Shown piece after piece: positions 1 to 52,617 of a DNA stretch of 52,617 nt (positions within the stretch are counted from its first letter, which is position 1; the number at the start of each line of letters is the position of its first letter). The notes under the pieces are model-generated. The model was not told the DNA's origin. It searched no databases and was given only the letters and a program-made list of their open reading frames with translations. The position numbers were made by a program, and so were the translations under genes. This DNA comes from Nocardioidaceae bacterium (GTDB taxonomy: Bacteria; Actinomycetota; Actinomycetes; Propionibacteriales; Nocardioidaceae), in contig JAICWH010000005.1 of the NCBI GenBank assembly GCA_025934895.1, positions 1 through 52,617 of the forward strand, written 5' to 3'.

Positions 1-141
1 CGCCACCTGCCCGAAGTGGCTCGGTGAGGACGACGAAGGGCGTCCGATCCCGTGCCTGCGCTGCAAAACCCACCTCGCCACCGGATCCCACATCCCTGAC
101 TACCGAGCCGACCGACCCGTATCAGACCGCGCCCGCGCGGC
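1..141. repeat. Left copy of exact 141-bp terminal direct repeat
   Basis: Bases 1-141 are identical to 52477-52617. The repeat cuts through an open reading frame that is intact only when the two ends are joined. Its length equals a common maximum assembly k-mer (141), so it most likely marks closure of a circular contig. A genuine short terminal redundancy is less likely. Confidence 0.95.
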
Positions 142-172
142 CATCGAGAGAGAGAACCACCGCAATGCCTGA
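1..172 (+). CDS. 3' part of small cysteine-containing phage protein split by the contig ends
   Basis: The gene starts at GTG 52427 and ends at TGA 170-172 once the 141-bp overlap is merged, giving a 73-residue protein. The left part seen here reads in frame from base 2. It carries a Cys-Pro-Lys-Trp stretch and a Pro-Cys-Leu-Arg-Cys stretch, which could bind zinc, and it ends in a charged helix. Small proteins of this look are common in early operons of actinobacterial phages. The function is unknown. It overlaps the replication-protein gene upstream by GTGA and a tiny ORF downstream by 8 bases. Confidence 0.8.
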   Translation, partial: ATCPKWLGEDDEGRPIPCLRCKTHLATGSHIPDYRADRPVSDRARAAIERENHRNA

Positions 173-251
173 ACTGCTCGCCATCCTGGCCCACCTGCTG
201 CATCACCCGATCGCCGAGATCCCGCTGCACGCCGAGCGCTGGGGCGCGTGA
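165..251 (+). CDS. Putative 28-residue hydrophobic micropeptide
   Basis: ATG 165 overlaps the stop of the preceding gene (TGA 170-172), and its own stop overlaps the GTG of the next gene (248) in a GTGA junction. This is the same coupling pattern used along the whole operon. The peptide begins MPELLAILAHLLHH, a short amphipathic or hydrophobic helix. No family is recognised. The tight fit between two neighbours is the main support, and without it this would be dismissed as chance. Confidence 0.45.
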   Translation: MPELLAILAHLLHHPIAEIPLHAERWGA

Positions 252-547
252 CCGTCATGAGCTATGACCACGGACCAATCGACACCTACGAAATCATCTG
301 GGCTTCAGGGCATGTCGAGTACATCCAGGCACATCAGGTGCTGATGCCGCCCGAGGATCTCCCGTTTCACCTCGGTGGCGGTCTGTTCGGGAGGACCGCT
401 ACCGAGGTGAAAGCCCCACGCCGCGCCTGGACATTCCACGGCGAGATCGACGGCCGTTGGCGACTCGTGCTCCACGCGCCCGCCGAGGACATCCGCTCGG
501 TGCGGAACGTCACCCACACCCAGGACCGCGCCGAGGGTGTGCGATGA
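248..547 (+). CDS. Hypothetical early protein, 99 aa
   Basis: GTG 248 overlaps the upstream stop as GTGA; ATG 257 is an alternative start giving MSYDHGP. The protein has a mixed polar composition, with a Trp-containing strand region near residues 15-30 and a second near residues 60-75, and no motif I recognise. The next gene starts at ATG 544, overlapping this stop. It is probably co-transcribed with the replication operon that crosses the contig join. Confidence 0.65.
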   Translation: MTVMSYDHGPIDTYEIIWASGHVEYIQAHQVLMPPEDLPFHLGGGLFGRTATEVKAPRRAWTFHGEIDGRWRLVLHAPAEDIRSVRNVTHTQDRAEGVR

Positions 548-777
548 GCCGAGGCCAGAAACCGCGCACTCTCGCCTACTTCCCGCGCATGCGAAACCGC
601 AACCCGGGACGCCCGCGCCTGTGGACGTTCGTGGCCTACGACCAGCACCGGCAACCGATCCACCGGCCGCGCAGCGCACGCAACCGGCGTAGGCCGCGCG
701 CTGTCGCATGCTGGTGCGGGCCCAGCAACGACCTCCCCGCCGAATGGCTCGCTTGGCTTCGGGAGGGACGGCGATGA
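544..777 (+). CDS. Hypothetical basic protein, 77 aa
   Basis: It starts at ATG 544 in an ATGA overlap with the previous stop and ends 4 bases inside the next gene. The protein is strongly basic (many Arg), with one Cys-Trp-Cys near residue 55, so a nucleic-acid-binding role is possible but not shown. Longer starts upstream in the same frame are ignored because they would run through the preceding gene. Confidence 0.6.
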   Translation: MSRGQKPRTLAYFPRMRNRNPGRPRLWTFVAYDQHRQPIHRPRSARNRRRPRAVACWCGPSNDLPAEWLAWLREGRR

Positions 778-1145
778 CCCGCTCCCGCGCCAGCGCGAAA
801 TCCGCCGGCACCCGCCACGAAAGTTCGATCGCCGCCTATCTCGCCGAGCACGTCGACGACCGCATCGAACGCCGCGCGAAAACCGGCGCGAAGGACCGCG
901 GCGACATCTCCGGACTGCGTACGCCCGGCGGCGGCCGGATCGTCGTCGAAGCCAAGAACGTCAGCCGCATCAACCTCGCCGGATGGGCGGCCGAAGCCGA
1001 AACCGAGCGCGGCAACGACGACGCGCTTGCCGGGATCGTCATCCACAAACGGCACGGCGTCGGCGACCCCGGCGCCCAATGGGTGACATGCACGCTCGCT
1101 GACCTCGTCGCCATCCTGACCGGTCGCCGACCCGAGGAGAAATGA
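774..1145 (+). CDS. Holliday-junction-resolvase-like PD-(D/E)XK endonuclease
   Basis: The 123-residue protein has the metal-dependent nuclease signature of the Hjc/phage resolvase group: Glu16 in the first helix, Asp44 in a GDISG turn, then Glu59-Ala-Lys61 in the strand IVVEAKN. The size is typical for these phage resolvases. The expected role is cleavage of branched DNA from recombination-dependent replication, which fits the RecE/RecT pair upstream in the same operon. The start at ATG 774 overlaps the previous stop. Assignment to the fold is fairly firm; the precise substrate is inferred. Confidence 0.8.
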   Translation: MTRSRASAKSAGTRHESSIAAYLAEHVDDRIERRAKTGAKDRGDISGLRTPGGGRIVVEAKNVSRINLAGWAAEAETERGNDDALAGIVIHKRHGVGDPGAQWVTCTLADLVAILTGRRPEEK

Positions 1146-1327
1146 TGCGCGGCTACATGGTCATGGTCTTCGGACTCGAGACCCGGAAGTACTGGGAGCC
1201 AGCATGGCTCGAACTGTTCACCCGAAAACGCGACGCACAGAAGAAGCTGCGCCAGATGCGCGCCGAGCACCACCGGCCCGAACTGCGCTGGGGCATTACG
1301 CCGATCCAAATCGCCGAGGAGAAGTGA
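1142..1327 (+). CDS. Hypothetical protein, 61 aa
   Basis: It begins at ATG 1142 (ATGA overlap with the resolvase stop; ATG 1145 is also possible). The N-terminus YMVMVFGLETRKYW resembles a beta strand and is followed by a basic helix with KRDAQKKLRQMRAEH. It is small and compact with no known domain. It lies in the chain of 4-base overlaps that defines the early operon. Confidence 0.65.
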   Translation: MMRGYMVMVFGLETRKYWEPAWLELFTRKRDAQKKLRQMRAEHHRPELRWGITPIQIAEEK

Positions 1328-1590
1328 CCGTGACCATGAACGAATACCGCACCCCCGCAGGCGAAACGGTCCGCGTCGGCGACCACTTCCGCGACAGCCG
1401 CAAGAGCAACATCCGCACCCTGCGCGTCGACTCGATCGAGACCCGCCACGCGGGCGAGCACGCGTACGTCGTCGCGCACTGCATCGTCGTGCGCCAGGAA
1501 TACGACGGGGAGGTCACCACACCGATGCGCTCCACCTCGATGGACGCCGACCGGCTCGTCAGCCGCGCATTCGTGCGCGTCCAGCAGTAG
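1324..1590 (+). CDS. Hypothetical protein, about 88 aa
   Basis: GTG 1324 overlaps the previous stop. GTG 1330 lies 8 bases after a GAGGAG Shine-Dalgarno sequence (1316-1321) and may be the true start, and ATG 1336 is a third choice. The protein reads MNEYRTPAGETVRVGDHFRDSR and looks like a small all-beta domain (alternating hydrophobic strands). A 30-base gap with its own ribosome binding site follows, so the operon coupling is looser here. Confidence 0.65.
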   Translation: MTVTMNEYRTPAGETVRVGDHFRDSRKSNIRTLRVDSIETRHAGEHAYVVAHCIVVRQEYDGEVTTPMRSTSMDADRLVSRAFVRVQQ

Positions 1591-1620
1591 ACCGCCCCCG
1601 ACCAGGACAGGAGTCACGTC

Positions 1621-1962
1621 ATGGACGAAAACGACACCGCGAGCGCGGAAGTAGTCCACCTCGAGAGGCTGCACGCCATGCTCACATGGCCGAATCCATA
1701 CCTGCCGGAGATCATCGACGGCAGGACCGGGCTCGGCGTCGATCAGGGATGGCGGGAAATCGGCTACCTCAAGCGCGGCGCAGGCGTCCCGTTGACGTCC
1801 AGCCGTGATAGCTACCGGATGCCGAAGCATCCGATCATCGCGGAGGTCGCGGAGCTCGAGATCGACGCGGATACGGCGCGCATGCTCCTCGGCATCCCGC
1901 CCGGATTCCCGATGTGGTACCGGCCCGAACGGCTCGCGCTGCCCGCCGGACGGTCGTCATGA
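1621..1962 (+). CDS. Hypothetical protein, 113 aa
   Basis: ATG 1621 is preceded by an AGGACAGGAG ribosome binding region at a good distance. The protein has an acidic N-terminus, a central Pro/Gly-rich part and a C-terminal stretch ending MWYRPERLALPAGRSS. No family is recognised. Its stop overlaps the ATG of the next gene (1959). Confidence 0.65.
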   Translation: MDENDTASAEVVHLERLHAMLTWPNPYLPEIIDGRTGLGVDQGWREIGYLKRGAGVPLTSSRDSYRMPKHPIIAEVAELEIDADTARMLLGIPPGFPMWYRPERLALPAGRSS

Positions 1963-2327
1963 TCATGGATCCTCGATGCGTCTGCGGCCACGGCCGCGCC
2001 CAGCACAGCGAAGTGTTCGGCCTGTGCAAGGGCCTGAAACTGCCGCTGCCACCCGACTGGAATGTGCCATCCGGGCGGCAAATCAGCTGCGAATGCGTGC
2101 AATTCCAGCGCACTGTGTACCGACCCGCGCGCAGCGCCGAGGAGATCCAGCACCGCGCCGAGGTGTTCCGGCGGTTCATCTGCGCCTACGTCGAAACGTT
2201 CTGCCTGTGCGCGCTGGCGTTCATCGTGCCGCTCGGCCGCATCCGACGCCGCGCCGCCCAAGCCGTCTACGACTACGAGGAGATCGCCAGCGAGATGGCG
2301 CGCCTCGGGGAATGGGGAATGTCGTGA
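1959..2327 (+). CDS. Small Cys/His protein with a membrane-like C-terminal segment
   Basis: It starts at ATG 1959 (ATGA overlap). Residues 1-45 contain Cys-Val-Cys-Gly-His, then a His and more Cys residues (C..C..C-E-C), a pattern typical of small phage zinc-binding proteins. The C-terminal half holds FCLCALAFIVPLG, hydrophobic enough to be one membrane helix, flanked by Arg. Function unknown; it could be a membrane-tethered zinc protein. Confidence 0.65.
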   Translation: MIMDPRCVCGHGRAQHSEVFGLCKGLKLPLPPDWNVPSGRQISCECVQFQRTVYRPARSAEEIQHRAEVFRRFICAYVETFCLCALAFIVPLGRIRRRAAQAVYDYEEIASEMARLGEWGMS

Positions 2328-3274
2328 CCGCTCTCGAATGCGCCGAATGCGGCCGCGCCCTCGGCCACAACGCCGTCATCTGCCGCGACTGCGTCGACGG
2401 CCTCGCCGAGCAGCTGCTCATGGTGCCCGCGCTGATCGGCGAACTGACCGTCACCCGCGCCGGACTCGGCCGCAGCGGACCAGCCGCCGCTGGCGGACGC
2501 CCGGCCGAAACACCGCTGCCGATCCGGATGCGCGGGAAATCGTTCCCCGGACAGAGCGCGGTGCGCCGCCTCGAAACCAGCGTCATCGGCTGGGCGCGCA
2601 TCATCGCCGAGGACCTCGGCGTGATACCCGCCGTCGGTATCGCCTCGCTCGTGCAGCTCACCCAAGACCACCGGCGCCTGCCCGGCAGCGCCGTACGTCC
2701 GGACGGCAGCGCGCTCGCCGAGCCCGTCACCGCGGTCGAACAGGCCGCCGTGTGGCTCGCCCAGCACCGGCAGCAGATCGCGCGGCACGAGGCAGCGGCC
2801 GAACTCGCCGGCGACGTACGCGCCGCGGTCACGCAGCTCGCCGCCGTCATCTGGCCGACGCCGCGGCAGTACCTCGGGCTGTGCGACACCAAGAACGCGG
2901 ACACGCTCGAGGTGTGCGGGCAAGAACTCCGCGCCGAGGCCGGAGCAACATACGTGCGATGCCGCCGCTGCCGGTGGCAGCACGACGTGGCCACGCTGAA
3001 ACGCGAAGCGCTGGGCACCGCCGAGAACCGGCTGTACAAGCTCGACGACATCCGGCGCATCCTCGACCAGCTCGGGCATCCGGTACCGCGCCCGACGCTG
3101 TACCGGTGGGCCGCGAACCGGCGCATCGAGTCGCACGGATGGGAGCATCGCGACGGGTACGGGACACGCATCACCGACCACCGCATCCAGCGAGGCGACG
3201 CGCAGGTGTACCGGCTCGGCGACGCACTGAAACTCGCCGTGCGCGGCGAACTCGAGGGAGGATCGGCAGCGTGA
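2324..3274 (+). CDS. Zinc-ribbon and HTH protein, probable DNA-binding protein
   Basis: About 316 residues from GTG 2324 (GTGA overlap; ATG 2312 is an alternative). The N-terminus has a zinc-ribbon-like CAECG...CRDC. A second set of cysteines (GLCDT..VCGQ...CRRC) sits near residues 190-220. The C-terminus contains LDDIRRILDQLGHPVPRPTLYRWAANRRI in effect, which looks like a helix-turn-helix of the MerR/excisionase type (quoted in part: RPTLYRWAANRRI). The combination suggests a DNA-binding regulator or accessory replication protein. It sits late in the early operon. Confidence 0.7.
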   Translation: MTALECAECGRALGHNAVICRDCVDGLAEQLLMVPALIGELTVTRAGLGRSGPAAAGGRPAETPLPIRMRGKSFPGQSAVRRLETSVIGWARIIAEDLGVIPAVGIASLVQLTQDHRRLPGSAVRPDGSALAEPVTAVEQAAVWLAQHRQQIARHEAAAELAGDVRAAVTQLAAVIWPTPRQYLGLCDTKNADTLEVCGQELRAEAGATYVRCRRCRWQHDVATLKREALGTAENRLYKLDDIRRILDQLGHPVPRPTLYRWAANRRIESHGWEHRDGYGTRITDHRIQRGDAQVYRLGDALKLAVRGELEGGSAA

Positions 3275-3642
3275 GCAATACGGCTTCGATGATCAAGTGC
3301 TGGTTCGTTGTCCGGCATCCCTCGACGACGCATCCCGGAACCTACCGCTACCAGCGCATCTGGCTGAATGCACCGGGTGCGTCCGACGGGGGGATGCTCA
3401 CCATGCACCCGCCAGCCATGGGTGACACGCTGTTCCTGGCCGATCAGACGACCGGTGTCGCTGGCAGTTACAGAGTCATCGCTCGGGACTGGTCGCCCAA
3501 TGAGTACGGGTCGTCCAACTGGCCGCTCGGAGAGAGTCTTCCGAAGCAACCGGCGCTGCTTCAGCTTCTGCTCGAAACGGCCGAAGGGTTCTTCCAGAAC
3601 GAGGAGCCGAGCGATGAGGACCAGGGAGGATCAGCAGCGTGA
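3271..3642 (+). CDS. Hypothetical protein, 123 aa
   Basis: GTG 3271 overlaps the previous stop. The sequence around the start (GGATCGGCAGC) is nearly repeated before the next gene (GGATCAGCAGC at 3628-3638), a small sign that the two neighbours share a duplicated junction. The protein alternates beta-strand-like segments and has no recognised domain. Confidence 0.65.
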   Translation: MSNTASMIKCWFVVRHPSTTHPGTYRYQRIWLNAPGASDGGMLTMHPPAMGDTLFLADQTTGVAGSYRVIARDWSPNEYGSSNWPLGESLPKQPALLQLLLETAEGFFQNEEPSDEDQGGSAA

Positions 3643-4073
3643 GCGATGTGTACGTGGTTGTGGAGATAGACGAAGGCGAAGGCGACCTCGAGCACATCCG
3701 TGGCGTCTTCACCGAGTCCCGTCTCGCGGAGTCGGCAGCGGAGGAAATGCGCGCCGACTGGGCTGGAACCGGTCTCGGCGCGAAGGTCGCGGTGCAGGTG
3801 TGGGAGGCGAACAAGCTGTACGGACACCGCACGAAAACCAGCTACGCCCTGATCAACGACGCACCGCACCGGTCCAACCGCCAATGGAATGTGCGCGAAT
3901 ACATGCTGGTAGATGCCGAACTGGGTGACCCCGACGAGTCGGTCGTCTGGTGCAAGATCGGCCCCTTCGGCGGTCAGCGCGATCAAGTGCAGGTCTACGC
4001 GCCCACCATCGAACGAGCCACCGAGATGATGCGCGAAGCGATGGAGAGCTACACGCCGGAGGCGCACTCGTGA
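3639..4073 (+). CDS. Hypothetical protein, 144 aa
   Basis: GTG 3639 overlaps the preceding stop. The N-terminus MSDVYVVVEIDEGEGDLEH looks like a beta strand leading into an acidic loop. The rest is a mixed alpha/beta protein of ordinary composition. No family is recognised. It is co-transcribed with both neighbours. Confidence 0.65.
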   Translation: MSDVYVVVEIDEGEGDLEHIRGVFTESRLAESAAEEMRADWAGTGLGAKVAVQVWEANKLYGHRTKTSYALINDAPHRSNRQWNVREYMLVDAELGDPDESVVWCKIGPFGGQRDQVQVYAPTIERATEMMREAMESYTPEAHS

Positions 4074-4450
4074 CCATCGAGGAGTTCATCGAGGCCCGGC
4101 TCGCCGAGGATGAGGCGACCGCTCATGCTGCGACCCAAGGCGATTGGGAGTGGCAACAGCACAACACCGATGAATGGTGCCTGCGCGCGGGCGACGCGTC
4201 TGTGATCCGCGCGGTCAGCTACGAGACACCTTGTCTCGAGGTTGGCGACGCGGACGAGGAGCACATCGCCCGCCACGATCCGGCGCGCGTGCTGCGGCAG
4301 TGCGCGGCGATCCGGGCAGCCGTCGAAGCGATCGACGAGTTCTGCGACGACCCGTACCCGTCGAAGGTGCGAATCGTCGCCAAGGCGCTGCGGCCGATCG
4401 CGGCGATCTGGTCCGATCACCCCGACTACCAGGAAGAATGGGCAGCATGA
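4070..4450 (+). CDS. DUF6221-like protein
   Basis: 126 residues from GTG 4070. It matches the layout of the DUF6221 family of actinobacteria and their phages: N-terminal TIEEFIEARLAEDEATAHAA, a Gly-Asp-Trp, a central HIARHDPARVLRQC block, and a C-terminus ending in DHPDYQEEW. The function of the family is unknown. The shared motif suggests exchange between phages and actinobacterial chromosomes. Confidence 0.75.
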   Translation: MTIEEFIEARLAEDEATAHAATQGDWEWQQHNTDEWCLRAGDASVIRAVSYETPCLEVGDADEEHIARHDPARVLRQCAAIRAAVEAIDEFCDDPYPSKVRIVAKALRPIAAIWSDHPDYQEEWAA

Positions 4451-4824
4451 GCCACGATCGCGTCATTCGGGAACACGTCCAGCAACTCGCGAAGGAAGCT
4501 GAAATTCCGGTCAGCTTGCTCGACGGGCCCACCTCGTCGGAAACGTTCCAGGCGTTGACGATTGACGTCGAGCGCGGTAACGAATTCCCCACCGGGCTCG
4601 ACACGGAACCCATGAGCGAAGACACCGCGAACGAAACCCGCTTCAACGCACGCGGGACCTACTACGGCGACCCGGCAAAGCGTGCCGTCTGGGAGACGGA
4701 ACAGCGGGCGTGGCTGGAGCACAAGGGGATCAGCGACTTCGAAGTGACCCACGGCGATGGCACCGTCACCATCGCCTACACCTTCACCGGGTCGCCGAAG
4801 GACGCGGGCGGTACCGTCGACTAG
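4447..4824 (+). CDS. Hypothetical protein, last gene of the early operon
   Basis: 125 residues from ATG 4447 (ATGA overlap). It is acidic, with a C-terminal beta-rich stretch (FEVTHGDGTVTIAYTFTG). A hairpin follows within 30 bases of its stop, so it is the last gene of the long rightward operon that enters this window across the contig join. No domain is recognised. Confidence 0.65.
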   Translation: MSHDRVIREHVQQLAKEAEIPVSLLDGPTSSETFQALTIDVERGNEFPTGLDTEPMSEDTANETRFNARGTYYGDPAKRAVWETEQRAWLEHKGISDFEVTHGDGTVTIAYTFTGSPKDAGGTVD

Positions 4825-4849
4825 TCGCGAAACCGTATGCAGTGACACC

Positions 4850-4878
4850 GAAGCCCCGGGCGAACCTCCCGGGGCTTC
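4850..4878 (+). terminator. Hairpin terminator at end of early operon
   Basis: GAAGCCCCGGG (4850-4860) pairs perfectly with CCCGGGGCTTC (4868-4878) across a 7-base loop. There is no clear T-run after it, which is usual for many actinobacterial terminators. It lies 26 bases after the stop of the last early gene. Confidence 0.7.
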
Positions 4879-4923
4879 ACTCATCTTGCGGCCGGTCGCG
4901 ATTCGACACGCTGACCAGTCACG

Positions 4924-4955
4924 TTGTCTACCAACCGCGCAGTCTGATGTACAGT
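4924..4955 (+). promoter_or_regulatory. Candidate promoter ahead of a hairpin leader
   Basis: TTGTCT (4924-4929) and TACAGT (4950-4955) resemble -35 and -10 boxes. The -10 fits the actinobacterial TANNNT rule, but the 20-base spacer is longer than ideal. Transcription would begin near 4962, only about ten bases before the hairpin at 4971. Confidence 0.4.
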
Positions 4956-4961
4956 GAGACT

Positions 4962-5012
4962 CGAAACCGCCGCTGACGACCCGACCCCAGAATCGGAACG
5001 TCAGCGTTTTTT
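4962..5012 (+). ncRNA. Candidate short non-coding RNA or attenuator leader
   Basis: A transcript from the promoter-like element at 4924-4955 would meet an intrinsic terminator after roughly 50 bases. The terminator has a CGCTGACG/CGTCAGCG stem (4971-4978 with 4999-5006) followed by six T. An inner CCGA/TCGG stem (4981-4984 with 4993-4996) makes the hairpin compact. It could be a free small RNA or a gate on the membrane-protein genes just downstream. Confidence 0.35.
4971..5012 (+). terminator. Intrinsic terminator with T-tract
   Basis: An 8-bp perfect stem (4971-4978 with 4999-5006) is followed directly by TTTTTT (5007-5012). It is one of the clearest intrinsic terminators in the window. It sits between a promoter-like element and the gene at 5063, so full-length transcription of the downstream genes would need read-through or another promoter. 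Confidence 0.75.
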
Positions 5013-5062
5013 CATGCCTCGCGCAGCTCGCGCACACACTTCCCTGACCTCGGAGGTCACCC

Positions 5063-5161
5063 ATGCTCGTCAGTCTGTCTGCTCTCGCCGGCGCGTCCCT
5101 CCCCGCTCTCGCGACCGCCATCGCGACGCTCATCGGCAGCCTGCTCGGCATCGCACTCTGA
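5063..5161 (+). CDS. 32-residue hydrophobic transmembrane micropeptide
   Basis: ATG 5063 has a good GGAGG ribosome binding site at 5052-5056. The peptide starts MLVSLSALAGASLP and continues as one long Leu/Ala/Ile helix, with no charged residue at all. It is a plausible single-span membrane peptide. The next gene starts three bases after its stop. No homologue is recognised. It could be a membrane effector, holin-like or exclusion peptide. Confidence 0.65.
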   Translation: MLVSLSALAGASLPALATAIATLIGSLLGIAL

Positions 5162-5163
5162 CG

Positions 5164-5550
5164 ATGATCTTCGGCATCGGTGCCGTCCTCGCGAAGCTCG
5201 ATGAGGTGCTCGTCGCGCTCGCCAACCAGGCCAGCCGAATCAACCTCCTGCACAACAAGATCGGAGAATTAATCGTGTCCAGCCAGCAAGACGCCGACCA
5301 GCTCGCCCAGGCCATCGCCGACGTCGAATCCAAGTGGGAAGCCTGGGCGTCCAACGCTCAGGCCGTCCTGACCAACGTCGAGAACGCCCTGGCCGCCGCG
5401 CAGCAGCAGGCAGCCAACGGCGGCACCGTCGACCTCACCGCCGCGCAGAACGCGCTCGCGCAGGCCCAGACCGCTGTCGGCAACCTGCCCACCGAGACCG
5501 ACCCCACCGTCGCACCCACGCCGACGCCCGACCCGAACGCTGGTGCCTGA
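5164..5550 (+). CDS. Coiled-coil protein, 128 aa
   Basis: It starts at ATG 5164 right after the micropeptide. An N-terminal stretch MIFGIGAVLAKLDEVLVALA is amphipathic. Residues about 35-105 have the Ala/Gln/Glu heptad character of a coiled coil, and the C-terminus is a Pro/Thr/Asp-rich tail. Small coiled-coil proteins of this type occur in phages as structural or regulatory parts. I cannot assign a role. It is grouped with membrane proteins on both sides. Confidence 0.65.
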   Translation: MIFGIGAVLAKLDEVLVALANQASRINLLHNKIGELIVSSQQDADQLAQAIADVESKWEAWASNAQAVLTNVENALAAAQQQAANGGTVDLTAAQNALAQAQTAVGNLPTETDPTVAPTPTPDPNAGA

Positions 5551-5552
5551 TC

Positions 5553-5639
5553 ATGAACCTGCTCGAATTGGCCTGGAAGGCCCTGTCGTTCGACGACTTC
5601 GCCGTCGAGAAGTTCATCGCTGGACTGCTCGGACTGTGA
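5553..5639 (+). CDS. 28-residue amphipathic micropeptide
   Basis: ATG 5553 lies two bases after the previous stop, and the stop at 5637-5639 overlaps the GTG of the DUF1003 gene as GTGA. The peptide runs MNLLELAWKALSFDDF then AVEKFIAGLLGL, an amphipathic helix with two acidic residues in the middle. Its fit between two genes supports translation. The function is unknown; membrane association is likely. Confidence 0.5.
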   Translation: MNLLELAWKALSFDDFAVEKFIAGLLGL

Positions 5640-6034
5640 CCCACTGGCATCGGCACCCCGCGGTGCGCACCGGCGATCAACTCACGATCGGCGAGCGCGC
5701 CGCGGACGCCACGCGCCGCAACATCGGCAGCTGGCGATTCGTCGGGCTGCTCATCCTGATCATGATGATCTGGATGGCCACCGGTGGATTCGGTGCCGAC
5801 GCCTTCCCGTTCATCCTGCTGAATCTCGCGCTCTCGACGCTGGCCGGATTGCAGGCGAGCATCATCATGATCGCGCAGAACCGCGCCGATCAGATCTCGT
5901 CCGAAGTCGCGCTGCACACGCTCGACAACACGACCAAGCTCGAGCAGCTACTCACCACCAACACCGCGCTCACGCAGCAGGTGCACGACCTCACCACACA
6001 GGTGCATCAGCTCGTCGCTGGGCGCACCGCATGA
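5636..6034 (+). CDS. DUF1003 family membrane protein
   Basis: 132 residues from GTG 5636. It shows the DUF1003 pattern: ERAADATRRNIGSWRFVGLL, a first membrane helix LLILIMMIWMATGG, a loop, a second helix PFILLNLALSTLAGLQASIIMI and the diagnostic end AQNRADQ. A polar coiled-coil tail follows (residues about 95-130). DUF1003 proteins are bacterial inner-membrane proteins of unknown function. Here it is the largest member of a small membrane cassette that includes two micropeptides, so a role at the host membrane (exclusion or lysis timing) is a reasonable guess. Confidence 0.85.
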   Translation: MTHWHRHPAVRTGDQLTIGERAADATRRNIGSWRFVGLLILIMMIWMATGGFGADAFPFILLNLALSTLAGLQASIIMIAQNRADQISSEVALHTLDNTTKLEQLLTTNTALTQQVHDLTTQVHQLVAGRTA

Positions 6035-6303
6035 GCCGCACGCCTGAGCAGATCGCGGCCGACGAGGCGCTGACCGAAGCCATCGAGGCCGTCCATCGGG
6101 CCTACTTCGCCGACGACGTGCGAGGCGTTCTCGCCGACTACGTCGTGCTGTCGCAGCGGCATTTCTGGGACGACGACGGTGATCCGGTTACCCAGACCTG
6201 GATGTGCCCGCGCGACGATAACTCAGTGCCGCTCACACACCTGATCGGGTTGTGCGACTACGCACTCACGCGGTACCGCAAGACCATCGCCGAGGGCGAC
6301 TGA
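6031..6303 (+). CDS. Hypothetical protein, 90 aa
   Basis: ATG 6031 overlaps the DUF1003 stop. The protein is acidic, starting MSRTPEQIAADEALTEAIEA, with a central DDDGDPVTQTWMCPRDD and a C-terminal helix. Short acidic proteins of this form are common in siphoviruses of Rhodococcus and Gordonia. The function is unknown. Confidence 0.65.
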   Translation: MSRTPEQIAADEALTEAIEAVHRAYFADDVRGVLADYVVLSQRHFWDDDGDPVTQTWMCPRDDNSVPLTHLIGLCDYALTRYRKTIAEGD

Positions 6304-6308
6304 CCACG

Positions 6309-6482
6309 GTGGCCGATCCGCAGATCAGAGCCGGGCACCGCAGAGCGGATGCGGACCGGCCGCCACACCTGATCAACCGCCGTCGCATCGTGGTGAGACT
6401 GCATTGGCTGGCGAGCTATATCGGCTGCGACGCACTCGCCTCGCGCATCCATGGCGTCGCGGATCTCATCCAGAGGAGATGA
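6309..6482 (+). CDS. Hypothetical basic protein, 57 aa
   Basis: The best start is GTG 6309, a few bases after the previous stop. The protein is rich in Arg and His in the first 30 residues, and a hydrophobic LHWLASYIGCDALASRIHGV helix follows. It could be a small DNA-binding or membrane-associated protein. The coding call rests on gap-free packing with both neighbours. Confidence 0.5.
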   Translation: MADPQIRAGHRRADADRPPHLINRRRIVVRLHWLASYIGCDALASRIHGVADLIQRR

Positions 6483-6487
6483 TGATC

Positions 6488-6784
6488 ATGGCAATGGGCA
6501 AGCCGCGCAAAGGTGTCGGCTCCGGCAGCGGAACCAGTGCCAACCGCACCGCATCCGGCGGCGTGTCGGCAGCAGCGCGCGCCAAGACTGGCAGCGGCAA
6601 GAGCAAGTCATTCCCCCTGCCTGACCAGGCCGCCGCCACATCCGCGATCAACCTGCGCCACAACGGCAAGGACATGACCGCCAAGCAGGTGCTCGACAAG
6701 GTCGCCGCCTCGAAGTACGGCAAGAATCCGACCATCAAGGCGAAGATCGCGCGGGCCCGCAAAGTCGACCGCGGCGGGAAGTGA
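6488..6784 (+). CDS. Small basic protein of unknown function, 98 aa
   Basis: ATG 6488 lies 9 bases after AGAGGAG (6472-6478); ATG 6479, 6482 and 6494 are also in frame. The N-terminal 45 residues are a Gly/Ser/Lys-rich, probably disordered tail. The C-terminal half (LPDQAAATSAINLRH ... AKQVLDKVAASKYG) folds into helices and ends in a basic patch. Nucleic-acid binding is likely from charge alone. It is located just upstream of the packaging genes. Confidence 0.65.
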   Translation: MAMGKPRKGVGSGSGTSANRTASGGVSAAARAKTGSGKSKSFPLPDQAAATSAINLRHNGKDMTAKQVLDKVAASKYGKNPTIKAKIARARKVDRGGK

Positions 6785-6788
6785 CGCC

Positions 6789-7061
6789 ATGGTCGCCGGG
6801 CGCGAAGTCACACCACAGGACGCCGAGGCCACCGAACGCCTCCGCGTCTACTGGACCAAAGGTGCAGGCGCCGCCAAGATCCAATGGGGGCAGCCGGGCG
6901 ACTTCGATCGCTGCGTCGTCGAGCTCGGCAAATACGTCAAGGATCCGAAAGGGTTGTGCGCCAACTACCACCACGAAGCGTTGGGGATATGGCCGGCCAC
7001 ACATGCCAAGATGGTTCGCGACGCCGAAGGTCGCGGGAAGCACGAGCACGGTGTCCGCTGA
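6789..7061 (+). CDS. Hypothetical protein, 90 aa
   Basis: ATG 6789. It contains ATERLRVYWTKGAGAAKIQWG and a C-terminal region ALGIWPATHAKMVRDAEGRG. It resembles a group of short proteins found beside the terminase genes of corynebacterial-order phages, with a Tyr-Trp near the N-terminus and a small basic end. Function unknown. The HNH gene starts where it ends (7061). Confidence 0.7.
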   Translation: MVAGREVTPQDAEATERLRVYWTKGAGAAKIQWGQPGDFDRCVVELGKYVKDPKGLCANYHHEALGIWPATHAKMVRDAEGRGKHEHGVR

Positions 7062-7381
7062 TGCCACGCGCGCCGCGGAAGTGTCCGCATCCCGGCTGCA
7101 CCGCCCTCATCCGCGGGCACAAATACTGCGACGAGCACACCGAGACCTGGGAAGGCTCGGAATGGAAGCGGCCGCCCGGATGGGACCGCATCCGGCGGGA
7201 AGTCCTCGAACGCGACGGCTACAGGTGCCATGAGTGCGGCGGACCCAATGCCGACACCGTCCACCACCGCGTAATGCAGAGCCGCGGCGGAGCAGACGAC
7301 CCGAGCAACCTCGTCGCCATCCACGACCGCAACCCACCGCACTGCCACCGGACAGTTACCAACCGGCAACGGGTCCGCTGA
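7061..7381 (+). CDS. HNH endonuclease next to the terminase genes
   Basis: 106 residues from ATG 7061. It has two CxxC-type pairs (KCPHPGC near residue 9 and YRCHECGG near residue 60). These are followed by the core VHHRVMQSRGGADDPSNLVAIHDRNPPHCH, whose His-His and Asn residues form the HNH metal site (quoted here only as landmarks: VHHRV, DDPSNL). HNH proteins in this position are known from HK97-like cos phages, where they work with terminase in cutting genome ends. That role is inferred from position. Confidence 0.85.
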   Translation: MPRAPRKCPHPGCTALIRGHKYCDEHTETWEGSEWKRPPGWDRIRREVLERDGYRCHECGGPNADTVHHRVMQSRGGADDPSNLVAIHDRNPPHCHRTVTNRQRVR

Positions 7382-7496
7382 GGACCCCGGCGGGGAGGTC
7401 CCCCCCGCCCCGCCTGCCCCGCATCGGGACGCACTGCCGAAAATGCCGCGTACGGGTTCGGAGAGCCCGCGCCAGCCCCGGAGGAGGTGACCGGCC
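7382..7496 (+). other. GC-rich spacer before TerS, candidate cos region
   Basis: The 115-base gap between the HNH gene and TerS begins with GGACCCCGGCGGGGAGGTCC, which contains inverted GGACC/GGTCC arms around CCCCGGCGGGG, then a run of C. It ends with the GGAGGAGG ribosome binding site of TerS. In cos phages the packaging site often lies between HNH and TerS. This is a positional guess and no cleavage site can be proven here. Confidence 0.3.
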
Positions 7497-7949
7497 ATGC
7501 CTGGACCGCTGCCCAAGCACTCCTCGACGCGCCAGCGCCGCAACGCCACATCGACGCGCGCCGTCCTGCGACCCGTCAGCAACCCTGATATTCCTGACCT
7601 GCCCGAATACGTCAAATGGCATCCGGCGGTCGTGGCCTGGTGGCGCGATGCATGGTCGTCGCCGATGGTGCCGGAGTGGACCGAGTCGGACCGTCACGTC
7701 TTGGACATGGCCGCGCGCAGCATGCAGACGGTGTGGGCCGAATCGTCCTCGCCAGGCCAGCGCACCATGGCCAGCGCCGAAGTGCGGATGCTGCTGCGTG
7801 AGTGCGGTCTGACGCCGATGGCGCGCCGCACGCTCCAATGGGAAGTGGACCGCGGCGAGGAAGCCGAGCAGCGCACCCGCGCCCGGCGTAACGCCGCGGT
7901 TCCGCGTGCTGTGCCGGATCCGCGCCAGGGGTATTCGTCGACGGGCTGA
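7497..7949 (+). CDS. terS: Terminase small subunit (P27-like)
   Basis: 150 residues from ATG 7497, preceded by GGAGGAGG. The N-terminus MPGPLPKHSSTRQRRN is the typical GPxPKxxxxRxRRN opening of P27-family small terminases. A helical core (WHPAVVAWWRDAWSSPM) and a C-terminal basic region follow. It recognises phage DNA for packaging and hands it to TerL, whose gene starts 3 bases downstream. Confidence 0.85.
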   Translation: MPGPLPKHSSTRQRRNATSTRAVLRPVSNPDIPDLPEYVKWHPAVVAWWRDAWSSPMVPEWTESDRHVLDMAARSMQTVWAESSSPGQRTMASAEVRMLLRECGLTPMARRTLQWEVDRGEEAEQRTRARRNAAVPRAVPDPRQGYSSTG

Positions 7950-7952
7950 TCA

Positions 7953-9584
7953 ATGCTGATGATCGTCCCGCCCGACGACGAGGAACCGTTCCCGACGCTG
8001 GGCGATCAGGTGTGCGCATTCCTCGAGGAGCGCGCCGTTCATGGTCCGGGCTCGCTGAAGGGCCAGCCGCTCACGCTGGACAGCGACTTTAGATACGCCT
8101 TGTACCGGCTGTACGAGCATTTCCCGAAAGGTCATCCGCGCGCGGGCCGTCGCCGGTTCCGCCGCGGCACTGTCTCGCTCAGAAAGGGCTCGGCGAAAAC
8201 CGAGCTGCTCGCACAGGTCACGTACGCCGAACTGCACCCGGAAAGCCCAGTACGGTTCACGGGTTTCGCCAAGGACGGCTCACTACTCGAGGGACGCCCG
8301 GTGGCGAACCCGTATATCCCCATGCTGGCGAACACGCAGGAGCAGGTCGCCGAACTCGCGTACGGCGCGCTGATGGCGATCTGCGAAGACGGCATGGATC
8401 CCGAGTTGTTCGATATCGGCCTGGACCGCATCATCCGTCTCGGCGAGCGTGGCGAGGCGGACGGCAAGGCTCTCCCGCTTTCGGCCGCGCCGAACGCTCG
8501 CGATGGTGCGCGCACCACGTTCCAGGCGGTCGACGAGCCGCACCGTCTGTACCTGCCGAGCCACAAGGCCGCGATCGAGACGATGCTGGCGAATCTGCCG
8601 AAGCGGGCCATGGAGGATCCGTGGCAGATGACGACCGGTACCGCGGGCGAGCTTGGGCAGAACAGTGTCGCCGAGGATGAATGGACCGAAGCGGATCGGA
8701 TCATGCGTGGCTTGGTGGAGCGGCCGGCGTACTTCTTTTTCCACCGGCAGGCCAGCGACGGCTACGACATGGACAAGTACGAGGACCGTGTTGCGGCGGT
8801 TACCGAGGCGTCGGGCCCGGATGTGCGCAAGTGGTCCGACATCGAGGCGATCGCGCAGCAGTGGGACCGCCCGTCAGCGGATCACGCCTACCTCGAGCGG
8901 GTGTGGTGTAACAGGTGGGTGGCCTCGGCGGCGCAGGCGTTCGATGTACGCCGCTGGAGTGTGCTTGCTCTGACCGGCGAGCGGATCCCGCGGCGGTCGT
9001 GGGTGACGCTGGGGTTCGACGGGGCTCGCTTCCGGGATGCGACGGCGCTGGTGATGACCGACATGAAGACCGGTTTCCAGCAGCTCGAGGGTTTGTGGGA
9101 GCGGCAACCGGACGATCCAGAGGACTGGGAAGTCCCCGAATCCGAGGTAACGGAGAAGCTCAAGGAGCTGATGCACGACTATCGCGTGCTGAAGCTGTAT
9201 GCGGATCCGCCGCATTGGACTTCGACGATCGGCGAGTGGTCGGTGCAGTGGCCGGATGTCGTCGAGGAGTGGTGGACGAACCGCCGCCGGCCGATGTATC
9301 GAGCGATCCGGGCGTACCGCGAGGCGATCACGACAGGTCGTGTCTCGCACAACGGTGATCCGGACCTCGAACGGCACATCGGCAACGCCGGGCGTGTGAG
9401 CACGAACTTGTGGGACGACATCGACGAGGACGGCTCGCAACAGCGGGTGTGGATTCTGGGGAAGCTGCACCCGGACAGGAAATTCGACGCCGCCATGGCG
9501 GCCTGCCTGAGCTGGCAGGCCCGGATGGACAACCTCGGCAATATCCCGAAGCGCCGTCGTGGCGTGGTGGCTCGGATCCGGTGA
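7953..9584 (+). CDS. terL: Terminase large subunit
   Basis: 543 residues from ATG 7953 (ATG 7959 possible). The ATPase has a deviant Walker A, SLRKGSAKTE, with Lys82, then a helix typical of TerL. The C-terminal nuclease domain begins at GFDGARFRDATALV (first metal-binding Asp) and includes YADPPHW. It drives packaging of DNA into the prohead and cuts the concatemer. Its length and its position between TerS and portal are as expected. Confidence 0.92.
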   Translation: MLMIVPPDDEEPFPTLGDQVCAFLEERAVHGPGSLKGQPLTLDSDFRYALYRLYEHFPKGHPRAGRRRFRRGTVSLRKGSAKTELLAQVTYAELHPESPVRFTGFAKDGSLLEGRPVANPYIPMLANTQEQVAELAYGALMAICEDGMDPELFDIGLDRIIRLGERGEADGKALPLSAAPNARDGARTTFQAVDEPHRLYLPSHKAAIETMLANLPKRAMEDPWQMTTGTAGELGQNSVAEDEWTEADRIMRGLVERPAYFFFHRQASDGYDMDKYEDRVAAVTEASGPDVRKWSDIEAIAQQWDRPSADHAYLERVWCNRWVASAAQAFDVRRWSVLALTGERIPRRSWVTLGFDGARFRDATALVMTDMKTGFQQLEGLWERQPDDPEDWEVPESEVTEKLKELMHDYRVLKLYADPPHWTSTIGEWSVQWPDVVEEWWTNRRRPMYRAIRAYREAITTGRVSHNGDPDLERHIGNAGRVSTNLWDDIDEDGSQQRVWILGKLHPDRKFDAAMAACLSWQARMDNLGNIPKRRRGVVARIR

Positions 9585-9595
9585 GGAGGTAGCTC

Positions 9596-11230
9596 ATGAC
9601 GACTCCCCTGGATACGTCCGGCGGCGCCAGCTTGTACACGGATCCGCCGTTCGGGCCGTCCGATGTCCGCGAGAACGGCGACGGGTGGACCGGTAGGCCG
9701 GTGGTATCGGCCGAGCGGCTGGATGCCGCGTGGTGGATGACCTACTTGGCCAATAAGTTCGTCGCTCGGGACCGCACGTACGACTTCGCGGACGACCCGG
9801 TCTCGCCGTATGCGCGGCTGCCGATCTACCGGACGCGGCGTCTGCGGATGGACTGGCTCTGGCGCTATTTCATCGGCCGGCCACCGCTGCCGCATCTGAA
9901 CGCCGAGTACGAAGAGGCGTTTCATCACGTCCTGCGCAAGGCGAATGCCGTCTACGCCCCGATGTGTGTCGATGCGCTGCTGGACCGGATGACGTTGACG
10001 GGTGTGCGTACCTCTGCGGCCGATGGGCCCGAGGGCGATGCGATGGCGCAGAGCATCATGCAGGTGAGCGGGTTCGCCGCGGCGATGAAGGACGCGCTCA
10101 CCTACATGTTCGTCATGTCCGAGGCGTACATGATGGTCGTTCCGGCGATGCCTGATGCGATCGATCAGACGCCGCTGATCACTGCGGAGGATCCGCGTCT
10201 CACGATCGGCGAGCCGGATCCGATGAACCCGAACCGGCTGCGGGCGGCGCTGAAACTGGGCTATGACGATGTGCGTCAGCGGGTGGTGGCCTACATCTAT
10301 CCGGGCGACGGCATGAGGTATCAAGCGTCGCAGTCGGGTACGGGATGGATCGGAATCACGGTCAGCTCATCGGGTTTCGTGTGGGACTGCCCGCCGGTGG
10401 CGATGCCGCAGCTCGAGGCGTTCGGCGGCGTCCCGGTGGTCCGGTTGCAGAACGCGCACCAGATGGGCGAGTACGAGAAGCATCTCGATCTGCTGGATCG
10501 GATCAACGAGACGATCCTGGACCGGCTGGCGATCACGAAGTACCAGAGTTTCCGGCAGCGTGGCCTGATCGGCGATATCGAGGGCGACGAGGACGACGAG
10601 GACTCGCCTGTCGAGCAAATCGACTGGAACAACATCTTTTCCGCGTCGCCGGGCTCGCTGTGGCGGCTCCCGGCAGGCTCGCAGTTCTGGGAGTCGGCGC
10701 AAGCCGATCTGACGCCGATCATGAACGCGATCAAGGCTGACGTGATGGAGTTCGCCGCGGTGACGCGCACTCCGCTGCATCTCGTCACGCCGGACGTGGC
10801 CACGCAGTCTGCCGAGGGCGCGTCTCTCATGCGTGAGGGCATCGTGTTCAAGGTCCGCGACCGACGCGACCGCGTGAATCCGGCGCTCGTGCAGCTGTGG
10901 CAGATGGCGTTCGCGCTGGCGGGGGAGCCGAAGACGTCGGTGCAGATGTTGTGGGGCCCGATAGAGACGTATTCGCTCGCGGAGAAGGGGCAGTTGCTGC
11001 AGCAGAGCCGCGGCATCCTCTCGCGGGAGCGCCAGCTCGTCGACATCCTCGAGATGACCCCGGCCGAGGCCGCCGACAACGCACAAGAGCTCGTGCAGGA
11101 TCAGATTCTCGATTCGCAGCTCACCGTTCCGCCCCCGCCGTCCGTCACGCGGCTTACCGAGCAGATCACCGACCACGGTTCATCCGCGCCGGGGAGCGCT
11201 CTGGCACCGACACCGGGGAAGATTCCGTGA
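9596..11230 (+). CDS. Portal protein (SPP1 gp6-like)
   Basis: 544 residues from ATG 9596 with GAGGAGGT upstream. The pattern of a long N-terminal alpha/beta domain, HQMGEYEKHLDLLDRINETILDRL helix region near residue 290 (landmark HQMGEYEKH) and a C-terminal region of helices fits SPP1/HK97-type portals of actinophages. It forms the dodecameric ring at the capsid vertex through which DNA passes. It lies directly between TerL and the MuF-like protein. Confidence 0.9.
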   Translation: MTTPLDTSGGASLYTDPPFGPSDVRENGDGWTGRPVVSAERLDAAWWMTYLANKFVARDRTYDFADDPVSPYARLPIYRTRRLRMDWLWRYFIGRPPLPHLNAEYEEAFHHVLRKANAVYAPMCVDALLDRMTLTGVRTSAADGPEGDAMAQSIMQVSGFAAAMKDALTYMFVMSEAYMMVVPAMPDAIDQTPLITAEDPRLTIGEPDPMNPNRLRAALKLGYDDVRQRVVAYIYPGDGMRYQASQSGTGWIGITVSSSGFVWDCPPVAMPQLEAFGGVPVVRLQNAHQMGEYEKHLDLLDRINETILDRLAITKYQSFRQRGLIGDIEGDEDDEDSPVEQIDWNNIFSASPGSLWRLPAGSQFWESAQADLTPIMNAIKADVMEFAAVTRTPLHLVTPDVATQSAEGASLMREGIVFKVRDRRDRVNPALVQLWQMAFALAGEPKTSVQMLWGPIETYSLAEKGQLLQQSRGILSRERQLVDILEMTPAEAADNAQELVQDQILDSQLTVPPPPSVTRLTEQITDHGSSAPGSALAPTPGKIP

Positions 11231-12429
11231 CCGCGCCTGTCGTGCAGCAGCAAGCGCAAGCCCGGATCGCCGCCGCGAGTTCAGCCGCAGCAGCAGCCGT
11301 GGCGTCGGTAAGGGCCGCGCGTGTAAGTGTGTCCGTCGGCGCAGCTGCGGACCGCGCGGCCGGCGTGTTCGGGAAGGGCTCGAGCGCCGACACCGCGCAG
11401 GCGGTCGGGGCGGTCGTGAACGCGAACGCCGCAGCTGTACAGACCGCGGTGAAGGTGACCTCGGCGGCGATCGAACGGTTGTGGCATGCAACCGATCCGT
11501 ACGACGACACCGCGATGCAGGATTTCGCCGCGCAGGCCGGTCGGCTCGTGGTGTCGGCACAGCGCAGCGTGGTGCGCACGACGAATGCGACGCAGGCGAT
11601 CGTGGCACGCACAGTGGGTTTGCGGGTACCGGGCGCAGTGGATGTCCCCGACGATGTGCGCGGCGCGCATGTGAGTTTCGGTGCCGACGATGTGACGGTG
11701 CGCCCGAAGTCTCGGGTGAGTGTGACCTATCAGCCGGAGGCGAAGGGCGACAAGCCGACCCGGGTGACGGTGACGGCGGCGGATGCGCGCCCGGACCAGA
11801 TTTTCAACCGGGCCGCGGTCGTCTACCGGTATCAGGAGTCGCAGGGTGCGAGCCCGGAGGCCGCGTCGCGGGCGTCGGTGCAGCGGATCGACGACATCGT
11901 CGACGGCAATCTCATGCTGGCCCAGCGGCTCGCCGAGCAGCAGACCATGAAACAGGCCGGTGCTACGCATTACCGCCGCGTGATCCATCCCGAGCTGTCG
12001 AAGGGCGGCGTGTGCGGCCTATGCGTAGTCGCATCGGATCGGCTCTACAAGATCGAAGCACTGAAGCCGATTCACCTGCGTTGCAAATGCACTGTTGTGC
12101 CGGCGGATGAGTCCAGCGATCTGGGGCTCGTCCTGAATCGGGATGACTTCAAGATGCTGTACAGCGATGCGGGTGTCGCGGCCCAGACCGGCGACGGCCG
12201 GTACACGAGTGCCCACTTCGAGGCGCACATTGCAAGCGTCGAGGAGAGACGGAAGAAGCGTGGCCGCGCGCCCTTGGGCAAAGCCTATTGGGATCAGGTG
12301 GCACAGACGCACAGCGATTTCCTGAAGAAGGGTCGCTACGACGTCATTCAGCATGCCGAGTTCGGGCCCGTCCTTGTCCGCAAGGGCCACGATCCGGTGC
12401 CGTATTTCCACGTCGCGGCAGCGGCGTAA
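11227..12429 (+). CDS. MuF-like minor capsid protein
   Basis: 400 residues from GTG 11227 (GTGA overlap with the portal stop). The first 130 residues are Ala/Val-rich helix. The C-terminal part has the MuF/SPP1 gp7 signature: GGVCGLCVVAS near residue 260, followed by PIHLRCKCTVVP. A further C-terminal segment (about 100 residues) could be a small effector-like or capsid-exterior domain. MuF proteins bind the portal and enter the head, sometimes being ejected with DNA. Confidence 0.85.
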   Translation: MTAPVVQQQAQARIAAASSAAAAAVASVRAARVSVSVGAAADRAAGVFGKGSSADTAQAVGAVVNANAAAVQTAVKVTSAAIERLWHATDPYDDTAMQDFAAQAGRLVVSAQRSVVRTTNATQAIVARTVGLRVPGAVDVPDDVRGAHVSFGADDVTVRPKSRVSVTYQPEAKGDKPTRVTVTAADARPDQIFNRAAVVYRYQESQGASPEAASRASVQRIDDIVDGNLMLAQRLAEQQTMKQAGATHYRRVIHPELSKGGVCGLCVVASDRLYKIEALKPIHLRCKCTVVPADESSDLGLVLNRDDFKMLYSDAGVAAQTGDGRYTSAHFEAHIASVEERRKKRGRAPLGKAYWDQVAQTHSDFLKKGRYDVIQHAEFGPVLVRKGHDPVPYFHVAAAA

Positions 12430-12509
12430 CCAGTCTTCCGCGTCGTATGCGCGGGCGTCCCGTCATGGGATCCATTTCCGAAATCTCTTACCTGACAAGG
12501 CAGAACACT

Positions 12510-13166
12510 GTGACAGCACCCGCCGAGGGCGGTGCCGCGTCTGCGGCCCCGGCTCCCACACCCAACGACGCCGCTGCCGCTGCGGCGAAGGCTTCCACGG
12601 CCACACCCGACCGGGGTTTCCCGGAGGGCACGCCGCTCGAGCAGATGAGTACCGAGCAGCAGCTCGCGTACTGGAAGCACCACAGCCGCAAGCATGAGGA
12701 CGCGGTCAAGGCGTTCAAGGGCGTCACGCCCGACAAGATCGCCGAATACGAGGCTCGGATCGGAGAACTCGAGGCCGAGAAGCTCACCGCCGACGAGCGG
12801 GCGCTCCAGGCGGCCAAACAGGAGGCAGCCGACACCGCATCGGCGGCGGCGAAAGCTGAACTGCTTCCGCAGATTCAGGCGCTCGAGGTGAAGGTGCTCG
12901 CCGGAACCATCCTGAACAAGGAGCAGCTCGCGGCGTTCATGGCCATCGCCGACCCCTCGAAGCTCGTCGGCGAGGACAAGCACGCCGACGAAGAGAAGGT
13001 GATGGGCCACCTCACCGCGATGTTCGGGCAGCTGTCACGAGGCCCGCAGATCGGCCAACCGCGTTGGCAGAACGCGGGTCAATTCTCCCCGCCTGCGCCC
13101 CGGGCTGAGCCGGGTGCTGCTGGGCGCGCCGAAGCGCAGAAGCGTTCCGGCAAAAAGACCACGTAG
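12510..13166 (+). CDS. Capsid scaffolding protein
   Basis: About 218 residues. GTG 12510 gives MTAPAEGG; ATG 12465 and 12447 are in frame and longer but lack a clear ribosome binding site. The first 60 residues are Ala/Pro/Thr-rich and disordered. Residues about 70-150 form a charged coiled coil (KIAEYEARIGELEAEKLTAD). The C-terminus is Pro/Arg/Lys-rich. The position just before decoration and major capsid genes and the composition are those of a scaffold. Confidence 0.85.
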   Translation: MTAPAEGGAASAAPAPTPNDAAAAAAKASTATPDRGFPEGTPLEQMSTEQQLAYWKHHSRKHEDAVKAFKGVTPDKIAEYEARIGELEAEKLTADERALQAAKQEAADTASAAAKAELLPQIQALEVKVLAGTILNKEQLAAFMAIADPSKLVGEDKHADEEKVMGHLTAMFGQLSRGPQIGQPRWQNAGQFSPPAPRAEPGAAGRAEAQKRSGKKTT

Positions 13167-13177
13167 AGGAGCGTCGA

Positions 13178-13954
13178 ATGTCTTCCGACATTGCGATGGT
13201 GACTCGGCAGTACCAGGTCGGCAATCGGCAGTGGTTGCTGTCGGCCGGAAAGTACCGCGCGAACGTCACCTGCGATATCACCAAGTGGGCCAGCTCGCCC
13301 ACCAATCAAGTGCAGACCGTCACCATTTCGGGCAGCCCGACCGGGGGCACTTTCACGCTGAGCTTCGGCGGCGTGCTGGCCGAGGACCCGACATATTCGC
13401 CGACGCTGCCGTACAACGCCACCGCAGCGCAGGTCGCTGCGGCGATCGCGAACCTGCCGTACTACGGCCCGAACGAGACCCTGCTGTACGTCGGCGCGTC
13501 GAATGTCACCGTGACCGGCCCGACCAGTGGCGTCTACACCGTCACCTTCGGTGGCGCGCTGGCCGGCGCGAACGTTCCGGCACTGGTGGCGACCGCGTCG
13601 TTCACCGGCGGCACGTCCCCGGCGATCGCGACGGCGATCAGCACCGCGGCGCAGCCGGGCCTGACCCCGAACGGGTACATCCCGTCCGGCACCGCGCTGG
13701 GCAAGGTCACTTCGACCGGAATGGTCGGCCCGTACGACCCGAACGCGTCAGACGGTCGTCAGACCGCCTACGGATTCCTGTTCGACGACGTGCGTGCGAT
13801 CCGCTTCGACGGTTCGACCGCCAGCCAGGTTCCCACCGGCGCCATCGTGAACGAGGCGGTCGTCTCGCTCTCGCATCTGCCGGTGCAGACCGGTCCCGGT
13901 TCCATCGACAGCAACGGTAAGGCCGCTCTGGCTCAAATCCGTTTCGAGGCGTGA
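13178..13954 (+). CDS. Head decoration protein with inserted beta-sandwich domain
   Basis: 258 residues from ATG 13178. The two ends (residues 1-40 and 165-258, with IPSGTALGKVTSTG and AYGFLFDDVR) match head-decoration proteins that sit on the capsid. Between them, about residues 45-145, is a Gly/Thr-rich module starting VTISGSPTGGTFTLSFGG, with YNATAAQVAAAIANLP and a closing VTVTGP..YTVTFGG. This module is widespread in actinobacterial phage surface proteins. It probably makes the decoration spike longer and may help adhesion. Confidence 0.8.
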   Translation: MSSDIAMVTRQYQVGNRQWLLSAGKYRANVTCDITKWASSPTNQVQTVTISGSPTGGTFTLSFGGVLAEDPTYSPTLPYNATAAQVAAAIANLPYYGPNETLLYVGASNVTVTGPTSGVYTVTFGGALAGANVPALVATASFTGGTSPAIATAISTAAQPGLTPNGYIPSGTALGKVTSTGMVGPYDPNASDGRQTAYGFLFDDVRAIRFDGSTASQVPTGAIVNEAVVSLSHLPVQTGPGSIDSNGKAALAQIRFEA

Positions 13955-13964
13955 GGAGTAGACC

Positions 13965-15002
13965 ATGTCTCTGTTTCTTGACGGGCCGCTGCCCCTGGAA
14001 GACACGATCACGTTCACGCAGGAGCTGCCGCTTCCGAGCTCGAATGCTCTGACGCAGATGTTCCCTGAGCGCACCTACCAGACCGACGAAATCGACTTTG
14101 CGGTCATCACCAAGACCAACGTGGCGGCGAAGTTCCGTGCGTGGGATGGGTCGTACTGGGTCGCGCCGAGGGATACGGGTGCCGAGAAGCGCGTCCGCAT
14201 GCTGCCCCTCGGCGGCCAGTTGGGCGTCGGCGAGTACGAGCGTCGGCAGATGGAGTATGCCAAGTTCGGCGGCACCATTCAGTCGATCCTGGTGGACGCG
14301 ATCTACAACGATCTGCAGAACCTGACTCGGTACGTGCAGAACCGCGTCGAACTCGCCTGGGGCGACGTGCTCTCGGATGGTGTGCTGAACATCAACGAGA
14401 ACGGCGTGCAGCAGCAGTTGGACTACGCGATCCCCGCCGACCAGAAGGTCACCGCGGCGACCCTGTGGTCGGACACCACCAACTCCGATCCGCTGTCGGA
14501 CATGCTGGCCTGGAACGACATCTGGGTCGCGCTGAACGGCATGCCCCCCGGGAAGACGCTGCTGTCGCTGACCACAGCGCGGCAGCTGCAGTTCAACAAG
14601 AAACTGATCTACGCGATCAAGGGTCAGCAGACCGGTGTCACTCACGTGACCCTGCAGGACATCTCGGATCTGCTGGCCGGGTTCGGGCTGCCGCCGATCA
14701 GCATGGACAACGTCTACAACTCGTTCTTCGAGGTCGACGGCCAGAATCAGCGGCCGATCCCGGCGAACCTGTTCATGTTCCTGCCGGACGACCTGAGCCA
14801 GCTCGGTTTCACCGCCTGGGGCACTCCGACCACGTCGCTCGAGCTGTCCGCGCACAACGTGCAGGTGGAGCAGGCGTCGGGCATCATCGGCATCCTCGTG
14901 CGCGAGGACGCGCCGCCGTTCATGAAGCGCACCTTCGTGGACGCCGTCGCGCTGCCTGTGCTGGCGGATCCGCGCAAGATCCTCGTCGCGACGGTCGCGT
15001 GA
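13965..15002 (+). CDS. Major capsid protein (GpE family)
   Basis: 345 residues from ATG 13965, with GAGGAGT upstream. Overall layout matches the lambda-E type capsid proteins of actinophages: N-terminal MSLFLDGPLPLEDTITFTQEL, RRQMEYAKFGGTIQSILVDAIYNDLQNL in the spine helix region, and a C-terminal VREDAPPFMKRTFVDAVALPVLADP typical of this family. It forms the icosahedral shell. It directly follows the decoration gene. Confidence 0.9.
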   Translation: MSLFLDGPLPLEDTITFTQELPLPSSNALTQMFPERTYQTDEIDFAVITKTNVAAKFRAWDGSYWVAPRDTGAEKRVRMLPLGGQLGVGEYERRQMEYAKFGGTIQSILVDAIYNDLQNLTRYVQNRVELAWGDVLSDGVLNINENGVQQQLDYAIPADQKVTAATLWSDTTNSDPLSDMLAWNDIWVALNGMPPGKTLLSLTTARQLQFNKKLIYAIKGQQTGVTHVTLQDISDLLAGFGLPPISMDNVYNSFFEVDGQNQRPIPANLFMFLPDDLSQLGFTAWGTPTTSLELSAHNVQVEQASGIIGILVREDAPPFMKRTFVDAVALPVLADPRKILVATVA

Positions 15003-15403
15003 TGAAGAACCACAGCGATTTCGCGGTGCACCTGCACCGAGACGGGCTGCTGCACACCTTCCGGCCCGGTGATCCGATGCCCGACTGGGCTGCGGAGATG
15101 ATCACCAACCCGTACGTGCTGGGCGGGGACAAGCCGGATGCGAGTGCGGCGGCGCAGGTCCGCGCGTGGGCTCCCGGGCATTCTGCTGCCGGCCCCGCAC
15201 CGGCCGCGGCCATCGACGACACCACCGACGAGCCGGACGCCGACACGGCGCCGGCCGATGGTGACCCGTCCCGGCCCGCCGAGTCGGGCGTCGGCTCGAC
15301 CCGGACCGCATGGGAGGAGTACGCGCGCAGCAAGGGCATCGAGGTGTCCGCGGACTGGAAGCGCGAGGACATCATCGCCGCGTGCGCGCAGGCCGGGCAC
15401 TGA
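15002..15403 (+). CDS. Small structural protein with C-terminal SAP-like motif
   Basis: 133 residues from ATG 15002 (overlaps the capsid stop). The first 50 residues are compact (DFAVHLHRDGLLHTFRPGD). A linker of about 45 residues rich in Ala, Pro, Asp follows, then TAWEEYARSKGIEVSADWKREDIIAAC, a SAP/Rho-N-like helical motif (landmark WEEYARSKGIEV). Genes of this type lie after the capsid gene in many actinophages. A DNA- or capsid-binding role is possible. Confidence 0.7.
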   Translation: MKNHSDFAVHLHRDGLLHTFRPGDPMPDWAAEMITNPYVLGGDKPDASAAAQVRAWAPGHSAAGPAPAAAIDDTTDEPDADTAPADGDPSRPAESGVGSTRTAWEEYARSKGIEVSADWKREDIIAACAQAGH

Positions 15404-15416
15404 GAGCCACTGAGCC

Positions 15417-15830
15417 ATGGGCACATTCGCGCAGCTGTCGGACGTGCAAGCCGAGTACGAGGGAGTCATTCCCTCGTCACGGCAAGCATGGGTCACGGCG
15501 AAGATCGGTGCCGTCGAGGCGCGTCTGATCGGCCTGGTCCCGTCACTGGCGACCCTCACGCAGGACCAGGATCCGGCACGGTGGGACCGGGTGAAGTATC
15601 TGGTCACCGAGAAGACGCTCGAGCTGTACCGCAACCCGGCAGGGACGCGGTCGGACTCGGTGATGGGCCAGTCGACATCGTGGGATCCGGCAGTCAGTTC
15701 GGGCCGCATCACGTTCACCGCCGAGGAACTCTCGACGGTGCGGATGCGCAAGCGGCGCGCGAATCTCGGTACCGCCCGCGTGCGGGAATGGCGCCGGAGG
15801 GATGACCGTGTACTACGCGGCCCATGGTGA
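15417..15830 (+). CDS. Head-tail connector protein (adaptor, gp6/gp15-like)
   Basis: 137 residues from ATG 15417. It is a helical protein with FAQLSDVQAEYEGVIPSS at its start and VKYLVTEKTLELYRNPAGTRSDSVMG in the middle, the pattern of HK97 gp6/SPP1 gp15 connector proteins. It is expected to sit on the portal ring. Its stop overlaps the following gene by about 23-29 bases. Confidence 0.8.
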   Translation: MGTFAQLSDVQAEYEGVIPSSRQAWVTAKIGAVEARLIGLVPSLATLTQDQDPARWDRVKYLVTEKTLELYRNPAGTRSDSVMGQSTSWDPAVSSGRITFTAEELSTVRMRKRRANLGTARVREWRRRDDRVLRGPW

Positions 15831-16146
15831 AACGGTCACCGTCACCGACGCGGTAACCCGCGACAACGACGGCAACCCGGTCACCGGATCCGCGCCCCGC
15901 GCGGTAGACGGCGTGCTGTTCCAGCTCGAGGGCACCTCGACGAACACCGCGGAACACGGGCAGATCCCGCTCACCAACGCCCGGGTGCTGTTCCCCGAGG
16001 ACGACCCGATCGTGCAGGGGGCGACCGTGACTCGCGCGGCGGGCGACCGCTGGCATGTCGTCGGCGGTCCGGAGCTGGCGACATCGCAGATCACCGGCCG
16101 ATGCTTCGGCCTGATCGTGAGTTTGGTGAAGGTGGGTACGAAGTGA
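15808..16146 (+). CDS. Head-tail connector/stopper protein
   Basis: GTG 15808 lies 7 bases after GGAGG (15796-15800); ATG 15802 is only one base from that site and is less likely, but possible. The protein is about 112 residues and beta-rich (GETVTVTDAVTRDNDGNPV, GDRWHVVGGPE), as in head-completion stoppers. The position after the adaptor supports the role of stopper closing the head. Confidence 0.75.
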   Translation: MYYAAHGETVTVTDAVTRDNDGNPVTGSAPRAVDGVLFQLEGTSTNTAEHGQIPLTNARVLFPEDDPIVQGATVTRAAGDRWHVVGGPELATSQITGRCFGLIVSLVKVGTK

Positions 16147-16487
16147 AAAACACTGTGCCGGTACCGAATCCGTTCATTACGGCGTGGCTACTCAGCGATG
16201 AATGCAAGGGGTTGATGCAGACTCACATTCTGCGTGCACTCGCAGCATGGAAAGTGGTCGCGGCGGCGCACGCACGGACCGGCCGCGAAATGGCTTCGGC
16301 GCGTGTGAGTGTGCGGGTCGGCGGCGTGCGCGGTGACCGGTTTATCGGCACCCTGACCGTCGGCGGCCCGGATTCGGGCGCTCCGTACGCGCTTTCGGAC
16401 CAGTTCGGCGCATTCCGCACCGGGCGCCACTTCCAGAAGGCATCGCGGGACCTGAACAAGGTGCTCAACCTGATGGCGGCCCGATGA
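16143..16487 (+). CDS. Neck/tail-completion protein (gp10-like), HK97-type
   Basis: 114 residues from GTG 16143 (overlap with the previous stop). It opens with a proline-containing helix (FITAWLLSDECKGLMQTHI), has an Ala-rich middle and a beta-rich segment MASARVSVRVGG. Proteins between stopper and tail terminator with this size usually complete the neck. The assignment is by order and shape, not by a clear motif. Confidence 0.65.
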   Translation: MKNTVPVPNPFITAWLLSDECKGLMQTHILRALAAWKVVAAAHARTGREMASARVSVRVGGVRGDRFIGTLTVGGPDSGAPYALSDQFGAFRTGRHFQKASRDLNKVLNLMAAR

Positions 16488-17041
16488 TCGTCTTCCCGGA
16501 CTGGTGGAAGGGCGGCTTTCCCGACCGCGAGAAGGTCTGCCAGTACGCCGTGCGGCCGTTCACGGATCTGCTCGACATCTACACGATCGACCCGAACAGC
16601 CAGCAGCAGGTGCAGGTGATGAACACCGACGGGTCACCTCGGCGTCCATACCTGTGCAGCTTCCTGCTGGACGGCTACAACGGGCAGCTGCCCGTCGTGC
16701 GGTTTTACCGCGGCGGCGGTGCGGCCGATGTCGGCAAGCTGATGGATCCCGCGTCGGTGCAGATCGGCGTCATCGGGGCCACCCGCGACGACGCAGTGCA
16801 ACTGCTCGAATACATGCGTCAGATCCTGCTGGCGTTTCCCCGGTCCGGCGGCACTGTCAAGTGCCCGGACGGCTCGACTGTCTCCGTCACGGAGGTCGGC
16901 GAAATCGACGGTCCGGAGATCGTTCCGGAACTGGATCCTGACAACCGTCTCGTCGTGCACACGCTCGCGGTGACCTGCCGGTTGCCGCGCGAGGTGCCCG
17001 ACTACGGGCCGTTCGTCACTCAGATCATGGCCGGCGCCTGA
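16484..17041 (+). CDS. Tail terminator protein
   Basis: 185 residues from ATG 16484 (overlap ATGA). Layout FPDREKVCQYAVRPFTDLL, then a central beta domain with LPVVRFYRGGG and a strand/loop pair near the end, matches tail terminators of actinobacterial siphoviruses. It stops tail-tube growth and joins head to tail. The next gene is the major tail protein. Confidence 0.78.
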   Translation: MIVFPDWWKGGFPDREKVCQYAVRPFTDLLDIYTIDPNSQQQVQVMNTDGSPRRPYLCSFLLDGYNGQLPVVRFYRGGGAADVGKLMDPASVQIGVIGATRDDAVQLLEYMRQILLAFPRSGGTVKCPDGSTVSVTEVGEIDGPEIVPELDPDNRLVVHTLAVTCRLPREVPDYGPFVTQIMAGA

Positions 17042-17086
17042 CGCCCGGTCGCTCATTCATATTTCCCTCTCGGATAGGAGAGACCA

Positions 17087-18046
17087 ATGACCGCTACGGG
17101 CGTCCAGCTGTTTCAGCAGATGAAGGACAAGCAAGACCCGTTGGTGCTCGCGCCACTGAATTCCCTTGTGTACGCGCACAAGTGGAGCATCGGCGCGACC
17201 TACATCCCCGAAACCATTTGCGACCCCACGACCGGCGCGTTGCTGCCGCTCCCGCAGGGCTGGCAGACCCTCGGCGAGCTTCAGAAGAAGGCCGGTGTGG
17301 ACATGACGCCGGACGTGAAGACCTCCGACGTCGAAGGCCTCGGGTCGTTGGCCCCGCGGCGCACCATCAAGACCAGCGAAGGGCTGGCGATCGATTACAC
17401 CGCGCAGGAATGGCGCAAGGTGAATCAGGAACTGTATTCCGGCGCAGACCTGTCTGACACTTGGGCCAACTCGGTCTCAGGTGAGTGGCGCGGACACAAG
17501 ATGATCTCGTCCACGAGCGACTACTGGTCGCTGATCGTGATGGCGTTCGACGGCATCGTCGGCAGCGAGATCTACCCGTACTGGATTATCCCGAAGGCGG
17601 CGAACACCAAGCCGGGCAAGGTGACTCTCGCGGACGGTTCGGAAATCGCATTCCCGCAGACTCTGACCTGCTACCAGGACAGCGCGTTCGTCTCGTCCGA
17701 TGGTGTCGTGGGCAGCTTCTACGACTTCGGCGTCTCCGGTGTGGGCAACATTCCGCTCGCGAAGCTGGGCGGCTTCATGCAGGTCACCGGCATCACCGTG
17801 TCGCCGTCCACTGCGACGCTGGCGCATTCGCCTGCTGGCACCCAGCAGCTGAAGGTCACCGACTCGAACGGCAAGGACATCACCGCGTGGAGCACTTTCA
17901 CCTCGGGCACTCCGGCCGATGCGACGGTGTCCAGCTCGGGTCTGGTCACTGCGGTGGCGACCGGTAACTCGGTGATCACCGCGTCGTACACCCCCGACGG
18001 CGCGGACACGCCACTGACCGGCACCTGCAACGTCACCGTTTCCTGA
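17087..18046 (+). CDS. Major tail protein with C-terminal Big2 (Ig-like) domain
   Basis: 319 residues from ATG 17087 with GGAGAG upstream. Residues 1-230 form the tube domain. Residues about 235-319 are a bacterial Ig-like type 2 domain: ITVSPSTATLAHSPAGTQQL, a central ITAWSTF, and VTAVATGNSVITASY. Such add-on domains stick out from the tail surface and are thought to help weak binding to cells. A strong hairpin follows the gene. Confidence 0.88.
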   Translation: MTATGVQLFQQMKDKQDPLVLAPLNSLVYAHKWSIGATYIPETICDPTTGALLPLPQGWQTLGELQKKAGVDMTPDVKTSDVEGLGSLAPRRTIKTSEGLAIDYTAQEWRKVNQELYSGADLSDTWANSVSGEWRGHKMISSTSDYWSLIVMAFDGIVGSEIYPYWIIPKAANTKPGKVTLADGSEIAFPQTLTCYQDSAFVSSDGVVGSFYDFGVSGVGNIPLAKLGGFMQVTGITVSPSTATLAHSPAGTQQLKVTDSNGKDITAWSTFTSGTPADATVSSSGLVTAVATGNSVITASYTPDGADTPLTGTCNVTVS

Positions 18047-18051
18047 TATTT

Positions 18052-18087
18052 CCGGGCGGCACACGACCCCCGGCATGTGCCGCCCGG
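18052..18087 (+). terminator. Hairpin after the major tail gene
   Basis: CCGGGCGGCACA (18052-18063) pairs perfectly with TGTGCCGCCCGG (18076-18087), a 12-bp stem with a 12-base loop. No T-run follows, so it may be a partial terminator or an mRNA 3' end protector. That would let the major tail protein be made in larger amounts than the proteins downstream. Confidence 0.65.
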
Positions 18088-18125
18088 GAAGCCCTTCCCC
18101 TACAACATTTTTGGAGAGTTCCTCG

Positions 18126-18545
18126 ATGGCTGCTGCCTCCCCGCGTAAGCGCGCCCCGCGCAAGGCGCCCGCGCCGAAACCGTCCCCGAATCGCGCCGCG
18201 ATCGAGGCGTACGGCGAATTCCGTGAGCGTGCCCGCAAGTCGGGGTTGCGGCTGCGGCAGAACGACGAGGGGCCGTATGTGATCCCCGGGTTCGATCCGC
18301 CTATCGCGGCGCGTTTTCCGCGCAAACTCGTCGATCGCGAGGAATTCGACGAGGCGAGCCGGAACCGCAACCTGCTCGGCATGCTGCGCGTGCTGCTCGC
18401 TGCCGACGATTACCGACGCGTGCTGACCGCGTTCGACGCGTTCGACGACGGTGACGACCTCTTGATCGGTCTCGTCATGAAGATCATCGACCACGCCAAC
18501 GGTGAGGGCGCGAGCGAAGCGCCGGGGGGTTCCACGCCCTCGTAG
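18126..18545 (+). CDS. Tail assembly chaperone, upstream product (G)
   Basis: 139 residues from ATG 18126 with GGAGAG upstream. It is basic at its start (RKRAPRKAPAPKP) and acidic at its end (AFDAFDDGDDLLIGLVMKIIDHA). It lies between the major tail protein and the tape measure, the fixed position of tail chaperones. The slippery site near its end gives the longer fusion described in the next entry. It coats the tape measure during tail assembly. Confidence 0.88.
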   Translation: MAAASPRKRAPRKAPAPKPSPNRAAIEAYGEFRERARKSGLRLRQNDEGPYVIPGFDPPIAARFPRKLVDREEFDEASRNRNLLGMLRVLLAADDYRRVLTAFDAFDDGDDLLIGLVMKIIDHANGEGASEAPGGSTPS

Positions 18546-18979
18546 AGCTGATCGGTCGCTACGGGGGCCCGCTGCGCATCGATCTGCGCCGCCAATTTGG
18601 GCTAGATCTGAACGAATTCCTTCGCGGCGAACGGAATTGGCTCGAGCTGTACGAGTTCATCGAGGACTTGCGCGGCGGCGGCAGCCGATATCGCGCTGCG
18701 CTGCTGCGCGATCCGCAGCTCATCGAGTTCATGGCGACCAAGGCGCTGCCGAAGAAAGCACCGCCCCCGCCGCTCGAGGAATTCGACCCGATCCGCGCGG
18801 AACTCGCGAACATGCAGGACATCCTCTGGCGCATCCTCTACGCCACGCTGCGCGCCGATCCGAAGGGCGCGCCGACGGCCGCACGGCCCGAAATGCCTTG
18901 GGAAGCAAGGCAAAACGAACTGTTGTCGGCGAAATCGGAGTGGATTCGTCGTCAGATGGTCCCGTGGGAGGTGAACTGA
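18126..18979 (+). CDS. Tail assembly chaperone, -1 frameshift product (G-T)
   Basis: The frame-0 ORF reads GGG GGT at 18525-18530, and the run G GGG GGT (18524-18530) is a canonical XXXYYYZ slippery heptamer. A -1 slip continues as TTC CAC GCC at 18530 and stays open to TGA 18979, so the product joins 18126-18530 with 18530-18979 (284 residues). The extension (FHALVELIGRYGG, LNEFLRGERNWLELYEF) has the look of the T part of tail chaperones and has no good start of its own. The frameshift is predicted, not proven, but is the rule in this gene position. Confidence 0.85.
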
Positions 18980-18982
18980 CCG

Positions 18983-21900
18983 TTGGCTGATAAAACCGCC
19001 GGTAATGCCGGTATCGAACTGCATCCGGATTTCGGGAAGTTCATCGACGAACTGCGCGGCGGCCTGGACGGGATCGACGCAAAGCTCGGCGTCGGGATCC
19101 ACCCCGATTTCGGCAGGTTCGTCGATGAACTGACGACCTATCTCGAGGCGATCGACGCACGCCTGGGCGTGACGATCACCGCCCAAACGGCCGAAGCCGA
19201 TGAGCAGCTCGAGCGGTGGCGCACCAACGCCGGCCGCGCGCTCGAAACGCGAGTCGACGCCAACACCGAGGCGGCCACAGCGGATGTGGATCGGTGGCGG
19301 GCCGAGCAGGAGGCTCGGCCGGTCACGGTGAAGGTCGCCGCCGATACGGTGCCGGCCGATCTGGAGAAGTGGCGGCGGGACGCTGCCGCGCCGATCAAGG
19401 TTCCGGTCACCACGGACGCCAAGGCGTCGAGCAGCAAGCTCAAGAGCGACCTGAACTCGCTCAAGAGCGACCTCGGCGAAGCGGCGACGCTCACCATGAA
19501 GGTGATCGGCGTCAACGGTGCCGCCGCGGCGGTGTCGGATCTGCTGGCGATCGCGGACGCGGCCGGGCAGGCGTCGCGCGCTCTGGCGTTGCTGCCCGCC
19601 GCGGGCGGGGCGCTGGCGTTCGGTGGTATTTCCGCGGCGATCGGCGCGCACGGCATCAGCGACGTATTCAAGGCGTACACCTCGGCGAGCGCGGATTCGG
19701 TCGGTAATGCGACCAAGCAGCGCGACGCACTGAACCAAGTCGCCGAAGCGCAGTACCAGGTGGGGACCGCGCAGCGGGCGGGTCAGACCGCAGCGCGTGA
19801 GCTCACCCAGGATGAGCAGTCCCTGAACACTGCGTTCAAGGACACGTCGCGGTCGATCCGCGACATGAACCTGGGCCTCCAGGAACAGAAACTCAATGTG
19901 TCGGATACCGCGATCGCGGTGGACGAGGCTGCGAAGAACCTCCAGAAGGTTCAGTTCGACCCGACGGCGGATGCGGACGCGCGGAAGAAGGCGCAGGACG
20001 ACTACCAGCGCGCGATCATCAACAGCCAGCAGGCGCAGAACAAGCTGAACGACGCCACGCAGGACACCGCCGAGGCGAACCGGAAGGGTGTCGAGGGCGC
20101 CGATCAGGTTGTCGCCGCGAAGCAGAAGGTCAGCGACGGCATTCAGGCCGAAGCTGATGCCGCGCACCAGCTTTCACAAGCCCTGGTCGGCGTGCAGAAG
20201 GCCGAGGAGCAGGCCGCGAATTCGAGCGGCCAGTCGAAGATCGACAGCGCCCTGGCGAAGCTGTCTCCGCTGGCCCGACAGTCGGTCGCCGATATCCGTT
20301 CGATCGGCCCGGCGTGGTCCGATCTGCGGCTGTCGGGGCAGGATGCGCTGACCGGTGGTGTCGGCGCGTCGATCAAGCAGCTCGCCACCGAGGATCTGCC
20401 GCTGCTCAAGGACGGCGTCGTCGGCGTCAACACTGAGCTGAATCACGGCCTGAAGGCGACTCTCGCCGAGCTGGCGTCGCCGGACAGCAAGTCGAATTTC
20501 AAGCTGTTCCTGGACAATACGACCGCCGCATTCCATAACGCGGCTGGCGGTGCTGCACCGTTCACGCAGGCGATCACCACGCTGGCGGCTGCCGGATCGA
20601 GAGAGCTCCCCGCGATGGGGCAGGCCGTCGACGATATGGCGACCAAGTTCGACAACCTCATCCTGCGCACCACGTCGGACGGCGAATTCGACGCCTGGAT
20701 GAAGCAGGGCATCACCTCGGCGCGCGAGCTCGGCCAGACCGTCGAACACCTCGGTTCATCGGTGGCATCGGTGTTCCGCGCCGCAGGCAACGGCGGATCG
20801 GTCGTACAGTCCCTCGACGACCTCACCGGCAAGATGTCGGCGTTCCTCAAGTCCGCCCAAGGACAGACGGAACTAGGCACCTTCTTCACCGAGTTGCGGC
20901 AGGACGGCCAGCAACTCGCACCACTGCTGAAGGACATCCCGGGCCTTGTGCAGGGTGTGGTCGAAGGCTTCCAGCTGTGGGGATCGGTTGCGGGCCCGAT
21001 ACTGCACGAGATCGCCCAGTTGCTCTCGGATCACCCACGCCTGGTCGAGCTGGCGATCGCCGCCTATGCCGGGTTCAAGACGGTCGGTCCGGCGATCGAT
21101 GGCGCGAAGCTGGCGATCGACTATCTCGCGAAGAGTGCCGGCGGCGCAGCCGAAGGATCGGGCGGTCTCGGCAAGCTGAAGGCCGCGGGGAGTGGCCTGA
21201 TCGGGCTGCTCGGGAACCCATGGACAGTCGCGTTGAGCGTCGCCGCGGTCGGGTTCCTGACGTTCTCCGAGTCCGCCGATAAGGGTTCGGCTGCGATCGA
21301 CCGCTTCCACGGGCAGGTTCTGCAGACCACGCAGGACGCCAGCGCCATGCGGAAGGCGTTGCAGTCTTCCGGCGGCGCGCTCGATACCGGTGTGATCGAC
21401 GCCAACACGAACGCGATCAAGAACTACCGGGATGCGCTGGCTACGAACGCCAAGGACATGCCCGGTGTCACCGACTACTGGTCGGCGGGCCTGGCGGGCG
21501 TCTCTAGCTCGTGGTTCGGCGGCCTGGGGAAGGGCATCGCCGCCAACTACAGCACCCGGAAATCCGTCGACGAGGAGTCGCAGGCCGCCTCGGCGGCGCT
21601 GGACAAGATCGGGCTGAGCAACGACCAGCTGTCGGCGAAGATCACCGGCAGCAAGCCGCAGTTCGACCAGTTGATCGGCCAGCTGAAGGGGATGGGCTCG
21701 GGCGGCGAGGATGCCGCACACAAGCTCACCACCCTGCGCGACGAGTGGGCCGTCGACGCGTCCGCCGTGCATCCGGTAGTCGCTGCAATTCAGGATCTGA
21801 GCGATAAGAACCGGGATGCCGCCAACAGCATCGACGCGGCGACGCAGGCGCTCGAGCGGCAGCGTCAGGGCGGTCTGACCCTCGAGGACGCGACGCTGAA

Positions 21901-24547
21901 GGTCAACGAGGCGCTGACTGCGATGGGCACGAACGCCTCGACCGCGGCCGGGGCCACGATCGACGCATCGGGTGCGATCGACACCACCACGAGCAAGGGC
22001 CAAGCGCTCTATCAGCTGATCAACCAGCAGCTTGCCCCGGCGTGGGAGCAGGAGACCTCGGCGTCGTACCGGAACGCGATCCAGCACGGGCAGACCGCGG
22101 ACCAGGCGCAGGCTGCCGCGCAGAAGACCTCGGATGCGATCCGCGACTCGGCGACCAAGCAGATCGAGCAGATGGGTTACACCCAAACCCAGGCCGACGA
22201 ACTGCTGAAGCATTATCAACCGCTCGCGCAGAACTTCAACGCCACCTTCACCGCCGACACGTCGCAGGCTCAGACCGCGGTGCAGGCGTACGAGAAGCTG
22301 CTCGACGGCATCACCGCCAAGGGCGGCACGATTCCCGGTGCGCTGCAGTACTACTCGTACAGCCTCGGTCTGCCGCAGCAGTACCATCCCGGATTCGGGA
22401 CACCGGTGACGCCGTCGACGACACCCGGAGTGCCGTCGAATGTCGCGCCGTTCTTCCCGGGGCGTGCGACTGGTGGCCCGGTGGATGGGCTGCTGAGCGG
22501 TCCCGGTACCGGCACCTCGGATTCAATGGTGATCCGTGCCAGCACAGGCGAATTCGTCGAGTCCGAGGGCGCTGTCGACACGTACGGTGTCTCGTTCTTC
22601 CAGGCTTTGAATGAGCGCCGCATCGACCCGAAGCTGATCGCGATGCTGCCCGGGTATGCGACCGGCGGCCAGCCCGGGAGCACTCCGGCCTCGTCGAGCA
22701 CCGCGGCCCCCTCGGGTGCGAGCAACATCGCCGCGGTGATCGCCCTGGCGCAGTCGCTCGCCGGGCAGCCGTACGGCGGCGCGCTGGACTGCTCCGGCCT
22801 GATCTCGCAGCTCGCGCTGAAGGCTGACGGTCTGGATCCGTCCAGCGGCCGGATGGCGACCAGCAGCGAAGGCCCGTGGCTGCAAGCGCTGGGCTGGAAA
22901 TTCGGAAATGGCACCGGCAACGGCGTGTTTTCGGTGGGCTGGATCGACGACCCGTCGATGCCCGGCGGCGGCCACACTGCGGGCACGCTGCCCAACGGCC
23001 AGAACATCGAGTCGAGCGGCAGCGCGGGCAAGGTGCTGCTCGGCGGCAGTGCGCTCGGATCGAACGCCAGCCTGTTCACGCAGCACGCGTACCTCAACAT
23101 GTCCAGCGCGACCGTGAACACCGCTGACGGTGGTCTCGGCAATCCGGCGGCCGGCACTCTGGCGACGCCGACGCCGGGCGTGAACTCGCAATCGGTGCTC
23201 AACCCGCAGGCGGCTGCGCCCGCACCGATGTCTGATGAGCAGATCCAGCTCGCGCAGGACCGGGCCGCGTTCGATGCGGCGAATTCGCAGCGCAATGCCG
23301 TCTACGCCAACCCGGCCAGCACGCAGGCCGACAAGACGGCAGCGGATTACGCGTACAACAAGGCCGCGAACACTGTCGGTCGGGACATGCAGCAGCAGTC
23401 TTCCGGCGCGGCGACGCTGTTCAGCGCCCAAGGTGCGGGTACCGCGCTCGGGATCGGCATCGGCTCGGTCATCGGTGCGGCGATCGGCGCGTCCATCCCC
23501 GGCGGGCAGGGCGCGGCGGTGAACGCCGGGATCGGTGGTTCGTTCGGGAACAAGTTCGGTGGCGAGCTGGGCGGCGCGCTCGCGGGCGGCGTCCTGAGCT
23601 CTCTCGGCCTCGATAAGTCGATCCTGTCCGAGGGCAATGCGTGGAACAGCGCTTTCCAGAAGGGCATCGCCGCTTCTGGGGCGGCGTCCGGCGCTGCTGG
23701 CGCGGGCCTGGGTGCTCTCGGGTACACGCCGCAGAACCTGCCGACGATCGTGACGACCACGACGCAGCAGGGTTCGCCCACCAACCCCGCGACCGCGAAC
23801 TACTCCGGCGCCACCACATCCGGCGTGGCTGCTGGCACTGCCGCGAACGCCGCGCTGGCGCACACCTACGTGCCTGGTGGAGGCGCACAGCAGTGGCTCG
23901 GAACCGTGCAGGCGATCCTGTCGGCCACCGGCCGCAATCCGGCCGATGCGGGGATCACTGTCGAGCAGATCCAGGACGAGTCCGGCGGCGACCCGGGCGC
24001 GGTCAACAACTACGACATCAACGCCCAGAACGGCACACCGTCGATTGGCCTATTGCAGGTGATCAAGCCGACGTTCGATCGGTTCGAGGACTCGCGGTTT
24101 CCTGGCACGCAGTACGACGCGGCACCGAACATTGCTGCGGCACTGAACTACGTGGACAGCAAGGGCGGACCGGAAGCGGTCTGGCCCACCAAGAACGGCT
24201 ATGCCGACGGCGGCTGGGTGAACGGTGCCGGCGGTCCGCGCACCGACAGCGTTCCGATGCTGTGGTGGGGCTCCAACGGGGAGTACTTGCACGTCACGAA
24301 TGCCGCTGGCGCGCAACAGAATGCGCCGTTCTTGGACGCGATGAACGCGGGCGCGCAGTTCCAGCCGCTCCCGATGCCGACGAACTACGACCCGTCGGCG
24401 ATGTCTGCCGGGAGCGGTGAGACGCACTACCACAACGACGTCAACGTGCACGAGCCGCGAATCATGGACATGGGCGAGTTCATGGACCACATGAACCAGC
24501 ACGTGGCGCGGGCGACGCTGGGAGGGATGGCGACGTGGCCCGTATGA
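18983..24547 (+). CDS. Tape measure protein with two cell-wall hydrolase motifs
   Basis: 1854 residues from TTG 18983; the ribosome binding site GGGAGG (18965-18971) fits this rare start. Residues 1-1200 are helical, with coiled-coil stretches around 240-420 and a hydrophobic region near 750-770. A papain-like NlpC/P60-type motif follows: GGALDCSGLISQLA with Cys1270 and His1331 in GGGHTAGT. A hydrophobic Gly-rich segment lies near 1475-1540. A lytic-transglycosylase motif is then seen at 1660-1690: QDESGGDPGAVN with Glu1666 and PSIGLLQVI. It sets tail length and probably opens the cell wall during DNA entry. Confidence 0.93.
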   Translation: MADKTAGNAGIELHPDFGKFIDELRGGLDGIDAKLGVGIHPDFGRFVDELTTYLEAIDARLGVTITAQTAEADEQLERWRTNAGRALETRVDANTEAATADVDRWRAEQEARPVTVKVAADTVPADLEKWRRDAAAPIKVPVTTDAKASSSKLKSDLNSLKSDLGEAATLTMKVIGVNGAAAAVSDLLAIADAAGQASRALALLPAAGGALAFGGISAAIGAHGISDVFKAYTSASADSVGNATKQRDALNQVAEAQYQVGTAQRAGQTAARELTQDEQSLNTAFKDTSRSIRDMNLGLQEQKLNVSDTAIAVDEAAKNLQKVQFDPTADADARKKAQDDYQRAIINSQQAQNKLNDATQDTAEANRKGVEGADQVVAAKQKVSDGIQAEADAAHQLSQALVGVQKAEEQAANSSGQSKIDSALAKLSPLARQSVADIRSIGPAWSDLRLSGQDALTGGVGASIKQLATEDLPLLKDGVVGVNTELNHGLKATLAELASPDSKSNFKLFLDNTTAAFHNAAGGAAPFTQAITTLAAAGSRELPAMGQAVDDMATKFDNLILRTTSDGEFDAWMKQGITSARELGQTVEHLGSSVASVFRAAGNGGSVVQSLDDLTGKMSAFLKSAQGQTELGTFFTELRQDGQQLAPLLKDIPGLVQGVVEGFQLWGSVAGPILHEIAQLLSDHPRLVELAIAAYAGFKTVGPAIDGAKLAIDYLAKSAGGAAEGSGGLGKLKAAGSGLIGLLGNPWTVALSVAAVGFLTFSESADKGSAAIDRFHGQVLQTTQDASAMRKALQSSGGALDTGVIDANTNAIKNYRDALATNAKDMPGVTDYWSAGLAGVSSSWFGGLGKGIAANYSTRKSVDEESQAASAALDKIGLSNDQLSAKITGSKPQFDQLIGQLKGMGSGGEDAAHKLTTLRDEWAVDASAVHPVVAAIQDLSDKNRDAANSIDAATQALERQRQGGLTLEDATLKVNEALTAMGTNASTAAGATIDASGAIDTTTSKGQALYQLINQQLAPAWEQETSASYRNAIQHGQTADQAQAAAQKTSDAIRDSATKQIEQMGYTQTQADELLKHYQPLAQNFNATFTADTSQAQTAVQAYEKLLDGITAKGGTIPGALQYYSYSLGLPQQYHPGFGTPVTPSTTPGVPSNVAPFFPGRATGGPVDGLLSGPGTGTSDSMVIRASTGEFVESEGAVDTYGVSFFQALNERRIDPKLIAMLPGYATGGQPGSTPASSSTAAPSGASNIAAVIALAQSLAGQPYGGALDCSGLISQLALKADGLDPSSGRMATSSEGPWLQALGWKFGNGTGNGVFSVGWIDDPSMPGGGHTAGTLPNGQNIESSGSAGKVLLGGSALGSNASLFTQHAYLNMSSATVNTADGGLGNPAAGTLATPTPGVNSQSVLNPQAAAPAPMSDEQIQLAQDRAAFDAANSQRNAVYANPASTQADKTAADYAYNKAANTVGRDMQQQSSGAATLFSAQGAGTALGIGIGSVIGAAIGASIPGGQGAAVNAGIGGSFGNKFGGELGGALAGGVLSSLGLDKSILSEGNAWNSAFQKGIAASGAASGAAGAGLGALGYTPQNLPTIVTTTTQQGSPTNPATANYSGATTSGVAAGTAANAALAHTYVPGGGAQQWLGTVQAILSATGRNPADAGITVEQIQDESGGDPGAVNNYDINAQNGTPSIGLLQVIKPTFDRFEDSRFPGTQYDAAPNIAAALNYVDSKGGPEAVWPTKNGYADGGWVNGAGGPRTDSVPMLWWGSNGEYLHVTNAAGAQQNAPFLDAMNAGAQFQPLPMPTNYDPSAMSAGSGETHYHNDVNVHEPRIMDMGEFMDHMNQHVARATLGGMATWPV

Positions 24548-25449
24548 TCGACCGTTCGCAGTATCTGCGACTCACGCTGTCCAACAAGATATCTGGCCGT
24601 AGCTGGAATCTCACGGATGGCACTCAGGGCGTCGAGATCCAGAAGAATACGAGCCAGCTGCTGACCGACGCGGACGCGGATACGTTCTGGATCAAGAGCA
24701 TCTACGGCCAGTCGTATCAGGGCTTCCAATGGAGGCAACGCAGGCCCACGTTCGGCGTGAATGTGCACCACCCGGACCCTGATCAGTGGATGAAGATCGA
24801 GTCTGATTTCCGTGACGACCTGGGCATGTTCGACGACACATTTTCGATCACCGCGGAGGCTCCCGGCTCGACGCGCGATCTCGAGATGCGCCTGTATCAG
24901 GCTCCGGACTCGTATTCGAAAGGCGCATGGGAAGGGAAATCGCCTTTCCTGCAGGACACCTCGACGATGGCGATCATGGCCGCGTGCGAGCGGCCGTTCT
25001 GGGAGGCCGAAAGCGTCGTCTACCCGTGCACCTTCCCGACCGGCAACGGGACGTTGCCGATTTGGATCGAGAACCGCGGCAACGTCCCGATCTTCGTCAA
25101 GTGGCTGTTACCGGCTCCCGGGACATGGACGGTGCCTGATTACAGCTGGGGTCAAGAGCTGAAGTTCGGGCGCACGCCCGGCCAGGACGCCACGCGCACG
25201 GTCACGCTGAAGCCGCTGCTCGCCGGTGAGGATCTAGATCTCGACACCGACCCGTACCAGAAGCAGATGGTCAGCGCCTCGAATACGCCTGTCGAGCAAC
25301 GGAATCTGGGCGTGCAGCTCATGTACCCGGTCGCGCCGAAGACGTTGCCGACACAGGTCCCGCTCGAGCTGGTCGGTGGTACGGCGAACACGACGGCGTA
25401 TGTGGTGTGCCGCCGGTGGTTCTCGCGGGCGTGGGGGGTGAGCTTGTGA
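24535..25449 (+). CDS. Distal tail (Dit-like) minor tail protein
   Basis: 304 residues. GTG 24535 has GGAGGG 8 bases upstream; ATG 24544 is an alternative. The N-terminus LRLTLSNKISGRSWNLTDGTQGVEI is the typical first strand set of Dit-type proteins. The C-terminus has repeated Trp/aromatic strands and ends FSRAWGVSL. It should form the ring between tail tube and baseplate, right after the tape measure. Confidence 0.8.
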   Translation: MARMIDRSQYLRLTLSNKISGRSWNLTDGTQGVEIQKNTSQLLTDADADTFWIKSIYGQSYQGFQWRQRRPTFGVNVHHPDPDQWMKIESDFRDDLGMFDDTFSITAEAPGSTRDLEMRLYQAPDSYSKGAWEGKSPFLQDTSTMAIMAACERPFWEAESVVYPCTFPTGNGTLPIWIENRGNVPIFVKWLLPAPGTWTVPDYSWGQELKFGRTPGQDATRTVTLKPLLAGEDLDLDTDPYQKQMVSASNTPVEQRNLGVQLMYPVAPKTLPTQVPLELVGGTANTTAYVVCRRWFSRAWGVSL

Positions 25450-27215
25450 CCACGGTCGCGCCCCCAGAGCCGCTCAGCGTGGCGGACATTCCGGACACGT
25501 GGGACGAGTGCGAGCGGATCCGCGAGGAACGTCTGGCGATGCGCCGGGCGAAACCGCGTGTGCGAGTGTTCACCAACCCGCCGGACGGGAGCGAAGACGA
25601 CGGCCTGATCCTGGTCGACCAGGCCGAGGACAACATCGCAGGCAGCTTCCCCATCAACAACAAGGTCACCGACCCGCCGGTCGGAACCTTGCGGCTGCGA
25701 CCGGATCATCCGATCGCCCGCTACGTGATCAGTATTCCGTTGCTGGCCAAGGCGAATCCGTCGATGGCCGACACGGTCAAGGCGAACTGTGTGATCGTCG
25801 TCGACCACATGGGCGGCGCGTTCCAGTGGTCCGGCCTGGTCAAGAACTGGCGGCTGCGCAAGGATGCGACCGGCGTGCGGTACGTCGAGCTGACGTGCAT
25901 CCACGACACGCAGTTCCTGCAGTTCTACCTGTGCCCGCCGAACCCGATATTGCCGCTCGAGCTATTCCAGTGGCCGCGTGATCTGCCACTTTTCGGGCCC
26001 TCGAAATGGTGCATCAGCCTAGTAATCCTGCTCCAATTAATTCGCCGAAACGGGAATCTCTGGAATATCCCAGAGGACCCATTCGACGTTGGTTCCTGGG
26101 ATGCTCTCTTCGACTGGAGTTCCTGGCAGGTCTTCATCAAGGCCAATCCTTTCGACCTCGATGATTCATCGCTCTGGAACTTCTTCTCGATGCGGATGGA
26201 CCGCGTCGATCAGCTGATCGTCGACGCGATGGACGATGCGCAGCTGACGATGCAGTGCCGCCGCATCATGACCATCGACGGCGAAACCATCGACGTGCCC
26301 GGCGTTTCCACCTGCCGCAACGGCGCATTGGTGTTCGAAGTCGTGGACAACTCGGGCTTCTACGATCCGGCCGGCACCTCGGTCATCGGCAACCTGTTCG
26401 ACGGATTCGCCCGCACGCTCGTCTCGTGGGCCGAGGGCGGCGTCGAGGACGTCTTCACCGCGACCTCGAACGACAACATCTTGTTGCCGGATGAGTATTA
26501 CGCGGCCGGATGGAACGGCACGATGCCGCCGTATCCATGGGTCACGATCATGGACGGCCCGTACACGTCCATGGAGACGAGCGATCTCACGTGGTCACCA
26601 GACACCGCGGTGAGTTTCATAGTCGGCGGTGACAATCCGCTCGCCGATGAGGCCGCGAAAATCGCTATCGAACTCGGCGGCGATCTGCTCGGATTCCTGC
26701 TCACCAGTGGATTCGTCGACAACGCAGGCGATATCGCGGCCGACGTGATCATGCCGTTCATCCAGGGCTGCATTTTCGCGTGGGACCAGTACACGCACAA
26801 CACGCGAGCGCATGCGCTGGGCTGGGTGCACCTGGGCGAGGTGCTCGGCGGCAGCGCGAACGTCAATGCCTGGAGCTTGGCCGCGATCGACGCGTTCCGG
26901 GCGGCGATCGACGCGACGGCCAGCGAGACCGCGCACGTGTTCACGATCGGCGGCAGCGCACGCTACTTGCCGTTCCTGGACTTCCTGCCCGGCAACAGGA
27001 TCGGATCCACCGACCTCGAGATATCGAACCTGCTGTTCGTCGACCAGGTCGCGATAGCCACTCTCGCCTGGGACTACGCGCAGGGCAAGCCGCACGACTA
27101 CGAGGTCCAGGTAGGCGAGGCGAAATCCCGCCTGACACAGGCCGAGCGCTTCGGCCGGATGCTCTCGAAGCTCCAGACCTCCATCGCCGACATTGGCGTC
27201 CACCTTCTCTCATGA
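25446..27215 (+). CDS. Minor tail protein, ReqiPepy6 gp37-like
   Basis: 589 residues from GTG 25446 (GTGA overlap with the Dit-like gene). The order of features (VRVFTNPPDGSEDDGLILVDQ, then VELTCIHDTQFLQFYLCPPNP, a Trp-rich block, and a C-terminal LPGNRIGSTDLEISNLLFVDQV) matches the Siphovirus ReqiPepy6 gp37-like family, first seen in a Rhodococcus phage. These proteins form the tail hub. The presence of this family is one of the host clues. Confidence 0.85.
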   Translation: MTTVAPPEPLSVADIPDTWDECERIREERLAMRRAKPRVRVFTNPPDGSEDDGLILVDQAEDNIAGSFPINNKVTDPPVGTLRLRPDHPIARYVISIPLLAKANPSMADTVKANCVIVVDHMGGAFQWSGLVKNWRLRKDATGVRYVELTCIHDTQFLQFYLCPPNPILPLELFQWPRDLPLFGPSKWCISLVILLQLIRRNGNLWNIPEDPFDVGSWDALFDWSSWQVFIKANPFDLDDSSLWNFFSMRMDRVDQLIVDAMDDAQLTMQCRRIMTIDGETIDVPGVSTCRNGALVFEVVDNSGFYDPAGTSVIGNLFDGFARTLVSWAEGGVEDVFTATSNDNILLPDEYYAAGWNGTMPPYPWVTIMDGPYTSMETSDLTWSPDTAVSFIVGGDNPLADEAAKIAIELGGDLLGFLLTSGFVDNAGDIAADVIMPFIQGCIFAWDQYTHNTRAHALGWVHLGEVLGGSANVNAWSLAAIDAFRAAIDATASETAHVFTIGGSARYLPFLDFLPGNRIGSTDLEISNLLFVDQVAIATLAWDYAQGKPHDYEVQVGEAKSRLTQAERFGRMLSKLQTSIADIGVHLLS

Positions 27216-27226
27216 CGGGAGTCTCT

Positions 27227-27748
27227 ATGCCAGAAGACGAGGACCGCGAGGCGGGAATCGCCGAGCTCACACGCTATCTGGATTCGCTGCCGTTGCCGGG
27301 GCCCGGCAGAGTGCGCCGGTATGCGCTGCACTCGCTGCACTCGCGCGTGATCGCAACGGAGTGGTGGGACAAGGGATTACGCCTACACCACGACAAGGCC
27401 GTAGTTTTCCCGATCCCGGGCCAGCAGCGCGGCGCCGAGACCGGCAGCAAGCTGTTCGACTGGGTGGACAAGGACACCTACGCGCAGTACATGGCCGAAC
27501 ACCCGGGCGCCGCGGCGGCGCTCGCCGAGAAGCAAAGCACCCCGAAGGAGCGGTTGCAGGCCGCGCTCGCCGTGTTGAATCCCGAACTCGCCGAAAAGCT
27601 CCCGTCGATGACGCCCGAGGAGCGCGAGAAGGCCAGCGCCGAGTACGCCGCCAAACTCCCGCACGCCACCAAACGGTTCGCTGATCTGGCCGAACGCAAT
27701 CACCGGATCACGCAGCACCTGCAAGACGGGACGGGGGGAGCGCAGTGA
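27227..27748 (+). CDS. Hypothetical tail-region protein, about 173 aa
   Basis: ATG 27227 has GGGAG six bases upstream; ATG 27212, overlapping the previous stop, gives five more residues. It is hydrophilic, with a YALHSLHSRVIATEWWDKGLRLHHD region around residues 30-55 (landmark TEWWDKG) and an Ala/Glu-rich helical second half. It sits between the tail hub and the endolysin and has no recognised domain. It could be a baseplate component. Confidence 0.7.
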   Translation: MPEDEDREAGIAELTRYLDSLPLPGPGRVRRYALHSLHSRVIATEWWDKGLRLHHDKAVVFPIPGQQRGAETGSKLFDWVDKDTYAQYMAEHPGAAAALAEKQSTPKERLQAALAVLNPELAEKLPSMTPEEREKASAEYAAKLPHATKRFADLAERNHRITQHLQDGTGGAQ

Positions 27749-28644
27749 CCATCTTCGGCATCGACATCAGCAACAACAACGGCTCCGGCATCGACATGAA
27801 CCAGGTCCGCGCCGAGGGATTCGACTTCGTGTTCTGCAAGGTCTCCGAGGGCGACTCCTTCACGGACTGGACATGGCCCGGATATCGCGACGCCGCCCGC
27901 GCGGCCGGGCTGCTCACGCTCGGCTACCACTACGTCATCGCGGGCGACGATCCGGACGCGCAGGCCGGACGGTTCGCCGACAACGGCGGCGGCAACGTCG
28001 CGATGCTCGACCACGAGGCGAATTCGGGCGGCATCGGCGAATTCTGGTCTGTCGTCAACGCGTTCAACCGGCGCGGCATCGAGGTCGTGCGCTCGTACAT
28101 CCCGCGCTGGTATTGGGCTGGCGCGATGGGCGGCGGGGACCTGTCGCGGGTGCCCGGCCTGATCGCCTCGAGCTACGTCTCGGCGTGGGGGTACGCGTCG
28201 GCGATCTACCCGGGCGACGGCGCGGCCGGATGGGCACCGTACGGCGGCGGCACTCCCGACATTCTCCAGTTCAGCGACCGCGGCCTGGTCGCCGGGAACT
28301 GGGTCGACATCAACGCATTCCGCGGCACACGCGATCAGCTGGCCGCGCTACTCACCGGACAAGGAGACGACGATATGCAGTTGAGTGACAAGCTCACCGA
28401 CGCCTACGGGAACCAGGTTTCCGTAGAGGATGCGCTGAAATGGCTGCTCTACCACACGGATCTGACAGTCGACCAGATCGGTGGTGCGGGCACCCGCAAC
28501 GACATGCCGGCGCAGTTCGGCGGCTGGCCGCAGCTGAATAACAGGACCGTCGTGGATGCGCTCGCCGAGATCGGTGCGCACCTCGGCATGGCCGGGTATG
28601 GCGCACCGGCGGCTCCTTCGGCGACTCCTGGGGGTGCATCGTGA
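27745..28644 (+). CDS. lysA: Endolysin, GH25 lysozyme (LysA)
   Basis: 299 residues from GTG 27745. Residues 1-205 form a GH25 glycosidase: FGIDISNNNG with Asp7, and MLDHEAN with the Asp89-X-Glu91 pair that is the active site of this family. A linker at 205-212 is followed by a separate C-terminal domain (QLSDKLTDAYGNQVSVEDAL). It cuts the glycan chains of peptidoglycan at the end of infection. A holin gene starts 4 bases before its end. Confidence 0.9.
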   Translation: MTIFGIDISNNNGSGIDMNQVRAEGFDFVFCKVSEGDSFTDWTWPGYRDAARAAGLLTLGYHYVIAGDDPDAQAGRFADNGGGNVAMLDHEANSGGIGEFWSVVNAFNRRGIEVVRSYIPRWYWAGAMGGGDLSRVPGLIASSYVSAWGYASAIYPGDGAAGWAPYGGGTPDILQFSDRGLVAGNWVDINAFRGTRDQLAALLTGQGDDDMQLSDKLTDAYGNQVSVEDALKWLLYHTDLTVDQIGGAGTRNDMPAQFGGWPQLNNRTVVDALAEIGAHLGMAGYGAPAAPSATPGGAS

Positions 28645-28916
28645 ACAAGGTTGTCTCGCTGGTGGAATCGCAGCCCGCTCGCTTCTACATCTACCCGGGG
28701 CTGCTCGCACTCGTCGCCTACCTGGTGAGCAAGGGATGGGTCGACTCCGATACCGCGTCCTGGATCACCGGCATCATCACGGCGGCTGTCGGCATCGGCG
28801 CGACGGAGACCGTGCATGCCAAGGTGATTCCGAGCTACGTCGTGAAGGCGCTCACGCCGCCGGCACCGGTTGCGCCCCCGGGCGCGACCGGGCCTGCCGC
28901 CGATGGGCGGCCATAG
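28641..28916 (+). CDS. Putative holin
   Basis: 91 residues from GTG 28641. It contains a membrane helix FYIYPGLLALVAYLVSKGW and a second hydrophobic stretch ASWITGIITAAVGIGATETV, followed by a Pro/Ala-rich polar tail. Two spans, small size and coupling to the GH25 gene are typical of holins that let the endolysin out. Oligomer formation is of course not visible from sequence. Confidence 0.8.
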   Translation: MNKVVSLVESQPARFYIYPGLLALVAYLVSKGWVDSDTASWITGIITAAVGIGATETVHAKVIPSYVVKALTPPAPVAPPGATGPAADGRP

Positions 28917-29282
28917 GTGCTATCGAGCCTTCTGGAGGCGCTGCCGTGGTCCACGGTGAGCACTCTGTCGGTGAGCGCGGTGTTCACCGGGTTGGTGTGG
29001 TCGGGCAAGTTGGTGCCGAGGTCCTGGGTGGACAAATCCAACGCCGATAAAGAGGCGCGGATCGCCGACATGAAGGCGCGCATCGCGTTCCTCGAGCAAG
29101 CGGACGAGGCCAAGGACGGCCACATCGGCACATTGGCTACACAGAACGGCCAGCTCGCAGTGACCGGTGAGCTGTCGGTCGCGCTCCTGCGCAGCCTGCA
29201 GCAGCTCAGCACAACCAATCACGCATCTCGCAGTATCGAGCCCGGGAGCGGCCATGTGGCCCCGTCGATCGAACCGACCTGA
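28917..29282 (+). CDS. Membrane-anchored coiled-coil protein, second lysis-region protein
   Basis: 121 residues. GTG 28917 follows the previous stop directly. One hydrophobic segment (VSTLSVSAVFTGLVWSGKLV) lies at residues 12-31, then a coiled coil (DKEARIADMKARIAFLEQAD) and a Ser-rich end. The location next to holin and endolysin suggests an accessory role in lysis (spanin-like or antiholin). No homologue is recognised. Confidence 0.65.
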   Translation: MLSSLLEALPWSTVSTLSVSAVFTGLVWSGKLVPRSWVDKSNADKEARIADMKARIAFLEQADEAKDGHIGTLATQNGQLAVTGELSVALLRSLQQLSTTNHASRSIEPGSGHVAPSIEPT

Positions 29283-29478
29283 TCGCCACTGCGAGTCGGA
29301 GGAGGTGCGCGCAGCCCGCGAGGCTGCCGAGCGTGCCGAACGTGATCGGCGGCGGGCGCAGGCCAAGGAGCCGCAGGCTGAGCGCATCAGCTCCACTCTG
29401 CGAGATGCGCTGGACCGCAACCATTTTGGGGAAAGTATCGAGCGGGCGATGTCCCGACGAGGAGGAGCCACTTCATGA
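29254..29478 (+). CDS. Small charged protein of the lysis cassette
   Basis: 74 residues from ATG 29254, with CGGGAG six bases before it, overlapping the previous gene by 29 bases. The pattern MWPRRSNR, then REAAERAERDRRRAQAKEPQ and DRNHFGESIERAM matches a common short protein found beside holins in actinobacterial phages (Met-Trp-Pro start, charged helix, Asn-His-Phe near the end). Its function is unknown. Confidence 0.65.
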   Translation: MWPRRSNRPDRHCESEEVRAAREAAERAERDRRRAQAKEPQAERISSTLRDALDRNHFGESIERAMSRRGGATS

Positions 29479-29870
29479 GGATCAAGGGGCGACACCTGGC
29501 CATGATCGCCATCGCCCTGTTCGATATCGCGCTCGTGGCCGTAGTGACTCCGCTGTTCGGCGTGCGCGAGACGGCCAACGTGTTCACCGCAGTTCTGGCG
29601 GGGAAGGCGGGGCTGTTCGTGTGGCTCTACGGCACTCGGAGCAACTGGCGCGCGACAACGGGCGGCCGTGCCGTGATGGGGCTCATCGCGTGCATCGCGA
29701 CCATCTGCTTGGTCGGAACGCTCGGCGCGTATTTCGGCGACTACCCGGGGCGCACCATCGTGCGCCTCACAGCGTTCATCGCTATCGGGCTCACGATCGC
29801 GAACCTGCTCCTGACTCTCGTTGAGAACCAACGGAAGTCGCCTATCGACGAACGAAACGAGGCACAGTGA
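29475..29870 (+). CDS. Four-span membrane protein, holin candidate
   Basis: 131 residues from ATG 29475 (ATGA overlap). Four hydrophobic stretches can be seen: AMIAIALFDIALVAVVTPLFG, VFTAVLAGKAGLFVWLYG, MGLIACIATICLVGTLGAYF and LTAFIAIGLTIANLLLTLV (each a landmark for one helix). It ends in a charged tail. It is in the lysis cassette and may be the main holin or an accessory membrane protein. Confidence 0.75.
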   Translation: MRIKGRHLAMIAIALFDIALVAVVTPLFGVRETANVFTAVLAGKAGLFVWLYGTRSNWRATTGGRAVMGLIACIATICLVGTLGAYFGDYPGRTIVRLTAFIAIGLTIANLLLTLVENQRKSPIDERNEAQ

Positions 29871-30649
29871 CAACGCGTTACAAGCTGGGCAAGAAGGACA
29901 TCACCCCCGGCGCGGTGAAGTTCAAGCTCCGTGACTACCTGAAGAAGGACGTCATACCGGCGATCCCGGCGTCGTTCGGGCATCAGGCGAAGATCGCCGA
30001 CTGGCAGATGCTCGCCAATGACAAGGTGGGCGACTGCGCCATCGCGGGCGCGTTCCACGAGACCGCGCTGTGGTGCGCCGAGGGCAACAAGCCGTTCCGG
30101 ATCGACGACGCCGCCGTGCTCGAAACGTATTCGGAGTTCACGGGTTACGACCCGTCGCAGACCGATCCGGTGACCGGCGAGAACCCGACCGACGAGGGTA
30201 CCGACCCGCAGGCGTTCGCCGAATACCGGCGCACCACCGGCATCACCGACGCTGGCGGCAACCTGCACAAGATCGGCGCGTATCTCGCACTCGATCAGGG
30301 CAACGTGGCGCAGCTGCGCGCGGCGATGTTCCTGTTCTCAGCGGTCGGTATCGGCGTGCAGTTGCCCGAATCGGCGCAGGACCAGTTCCAGGCCGGTGAA
30401 GTGTGGACCCCCGTGTCCGGCTCGCCGATCGAGGGCGGCCACTACATCAACGGTGCGGCGTCCGACAACGATTCGAATATCGGCATCGTCACCTGGGGCG
30501 CGTTCACCTGGATGACGGCGTCGTTCTACCGCCGTTACAACGACGAATCGTTGGTGTATTTGTCGGAGGAATTCCTCACCTCGGGTGTCTCCCCTGAAGG
30601 GTTCAACCTGCAGCAGCTGCAGGCCGACCTGGCGGCGATCGGCCACTGA
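29867..30649 (+). CDS. Papain-like (C1/C39-type) cysteine protease
   Basis: 260 residues from GTG 29867. It has the motif NDKVGDCAIAGAFHET with Cys57 at the start of a helix, and GGHYING with His192, followed by TWGAFTW. Spacing and order fit a papain-fold peptidase. Proteins of this type are common near lysis and tail genes in corynebacterial-order phages. The substrate could be cell-wall peptide or a tail protein; I cannot tell which. Confidence 0.75.
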   Translation: MTTRYKLGKKDITPGAVKFKLRDYLKKDVIPAIPASFGHQAKIADWQMLANDKVGDCAIAGAFHETALWCAEGNKPFRIDDAAVLETYSEFTGYDPSQTDPVTGENPTDEGTDPQAFAEYRRTTGITDAGGNLHKIGAYLALDQGNVAQLRAAMFLFSAVGIGVQLPESAQDQFQAGEVWTPVSGSPIEGGHYINGAASDNDSNIGIVTWGAFTWMTASFYRRYNDESLVYLSEEFLTSGVSPEGFNLQQLQADLAAIGH

Positions 30650-30652
30650 GCC

Positions 30653-32560
30653 ATGGGCTCTCCCCTCGGGCCGTCCGGGTACACCACCTCGGGTGTACCC
30701 GGCATCCTCACCGGCAACGACGGCTCACTACCGTCGATGGTCGACAACACACAGGCCAAGGTCACTGCCGACTATCAGGCGCAAACGCAGCAGTCGACCG
30801 GCTGGAACTCGGCGTCGAGTAACTTCTTCGGCGGCATCCTCAGCGGGTTCCCGAACGTCAACGGCCTCGTCACCGCCGCTATCGACACATTCCTCGCGAA
30901 CCTGTGCGACGCGATCACCGGGGCCACCGGCGGCCTGATCAACCTGAACGGATGGGCGTCGTCCTTGCGCGCTGACGCCTCGGCGGCGCTGACAAATACC
31001 AGCACGATCGCCTCGGGTGTGACGAGCAACATCACCGGCTCGGCCCCGTCGGATGCCAGCGTCGACGTGGGCCCCGCGGTGCAGCTCCTTAATGCGACGG
31101 TCCAGGCGTCGGGAACGGCGCCGAGGATTGACATCTTCAACCGGTCAGCGACATGGAACAAGCCGGCGGGCATGACGACCGGATCGCTCATCCTCACGCC
31201 ACCCGGCGGCGGGGGCGCGATCGGCGGACTCGCGTACGGGCAGAACGGCGCGGCCGGCGGCGGCGGCGGTCCGGGCGGCCCTGCCGTGTATAACGGCATC
31301 GCGGCGTCGTCGCTGCTGTCCACGGAATCGGTTGTCGTCCCGCTCGGCGCATCGGGTGCTGGCGGCCAGGGCGCGGAGGATGGGGACGTCTTCAACCGCG
31401 CGAATTCGCTGTCCTTGGGCGCGAATTGGCGCACCGATTCTGGTTCGCAGAGCGCGCAGATCGCCAGCAACGTGGCGCAGGCGTTCACACCCTCCACCTA
31501 CGTCGGCGAAACCGGCTGCTGGAATGCGCGCACACTGCCGCTGGAAACCGACAACTATGTCATCTGGGCGCAGCTCGCGTCACCGACGAACAGTCTGGCG
31601 ACGGACAACTACACCGGCCTCTACTGCGCCGCACCTGTCACCAGCTACACCTCGAGCACGGTTCTGGTCGCGTTCGTGGGCAATACAGGCGCCGGCTGCG
31701 GCATCATCACGCAGACCAATGCGCCGAGTGGCGCATACATCGCCAACGGCGCGCAGACCGGTCAGGCGATCCAGGCGCAAGCCACCACGAAGTTCTCGAC
31801 GACAGCCAAGATCGCGCTGACGCGCTCGGTCGACCCGTCCTCCGGCGTCTCGACGTTCACCGGCTACATCAACGGCGTCCAAGCTGTGTCCTGGGTGGAC
31901 ACCGGCAAGATCGTGCCCTCGGGTACCGGTTTCCGCAACTGGGGAATCATCACCGAAACCAACTGGCCCACCTTCCAGTCCCTCTACGACAGCCCGGCCA
32001 TCGCCTCAGTGAACGCCCGTGACGTGTCGTGGATCTCTATGCCCGGCGAGGACGGCGGCACCATCAGTTTCGGCAGCTATTCGGCCACCGGCGGCAAAGG
32101 CGGCGTCGGCGGTGGCGTCGACGCCTCGGGCACCAGGCGGCCCGCCACGGGCTCATGGCTGAACACCGATGCGTCGTGGACCGGTGCGGCAGGCACCGGC
32201 ACTCAATCCACTTCTGCCGCAGGCGGATGCGGCGCGGCCGGGCAGACCGGATACCTGCCCAACGGCGAAGCGGGCGGCGGCGGAACGAACACGGGTGGTG
32301 GCGCGGCAGGCACGAGCAGTTCGCTCGACGGCCAGGACGGCACCTCACCGACCGGCGGCCTATACGGCCAAGGCTCGGGCGCGGGCGGCGGCTTCCATCT
32401 GCCGCTCGGCAGCACCGGGCGCGCTGGCCAAGGCGGGAAGGGCGGCTTCCCAGGCGGCGGCGGGGGTGGTGGTGGCGCAACCCTAGACGGCCTCGGAAAC
32501 AACGGCCCCGGCAATGCGGGTGGCGACGCGCAGGCCGTCATGACCAGCTACTTCACGTGA
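30653..32560 (+). CDS. Minor tail protein, glycine-rich receptor-binding candidate
   Basis: 635 residues from ATG 30653. Residues 1-160 are a helical base, and a first Gly-rich block lies at 185-220. A lectin-like beta domain is then seen at about 240-460 (VFNRANSLSLGANWRTDSG to GTGFRNWGIITET). A second, long Gly-rich region (470-620) has many GGxGG repeats. Gly-rich stretches of this kind can fold as polyglycine-II sandwiches in phage adhesins. The combination suggests host recognition at the tail tip. Confidence 0.82.
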   Translation: MGSPLGPSGYTTSGVPGILTGNDGSLPSMVDNTQAKVTADYQAQTQQSTGWNSASSNFFGGILSGFPNVNGLVTAAIDTFLANLCDAITGATGGLINLNGWASSLRADASAALTNTSTIASGVTSNITGSAPSDASVDVGPAVQLLNATVQASGTAPRIDIFNRSATWNKPAGMTTGSLILTPPGGGGAIGGLAYGQNGAAGGGGGPGGPAVYNGIAASSLLSTESVVVPLGASGAGGQGAEDGDVFNRANSLSLGANWRTDSGSQSAQIASNVAQAFTPSTYVGETGCWNARTLPLETDNYVIWAQLASPTNSLATDNYTGLYCAAPVTSYTSSTVLVAFVGNTGAGCGIITQTNAPSGAYIANGAQTGQAIQAQATTKFSTTAKIALTRSVDPSSGVSTFTGYINGVQAVSWVDTGKIVPSGTGFRNWGIITETNWPTFQSLYDSPAIASVNARDVSWISMPGEDGGTISFGSYSATGGKGGVGGGVDASGTRRPATGSWLNTDASWTGAAGTGTQSTSAAGGCGAAGQTGYLPNGEAGGGGTNTGGGAAGTSSSLDGQDGTSPTGGLYGQGSGAGGGFHLPLGSTGRAGQGGKGGFPGGGGGGGGATLDGLGNNGPGNAGGDAQAVMTSYFT

Positions 32561-32569
32561 GGTGGTGAC

Positions 32570-32902
32570 ATGCACGATCGTCTACGCGGACCGGACGGAA
32601 ACATCCTCGAGGTATGGCACTGTCCGGACTGCAACACGCACGCGTATCTGCACCCGGACCCCGATCACTCCTCGAATCACTGGATGCGCCAGGAGTTCCT
32701 GCCCGAGCACGAGTACGTGCATCGACAGCAGCTGAAGATGGACCACGACGGCGACCGGGGGATGCTGCGGCTCGCGCTCAAGTACCCCGCGCTGCATGCC
32801 GCGATCATCCAAGTACAAGGGCCCGCAGCAGATCTCGCCCCGGAGCATCGCGCACACATCCTCCGAACCGCGGGAATCAAGGACGAGGAAGGCGAGATCT
32901 GA
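32570..32902 (+). CDS. Small His/Cys protein in the tail-fibre region
   Basis: 110 residues from ATG 32570 with GAGGTGGTG upstream. The N-terminus contains WHCPDCNTHAYLH, a likely metal site (Cys-X-X-Cys with His on both sides). A helical C-terminus ends in KDEEGEI. Small proteins of this type are interleaved with tail-fibre genes in other actinophages, but their role is not known. Confidence 0.7.
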   Translation: MHDRLRGPDGNILEVWHCPDCNTHAYLHPDPDHSSNHWMRQEFLPEHEYVHRQQLKMDHDGDRGMLRLALKYPALHAAIIQVQGPAADLAPEHRAHILRTAGIKDEEGEI

Positions 32903-33195
32903 TGCCGCAGAACATTCCGGTGAAGTCTCAGGGTGCGAGCGAGATCCTGGACTACCCGTTCGATTTCATCGCCGCACCCGCCGTCTTGGACTGGCCGGAT
33001 GAGCAGATTTCCTCGGCGACGTTCGCCGTCGACTCCGGGCTGACGAAGGTCGCCGACTCGCACACCATCAGCAACGCCACGGTATGGCTCACCGGCGGCG
33101 AGGTCGGTACCACCTACACCGTCACCTGCACCGTCCAGACCACGCAGGCGCGGACATACGTCCAATCCATGCACCTGCGGATCATCCAGAGCTGA
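32902..33195 (+). CDS. Phage fiber-tail adaptor-like protein
   Basis: 97 residues from ATG 32902. The pattern EILDYPFDF..W, DEQISSATFAV, then TVWLTGGEVGTTYTVTCTV and TYVQSMHLRI matches the fibre-tail adaptor family: a single Ig-like beta sandwich used to dock tail fibres. It is followed by a strong terminator at 33214-33243. Confidence 0.8.
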   Translation: MPQNIPVKSQGASEILDYPFDFIAAPAVLDWPDEQISSATFAVDSGLTKVADSHTISNATVWLTGGEVGTTYTVTCTVQTTQARTYVQSMHLRIIQS

Positions 33196-33213
33196 CGTAA
33201 CCAAACCTCCTGC

Positions 33214-33243
33214 AGCCGACCGGAATTCGCCGGTCGGCTTTTT
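33214..33243 (+). terminator. Intrinsic terminator in the tail-fibre region
   Basis: AGCCGACCGG (33214-33223) pairs perfectly with CCGGTCGGCT (33230-33239) over a 6-base loop, with five T at 33239-33243. It is the best candidate for the end of a late transcript. The genes at 33264-36195 would then be under another promoter or depend on read-through. Confidence 0.85.
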
Positions 33244-33263
33244 CGTGCACGAAAGGATTCACC

Positions 33264-33866
33264 ATGCCCGACGTCGACACCCTCACCTGGGACATGCAGG
33301 CGCGCATCATCAAGTACCACCCCGAGTCGGTCTCCCGCATTACCCGCGACCTGATGCACGGGCACGAGCCGACCGGATTCCACCTGCGTCACTTCGAAGA
33401 GGTCGGGCTTGCCGAGCCCGACGAGGTGATGGAAGCGCCCGGCAACCTGCTCGTCACCGGCGGTCTGAACAGGATCACCAACCTGATCATCGGTGGCGGC
33501 GGCGTGGCTCTGGCGCACGCAGACGCTGTTGTCGGCGTGGGTACCTCGACCACTGCGGCGACGGTGAGCGACACCGCGCTCGGCGGTGATGGCAACGCGA
33601 GCACGGCCTACTACCAGCAGGCGGACAGCTCGTATCCGACACAGAGCAACGGCATCATCACCGTCAACTGCACGTTCCAGTCCGGCGTGGCCAACTTCGC
33701 GTGGAACGAATGGTGCTGGGCCATCGACTCGGGCACCATCACCGCGGGCGCGACGCTGGCCAGCACCGGCACGTCCCCGCTCATGCTGAACCACAAGGTC
33801 CAGTCGCTCGGAACGAAGGTCTCGGGCTCGATCTGGACACTGTCTGCGACCCTCACTCTCGCGTGA
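33264..33866 (+). CDS. Minor tail protein, 200 aa
   Basis: ATG 33264 with GAAAGGA upstream. A helical N-terminal half (ARIIKYHPESVSRITRDLMHG) is followed by a beta-rich second half with Gly/Thr/Ser, ending VSGSIWTLSATLTLA. It sits between the fibre adaptor and LysB and looks like a tail-fibre or cap protein. No catalytic motif is seen. Confidence 0.72.
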   Translation: MPDVDTLTWDMQARIIKYHPESVSRITRDLMHGHEPTGFHLRHFEEVGLAEPDEVMEAPGNLLVTGGLNRITNLIIGGGGVALAHADAVVGVGTSTTAATVSDTALGGDGNASTAYYQQADSSYPTQSNGIITVNCTFQSGVANFAWNEWCWAIDSGTITAGATLASTGTSPLMLNHKVQSLGTKVSGSIWTLSATLTLA

Positions 33867-34597
33867 TCACTGTCCTGACCTGCCGCGGCACGGGCGAAGT
33901 CACCGGCGCGCCGACGAATATGCTCGCCCAGCTGGCGCACCTGCTGGATCCGGCGAAGTACGAGATCGGCGCGGATATCCCGTATCCGGCGGCGGTCGGC
34001 CCGGTCGGCAGCTCCGGTGTGCTCGGGCCGTCCGAGGCGGGCAGCGTCGCGGCCGGCCTGCCGCTGATCGCCGACGCGATCCGTGCGACACCGAATCTTG
34101 TCGGCCTGTGCGGCTATAGTCTCGGCGCCGAACTCGTCTCGGCGTTCCTCGAGGCGAAGGCGCGCGGCGAGTACGCCGATTGCGAACTCGCCTGGGCGGC
34201 CGTCATCGCGAATCCCAACCGCGCGCCGGGCGAGTCGATCGACCCGATGCCGGTCGGATCGGGCATCAACGGGCCTCACGGGCCGTGGCCGGCGCATCTG
34301 CCGGTATTCACCGCAGCGAATCCGGGCGACGGCATCACGAGCTGTCCGGACCGCTCCCCGCTGCGCGCCCTGGCGCACGGCATGTCGGCGTTCAGCTTCG
34401 CCACGCTCGGCGGCTGGACGGAATCGCTTGCGCAACAGCTGATCTCCGGCGAGTGGATGACCGAGGACTACTCGCCCGGCCAGCTGCTACGCGCGGGCCA
34501 GCTGATGCTCGAGTATCTGCTGGGCGGCCAGCACACGACGGCGTACGTGACCGCGGGCTATCTGCTGCGTCTCGCTGACCACATCAACGCAATGTGA
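33863..34597 (+). CDS. lysB: LysB-like mycolylarabinogalactan esterase (cutinase-type)
   Basis: 244 residues from GTG 33863 (GTGA overlap). It has the serine-esterase elbow Gly-Tyr-Ser86-Leu-Gly, then Asp156 in NPGDGITSCPD and His172 in ALAHGMSAF, which is the catalytic triad order of cutinase/LysB proteins. LysB frees the mycolic-acid outer layer from the cell wall, so the host should have mycolic acids. It is placed 5 kb away from the endolysin, among tail-fibre genes, which leaves a virion-attached role open. Confidence 0.85.
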   Translation: MITVLTCRGTGEVTGAPTNMLAQLAHLLDPAKYEIGADIPYPAAVGPVGSSGVLGPSEAGSVAAGLPLIADAIRATPNLVGLCGYSLGAELVSAFLEAKARGEYADCELAWAAVIANPNRAPGESIDPMPVGSGINGPHGPWPAHLPVFTAANPGDGITSCPDRSPLRALAHGMSAFSFATLGGWTESLAQQLISGEWMTEDYSPGQLLRAGQLMLEYLLGGQHTTAYVTAGYLLRLADHINAM

Positions 34598-34605
34598 GGT
34601 GAGCG

Positions 34606-35236
34606 ATGACGGTCGCGGTTGCCGCACGTAATACCGGCTCATTCACCACTGCCGCAACGAGTTTCAGTATCACGTTGCCGAGCAGTGGCGCGGCGACGGG
34701 CGACGTGTATGTCGTCTTGGTGACGCCGGGTGCGGCTTCGACGCTGAGCACGAGCAGCTCGGGGTGGTCGCTGACTGCGCAGAATGGGGCGTCCGCATCG
34801 CCGATCGCGGTGTTCGTTGGCGTCGTCGGTACGGCCTCGTCGACGCTCACGGTCGCTTCGTCGGCGTCGGTACTCGCCACGTCGGCGGCCGTCCGCGTCA
34901 CGGGCGCAGGCAGCACGGTGAGCACGGCGTTCGCCAACGGATCCAGCACGACACCCACGCCGCCCGCGCTCACACCGTCCGGCGGCTCCCAGGGATATCT
35001 CTGGCTCGTCGCGGTCGCGGACGACCAGGGCGGCAACTTCTACCAGACCACCACCGCGCCAAGTGGTTTCAGCAACTTCCAGGCGGTCGCTACGGGTACG
35101 AGCGGCAGCACCACCGATGCCGCGATCGCCACGGCTGAACTGCTCGCGACCGCGGCGAGCGAGACGCCGGGCGCGTTCGGTGCGACAACGTTCTCGGCGA
35201 CGTGGACCACGCTGACCCTGGCTGTCCCGCCGGGCG
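34606..35236 (+). other. N-terminal beta domain region of the repeat protein
   Basis: The part before the repeats has a different base and residue makeup, with few acidic residues and many Ser/Ala/Thr. It resembles the N-terminal part of tail fibres that attach to the baseplate. It is listed only to mark the domain edge; the repeats begin near 35240. Confidence 0.35.
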
Positions 35237-36195
35237 CTATCGCCGCCTCGGACACGGGGACAGGCGCGGACACGGGCGCGGTAACCGGCACCGAATCGGG
35301 CGCTGATACTGGAGCGGGTACCGACACGGGCGTCGTCCGCGGACAGGGTGCGGACACCGGTACGGGCACCGATACCGGCGCGGTGACTGCCACCGAGTCG
35401 GCCACGGACAGCGCCGCCGGGACGGACACCGCTGCCGTGCAGGTCACGGGCACCGAGTCCGGCACCGGGACGGACAGCGCGACCGTGCCTGCGACCCTGA
35501 CCGATACGGAGACGGGCACCGGAACGGACTCCGCGACGGTCCAGGAGATCGTGTCGGACAGCGATTCCGCGACCGGCGACGATGAGGGAACTGTCCCCGC
35601 GGTGACCGGACAGTCCGCAGACAACACCACCGGTACGGAGGATGCGGCGGTCACAGCGCAAGTCGTCGGCACCGACACAGCCACCGCGACCGACAGTGCG
35701 ATGGTCATCGTGCAGGTGTCGGCCGAGGAGTCCGCGACCGGCACGGACGCACCATGGCCTGTACCCACATCAGCAGATGCTGCGACCGGACAGGAAGAGG
35801 CGACCGTGCTCAATGTAGTCACGGTCGGCGACACCGGCACCGGAACCGACACGGCCGCACCCCCGCTCGTCGATGTCGCTGATACCGGGACGGCCACCGA
35901 CACGGCGACGGTGCACGTCGACGTCGCCGAAACCGGGACGGCCACAGAGGGATTCCACACGATCACCGCGGCGGACTCGGCCACCGGCACCGACACGGCA
36001 CACGTGATCGCTCAAATTCCGGTCGAGGAGTCCGGCGCCGGGTACGACATCATCCTTCCGGCCGGCACCCCGGGCGTGATACTGCGAGGGCCGCGCGTCG
36101 TGCGCGTCACGGCCGAGGATCGGACGGTGCGCGTCGAGCGCGAGGACCGGACAGTCAGAGTGCCGCGCGAGGTGCGCGTGCTCGTCGAGACGTGA
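34606..36195 (+). CDS. Repeat-rich tail fibre-like protein
   Basis: 529 residues from ATG 34606. Residues 1-210 form a Ser/Thr/Ala-rich beta domain. From about 212 to 475 there are about 15 degenerate copies of a unit near TGTDTAxV, with Asp, Thr, Gly in regular positions. The C-terminus (residues 490-529) carries a short charged repeat, DRTVRVEREDRTVRVPRE (landmark). The Asp/Thr/Gly units could bind calcium or form a stretched beta stalk. It is the last gene of the rightward late region. It faces the leftward cassette and a hairpin. Confidence 0.75.
   Translation: MTVAVAARNTGSFTTAATSFSITLPSSGAATGDVYVVLVTPGAASTLSTSSSGWSLTAQNGASASPIAVFVGVVGTASSTLTVASSASVLATSAAVRVTGAGSTVSTAFANGSSTTPTPPALTPSGGSQGYLWLVAVADDQGGNFYQTTTAPSGFSNFQAVATGTSGSTTDAAIATAELLATAASETPGAFGATTFSATWTTLTLAVPPGAIAASDTGTGADTGAVTGTESGADTGAGTDTGVVRGQGADTGTGTDTGAVTATESATDSAAGTDTAAVQVTGTESGTGTDSATVPATLTDTETGTGTDSATVQEIVSDSDSATGDDEGTVPAVTGQSADNTTGTEDAAVTAQVVGTDTATATDSAMVIVQVSAEESATGTDAPWPVPTSADAATGQEEATVLNVVTVGDTGTGTDTAAPPLVDVADTGTATDTATVHVDVAETGTATEGFHTITAADSATGTDTAHVIAQIPVEESGAGYDIILPAGTPGVILRGPRVVRVTAEDRTVRVEREDRTVRVPREVRVLVET
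35240..36030 (+). repeat. Degenerate in-gene repeats coding D/T/G units
   Basis: Units related to ACCGGCACCGACACGGC and GACACCGGTACGGGCACC recur about every 45-60 bases. They are imperfect and stay in frame, so they code for protein repeats (TGTDTA-like) and are not a separate DNA element. Recombination within this tract could change fibre length among related phages. Confidence 0.7.
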
Positions 36196-36353
36196 TTCAA
36201 GTCTGGGCACTCAAACTTGATCGGGAGACGATGCGCTCAAGTCGGCTTGCGCGCTGATCCGGGGTGAAAATATGCCAGGAAATATACCGGCGATGCTGTG
36301 ACCTGGACCGATGAACTGTCCGGGAATTCCGGAGGGTTGCCCGGATACACCAA

Positions 36354-36388
36354 CGGCCGCCCTCGAGACTGGAGTCAAAAGGCGGCCG
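36354..36388. terminator. Hairpin between convergent gene sets
   Basis: CGGCCGCC (36354-36361) pairs with GGCGGCCG (36381-36388), and CTC/GAG inside can extend it. It lies between the end of the rightward late region (36195) and the end of the leftward cassette (36459). It may stop transcription from either side. Confidence 0.5.
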
Positions 36389-36458
36389 ATGGCGATCCTG
36401 CAGAGCCAGGATCAGCGTAACCGATTGCGCTGGAGATGATCCCGAGCTGTGACAGCGA

Positions 36459-36872
36459 TCATCTCGGAATGAGTTCGACGTACACCGGGCAGTAGATGTT
36501 GATCGAGGCGTTCAAGAACACCTTGGCCGCTGCCTCGGACATGTTCGCCTGCGACTCGAGAATCGTCACCTGGTCGTTGTAGCTGTGGGTCGTCCCGAGG
36601 AGGCTGCACACCTCCCGGGCAGTGTCGCGCATGCGCTCGTGCTGATCGGCCGGATTGCCGTGCTGGTCCAGGAAGTCGTTCATCCGGTCGTCGGCGGACG
36701 CCTCCGTGGTGGGCGTGGCCATGGTCTGCTCGACGGAAGTCGTCACCGGATCCGATGCCGGCGTGGTGTGGTGCGCGGTCGCGTCAGCGATGGCGACGAT
36801 GCCGGCGGCGAGCGCGCAGCCGATCACAATGATGCCGATGACGAGGAGGAGTGCGATGTGACCGCGCTTCAT
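36459..36872 (-). CDS. Secreted or lipoprotein-like protein (DUF732-like)
   Basis: 137 residues from ATG 36872 on the minus strand, with AAGGGGAC six bases upstream. The N-terminus MKRGHIALLLVIGIIVIGC has a signal or anchor helix, and V-I-G-C could be a lipobox. A Thr/Ser/Pro linker follows. The C-terminal half has a pair of Cys (EVCSLLG and NIYCPVY) in a helical layout like DUF732 proteins of mycobacteria. Exported proteins in a leftward cassette next to immunity genes are often expressed in the lysogen. Confidence 0.75.
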   Translation of the reverse strand: MKRGHIALLLVIGIIVIGCALAAGIVAIADATAHHTTPASDPVTTSVEQTMATPTTEASADDRMNDFLDQHGNPADQHERMRDTAREVCSLLGTTHSYNDQVTILESQANMSEAAAKVFLNASINIYCPVYVELIPR

Positions 36873-36917
36873 GATGTCCCCTTGCTGAGCGGTTGATTCG
36901 CTCAGATACATAGCATT

Positions 36918-36956
36918 GCGCCCCGGTCGCGTTACGACGCGGCCGGGGCGCTTTTT
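36918..36956 (+). terminator. Rightward terminator inside the leftward cassette
   Basis: GCGCCCCGG (36918-36926) pairs with CCGGGGCGC (36943-36951), with inner CGCG pairs, and TTTTT follows on the plus strand (36952-36956). The T-tract orientation would stop transcription coming from the left, which is opposite to the genes here. It may insulate the cassette from late transcription that passes 36388. Confidence 0.7.
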
Positions 36957-36966
36957 CGTGCCGTGA

Positions 36967-37467
36967 TCAGTTCGGGAGCGGATAATATCCGGTTTCTGCC
37001 GGGATCCCGGAGGTGTCGACGTGCTCGAGGCGTATCCCGCGGCTGGTGACGGCAACCAGGTTCTCACCATCCTCCAACGGCATAGCCCAGAACCGCATCC
37101 CGTAATGCGGTTCGATGTCGGCAGCGTCGATGACGATCGTGCGGCGGTCGGTTTCGACGGTGACACCGGCCAGATCTTCGATGAACCGTACCTCCAGGAA
37201 CTGCGGGAATCCCTCTTTGGAGGAGAGGCTGTAGTACAGCGGCTGGCTTTCCTCGCGCAACCCGTAGGTGCCGTTGCCCATGCTGTGACCCGCGCTGTCC
37301 ACCGCCTCGATGAACACATTCAGATAGTCCGCGCCCACGGGCCACGGCTTCGGCACGACATCCGCGAAGGACGGCCGCTCGGCGTCCGCGAACATCTGCC
37401 ATGTGTACTCGCCGTCAGAATGTGCGGGGGTGACCGGCGTCCACCCCTCGTGCGCCAGAGTTGTCAT
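36967..37467 (-). CDS. Hypothetical protein, 166 aa
   Basis: It starts at ATG 37467 (minus strand) in an ATGA overlap with the gene upstream. It begins MTTLAHEGWTPVTPAHSDGE, has no signal peptide, and is an alpha/beta protein with many aromatic residues. No domain is recognised. Its overlap with the secreted protein upstream suggests the two work together, possibly as an effector and immunity pair, but that is a guess. Confidence 0.7.
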   Translation of the reverse strand: MTTLAHEGWTPVTPAHSDGEYTWQMFADAERPSFADVVPKPWPVGADYLNVFIEAVDSAGHSMGNGTYGLREESQPLYYSLSSKEGFPQFLEVRFIEDLAGVTVETDRRTIVIDAADIEPHYGMRFWAMPLEDGENLVAVTSRGIRLEHVDTSGIPAETGYYPLPN

Positions 37468-37877
37468 TGTTTGATAGTGACACAGGGGTAGCCGGAGAGG
37501 TGGGCGTGTCCGGTGGGATCCAGCCATCCTGCGCAGATCATCGTGCCTTCCAGGAATGCACCGGTCGGGCCGTAGCTGTCGCGAGCGACACCGGGCCTGA
37601 ACGGGCCATCCAGGACGTGCTCGCTGTAGTACGTCTGCGGGCGATGCGCCGTGTCGCCGGGCGGCGGGACGAGCACGTAGTACGCCTGAAGGTTCCCGGG
37701 GAAGTCGTGACCCATCAGCAGGGTTGTCATCGTCTCGGAGACCGTGAGCCCTTCGCCGAGGACTTTGATCGTGACCGGTCCGTCGTCCTTCTCGGCGTTG
37801 GCGCTTGCGGACGGCGCACCGAATACCGTGGCTACGAGCACGGCAGCAGCGAATGCCGCGACGGTGGTGATCTTCAT
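37464..37877 (-). CDS. Secreted protein with Sec signal peptide, 137 aa
   Basis: Minus strand, ATG 37877 with GGGAGGAAC upstream. A clear signal peptide (MKITTVAAFAAAVLVATVFG, then APSASANA as a likely cleavage region near residue 28) is followed by about 110 residues. These end with two Cys (MICAGW and YPCVTIKQ) that could form one disulfide. It looks like small secreted proteins of mycobacteria and nocardiae. It is probably expressed from the prophage and changes the host surface. Confidence 0.8.
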   Translation of the reverse strand: MKITTVAAFAAAVLVATVFGAPSASANAEKDDGPVTIKVLGEGLTVSETMTTLLMGHDFPGNLQAYYVLVPPPGDTAHRPQTYYSEHVLDGPFRPGVARDSYGPTGAFLEGTMICAGWLDPTGHAHLSGYPCVTIKQ

Positions 37878-37903
37878 TTGTTCCTCCCTGAATTGTGCTG
37901 GGG

Positions 37904-38056
37904 CTACTCGGGTTTCGATTGCCCCGTGTGCCGGTCGCGCTCGGCCCACTGGTCGAGGCCGGTCGCGACGCGGATCAGCAACGCGAACGATGCCGAGCCG
38001 GTTCGGTGCGGGATGTCGGGTGCGCCGGGCGTGCGGCGCGGCAGCTCACGATTCAT
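37904..38056 (-). CDS. Hypothetical protein, 50 aa
   Basis: Minus strand, ATG 38056 to TAG at 37904-37906. The product starts MNRELPRRTPGAPDIPHRTG and has a helical middle (SFALLIRVATGLDQWAER). It overlaps the stop of the gene upstream by 11 bases and leaves a 26-base gap before the secreted-protein gene, so it fits well in the leftward operon. Confidence 0.6.
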   Translation of the reverse strand: MNRELPRRTPGAPDIPHRTGSASFALLIRVATGLDQWAERDRHTGQSKPE

Positions 38057-38225
38057 CAGGGTGACCCTCGACGGGCAGCTCGACGACCGCGGGCGGGTCG
38101 GTCTGGGCGCGATACGCGGCGACGCACCGGTCGCCGCAGAACACGCGGCCGTCGTGGCTGCGCCGGGTTTGTGCCGGGATTTCCTTGCCGCACCAGTCGC
38201 ACCACAGCTCGTCGACGCGGCTCAT
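38046..38225 (-). CDS. Small zinc-finger protein, 59 aa
   Basis: Minus strand, ATG 38225. It contains WCDWCGKEI and VFCGDRC with about 15 residues between, a four-cysteine zinc-binding set like FCS/TRASH-type fingers. The rest is a short acidic tail. It could be a regulator or an adaptor. It overlaps its neighbours on both sides. Confidence 0.7.
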   Translation of the reverse strand: MSRVDELWCDWCGKEIPAQTRRSHDGRVFCGDRCVAAYRAQTDPPAVVELPVEGHPDES

Positions 38226-38533
38226 GCGTACACCCGCCCGGTGTCCGGGCGGATGTGCCCCTCCTGGACGAGGACGTTGTACGCGTGCGTCTTGCGTGGG
38301 CACTCGCCGAGCAGGCAGTCGATGTGCAGCTGCATCGCCGTGTGCGCTTGGTCGACCGTGAACCGCCGCAGCGGGGCAGCGCATACCCAGGCCGTGATCC
38401 GGGGCGACGTGACGCGGTATCGGGAATCTGCACGGGAGTGCAGCACACCCTGTAGTCGCAGCCCTCCGAAGGCGACGAGCAGCCAGGACAAGAGCGCGAC
38501 GACGACCACCCAGATTGTTGCCTCGGTGCTCAT
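38222..38533 (-). CDS. Membrane-anchored protein, 103 aa
   Basis: Minus strand, ATG 38533 (overlap with the gene upstream). The N-terminal helix ATIWVVVVALLSWLLVAFGG spans the membrane, and a basic soluble domain of about 75 residues follows, with two Cys (IDCLLGEC). It is the middle gene of the tight leftward operon 38874 to 36459. Function unknown. Confidence 0.72.
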   Translation of the reverse strand: MSTEATIWVVVVALLSWLLVAFGGLRLQGVLHSRADSRYRVTSPRITAWVCAAPLRRFTVDQAHTAMQLHIDCLLGECPRKTHAYNVLVQEGHIRPDTGRVYA

Positions 38534-38874
38534 GCCAACGCTCCGGCGCGGAGGTGGATGCGCTGGAGGATGCGTTCGCCGGCCAACGTGATCAGTTGCG
38601 CGCGTTCGCGCACGATCGCCTCGATACCCTCGACGTGCGCGAGGTCCGGGACGATCACATCGGTTGCGTGGGTGCGACCGAGCGCGTTCGCGATGGTCAT
38701 CCACGGGCCTGCGACGGTCGGATCGATCTCCACGATTGTGAGGTCGACGGCGCGGCCGAGGCGCGTTCCGAGGGCGGCCATTTCCTGTTCGATGCGCTCG
38801 CGGTCCTTCTTGGCGATCAGATCGCAGCGGATGCAGCAGATTGCGAGTCGCGAGGCGGAGGTGAGATTCTCCAT
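38530..38874 (-). CDS. Resolvase-domain-like hypothetical protein, 114 aa
   Basis: Minus strand, ATG 38874 with AAGGAC upstream. After a short N-terminus with Cys-Cys-X-X-Cys (ICCIRC), the sequence shows an alpha/beta layout, including DVIVPDLAHVEGIEAIVRERAQLITL (landmark VIVPDLAHV), which recalls the last half of serine-resolvase folds but lacks the catalytic Ser region. It is the first gene of the leftward operon. Confidence 0.65.
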   Translation of the reverse strand: MENLTSASRLAICCIRCDLIAKKDRERIEQEMAALGTRLGRAVDLTIVEIDPTVAGPWMTIANALGRTHATDVIVPDLAHVEGIEAIVRERAQLITLAGERILQRIHLRAGALA

Positions 38875-38901
38875 CGGAGTGTCCTTAGTCTTGGACCGAG
38901 T

Positions 38902-38933
38902 GACGTATAGGTCAGTGATATGAACTATACGTC
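38902..38933. promoter_or_regulatory. 9-bp inverted repeat, candidate operator
   Basis: GACGTATAG (38902-38910) and CTATACGTC (38925-38933) are perfect inverted copies with centres 23 bases apart, two DNA turns. The site sits between the repressor-like gene (stop 38958) and the first gene of the leftward operon (start 38874), and the A/T-rich TATAG parts could belong to a promoter. It may be an operator for that operon. Confidence 0.5.
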
Positions 38934-38957
38934 CGCTCGCACACCATGGGAAGGATT

Positions 38958-39623
38958 TCAGGACGGTTTGACCGGGGGAAATTCGATATCAGACAAATCC
39001 GGCCACGTCTTCAGGGTGCCGACTGTGTGCACGATCGACTCGAGGGCACGCGCCGCGACCGCTTCCGAGCGCGCAATGGCACCCATGCCGCACTCGTTGA
39101 TCCCGTCGTGCGAGTCGCCCATCCAGCGGCCGAGGGCGTAATGCCCGTGGGAGTGCAGCGTGAGGTGAAAGCTGCCGTTCGAGGCGATTCCGGCATCGGT
39201 GGCCGCGTACCAGACTGCGATATTCCGGTCACGCAGCAGGCGGCCCTCGCCGGTCCAGCCGTACGAACCGGTATCGGTGTGGTTCGGGTCAGCCTCACCA
39301 CTGACCAGAAGGAATGTTCCCTCTTGCTCGATCGTGACGCGCTCGAATTCCACGCGCTCGATATCGTCCATCCAGGTCTGCCACGCCGAGTACCAGACTC
39401 CGGATACGTCGATCTGTGGAACGCCTCGCCCGGCGAGCGTCGCCAGCGAGATATCCAGAGCTTCCGCGATTCGCGCGGCGACCGGCAGCGTCGGTTGTGC
39501 GGCGTCCTCAGCCTCTTCGTAGCGGGAAATCTGCCGCGCGGTGACACCGGCGGCCGTGGCGAGCTGCGCGATCGTCAGCCCGCGGAGCGTGCGATAGTGG
39601 GTGATGATTCGGGGTGTGTCCAT
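38958..39623 (-). CDS. HTH (Xre-type) repressor-like regulator, 221 aa
   Basis: Minus strand. ATG 39623 is favoured because a -10-like CATGAT lies exactly 7 bases before it; ATG 39635 and 39653 are longer options. Residues 14-60 form a classic HTH_3 domain (LTIAQLATAAGVTARQISRYE). The rest is a separate domain with Trp and His residues, not an S24 peptidase. It is likely a lysogeny-expressed regulator of this cassette, or a second immunity repressor. A rightward gene is divergent from it. Confidence 0.82.
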   Translation of the reverse strand: MDTPRIITHYRTLRGLTIAQLATAAGVTARQISRYEEAEDAAQPTLPVAARIAEALDISLATLAGRGVPQIDVSGVWYSAWQTWMDDIERVEFERVTIEQEGTFLLVSGEADPNHTDTGSYGWTGEGRLLRDRNIAVWYAATDAGIASNGSFHLTLHSHGHYALGRWMGDSHDGINECGMGAIARSEAVAARALESIVHTVGTLKTWPDLSDIEFPPVKPS

Positions 39624-39630
39624 ACGGGCG

Positions 39631-39660
39631 ATCATGCCACGCCGATGACTCATCCGTCAT
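39631..39660 (-). promoter_or_regulatory. Candidate leaderless promoter with dyad for the 221-aa repressor
   Basis: On the minus strand ATGACG (39655-39660) and CATGAT (39631-39636) are spaced by 18 bases, and ATG 39623 follows after 7. The dyad ATGAC-TCATCC-GTCAT (39645-39660) overlaps the -35 and spacer, as expected for autoregulation. The boxes themselves are only moderate matches. Confidence 0.45.
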
Positions 39661-39682
39661 ACATACGACGTCAGGAGACGCC

Positions 39683-39973
39683 TTGCCGGGCAGGATCACG
39701 CACGTAGTTCCCGAGGCGATGACGCTTGGCGGAGTCGATCAGTCCGTCGTGCTGCTGGCGATCGCGGACGACGAGGAGGCGGTCACGCGGTGGATGCGTG
39801 AGCTGTTGGTGTACCGCCTCGCGGCCGCCGGCAAGGTGATGTCGTCAGCCGATGGCCGTCCGGTCGCTGTCCTGCGTGTGCATCCCGACCGGCTCGCCGA
39901 TATCGGCGAGCGCCGCCCGGAATGCGTGCGGGATCTGGTCACGCTTCCGCGTGACCTGCTCGGCAACCTCTAG
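39683..39973 (+). CDS. Hypothetical protein divergent from the repressor, 96 aa
   Basis: TTG 39683 has AGGAG five bases upstream (39673-39677); ATG 39719 is the next start. The product is acidic-neutral alpha/beta, with VDQSVVLLAIADDEEAVTRWMRELL and a C-terminal basic helix. It is the only rightward gene within the leftward cassette and shares a 59-base control region with the repressor, so it may be switched by it. Its stop overlaps the end of the coiled-coil gene that comes the other way. Confidence 0.6.
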   Translation: MPGRITHVVPEAMTLGGVDQSVVLLAIADDEEAVTRWMRELLVYRLAAAGKVMSSADGRPVAVLRVHPDRLADIGERRPECVRDLVTLPRDLLGNL

Positions 39974-40407
39974 CCGGGTTCCTCGGGCGTCGGCACGACC
40001 GCCAACGTGGCCACCGTTCCGCCGGCCGAATTCCCGGGCTCAGCGGTAGTGGTGTACCGCGGGGCGGTGCGCTTGCGCTCGTTTGGCCGCTTGGATGTCG
40101 GTGCTCGCTCGGCTCGCTCGAGCTCTGCCGCGTGCTCGCGTTCCTCGGCGAGGTGCGCCGCGCGCTCTTGCGCGAGGGCGGCCTCGGCCGCTTCGGCGCG
40201 AGCCTCGGCCGCCTCGGCGCGCTCCCGGTCCTCGCGAGCCTGGATACGCATGGCCTCGATCTCGGACTCGGCCTCGAGGGCGCGGACCTCGGCGGCGAGC
40301 CGGGCCCGCTCGGCGGCCGCCAACTTGGCGGCCGTCGTGGCGGCCGTCAGATCGGCCCGTGCCTTGGCGAGCTGATCGGCGACCGGTGTATTGGGTGTCG
40401 TGTCCAT
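39970..40407 (-). CDS. Coiled-coil protein, 145 aa
   Basis: Minus strand, ATG 40407 with AAGGGA upstream. Residues 10-105 are an almost unbroken charged coiled coil (Ala/Glu/Arg heptads, with EAAEARAEAAEAALAQERAA as a landmark). The last 35 residues are Thr/Pro/Gly-rich. It has no membrane segment. A scaffold or regulator role is possible. The high Ala/Glu/Arg content is similar in several frames, but the start and ribosome site support this one. Confidence 0.68.
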   Translation of the reverse strand: MDTTPNTPVADQLAKARADLTAATTAAKLAAAERARLAAEVRALEAESEIEAMRIQAREDRERAEAAEARAEAAEAALAQERAAHLAEEREHAAELERAERAPTSKRPNERKRTAPRYTTTAEPGNSAGGTVATLAVVPTPEEPG

Positions 40408-40490
40408 CGGAGTTCCCTTGTCGGACTGAGGGCCTGGTGGTCAACACCGCGCCCGGGGTGAGCCGGGCGCGACGCAAACGATCAGGTGGC

Positions 40491-40886
40491 TCAGACCATC
40501 GCAGTGAGCGTGCCCTTCCGGTCCAGGAAGTCCCACCCCAGCGCGTTACCGGCGCACTCGTCCTCGGTCAGCATGACCACGGTCGAGGAATTCCCTTCGG
40601 CCACGTAGAAATAGCAGGCCTCGGCCGGATGTGCCGCAAGGAATTTCGCGGGCGAATCACCAGGGATACGGCCGTCATAGCGAGCAACGACAGAACCGTC
40701 CAGCAGTCGATAGTCGATCGGGTGTGGCGACGCCGCGCGGTGCGATGAGCAGACGAAGATCTGCGAGCCGGTCTGCGAACGGCCGACGGGCACGTGGGTC
40801 ACGCGCACGCGCAGGAAGTCGCAGCCGCACTCGACGCAGGCCAGTCCGTCCTCCTGGGCGGGCGTGAGGTCTGTCCAGGTGCTCAT
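40491..40886 (-). CDS. Hypothetical protein with N-terminal Cys cluster, 131 aa
   Basis: Minus strand, ATG 40886 in an overlap with the upstream gene. It starts MSTWTDLTPAQEDGLACVECGCDFLRV, with CVECGC followed about 24 residues later by FVCSSH, possibly one zinc site. The rest is a mixed domain ending GWDFLDRKGTLTAMV. The Cys pattern resembles small Zn-ribbon proteins in Nocardia-type genomes. Confidence 0.7.
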   Translation of the reverse strand: MSTWTDLTPAQEDGLACVECGCDFLRVRVTHVPVGRSQTGSQIFVCSSHRAASPHPIDYRLLDGSVVARYDGRIPGDSPAKFLAAHPAEACYFYVAEGNSSTVVMLTEDECAGNALGWDFLDRKGTLTAMV

Positions 40887-41368
40887 CGTTGCGCCCACTT
40901 CGTTGTTCCGGGCGCGGCGGTGAGCGTGCCGAGGAGATCCGAACCGGCGAGCGCGAGCGCGGGGCCGCCGACGACGATGGTTCCGACGACACCGCCGATG
41001 CCCGCGCCGGTGACGGCACCGGCGAGGCATCCGGCCGGGGTGAACACGATCGTGGGGGCGGTGGCGATTCCGCCGATCGCGCAACCGAGCCCGGCGCCGA
41101 CGATCGTGCCGCCGAATCCGCCGACGGCGGTCGCGGCGCCGAACTGGGCGGCGAATGCGCTCGTCGCGGCCGAGTCCTCCATCGGGGAGGCGACGGGGTG
41201 CACGATGGGTGCGGGAATCGGGTCGGCGTGCGCCTGGGCGGCATAGCCCGCACCGGTGACAGTGACGACGGCGAGGCCGAGAACCGCGGCGGCGGTCCGG
41301 CCGATACGGCGCTTGCCGCCCGCTCCGGACTGGTTATCGTAAGCTACAGATTTAGCTACAGCGTGCAT
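40883..41368 (-). CDS. Secreted or membrane glycine/alanine-rich protein, 161 aa
   Basis: Minus strand, ATG 41368. A basic N-terminus (KRRIGR) precedes a signal-like helix TAAAVLGLAVVTVTGAGYAAQAHA. After it come about 120 residues rich in Gly, Ala, Val with hydrophobic repeats (AVGGFGGTIVGAGLGCAIGG, GAVTGAGIGGVVGTIVVGG), a glycine-zipper-like pattern. Similar small proteins occur in Nocardia and Rhodococcus genomes. It is adjacent to attP, so it is a good lysogenic-conversion candidate. Confidence 0.75.
   Translation of the reverse strand: MHAVAKSVAYDNQSGAGGKRRIGRTAAAVLGLAVVTVTGAGYAAQAHADPIPAPIVHPVASPMEDSAATSAFAAQFGAATAVGGFGGTIVGAGLGCAIGGIATAPTIVFTPAGCLAGAVTGAGIGGVVGTIVVGGPALALAGSDLLGTLTAAPGTTKWAQR
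41342..41361. promoter_or_regulatory. CTACAG direct repeats left of attP core (candidate arm site)
   Basis: AGCTACAG occurs at 41342-41349 and again at 41354-41361, 12 bases apart. A matching pair sits on the right side of the core (41564-41582). Symmetric pairs of a short repeat about 60-100 bases from the core are what tyrosine-integrase arm-type sites look like. The left pair also lies inside the first codons of the secreted-protein gene. Confidence 0.45.
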
Positions 41369-41421
41369 TTCCGGGTATCCGATCCCGGAAGCATTCGAGC
41401 AGGTGAGAGAGTGTTTTCTGA

Positions 41422-41469
41422 GCGCGCCCGAAGGGATTCGAACCCCTAACCTTCTGATCCGTAGTCAGA
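41422..41469 (-). other. attP: attP core: 3' half of a tRNA-Arg(ACG) gene
   Basis: Read on the minus strand this segment has the anticodon stem-loop TCTGA-CTACGGA-TCAGA (anticodon ACG), the variable region, the T-arm GGGTTCGAATCC and the acceptor 3' strand CGGGCGC. No 5' half (no D-arm or matching acceptor strand) is present, so it is not a functional tRNA. It is the sequence that restores the host tRNA gene after integration. The integrase gene starts 135 bases to the right. Confidence 0.85.
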
Positions 41470-41547
41470 GGCCAGGGCAATACGCCACCTGTCGAAACTT
41501 CCGATTTTGCTGGTAGAGACTGATTTTCGCTTTGCAGCGGCTAGCCG

Positions 41548-41578
41548 TTGCTAGCCTGAGCTATGCTACAGATAAACT
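41548..41578 (+). promoter_or_regulatory. Candidate integrase promoter
   Basis: TTGCTA (41548-41553) and TAAACT (41573-41578) with a 19-base spacer would start transcription near 41585, before AGAGGGA and ATG 41604. The promoter overlaps the right CTACAG repeats, so integrase or another protein bound there could regulate it. Confidence 0.35.
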
Positions 41579-41582
41579 ACAG
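41564..41582. promoter_or_regulatory. CTACAG direct repeats right of attP core (candidate arm site)
   Basis: TGCTACAG (41564-41571) and AACTACAG (41575-41582) are 11 bases apart and mirror the left pair in spacing and in the ATxxA bases between copies. They are probable integrase arm-binding sites that overlap the integrase promoter. Confidence 0.45.
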
Positions 41583-41603
41583 CTCCGGCAAGAGGGATCT
41601 GCT

Positions 41604-42806
41604 ATGCCACCCAAGAAGCGCCGCGGCCGACGCGGCGACGGCGCGTTCTACCAACGCAAGTCCGATGGGATGTGGATCGGCGCATACCAATACGAGGACG
41701 AGTACGGCGAAAAGCGCAGGGCGACGGTCAGCGCGGCCGACAAGGTGATCGCGCACGACAGATTCCGCGAACTGCGTACGAAGATCGACAGCGGCACTTT
41801 CCGTCCGCGCTCGAAAATGACGGTTGAACAGTGGCTTTCCTACTGGCTCGACAACATCGTCAAGAAGACCAAGGACCCGAAGACCTATGTGTCGTATCGG
41901 GGCGCAGTGAACAACCAGATCGTCCCGACCATCGGGACCAAGCAGTTGCCGATCACACCGGCCATCGTGCGCGGCCTGCTGAAGAAGGTGAGCGAGACCG
42001 ATGGATGGGGCGAGCGGACAACCCAGCTGACCTATGTCGTGCTGAACATCGCGATGACGGCCGCCGTGAAAGAGGAGGTGATCAGCAAGAACCCGTGCGA
42101 GGTGGTGGCGAAACCGAAGGTGACGCCATCGCAGGGCGTGAAGTCGCACACGTCCGAGCAGGCGCGCAAGGTCTTGCTGGCCGCGTTGAAGGCAGAAGAT
42201 CCGTATGTCACCCGCTGGGCCGCGGCGTACCTTCTCGGCGCTCGGCAGGGCGAACTGCTGGGGCTCGAACGTGACCGCGTCGACATCGATAACGCGACCG
42301 TCGAACTGTCCTGGCAGCTGCAAACATTGGAGACCCACGAGGGCGCGGCGCTGACCGATCCCGACCGGTTCATCGTCCCGGATGGTTTCGAGTGCCGGCC
42401 GCTGTATCGGAAGTTCGCACTCACCCGCCCGAAGTCGGAGCGTTCGAAGCGGCTCACACCGTTGCCTATCCCGCTGGCCGCGATCTTCAAGACCTACCTG
42501 GAGACTGCCGAGAGCAACCCTTATGACCTGATGTGGGTGACCGCCAGGAAGCAGCCGATACCGGGCAAGTACGACAACACGGCGTGGCACGACGCCCTCA
42601 AGCGGGCGAAAGTTCCTGATCTGCCGCTGCACGCGGCGCGTCATACGACCGCGACATTGTTGCAGGAGATGGGCGTCGAAGAATCCGTTCGGATGCAGAT
42701 CATGGGTCACTCCTCCGTCGCAGCGCAGCGCGGCTACGCGCATGTGAACCTCGCCTTCGCCCGGGAGGCGCTGGGCAATCTGGACGGTCTGCTTAAGTTG
42801 GGATGA
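41604..42806 (+). CDS. int: Tyrosine integrase
   Basis: 400 residues from ATG 41604, with AGAGGGA upstream; a longer ORF from 41532 would run through the promoter and attP arm. The N-terminus is a basic arm-binding domain (MPPKKRRGRRGDGAFYQR), the SAM-like core-binding domain follows at about 75-165, and the catalytic domain is at 185-395. Arg214 in GARQGELL, His343-X-X-Arg346 in LHAARH, His369 in MGHSS and Tyr378 in GYAHV are the expected catalytic residues. It inserts the phage at a tRNA-Arg gene. Confidence 0.93.
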   Translation: MPPKKRRGRRGDGAFYQRKSDGMWIGAYQYEDEYGEKRRATVSAADKVIAHDRFRELRTKIDSGTFRPRSKMTVEQWLSYWLDNIVKKTKDPKTYVSYRGAVNNQIVPTIGTKQLPITPAIVRGLLKKVSETDGWGERTTQLTYVVLNIAMTAAVKEEVISKNPCEVVAKPKVTPSQGVKSHTSEQARKVLLAALKAEDPYVTRWAAAYLLGARQGELLGLERDRVDIDNATVELSWQLQTLETHEGAALTDPDRFIVPDGFECRPLYRKFALTRPKSERSKRLTPLPIPLAAIFKTYLETAESNPYDLMWVTARKQPIPGKYDNTAWHDALKRAKVPDLPLHAARHTTATLLQEMGVEESVRMQIMGHSSVAAQRGYAHVNLAFAREALGNLDGLLKLG

Positions 42807-42911
42807 TCATCCGATTTGACAGCAACGCCCAGATGGTCGGCCTACTATTATGCGACAACTATTGGCTAACAACACGATCGGAGTCGGGCAACCGATCGCG
42901 ATAGTGGGGCA
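42807..42911 (+). other. Short intergenic region after integrase
   Basis: A TTGACA at 42816-42821 is followed by TACTAT at 42843-42848. The 21-base gap is too long for a confident promoter. No hairpin terminator for the integrase gene is seen. The stretch probably carries a control region for the gene at 42912 but I cannot define it. Confidence 0.3.
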
Positions 42912-43220
42912 ATGATGGGGTCCGCGGCAGGCGAAAGCGCTTCCAGTTCGGGTCGATACAGTTCAGCGCCAGTCGGGGGTGCTGAGCCACAACAGATCCG
43001 CAACAGTCCCGGAGAACTTGCGGCGATAACAACTCCAACTCGCCTGATGGAAGAGTTGCGCCGGCGCGATCTGAGCGCCCTACTGCCCAAGTTGTGGCCG
43101 GGCGCGGAGTGCCGCCTCGCGGTTGCGGAGCTGACCGTGTCCGAGCTGATCGTTTCGGCTAGCTGGCTCGGCATCGAGCCGCCGGTACGCGCCTTCCGGG
43201 ACTACCGCACAACGCACTAG
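42912..43220 (+). CDS. Hypothetical protein, up to 102 aa
   Basis: ATG 42912 (or 42915; a shorter start is ATG 43059 region giving MEELRRRDL). The N-terminal third is Ser/Gly-rich and may not be coding. The C-terminal 60 residues (RRRDLSALLPKLWPGAECRLAVAELTVSELIVSA) look like a real folded protein. It converges with the repressor at 43217, overlapping by four bases. No family recognised. Confidence 0.5.
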   Translation: MMGSAAGESASSSGRYSSAPVGGAEPQQIRNSPGELAAITTPTRLMEELRRRDLSALLPKLWPGAECRLAVAELTVSELIVSASWLGIEPPVRAFRDYRTTH

Positions 43221-43459
43221 CTTCGCCCGCGCTCGGCGAACGCCGCCTTCAGGAAGTCGTACAGGTCGATGTCCAGCGCCGCGCAGAGGGCATCGAGCTG
43301 ACCCATCCTCGCCGACAGTGTCGCCTTCTCGATTCGGTAGATGGTGCTCTCGGATACGCCGCTGATCTCTGCCAGCTTCCCCTGACTCAGCCTGCGTTCA
43401 GCGCGTAGACCGCGCAGCTTGTCGCCTATGGCCTGGTCGACAGCGGTAATGGCTTCCAT
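43217..43459 (-). CDS. Immunity repressor candidate, Xre HTH, 80 aa
   Basis: Minus strand. ATG 43459 is preceded by 7 bases and a -10 (GATACT on the minus strand), so it is likely a leaderless start; a longer ORF from 43513 would include the promoter. Residues 10-65 form an Xre/HTH_3 domain (KLRGLRAERRLSQGKLAEIS then STIYRIEKATLS). It has no extra domain. It is divergent from the Cro-like gene at 43588, with operator dyads in both promoters, the arrangement of a phage genetic switch. Confidence 0.85.
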   Translation of the reverse strand: MEAITAVDQAIGDKLRGLRAERRLSQGKLAEISGVSESTIYRIEKATLSARMGQLDALCAALDIDLYDFLKAAFAERGRS

Positions 43460-43466
43460 ACAGAGG

Positions 43467-43496
43467 AGTATCCCGTCCGAATGGACGGCACCGCAA
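43467..43496 (-). promoter_or_regulatory. Leftward promoter of the repressor with operator dyad
   Basis: On the minus strand TTGCGG (43491-43496) and GATACT (43467-43472) are 18 bases apart. The perfect dyad CCGTCC-GAAT-GGACGG (43473-43488) fills the spacer and touches the -10. ATG 43459 is 7 bases past the -10, so the transcript should start at or next to the ATG. Confidence 0.72.
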
Positions 43497-43550
43497 GCCG
43501 GGACCTTCCGCACGCCACCAGCAAACTTCTCGATGCACCGTCAAATGTGC

Positions 43551-43580
43551 TTGCATTCCCGTCAGACTGGACGGTATTGT
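43551..43580 (+). promoter_or_regulatory. Rightward early promoter with operator dyad
   Basis: TTGCAT (43551-43556) and TATTGT (43575-43580) are 18 bases apart. CCGTCA-GACT-GGACGG (43559-43574), a one-base variant dyad of the left operator arms, fills the spacer. ATG 43588 follows after 7 bases. A further half site CCGTCA lies at 43538-43543. Confidence 0.72.
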
Positions 43581-43587
43581 CGTCAGC

Positions 43588-43821
43588 ATGGACGAATTGG
43601 TTTCTAAACTCGTAGAAATCGCCATGCAGTCCGCTGACGTGAACACCGAACGCTTGGCCGATCTGACAGGCATGGCTCGGGTGACACTGCGCAGACGCCT
43701 GAAAGAAGGCGCCTCGTTCACTGTCAGCGAACTCGACCGCATCGCGACCGCACTCGAGGTCGATTTCCTCGACCTGGTGCCCCCCAGGGGATCTCGGCGC
43801 ACGAAAGCGGCGGTCAAGTGA
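43588..43821 (+). CDS. Cro-like HTH protein, 77 aa
   Basis: ATG 43588, likely leaderless (7 bases after the -10). It shows an Xre-like helix-turn-helix: DVNTERLADLTGMARVTLRRRLKEG, then SELDRIATALEVDFLDLVP. It is the first gene of the long early operon and divergent from the repressor, as Cro is. The basic end RGSRRTKAAVK could help DNA binding. It may block the repressor promoter during lytic growth. Confidence 0.82.
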   Translation: MDELVSKLVEIAMQSADVNTERLADLTGMARVTLRRRLKEGASFTVSELDRIATALEVDFLDLVPPRGSRRTKAAVK

Positions 43822-44021
43822 CCGCCCGGGCCGCGGCGAAGACCCGCATCCGATACAGCAAGGCCGAAGCGGCAGAGCAGCTCGGCATCAGCGTGCGCAC
43901 GCTCGACAAGCTCCGCGCGGACGGGAAAATCGTCGGCCGCCTCGACGGTGGGCGCGTCTTTTTCGACCACGAACACTTGCTCGGCTATGCGAGGTCGTGC
44001 GCACCCGAGGGGACCGAATGA
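43818..44021 (+). CDS. xis: Excisionase-like winged HTH protein, 67 aa
   Basis: GTG 43818 overlaps the Cro-like stop. Residues 12-55 are a MerR/excisionase-type HTH: YSKAEAAEQLGISVRTLDKLRADGKI then VGRLDGGRVFF. Size, basic N-terminus and location after the switch and near attP fit a recombination directionality factor. It could also be a simple transcriptional regulator. Confidence 0.75.
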   Translation: MTARAAAKTRIRYSKAEAAEQLGISVRTLDKLRADGKIVGRLDGGRVFFDHEHLLGYARSCAPEGTE

Positions 44022-44311
44022 GCGTCGACCTCACCGCCTTCGAGGCCACAGTCGCCGATCTCACCAACCGACTCACCGAAGTGCACGGCCTCGTCGCCGA
44101 CCTCCAGGAAGAGGCCGATCGCGGCGGCATGTTCCAGCACATCAGCCCGGAGTGGAAACGCCGCTACCTCGACGCGCTGAACCGTTTGGCTGCCGTGCGG
44201 ACACGGCAACGCGAGCTCAAGCTGAACCTGGATGTCGCCAAGCGACGCCGGGACATGCTGGCCGAAGCCCTGCGCCACACCGCCCGGCTGGCGAAGGCGG
44301 TGACCCGGTGA
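44018..44311 (+). CDS. Coiled-coil protein, 97 aa
   Basis: ATG 44018 (overlap ATGA). Almost fully helical: residues 5-35 (FEATVADLTNRLTEVHGLVADL) and 50-95 (YLDALNRLAAVRTRQRELKL) have heptad character. Short coiled-coil proteins are common early genes. No family recognised; it may form dimers. Confidence 0.7.
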   Translation: MSVDLTAFEATVADLTNRLTEVHGLVADLQEEADRGGMFQHISPEWKRRYLDALNRLAAVRTRQRELKLNLDVAKRRRDMLAEALRHTARLAKAVTR

Positions 44312-44595
44312 CCGCCGTCGACATGGTCACGATGGCCGTATCCGCACTCGGTGCACTTACCGCGATCGCGTTCACTCTGATCGCCAACGCTCGCGCTCAT
44401 GAGGCCGTCGAATCCGCCCGCGCCGCAGCCGCTTCCGAGCGCCGCGCTGCCGAGTATCACGCCGCCGAGGATCACCTCGAGGTCGACAACGGCAAGATCT
44501 GCGCGCCCGCGCTGCGCGTCGTACAGCCGGACGAGCTGATGGATTGCCTCATCGACGGTGCCGTGCGCCGGCACCCCGCAGGGCGCGCCCGATGA
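44308..44595 (+). CDS. Membrane-anchored protein, 95 aa
   Basis: GTG 44308 overlaps the previous stop. The N-terminal membrane helix MVTMAVSALGALTAIAFTLIA is followed by an Ala/Glu-rich helix (AVESARAAAASERRAAEYHA) and a C-terminal part with two Cys. It looks like an early membrane protein, possibly for superinfection control. The next small ORF starts at its stop. Confidence 0.7.
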   Translation: MTAVDMVTMAVSALGALTAIAFTLIANARAHEAVESARAAAASERRAAEYHAAEDHLEVDNGKICAPALRVVQPDELMDCLIDGAVRRHPAGRAR

Positions 44596-44684
44596 CCCCC
44601 GAAACGTCCCCTCGCGCCGACGAGGAGACCGTGCGCCCGGCGCAGGCCGATTCGCTCCATGCGCCGGGCCGCACGCCCAACTGA
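44592..44684 (+). CDS. Putative 30-residue peptide
   Basis: ATG 44592 overlaps the previous stop by ATGA and ends at TGA 44682-44684. The product (starts MTPETSPRADEETV) is polar and Pro-rich, with no visible structure. The ATGA coupling is its only support, and it could also be a read-through of operon packing. Confidence 0.35.
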   Translation: MTPETSPRADEETVRPAQADSLHAPGRTPN

Positions 44685-44699
44685 CCCCAAACGGGCCGA

Positions 44700-44728
44700 T
44701 GCCCCGGGAGTTGCACCTCACCGGGGCA
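44700..44728 (+). other. GC hairpin in an early intergenic gap
   Basis: TGCCCCGG (44700-44707) pairs with CCGGGGCA (44721-44728) over a 13-base loop, with no T-run after it. It lies in the only real gap (44685-44766) of the early operon. It could be a partial terminator, an RNA processing site, or chance in GC-rich DNA. Confidence 0.4.
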
Positions 44729-44766
44729 CCGTCTCCAGCCCGTAGAACCGAAAGGCACGATACCAA

Positions 44767-44949
44767 ATGGGACGACACAGCACCGCCCACCGCAGCCGCC
44801 TCGGCAGCATCCAGGAATTCGCCGCGCGGATGGTCGCGCACCTCGGCGGCACCGATCCCGATCCCGCACCCGCGCCGGAACCAGTTGCGGACGAGTGGGT
44901 TTCGCCCGACGTGTGGCTGCAGCAGCACTCGCACAAGGCGGGTGCGTGA
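44767..44949 (+). CDS. Hypothetical protein, 60 aa
   Basis: ATG 44767 with GAAAGG upstream. The protein has a basic helix (HRSRLGSIQEFAARMVAHLGG), an Asp/Pro/Ala linker and a C-terminal WVSPDVWLQQHSHKAGA. No domain known. The separate ribosome site after a hairpin suggests a new translational unit within the operon. Confidence 0.62.
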   Translation: MGRHSTAHRSRLGSIQEFAARMVAHLGGTDPDPAPAPEPVADEWVSPDVWLQQHSHKAGA

Positions 44950-45356
44950 TGACCATCGACGAAACCGGTCCCGTATCTGGCATCGAGATCACCACGGCCC
45001 GGCATCAACGCATCGAGGAGATCGCGACCGCACGCCTGCGCGTGTCGGATTTCGTCGATGAGTTCTATCTCGACGATCTCCGTCGGCTCGTCGAGGCCGC
45101 GGCCGATATTCCGGGCGACGCCATCGTGCGACCGCACGAGAACGGCATCGACATCACGTACACCAAGACCGAATACGTCGCCGACGCGGCCGAGCAGCCG
45201 ATCGACGGGGTGACCGTCATGTCAGATGAACGTCTCGCCAGAATCCGGGCGCACCTCGAGCGCGAATGCCCGGCCGATGACGAGCCCGCCATCGACGGCC
45301 CCGAGGACTTCACCGCCGACCGTGAGCGCGACGAACGGATCGAGGCGCAAGGGTGA
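44949..45356 (+). CDS. Hypothetical acidic protein, 135 aa
   Basis: ATG 44949 overlaps the previous stop by one base. An acidic protein: ITTARHQRIEEIATARLRVSD and a C-terminal region of Glu/Asp/Arg. The repeated theme (helix, short strand GIDITYTKTEYV) suggests a small alpha/beta fold. No known family. Confidence 0.65.
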   Translation: MTIDETGPVSGIEITTARHQRIEEIATARLRVSDFVDEFYLDDLRRLVEAAADIPGDAIVRPHENGIDITYTKTEYVADAAEQPIDGVTVMSDERLARIRAHLERECPADDEPAIDGPEDFTADRERDERIEAQG

Positions 45357-45634
45357 AGGCGCACACGAAGTTCGTCACCAACTTCGCCGCGGCCCGCCAC
45401 GCGATCGGCCTCACCCAGCAGCACGCAGCCGAACGGATGCGCTACCGCCTGCACGGTGGCTGGAATACGCGCAGCGTCACCAACTTCGAGGCCGGTCGGC
45501 GCGAGGTCAACCTCGACGAGGCCGAGTGCCTCGCTGCGATCGTGTGCGTGCCGCTCGACAGGATGTTCACCGAATCCGCTACCCGCATCGCCGAGATCGC
45601 CGCATCGAACATGCAGACGGGGGCGATGCGATGA
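45353..45634 (+). CDS. Xre-like HTH protein, 93 aa
   Basis: GTG 45353 overlaps the previous stop. Residues 10-65 resemble a helix-turn-helix: AARHAIGLTQQHAAERMRYRL, then SVTNFEAGRREVNLDEAECLAAIV, with an insertion (LHGGWNTR) between helices. It lies directly before the WhiB-fusion gene and could regulate the same operon. Specific targets unknown. Confidence 0.72.
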   Translation: MKAHTKFVTNFAAARHAIGLTQQHAAERMRYRLHGGWNTRSVTNFEAGRREVNLDEAECLAAIVCVPLDRMFTESATRIAEIAASNMQTGAMR

Positions 45635-46203
45635 CCGAACACGCCACATCCGACTGGCGTCACAAGGCCTCGTGCCGCAACGATCCGGATCTCGACTGCT
45701 GGTTCGCCAGCGCACCCAACAACACCCGCGCCCAGTACGCCAAGGCCGTATGCGGTCGGTGCCCGGTGCGCCTGGACTGCGCTGACGAAGCGTTCGCCGA
45801 GAGCGTCCGCGGCGGGATCATCGCCGGATTCCACACCGAATTTCAGGACGAATGGGATGCGTTGTGCGAGTGGCTCGGTCGCGTCGGCGCATCCCCGGCG
45901 CGGCAGTCCGCGCGACGCACCGCGACATGCTCGCAGTGCGGCAAGGCGTTCGTCACCAAGCAGTCCGAAGCTACTCGGTGCGGGCCCTGCAAGCAGGGGC
46001 TCGTGGACGCTGGGCCGTCGAAGAAACGCCTACACGAACTGCGTGCGCTCGGGCTCAAATGGCGCGAACTCGGCGAGCTGCTGGGGATGCGCGAGAACAG
46101 CGTGCAGACGATCGTGGATCCCAAGCGGCCGTACGTGCTGCGCGAGACCGAAGCGAAGATCTTCGCCATCGCGCCGACCGCATCGGCGGTGAAGGTCGCG
46201 TGA
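45631..46203 (+). CDS. WhiB-like Fe-S regulator fused to zinc ribbon and HTH
   Basis: 190 residues from ATG 45631, about twice the length of a typical Wbl protein. Residues 8-70 form a WhiB domain with Cys15, Cys41, Cys44 and Cys50 (CGRCPVRLDC) as the iron-sulfur ligands, followed by GGIIAGF instead of the usual G-(V/I)-W-G-G turn. A zinc-ribbon-like CSQC...CGPC sits at 100-120, and a third segment (RLHELRALGLKWRELGELLG) at 132-155 looks like an HTH. Phage Wbl proteins (for example WhiB of TM4) inhibit host division genes. The fusion is unusual. Confidence 0.85.
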   Translation: MTEHATSDWRHKASCRNDPDLDCWFASAPNNTRAQYAKAVCGRCPVRLDCADEAFAESVRGGIIAGFHTEFQDEWDALCEWLGRVGASPARQSARRTATCSQCGKAFVTKQSEATRCGPCKQGLVDAGPSKKRLHELRALGLKWRELGELLGMRENSVQTIVDPKRPYVLRETEAKIFAIAPTASAVKVA

Positions 46204-47108
46204 GCAACGACATTTGCGGAACAACGGATCTCGACCGCGAGATCTGCCCGCACTGCAACCCGCAGCCCGAACCGGAACCCGCCGCGCCGAGCGAGCCGGG
46301 CCTTTATCCGGGCATCCCGGAATCGGTCTACCACGGCGACCGCAACAGCCTGTCGTCGACGGCCGCGCGGCGGCTGCTGGATGTCTCACCGCGGCAATGG
46401 AAGTGGGAGCGGGACAACCCGAAACCCAAGTCCGCGGACCATTTCGACCTCGGCACCGCCGTACACACCCTCGTGTTGGGCACGGGCCCGCAGCTGGTCG
46501 ACCTCGGCGTCGACGAGATCCGCAAGGACGAGGTCAAGACCGAGGTGAAGCGCATCCGCGCCGAGGGCGGAACGCCGTTGCGCAGCAAGCACTATCGGCA
46601 GGCGCGCGAGATGGCCGACGCTGTTCGCGCGAATCCGACCGTCGCCGACTGGCTCGCCTCGGGTGAACCCGAACTGTCGCTGTGGCACCGAGATCCGGTC
46701 ACCGGCGTCATGCTGCGCACCCGTGCGGACTGGGTGCACTGGCTCGGTCGTGACAGCGCGCTGATCGTCGACCTGAAAACCTCGTCCGAACCGGGCCCGG
46801 AAGAGTTTCGGCGCTCGGTTCGCAATTACCGCTACCACGTCCAACAGGCTTGGTATCAGGGCGCTTTCGCCGAGCACGGCATCACCACGGCGTTCGTGTT
46901 CGTCGTCGTGTGCGAGGCACCCCCGCACGTGTCCTACATCGTCGAGCTCAGCCCCGAAGCGGTCGACCTCGGCGAGCGCATCGCTCGGCGCGCCGTCGAC
47001 ATCTACGCGGCCTGCCTCAAGGACGACGTGTGGCCCGCGTTCGGCACCGACATTCATCACATCGATCTGCCCCGAGGGGCATACCTGCAGGAGGAATACG
47101 CACAGTGA
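46200..47108 (+). CDS. RecE-like PD-(D/E)XK exonuclease (DUF3799-type)
   Basis: 302 residues from GTG 46200. A first part with Cys6, Cys16 and Cys19 is Pro/Glu-rich. The catalytic domain starts GLYPGIPESVYHGDRNSLSS (landmark YHGDRNSLS), has FDLGTAVHTLVLG (His), RTRADWVHW (Asp) and LIVDLKTSSE (Asp-X-Lys), the RecE/Cas4-like active site. It digests one strand of double-stranded ends to make single strands for the RecT-like annealase in the next gene. Confidence 0.85.
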   Translation: MSNDICGTTDLDREICPHCNPQPEPEPAAPSEPGLYPGIPESVYHGDRNSLSSTAARRLLDVSPRQWKWERDNPKPKSADHFDLGTAVHTLVLGTGPQLVDLGVDEIRKDEVKTEVKRIRAEGGTPLRSKHYRQAREMADAVRANPTVADWLASGEPELSLWHRDPVTGVMLRTRADWVHWLGRDSALIVDLKTSSEPGPEEFRRSVRNYRYHVQQAWYQGAFAEHGITTAFVFVVVCEAPPHVSYIVELSPEAVDLGERIARRAVDIYAACLKDDVWPAFGTDIHHIDLPRGAYLQEEYAQ

Positions 47109-48214
47109 CCAGCACCGAGATCGCGACCCGCGAGACCACTCGCGGCACCACGCGAGGCGCTCTCACGCTCGCGCCCGATCAGACCGACTGGACGCCGCAG
47201 CAGCTCGCCGCGTTGCGGCAGCTCGGCATCGAGGATGCATCCGAGGGTGACCTGCTGGTGTTCCGGCACGTGTGCCAGAGCACCGGCCTGGACCCGTTCC
47301 GGAAACAGATCTACATGATCGGCCGGAAAACCAAGGTCAAATACTGGGATGACCGGCAGCGCAAGCAGGTCGAAGACTGGGTGATGAAGTGGACCATCCA
47401 GACCGGCATCGACGGATTCCGCCGCAACGGCCACGCCGCGGCGAAGCGTGAAGGCAACGCAATCCGCGTCGACGGACCGTACTGGCAGGGCGACGACGGC
47501 AAGGGATGGCAAGACGTCTGGCTCTCCGACAAGCCGCCCGCCGCAGCGAAGTTCACGATCTTCCGCGACGGCGAACCGCACACCGGCATCGCCATGTATC
47601 GCGAGTTCGTGCAGACCGCCCCGGGTAGCGATGCGCCGAACAGCATGTGGAAGAAGATGCCCGCGAACCAGCTCGCGAAATGTGCGGAGGCACAGGGGTG
47701 GCGGCGCGCATACCCGGACGACTTCTCCGCCGTACAGCTCGAGGACGCCGCGCAGATCATCGACCCCGACGGCGCGGCGGCGCAACCGACCCGGGCGCGA
47801 TCCGAGCGCGTTTCCGCGGCCGAGCTCATGAGCGGCGGCCGGGCCGCGGACATCGTCGAGGACGCCTCGGATCCAGTCGCAAAACCGGACAACGTACAGG
47901 TAGAGGAAGCCACCCCGGCGGCCGGCGAGGAGCCTCGCGCGAGCGCCGATCAGATCAAGGCACTCGGCACCGCACTGAAGCTCTGGAACAAGCGCACCCG
48001 CAAGCAGCAGCTCGATTACCTCACCGAGCAGTTCAAGCGTGAGATCACCGATCCGGCGCAGCTCAGCGAATGGGAGTGCACTGCGCTCACCGAGCATCTC
48101 GTCGAGTCCAAGCGCAAGGCCGACGAGGACGACAACGCCGCGGCGCCCGACGGCGAGCAGCTCGTCGACGGCGAGCAGCTGCCGATGGACGGCGAGAACG
48201 GCGGCACACAGTGA
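47105..48214 (+). CDS. recT: RecT/Bet-family single-strand annealing protein
   Basis: 369 residues from GTG 47105 (overlap with the nuclease gene). It has Bet-family landmarks: LLVFRHVCQSTGLDPFRKQIYMIGR near residue 58 and KWTIQTGIDGFRRNGHA. The region MPANQLAKCAEAQGWRRAYPDDF is typical of phage RecT proteins. The C-terminal 100 residues are an acidic tail. It anneals single strands during recombination and recombination-dependent replication. Confidence 0.88.
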   Translation: MTSTEIATRETTRGTTRGALTLAPDQTDWTPQQLAALRQLGIEDASEGDLLVFRHVCQSTGLDPFRKQIYMIGRKTKVKYWDDRQRKQVEDWVMKWTIQTGIDGFRRNGHAAAKREGNAIRVDGPYWQGDDGKGWQDVWLSDKPPAAAKFTIFRDGEPHTGIAMYREFVQTAPGSDAPNSMWKKMPANQLAKCAEAQGWRRAYPDDFSAVQLEDAAQIIDPDGAAAQPTRARSERVSAAELMSGGRAADIVEDASDPVAKPDNVQVEEATPAAGEEPRASADQIKALGTALKLWNKRTRKQQLDYLTEQFKREITDPAQLSEWECTALTEHLVESKRKADEDDNAAAPDGEQLVDGEQLPMDGENGGTQ

Positions 48215-48333
48215 GCGAACCAATCTGCCAGATCGCCTACGGCGGCAATCCCGACGATTGCGAATGCCCGGATTGCCGCGAGCATCAGCACGAGCTCGAC
48301 CGGCTCGACGAAGAGATGGGCAGGCGCAACTGA
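48211..48333 (+). CDS. Zinc-knuckle-like small protein, 40 aa
   Basis: GTG 48211 overlaps the RecT stop and the stop overlaps ATG 48333. It has CQIAYGGNPDDCECPDC, four Cys residues, then a charged helix (EHQHELDRLDEEM). It probably binds one zinc. It may be a partner of the recombination proteins; there is no direct evidence. Confidence 0.6.
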   Translation: MSEPICQIAYGGNPDDCECPDCREHQHELDRLDEEMGRRN

Positions 48334-48605
48334 TGGCCAACGAACACCGGCTCAAGGCCATCGACGCGCTGAACCTCATCCCGGCCTGCGACGACCCCGC
48401 GGCCGAGACGTCTTGCGCCAGCGAGGCGACCGCTTATGCACTGCTCGCCCTCGTGGATCGCGTCGGCGAGCTCGTCGAGCAGCAGAAGCTCGCGAACGTC
48501 ATCGCCGCATTCGAGACCGGTGCTATCCGTTCCGACGCCGACTACGTCAAGGCACGCGAGACGGTGCGCCAGCTGCTCGACCTGCCCAAGGAGAAGAAAG
48601 CGTGA
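48333..48605 (+). CDS. Hypothetical protein, 90 aa
   Basis: ATG 48333 shares a base with the previous stop. A helical protein with ATAYALLALVDRVGELVEQQKLANVIA in its middle (landmark LVDRVGELVEQQ) and a Lys-rich end. The stop overlaps the exonuclease gene. Small helical partners between RecT and DnaQ-like genes are seen in other actinophages, role unknown. Confidence 0.65.
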   Translation: MANEHRLKAIDALNLIPACDDPAAETSCASEATAYALLALVDRVGELVEQQKLANVIAAFETGAIRSDADYVKARETVRQLLDLPKEKKA

Positions 48606-49282
48606 CCACCACCCCGATCGTGTTCCTGGACACCGAAACTGACGGCGTCCACCCGGGCCGAAAAGTCTGGGAAGTGGCGATGATCCGCCGCGACGAGGAC
48701 GGCGAGCGCGAGACCTCGTTCTTCGTCGAGATCGACCTGTCCACCGCCGACCCATTCGGCCTCAAAGTCGGTCGGTTCTACGACCGGCATCCGATGGGGC
48801 GCGTCCTCGCCGAGCTGGACGAGCATCAATGGGACAGCGAAGTGGACTACTACCCCGAATATCGCGCTGCCCTCGCGGTCGCCCGCTGGACTCACGGCGC
48901 GCACATCGTCGGCATGGTCCCGAATTTCGACACCGAGGTCCTCGCCAACCTGCTGCGCGCCCAACAGCTCACGCCCGCATGGCATTACCACCTGATCGAC
49001 GTCGAGAACATGATCCTCGGCTATATCGCGCGAGAGCGTCACGACGAGGAGATCTTCCTCTTTAACACCACTGACGAGGTGCGCAACGTGCGCGGAACCA
49101 GTGTGCTGGACCGCCGCACGGCGATGCTCACGCCGCCGTACGACTCCGAAGCCCTGTCCCACGCGATCGGCGTCGAACCGCCCAGTGAGGACGAACGGCA
49201 CACGGCCATGGGGGACGCGAAATGGTGCGCCCGCATCTGGGACACCCTCACCGGCGAGATCACGAAGGCGGCCGACGAATGA
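48602..49282 (+). CDS. DnaQ-like 3'-5' exonuclease (DEDD family)
   Basis: 226 residues from GTG 48602. Exo I is FLDTETDGVHPG (Asp10, Glu12), Exo II is VGMVPNFDTEVL (Asp near 111) and Exo III ends with HTAMGDAKW (His and Asp near 200-205), matching the DEDDh type. It is about the size of a free proofreading subunit. No polymerase gene is in the window, so it may act with the host enzyme through the adjacent clamp-like protein, or in recombination. Confidence 0.85.
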   Translation: MTTTPIVFLDTETDGVHPGRKVWEVAMIRRDEDGERETSFFVEIDLSTADPFGLKVGRFYDRHPMGRVLAELDEHQWDSEVDYYPEYRAALAVARWTHGAHIVGMVPNFDTEVLANLLRAQQLTPAWHYHLIDVENMILGYIARERHDEEIFLFNTTDEVRNVRGTSVLDRRTAMLTPPYDSEALSHAIGVEPPSEDERHTAMGDAKWCARIWDTLTGEITKAADE

Positions 49283-50007
49283 CCACTCTGATCGTCGGTA
49301 CCGCCGATCTGCGCCAGGCGCTCACCGCGGTGCGTCCGCACGCCTGCACCGACCCCGAAATCCCGGAGCTGACGCGCATCCGGTTCACCATCGGTACCGA
49401 GAACCTCACCGTCACCGCGACCGACCGATTCACCGCCGGCCTCGCCATCGTGTCCACGTGGGACCATGACGGCGAACCCGGCGAGATTGTCGAGCTGCTG
49501 CCCGATGACGCCGCGAAGATCCTCGCGATCTTCAAGTCGGGCAAGGAGTCCGGCGACGACAGCCCGCAGTATCTGCTGCGCTTGGACGTCGACGCCGAGC
49601 ATGTCACCGTCACCGACTGCTCCGGCATGATCGACGGCCGCCGCTTCCGGATGCCCAGGCTCGTCACCGAGAGCGCCCTGGACTCGGTCCCGGATCTGAT
49701 CCAGCGGGCCCACTCCGGCGAAATGGTGCTGCTCGACGACATCGAGAACATGACCGTGAGCGGCGATCACCTCGGCCGGTTCAAGGTTGCTGCCAGCACC
49801 TACAAGGAGCCGCTGAGCCTGGAGACGCGGTCGCTGGCGACGCACCGGTCGGTGTCCATCCTCATCCGCTGCGGCGAGTCGTTCCTCGGGCTGATGATGC
49901 CGACTCGGCTCACCGACGAAAGCCTTGTGCGGTCGCGGGAATGGGCCGACGGATGGACCGCGCGACTGCCCGAGATCGTCGGCGCGGCAGCGGGAACGGG
50001 CGCGTAG
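49279..50007 (+). CDS. DNA polymerase sliding-clamp-like protein (DnaN-like)
   Basis: 242 residues from ATG 49279, shorter than the three-domain bacterial clamp (about 370-400). It has the clamp-like pattern: LRQALTAVRPHACTDPEIPELTRIRFT, then LTVTATDRFTAGLAIV, which recalls the DnaN phrase about a domain strand followed by SDLEI/TDRF-type residues. A second half repeats with VTDCSGMIDGRRFRMPRL. Phage-coded clamps of this type are found in actinobacterial siphoviruses. It may load the host polymerase onto phage DNA. Confidence 0.75.
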   Translation: MTTLIVGTADLRQALTAVRPHACTDPEIPELTRIRFTIGTENLTVTATDRFTAGLAIVSTWDHDGEPGEIVELLPDDAAKILAIFKSGKESGDDSPQYLLRLDVDAEHVTVTDCSGMIDGRRFRMPRLVTESALDSVPDLIQRAHSGEMVLLDDIENMTVSGDHLGRFKVAASTYKEPLSLETRSLATHRSVSILIRCGESFLGLMMPTRLTDESLVRSREWADGWTARLPEIVGAAAGTGA

Positions 50008-50009
50008 TG

Positions 50010-50267
50010 ATGGACCGCATCGACGTTCGCGTCGCCGAGACCGCCCCGGAGGCGCAGCGCATGCGCGCCACCGCGGCGGACCTCGCCACCTACGGGCACC
50101 TGTCGATCATCCTCGCCTACGACCCCGACAACCCAGCCGCCGTGCGCGCCGAAGTTGAGATCACGCCCGGCGGCCCGTGCTGGGCGCACGCCGCGAAGGT
50201 GCTGCGCGAGATCGCCGTGACGCTCGAGGAGAAGCACGCGGCCACGCAGTGCGGGAGGCATCAGTGA
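50010..50267 (+). CDS. Hypothetical protein, 85 aa
   Basis: ATG 50010 (GTG 50007 overlaps the previous stop and is one codon longer). Mixed alpha/beta protein with VAETAPEAQRMRATAADLAT and a C-terminal helix of charged residues. No family. Its stop overlaps the DUF5131 gene as GTGA. Confidence 0.65.
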   Translation: MDRIDVRVAETAPEAQRMRATAADLATYGHLSIILAYDPDNPAAVRAEVEITPGGPCWAHAAKVLREIAVTLEEKHAATQCGRHQ

Positions 50268-51256
50268 GCCGGATCGAGTGGACCGAGGAGACCTGGAATC
50301 CGGTTACCGGCTGCACCCGAATCTCCGAGGGCTGCCACCACTGTTACATCGAGCGCACGCCGCCGATGCGCATGGCGCACAGGCGATTCGACGGGTCGCA
50401 CATCGGGGCGACGACGGGCGTGCTGTTCCACCCCGAACGGCTCACGCAGCCATTCGGCTGGCGCAAGCCGCGGCGTGTGTTCGTGAACTCGATGTCGGAC
50501 CTGTTCCACGACAAAGTGCCGGGCGAGTACATCGCGCGAGTGTTCGCGACCATGGCGCTCGCCGATCGGCACACCTTCCAGATCCTCACGAAGCGGCCGC
50601 AACGGATGCGTGCGCTACTCGCAGACGGCGGACAAGCCCTCCTTGAGGAGACGACGGACGAGGAGACAGCCAGCGCTCTATATGACGCGCATTGGCCGCT
50701 GCCGAACGTCTGGGTCGGCACCTCGGTGGAGTCGCAGAAGTGGGCCGACATCCGCATTCCGCAACTGCTCGCCACCCCGGCCGCGGTGCGGTGGATCTCG
50801 GCCGAGCCATTGCTCGGGCCGATCGATCTCGACGGCCCGCTCGACGCCACGGGCCAACACCGCCCGAAGCTGACCTACTGGCTCACAGGTCGCCCCGGCT
50901 GGGCCGCCGACGGAACGCTCGACGTGCGGCCGCGCCTCGATTGGGTGGTCGTCGGCGGTGAGACCGGGCCCGGCGGCCGCCCGATGGATCCGGCCTGGGC
51001 GCGGACGATGCGCGACCAGTGCACGGCCGCCGGGGTGCCGTTCTTCTTCAAGCAGTGGGGCGACTACGTCACGGTCGACCAGATGCCCGAGGACACATTC
51101 CGCGACCTGGACGCCCTGCACGGGCCTTCCAGTCTCGCTCGCGAGGTGCAGTGGCACGTCGGCAAAAAGCACGCAGGCCGCGAGCTCGATGGCCGCGAGT
51201 GGAACGAGTACCCGGCGCGCGAGCTACAGAACGAGGAGGTGCCGCGTGGCACGTGA
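50264..51256 (+). CDS. DUF5131 (phage gp37/gp68-like) protein with radical-SAM-like cysteines
   Basis: 330 residues from GTG 50264. It has the family opening IEWTEETWNPVTGCTRISEGC (landmark), with Cys17, Cys24 and Cys27 (C-X6-C-X2-C), then a FVNSMSDLFHD block, FQILTKRP, VWVGTSVESQ, a WISAEPLLGPI block and VVGGETGPGGRPM. This is the standard order for DUF5131, whose three-Cys motif suggests an iron-sulfur cluster. The biochemical role is unknown. It lies between clamp and replication genes, so a DNA-linked role is possible. Confidence 0.88.
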   Translation: MSRIEWTEETWNPVTGCTRISEGCHHCYIERTPPMRMAHRRFDGSHIGATTGVLFHPERLTQPFGWRKPRRVFVNSMSDLFHDKVPGEYIARVFATMALADRHTFQILTKRPQRMRALLADGGQALLEETTDEETASALYDAHWPLPNVWVGTSVESQKWADIRIPQLLATPAAVRWISAEPLLGPIDLDGPLDATGQHRPKLTYWLTGRPGWAADGTLDVRPRLDWVVVGGETGPGGRPMDPAWARTMRDQCTAAGVPFFFKQWGDYVTVDQMPEDTFRDLDALHGPSSLAREVQWHVGKKHAGRELDGREWNEYPARELQNEEVPRGT

Positions 51257-52430
51257 CCATGCCCGGATCTGGCTATCGATCTGGTCCGACGACGATTTCC
51301 GGGCGTTGCCGCCCGACGCGCAGCACCTGTATTTCGTGCTGGTCACCTCCCCGAGCCTGAGCTACGCGGGAGTCGCGGACTGGCGGCCGGGCCGGATCGC
51401 CGCGAACGCCGCGGGTTGGACGGCCGGCGCGGTGCGCTCGGCCGCCGAACCGCTCGTGCGTGGCCTGTACGTCGTGATCGACGAGGACTCCGAGGAGGTG
51501 CTGCTGCGCAGCTTCATTCGGAACGACGGGCTGATGAAGAACCCCAACGTCGCCGTGTCGATGGCGCTGGCGTTCGCGGACACCGCTTCGCCGACGCTGC
51601 GTGGGGTGATCGTGCACGAACTGAAGCGGCTCCACGACACCGAGCCGGATCTGAAGGGATGGCCGAAGGTCGCCAGTCTGCTCGACCGCAAGGCCATCGA
51701 TCCGGCGTCGTACCCCTTCGGCTACCCCTCGCCGCAAGAGGTCGGTCAGCAGGTCGCCGAACCCCTTGCGAAAGGGGTAGGTTACCCCTTCCCGCAGGGG
51801 GTTCCGAAAGGGGTCGGTTACCCCCTAGATCAGGGGGTTGATCAGCCCTTCGATTACCCCCAAACCGAAGGGTTCGACCAGGGGATCCCGCAGGGGGTCG
51901 GCTCCCTACCAGCTCCTGCTCCAGCTCCTAGCTCCAGCTCCATTGGGGGTCACCTAACAGGGGAACGTCACTACGTGAACGCCGCCGACAGCATCGACCC
52001 CCCACCGAAATTCCATCCCCAACACCCAGCCGCCTACGAGCCCGACTGCGTCGAATGCGAGCGCACCGCACGCCGCTACGAACGGCACCTCGCACTCGCC
52101 CTGAGCGACACCGAACCATCGCCGTACTGCGACCGCCACCCGGGCGGCACCCTCGACGCCTGCCGCGAATGCCACCGCAAACGCGAAGCCGCCACCCAAT
52201 GGCACGAGGACCGGCGCCACGCCGAAGCCCTGCGCCAATCCGAGGCCGCGCGCACCGCCGCAGACACCCGAGCCCAAGCCATCGCCGCCTGCCCCCTCGG
52301 CTGCGCCGACCGCGACGGCTACCGGCCCGACGGCCGCGTCTGCTCGCACGACCCCGACGAAGCCGACCGCGCACGCCGCGGCATGGACGCCGTCCGCGCC
52401 GCACTCGCCGAACGACGGGCCACGTCGTGA
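51246..52430 (+). CDS. Replication-initiator-like protein
   Basis: 394 residues from GTG 51246, overlapping the DUF5131 gene by 11 bases. The N-terminal 150 residues (RIWLSIWSDDDFRALPPDAQHLYFVLVTSP, LSYAGVADWRPGRIA..AGWTA) match the winged-helix opening of actinophage replication proteins. Residues about 160-220 are coded by iteron-like repeats (GVGYPFPQGVPKG). The C-terminal part has CVECERTARRYERH, a second Cys/His set (YCDRHP, CRECHRKRE) and a long charged helix. It probably binds the origin within its own gene and recruits the host helicase. Confidence 0.75.
   Translation: MARDHARIWLSIWSDDDFRALPPDAQHLYFVLVTSPSLSYAGVADWRPGRIAANAAGWTAGAVRSAAEPLVRGLYVVIDEDSEEVLLRSFIRNDGLMKNPNVAVSMALAFADTASPTLRGVIVHELKRLHDTEPDLKGWPKVASLLDRKAIDPASYPFGYPSPQEVGQQVAEPLAKGVGYPFPQGVPKGVGYPLDQGVDQPFDYPQTEGFDQGIPQGVGSLPAPAPAPSSSSIGGHLTGERHYVNAADSIDPPPKFHPQHPAAYEPDCVECERTARRYERHLALALSDTEPSPYCDRHPGGTLDACRECHRKREAATQWHEDRRHAEALRQSEAARTAADTRAQAIAACPLGCADRDGYRPDGRVCSHDPDEADRARRGMDAVRAALAERRATS
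51761..51905 (+). repeat. Iteron-like inverted repeats inside the replication gene (candidate origin)
   Basis: Palindromes with ACCCC/GGGGT arms are packed here. ACCCCTT-GCGA-AAGGGGT lies at 51761-51778. AAGGGGTA-GGT-TACCCCTT (perfect) is at 51772-51790, and a near copy AAGGGGTCGGTTACCCCCT is centred near 51815. CCCCCTAGATCAGGGGG follows, with several further AGGGGGTT and AGGGATCC-type units to 51900. The arrangement recalls iterons inside the O gene of lambda, where the initiator binds its own gene. Confidence 0.55.
51910..51941 (+). repeat. AGCTCC micro-repeats
   Basis: Five near-copies of AGCTCC/TGCTCC follow each other just after the iteron-like cluster and code for an Ala-Pro then Ser tract. 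It may be a linker with low complexity. It may also act as an unwinding or strand-biased element next to the origin. No independent evidence supports either idea. Confidence 0.4.
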
Positions 52431-52617
52431 GCTACGACCGCACCGGCGAACCCGTCGACCTCGACGACCACGATCCCGCCACCTGCCCGAAGTGGCTCGG
52501 TGAGGACGACGAAGGGCGTCCGATCCCGTGCCTGCGCTGCAAAACCCACCTCGCCACCGGATCCCACATCCCTGACTACCGAGCCGACCGACCCGTATCA
52601 GACCGCGCCCGCGCGGC
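52427..52617 (+). CDS. 5' part of small cysteine-containing protein split by the contig ends
   Basis: GTG 52427 overlaps the replication-gene stop (GTGA). The visible part starts MSYDRTGEPVDLDDHDPATC and goes to the contig end in frame; it continues at base 142 and stops at 172. The full product is 73 residues. The opening DLDDHDPATC...PIPCLRC is a recurring phage small-protein pattern with probable zinc binding. Confidence 0.8.
   Translation, partial: MSYDRTGEPVDLDDHDPATCPKWLGEDDEGRPIPCLRCKTHLATGSHIPDYRADRPVSDRARA
52477..52617. repeat. Right copy of exact 141-bp terminal direct repeat
   Basis: Identical to bases 1-141. When collapsed, the early operon is continuous from 43588 through the join to 4824, which supports a circular or circularly permuted sequence. 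Confidence 0.95.

Follow-up and report, generated by a model that had tools for sequence, protein, structure and literature searches.

Two divergent HTH genes and the short stretch between them very likely form the switch between lysis and lysogeny in a tailed temperate phage with a host from the Nocardioidaceae. According to this reading, both mRNAs are leaderless, and protein dimers bound to symmetric sites in the promoter spacers block RNA polymerase. The switch lies in a stretch of 52,617 bases, the whole of the DNA analyzed, which we refer to as the window. The features of the switch and of the neighboring genes are the following (centers are relative to the A of the respective ATG, and key letters are those of the promoter score explained below):

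41532-42806, plus strand: tyrosine integrase adjoining the switch (Phage_integrase 4.7e-12; phrog_1 8.3e-52)
43217-43459, minus strand: rep, 80-aa Cro/C1-type HTH protein, probable immunity repressor (HTH_31 1.8e-11, HTH_26, HTH_3; phage regulator/repressor families)
43457-43459, minus strand: rep start codon, predicted mRNA 5' end
43460-43466, minus strand: 7-nt gap from the PRep -10 to the rep ATG
43467-43472, minus strand: PRep -10, GATACT (promoter with 5/6 key letters)
43473-43488: O_Rep, putative operator, perfect dyad CCGTCC-GAAT-GGACGG (plus strand) within the PRep spacer, center -21.5
43491-43496, minus strand: PRep -35, TTGCGG, read from the sequence
PRep as a whole, minus strand: TTGCGG / TGCCGTCCATTCGGACGG / GATACT / CCTCTGT / ATG; spacer 18, gap 7
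43551-43556, plus strand: PR -35, TTGCAT, read from the sequence
43559-43574: O_R1, putative operator, dyad CCGTCA-GACT-GGACGG with one unmatched pair, at the end of the PR spacer, center -21.5
43575-43580, plus strand: PR -10, TATTGT (promoter with 6/6 key letters; locus L005)
43580-43595: O_R2, putative operator, weaker dyad TCGTC-AGCATG-GACGA on the cro start codon, center -0.5
PR as a whole, plus strand: TTGCAT / TCCCGTCAGACTGGACGG / TATTGT / CGTCAGC / ATG; spacer 18, gap 7
43588-43821, plus strand: cro-like gene, predicted leaderless, first in the rightward operon; 77-aa HTH protein (phrog_4583 6.4e-13)
43818-44021, plus strand: xis-like gene, 67-aa protein, 4-base overlap with cro (HTH_17 2.7e-7; phrog_66 4.6e-5)

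The gene rep reads leftward from the A of its ATG at 43459 and cro rightward from that at 43588, with 128 bp between them. An initial annotation had described two mirror-image leaderless promoters, each with an operator dyad in its spacer, and its letters and coordinates for both promoters and dyads all proved correct on re-reading. The dyads indeed sit at the same place on both sides, their centers being 21.5 bp upstream of the A of the respective ATG. Both of the operator dyads it counted are present, but the count is three, because O_R2 on the cro start codon had been overlooked. The distance from O_R1 to O_R2 is 21 bp. An 18-nt repeat occurs here in three copies with spacings of 86 and 21; the third copy (43578-43595) is 72% alike to the first, and its outer bases are altered symmetrically relative to the other two. 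Repeated symmetric sites overlap both promoters, as in a divergent repressor/Cro switch.

The two strong sites are not easily ascribed to chance. When the 128-bp intergenic region was shuffled 20,000 times with its dinucleotides preserved, no shuffle contained a pair of dyads whose arms were at least 11/12 alike (0/20,000), and two contained a pair with at least 10 alike (2/20,000). The pattern CCGTC N6 GACGG occurs exactly twice in the 52,617 bases, both times in the switch, with 0.35 expected. Two or more copies were present in 8 of 100 whole-window shuffles, so that the count alone is not rare and the weight of the two dyads lies in their position. O_R2 has two mismatches to the pattern and is not significant by it, with 33 matches of at most two mismatches in the window versus 30.0 expected; it is of interest through its place and its counterparts in relatives. 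A stoperator system of the mycobacteriophage L5 or cluster A type was considered and rejected, as there are only the two exact copies, both in the switch, and the relaxed matches do not exceed those of the shuffles.

Both genes bear the sequence marks of leaderless genes. The -10 element lies about 6-7 nt before the ATG, and a Shine-Dalgarno-like run is absent before both ATGs (on the rep side, from the last 18 bases upstream), just as the initial annotation had it. In mycobacteria, a 5' ATG or GTG is described as necessary and sufficient for leaderless translation (PMC4633059). The weak points of PRep are its -10, GATACT, and its poor -35, TTGCGG.

A profile built from nine Cro-like proteins was used to search 394 genomes belonging to the class and 335 belonging to the family for related loci, to which relatives found earlier were added. 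These searches gave 37 and 49 places, from each of which 30 loci were used, four being common to both. The 80 loci at hand were reduced to 46 by dropping four unrelated ones (L001-L004, pattern matches), 13 with frames of more than 200 codons, eight exact duplicates and two without a usable start (L047, L075), and by collapsing seven that were more than 70% identical. The resulting 46 non-redundant small Cro-like loci include the nine profile seeds, and their prophage status is established for only some. For the locus of this phage (L005), the start was set by hand, as its ATG lies 12 nt from the start expected by the model, beyond the range used for the others. Promoters were scored by six key letters (TTG and TAnnnT), with a spacer of 17-18 and a gap of 6-7 to an ATG or GTG. 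These ranges were fixed after a first look at the sequences, and shuffles and control reading frames were scored alike.

A cro-side promoter with at least five of the six key letters is present in 35/46 loci, where shuffles lead one to expect 1.0, and all six letters are found in 23/46 loci (0.05 expected). When the register is moved by 3 to 30 bases, zero or one locus scores, and only two of 119 other ORFs from the same loci reach five key letters. Of the 35 promoter-positive loci, 32 are without a Shine-Dalgarno-like run ahead of the start. The remaining 11/46 loci are without a promoter. Leaderless promoters with sites in their spacers, as claimed by the initial annotation, are thus still the best reading of the region, given how often the spacing recurs in relatives.

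These results also bear on a different view of the switch, in which promoters located further upstream give leadered mRNAs, and the dyads work differently, either as hairpins in the RNA or as sites far downstream of the transcription start. For example, an in-frame GTG upstream, at 43513, could extend Rep to 98 aa, and neither PR nor PRep was detected in a generic sigma-70 scan. The scan misses both because it demands 9/12 consensus letters, and each promoter has seven. The absence of a Shine-Dalgarno-like run before both ATGs, the leaderless spacing in 35/46 relatives versus 1.0 expected, and dyads that hold their place relative to the start though their letters vary all make such a leadered switch unlikely.

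The leaderless reading is further supported by the dyads of the related loci, which we regard as candidate operators. Spacer dyads with arms of at least 6 were detected in 14 of the 35 promoter-positive loci (0.5 expected; reached by 0/200 shuffles), and start-codon dyads with arms of at least 5 in seven of the 35 (1.0 expected; 0/200 shuffles). In the same 35 loci, dyads are not enriched between these two places (-15..-5, at expectation) or in the first codons (below expectation). A further enrichment at -60..-46, with arms of at least 6 in 4/35 loci versus 0.9 expected (0/200 shuffles), is probably the site of the opposite promoter. Four of the 35 loci, namely this phage, L036, L043 and L056, have a spacer and a start-codon dyad together. 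No dyad with arms of at least 5 was present in the spacer or at the start of 15/35 loci, which indicates that some operators are imperfect or located elsewhere. Among the promoter-negative loci, spacer dyads were found in 3/11, with 0.6 expected.

The mean symmetry over the loci peaks at -0.5 (z 7.7). Unlike the start-codon dyad, the spacer dyad gives no clear signal when averaged at a single fixed distance from the start, and its enrichment depends on the range of -25..-17. A fixed-width palindrome score over -60..+15 was tried and was too weak (p 0.65 for the phage's own region), because operator width and spacer length vary; it was replaced by the arm length per region. The sequence of the start region is similar to that lying 19 bp (z 3.9) and 21 bp (z 3.2) further upstream, with z up to 3.1 at other shifts.

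While their places are little changed, the letters of the 20 candidate operators listed differ widely, and a GGAC core is common to only four of them (this phage, L007, L048 and L061). By eye, GTCC N4 GGAC, the core of O_Rep, can be seen in L007, L020, L022 and L061, possibly reflecting a shared site specificity. Operator similarity is weakly related to that of the Cro recognition helix (rho 0.22, permutation p 0.009, one of four tests, n=20); its relation to the whole of Cro, or to Rep (n=14), is not significant.

On the repressor side, 27 repressor/Cro pairs were compared, L048 having been dropped for want of a partner start. The motif TAnnnT lies 6-7 nt before a start in 20/27 pairs (0.97 expected), and a whole promoter is present in 14/27 (0.7 expected). 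Eleven of the 27 pairs have a whole promoter on both sides. Spacer dyads with arms of at least 5 occur on the Rep side in 4/27 pairs, a number (null 1.3) that was reached by 8/200 shuffles. The mirror-image layout, true as it is for this phage, is therefore rare among its relatives: spacer dyads on both sides were found in two of the 27 pairs, this phage and L023, and the strict mirror image is no family rule. Words of seven bases are common to both promoters in 21/27 pairs, with 6.8 expected and a maximum of 15 in 300 shuffles. Together, the enriched dyads and the shared words may be seen as marks of sites bound by the regulators of each locus itself.

Should the dyads instead belong to a regulator of the host, the phage would use them to sense its host, and Rep and Cro would not be their ligands. 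The initial annotation had proposed a search for the dyad elsewhere in the genome; carried out here, it gave CCGTC N6 GACGG at 51 places in 3.9 Mb, two of them in the switch, so similar dyads do exist elsewhere in the host genome. A host regulator is nevertheless very unlikely, in view of the wide differences between the candidate operators of different loci and of the words recurring at both promoters of one locus, as expected of a locus's own regulators.

The genomic context is that of a phage. The contig encodes a terminase, a portal, a major head protein, a tape measure and a RecT-like protein, and the two divergent HTH genes adjoin integrase and excise-type genes of a temperate phage. The match of the xis-like protein to the excise model TIGR01764 (1.3e-4) is below that model's cut-off. 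The first 141 bases of the contig (1-141) are the same as the last 141 (52477-52617), so the assembly either closed a circle or drew on circularly permuted or concatemeric phage DNA, the unit length being about 52,476 bp. Between the integrase and rep lies an ORF of 102 aa (42912-43220, plus strand) that overlaps the end of rep by four bases and has no family matches. In the rightward region, a further small protein (45353-45634) has a weak HTH_31 match (E 0.0012, below cut-off).

The Cro-like protein is 42% identical over 64 residues to gp38 of Arthrobacter phage Peas. It had one match of 39% in 341 family genomes, one of 40% in 391 order genomes, and none in a single-sequence search of viral contigs; alignments reached further Cro-like relatives than the single sequence did. 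For Rep, no relatives were found at E<=1e-10 in the 341 family genomes or at 1e-5 in the phage collection, nor close homologues in seven genomes of the genus at the limit used, and one relative of 39% was found among viral contigs. Its role is consequently read from position and fold family, and judging from its position, the 80-aa protein would be the repressor. That the pair is no immunity switch and serves some other function, antitoxin-like or restriction-controller-like, is highly improbable: Rep does resemble the Y4mF/HipB antitoxins (1.9e-12, below cut-off) and the controller proteins C.BclI and C.AhdI, yet none of the six proteins scanned in the region resembles a toxin or restriction enzyme, and the pair is flanked by the integrase and the xis-like gene of a phage, an arrangement shared with Bridgettevirus.

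Just upstream of the integrase, at 41420-41469 on the minus strand, the 3' half of a tRNA gene (anticodon loop CTACGGA) can be recognized by eye; ARAGORN detected no whole tRNA in the 52,617-base window. This segment is the presumed att core. A second att copy was not found in the genome, where the core is present only on this contig, even when 33 bases are sought with up to two mismatches, and hence no separate attB was found. Since the presumed core lies outside rep (43217-43459), an attP inside the repressor gene, and with it an integration-dependent immunity of the BPs type, is unlikely.

Under the switch reading, sigma-70-type promoters would start transcription of the two HTH genes exactly at the A of their ATGs and yield leaderless mRNAs. 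RNA polymerase would be blocked when a dimer of Rep and/or Cro, bound to O_Rep or O_R1, occupied DNA that the enzyme needs. O_R2 would cover both the transcription start and the start codon of cro, and because it is two helical turns away from O_R1, PR could accommodate two adjacent dimers with cooperative binding, while PRep has a single perfect site. In the lysogen, Rep would hold PR off through O_R1 and O_R2. During lytic growth, Cro, made first, would shut PRep through O_Rep, where an excess of Rep may also stop rep. The one-base difference between the arms may set different affinities, as the initial annotation suggested. Any order of site affinities, taken from their symmetry, is a guess.

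A similar geometry recurs in named phages. Ten records were scored, eight chosen from 24 listed, plus Peas and Adephagia, and a cro promoter was accepted at any in-frame start up to 60 nt from the annotated one. Peas was scored with the shorter repressor start, as annotated in GlobiWarming. A leaderless cro promoter was found in 8/10 records, namely Peas, prophiGD21-1, prophiGD33-1, Butters, Nandita, JasperJr, Anatole and Kumotta (null 0.3, at most 3). JustASigh and Adephagia have none at in-frame starts within this distance. A Rep-side promoter was present in two of eight named phages, JasperJr and Kumotta (null 0.2). In JasperJr gp41 (L087 814-850) and Anatole gp31 (L088 859-898), the cro start that fits the promoter is found 36 and 39 nt, respectively, inside the annotated gene, possibly as a result of start-site misannotation.

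A close likeness is seen in genes 32/33 of Arthrobacter phage Kumotta (MK977703), with TTGCGT-17-TAGAGT-6-ATG and the excise gene next to it. Its dyads are centered at -21.5 and -0.5, 21 bp apart, as in PR here. However, their letters are different (spacer dyad GTACTC N4 GAGTAC, start-codon dyad GTACTT N4 GAGTAC), and the Rep-side spacer is without a whole dyad (arm 3). Bridgettevirus (Peas, GlobiWarming, RootBeer and Eileen) shares the gene order, with an integrase (plus strand), an extra HTH gene (minus), the repressor (minus), an HTH gene (plus) and excise (plus). Peas has TTGCAA-17-TATGGT-6-ATG with the spacer dyad TTAGTC-ATTT-GACTAC; the operator letters of Peas and Bridgettevirus differ from those of this phage, and there is no start-codon dyad (arm 1). 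Annotations of the repressor start disagree, those of Peas and Eileen placing it 9 nt upstream of the position given for GlobiWarming and RootBeer (L009 2315-2324, L012 2306-2315).

The general plan is well known from the OR region of phage lambda, which also has divergent repressor and cro promoters, tandem operators and a leaderless cI mRNA from PRM. Unlike the switch described here, lambda has three operators in one array, a leader on the cro mRNA, and a larger repressor.

Single elements of the layout have been reported for other phages. In mycobacteriophage BPs, with its divergent repressor and Cro-like genes 33/34, OR is described as lying between the -35 and -10 of PR, and ORep, related to OR in sequence, as overlapping the transcription start of Prep (PMC4557955). 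Compared by that description, BPs differs in having attP within the repressor gene, whereas the presumed att core is outside rep here, and a 12-bp palindrome that is half of a two-part site, whereas here there is a whole dyad per spacer (PMC4557955). For the telomere phage PY54, RACE is reported to place the beginning of both the cI and the cro mRNA at the AUG, and a 16-bp palindromic Cro site precedes the repressor gene (PMC4488713). PY54 is, however, enterobacterial, and according to the same account, its Cro binds a single site, apparently without repressing its own promoter (PMC4488713). Divergent promoters, both predicted to be leaderless, are described for the cluster O mycobacteriophages (PL1/PR2), in an account that, in the part used here, names neither operators nor repressor or cro genes (PMC4351075). 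Predicted leaderless genes have been reported for mycobacteriophages more generally (PMC11373665, PMC4351075).

Thus, an operator in the spacer (BPs, PMC4557955) and two leaderless mRNAs (PY54, PMC4488713) appear to be known singly. What seems to be new here, as far as can be read from the DNA, is that both features are joined, that each spacer holds a dyad and, probably, that a third site lies on the start codon. A literature search, covering few subscription journals, found no family-wide account of this layout.

From the comparison, a positional rule may be proposed that would hold for a large group of phage switches in actinobacteria. We consider the chances even that a class of switch with fixed places and free letters is common to actinobacterial phages and phage-like loci, with the start codon as the transcription start and the operator in the spacer, on the start codon, or on both. 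In this phage, in Kumotta and in some others, the two operator places appear to be about two helical turns apart. If such a class exists, the operator letters would turn over between phages while the geometry stays, and with them, the immunity type would turn over too. A site on the start codon would make the first codons of Cro a part of the operator (Met-Asp here, Met-Ser-Thr in Kumotta). Moreover, the start codons, 5' ends and operators of many uncharacterized actinophages would become readable from sequence. The rule predicts where operators, transcription starts and true start codons lie, for example the starts 36 and 39 nt inside the annotated JasperJr and Anatole genes, and short oligonucleotides could then be used to test immunity specificity in each phage.
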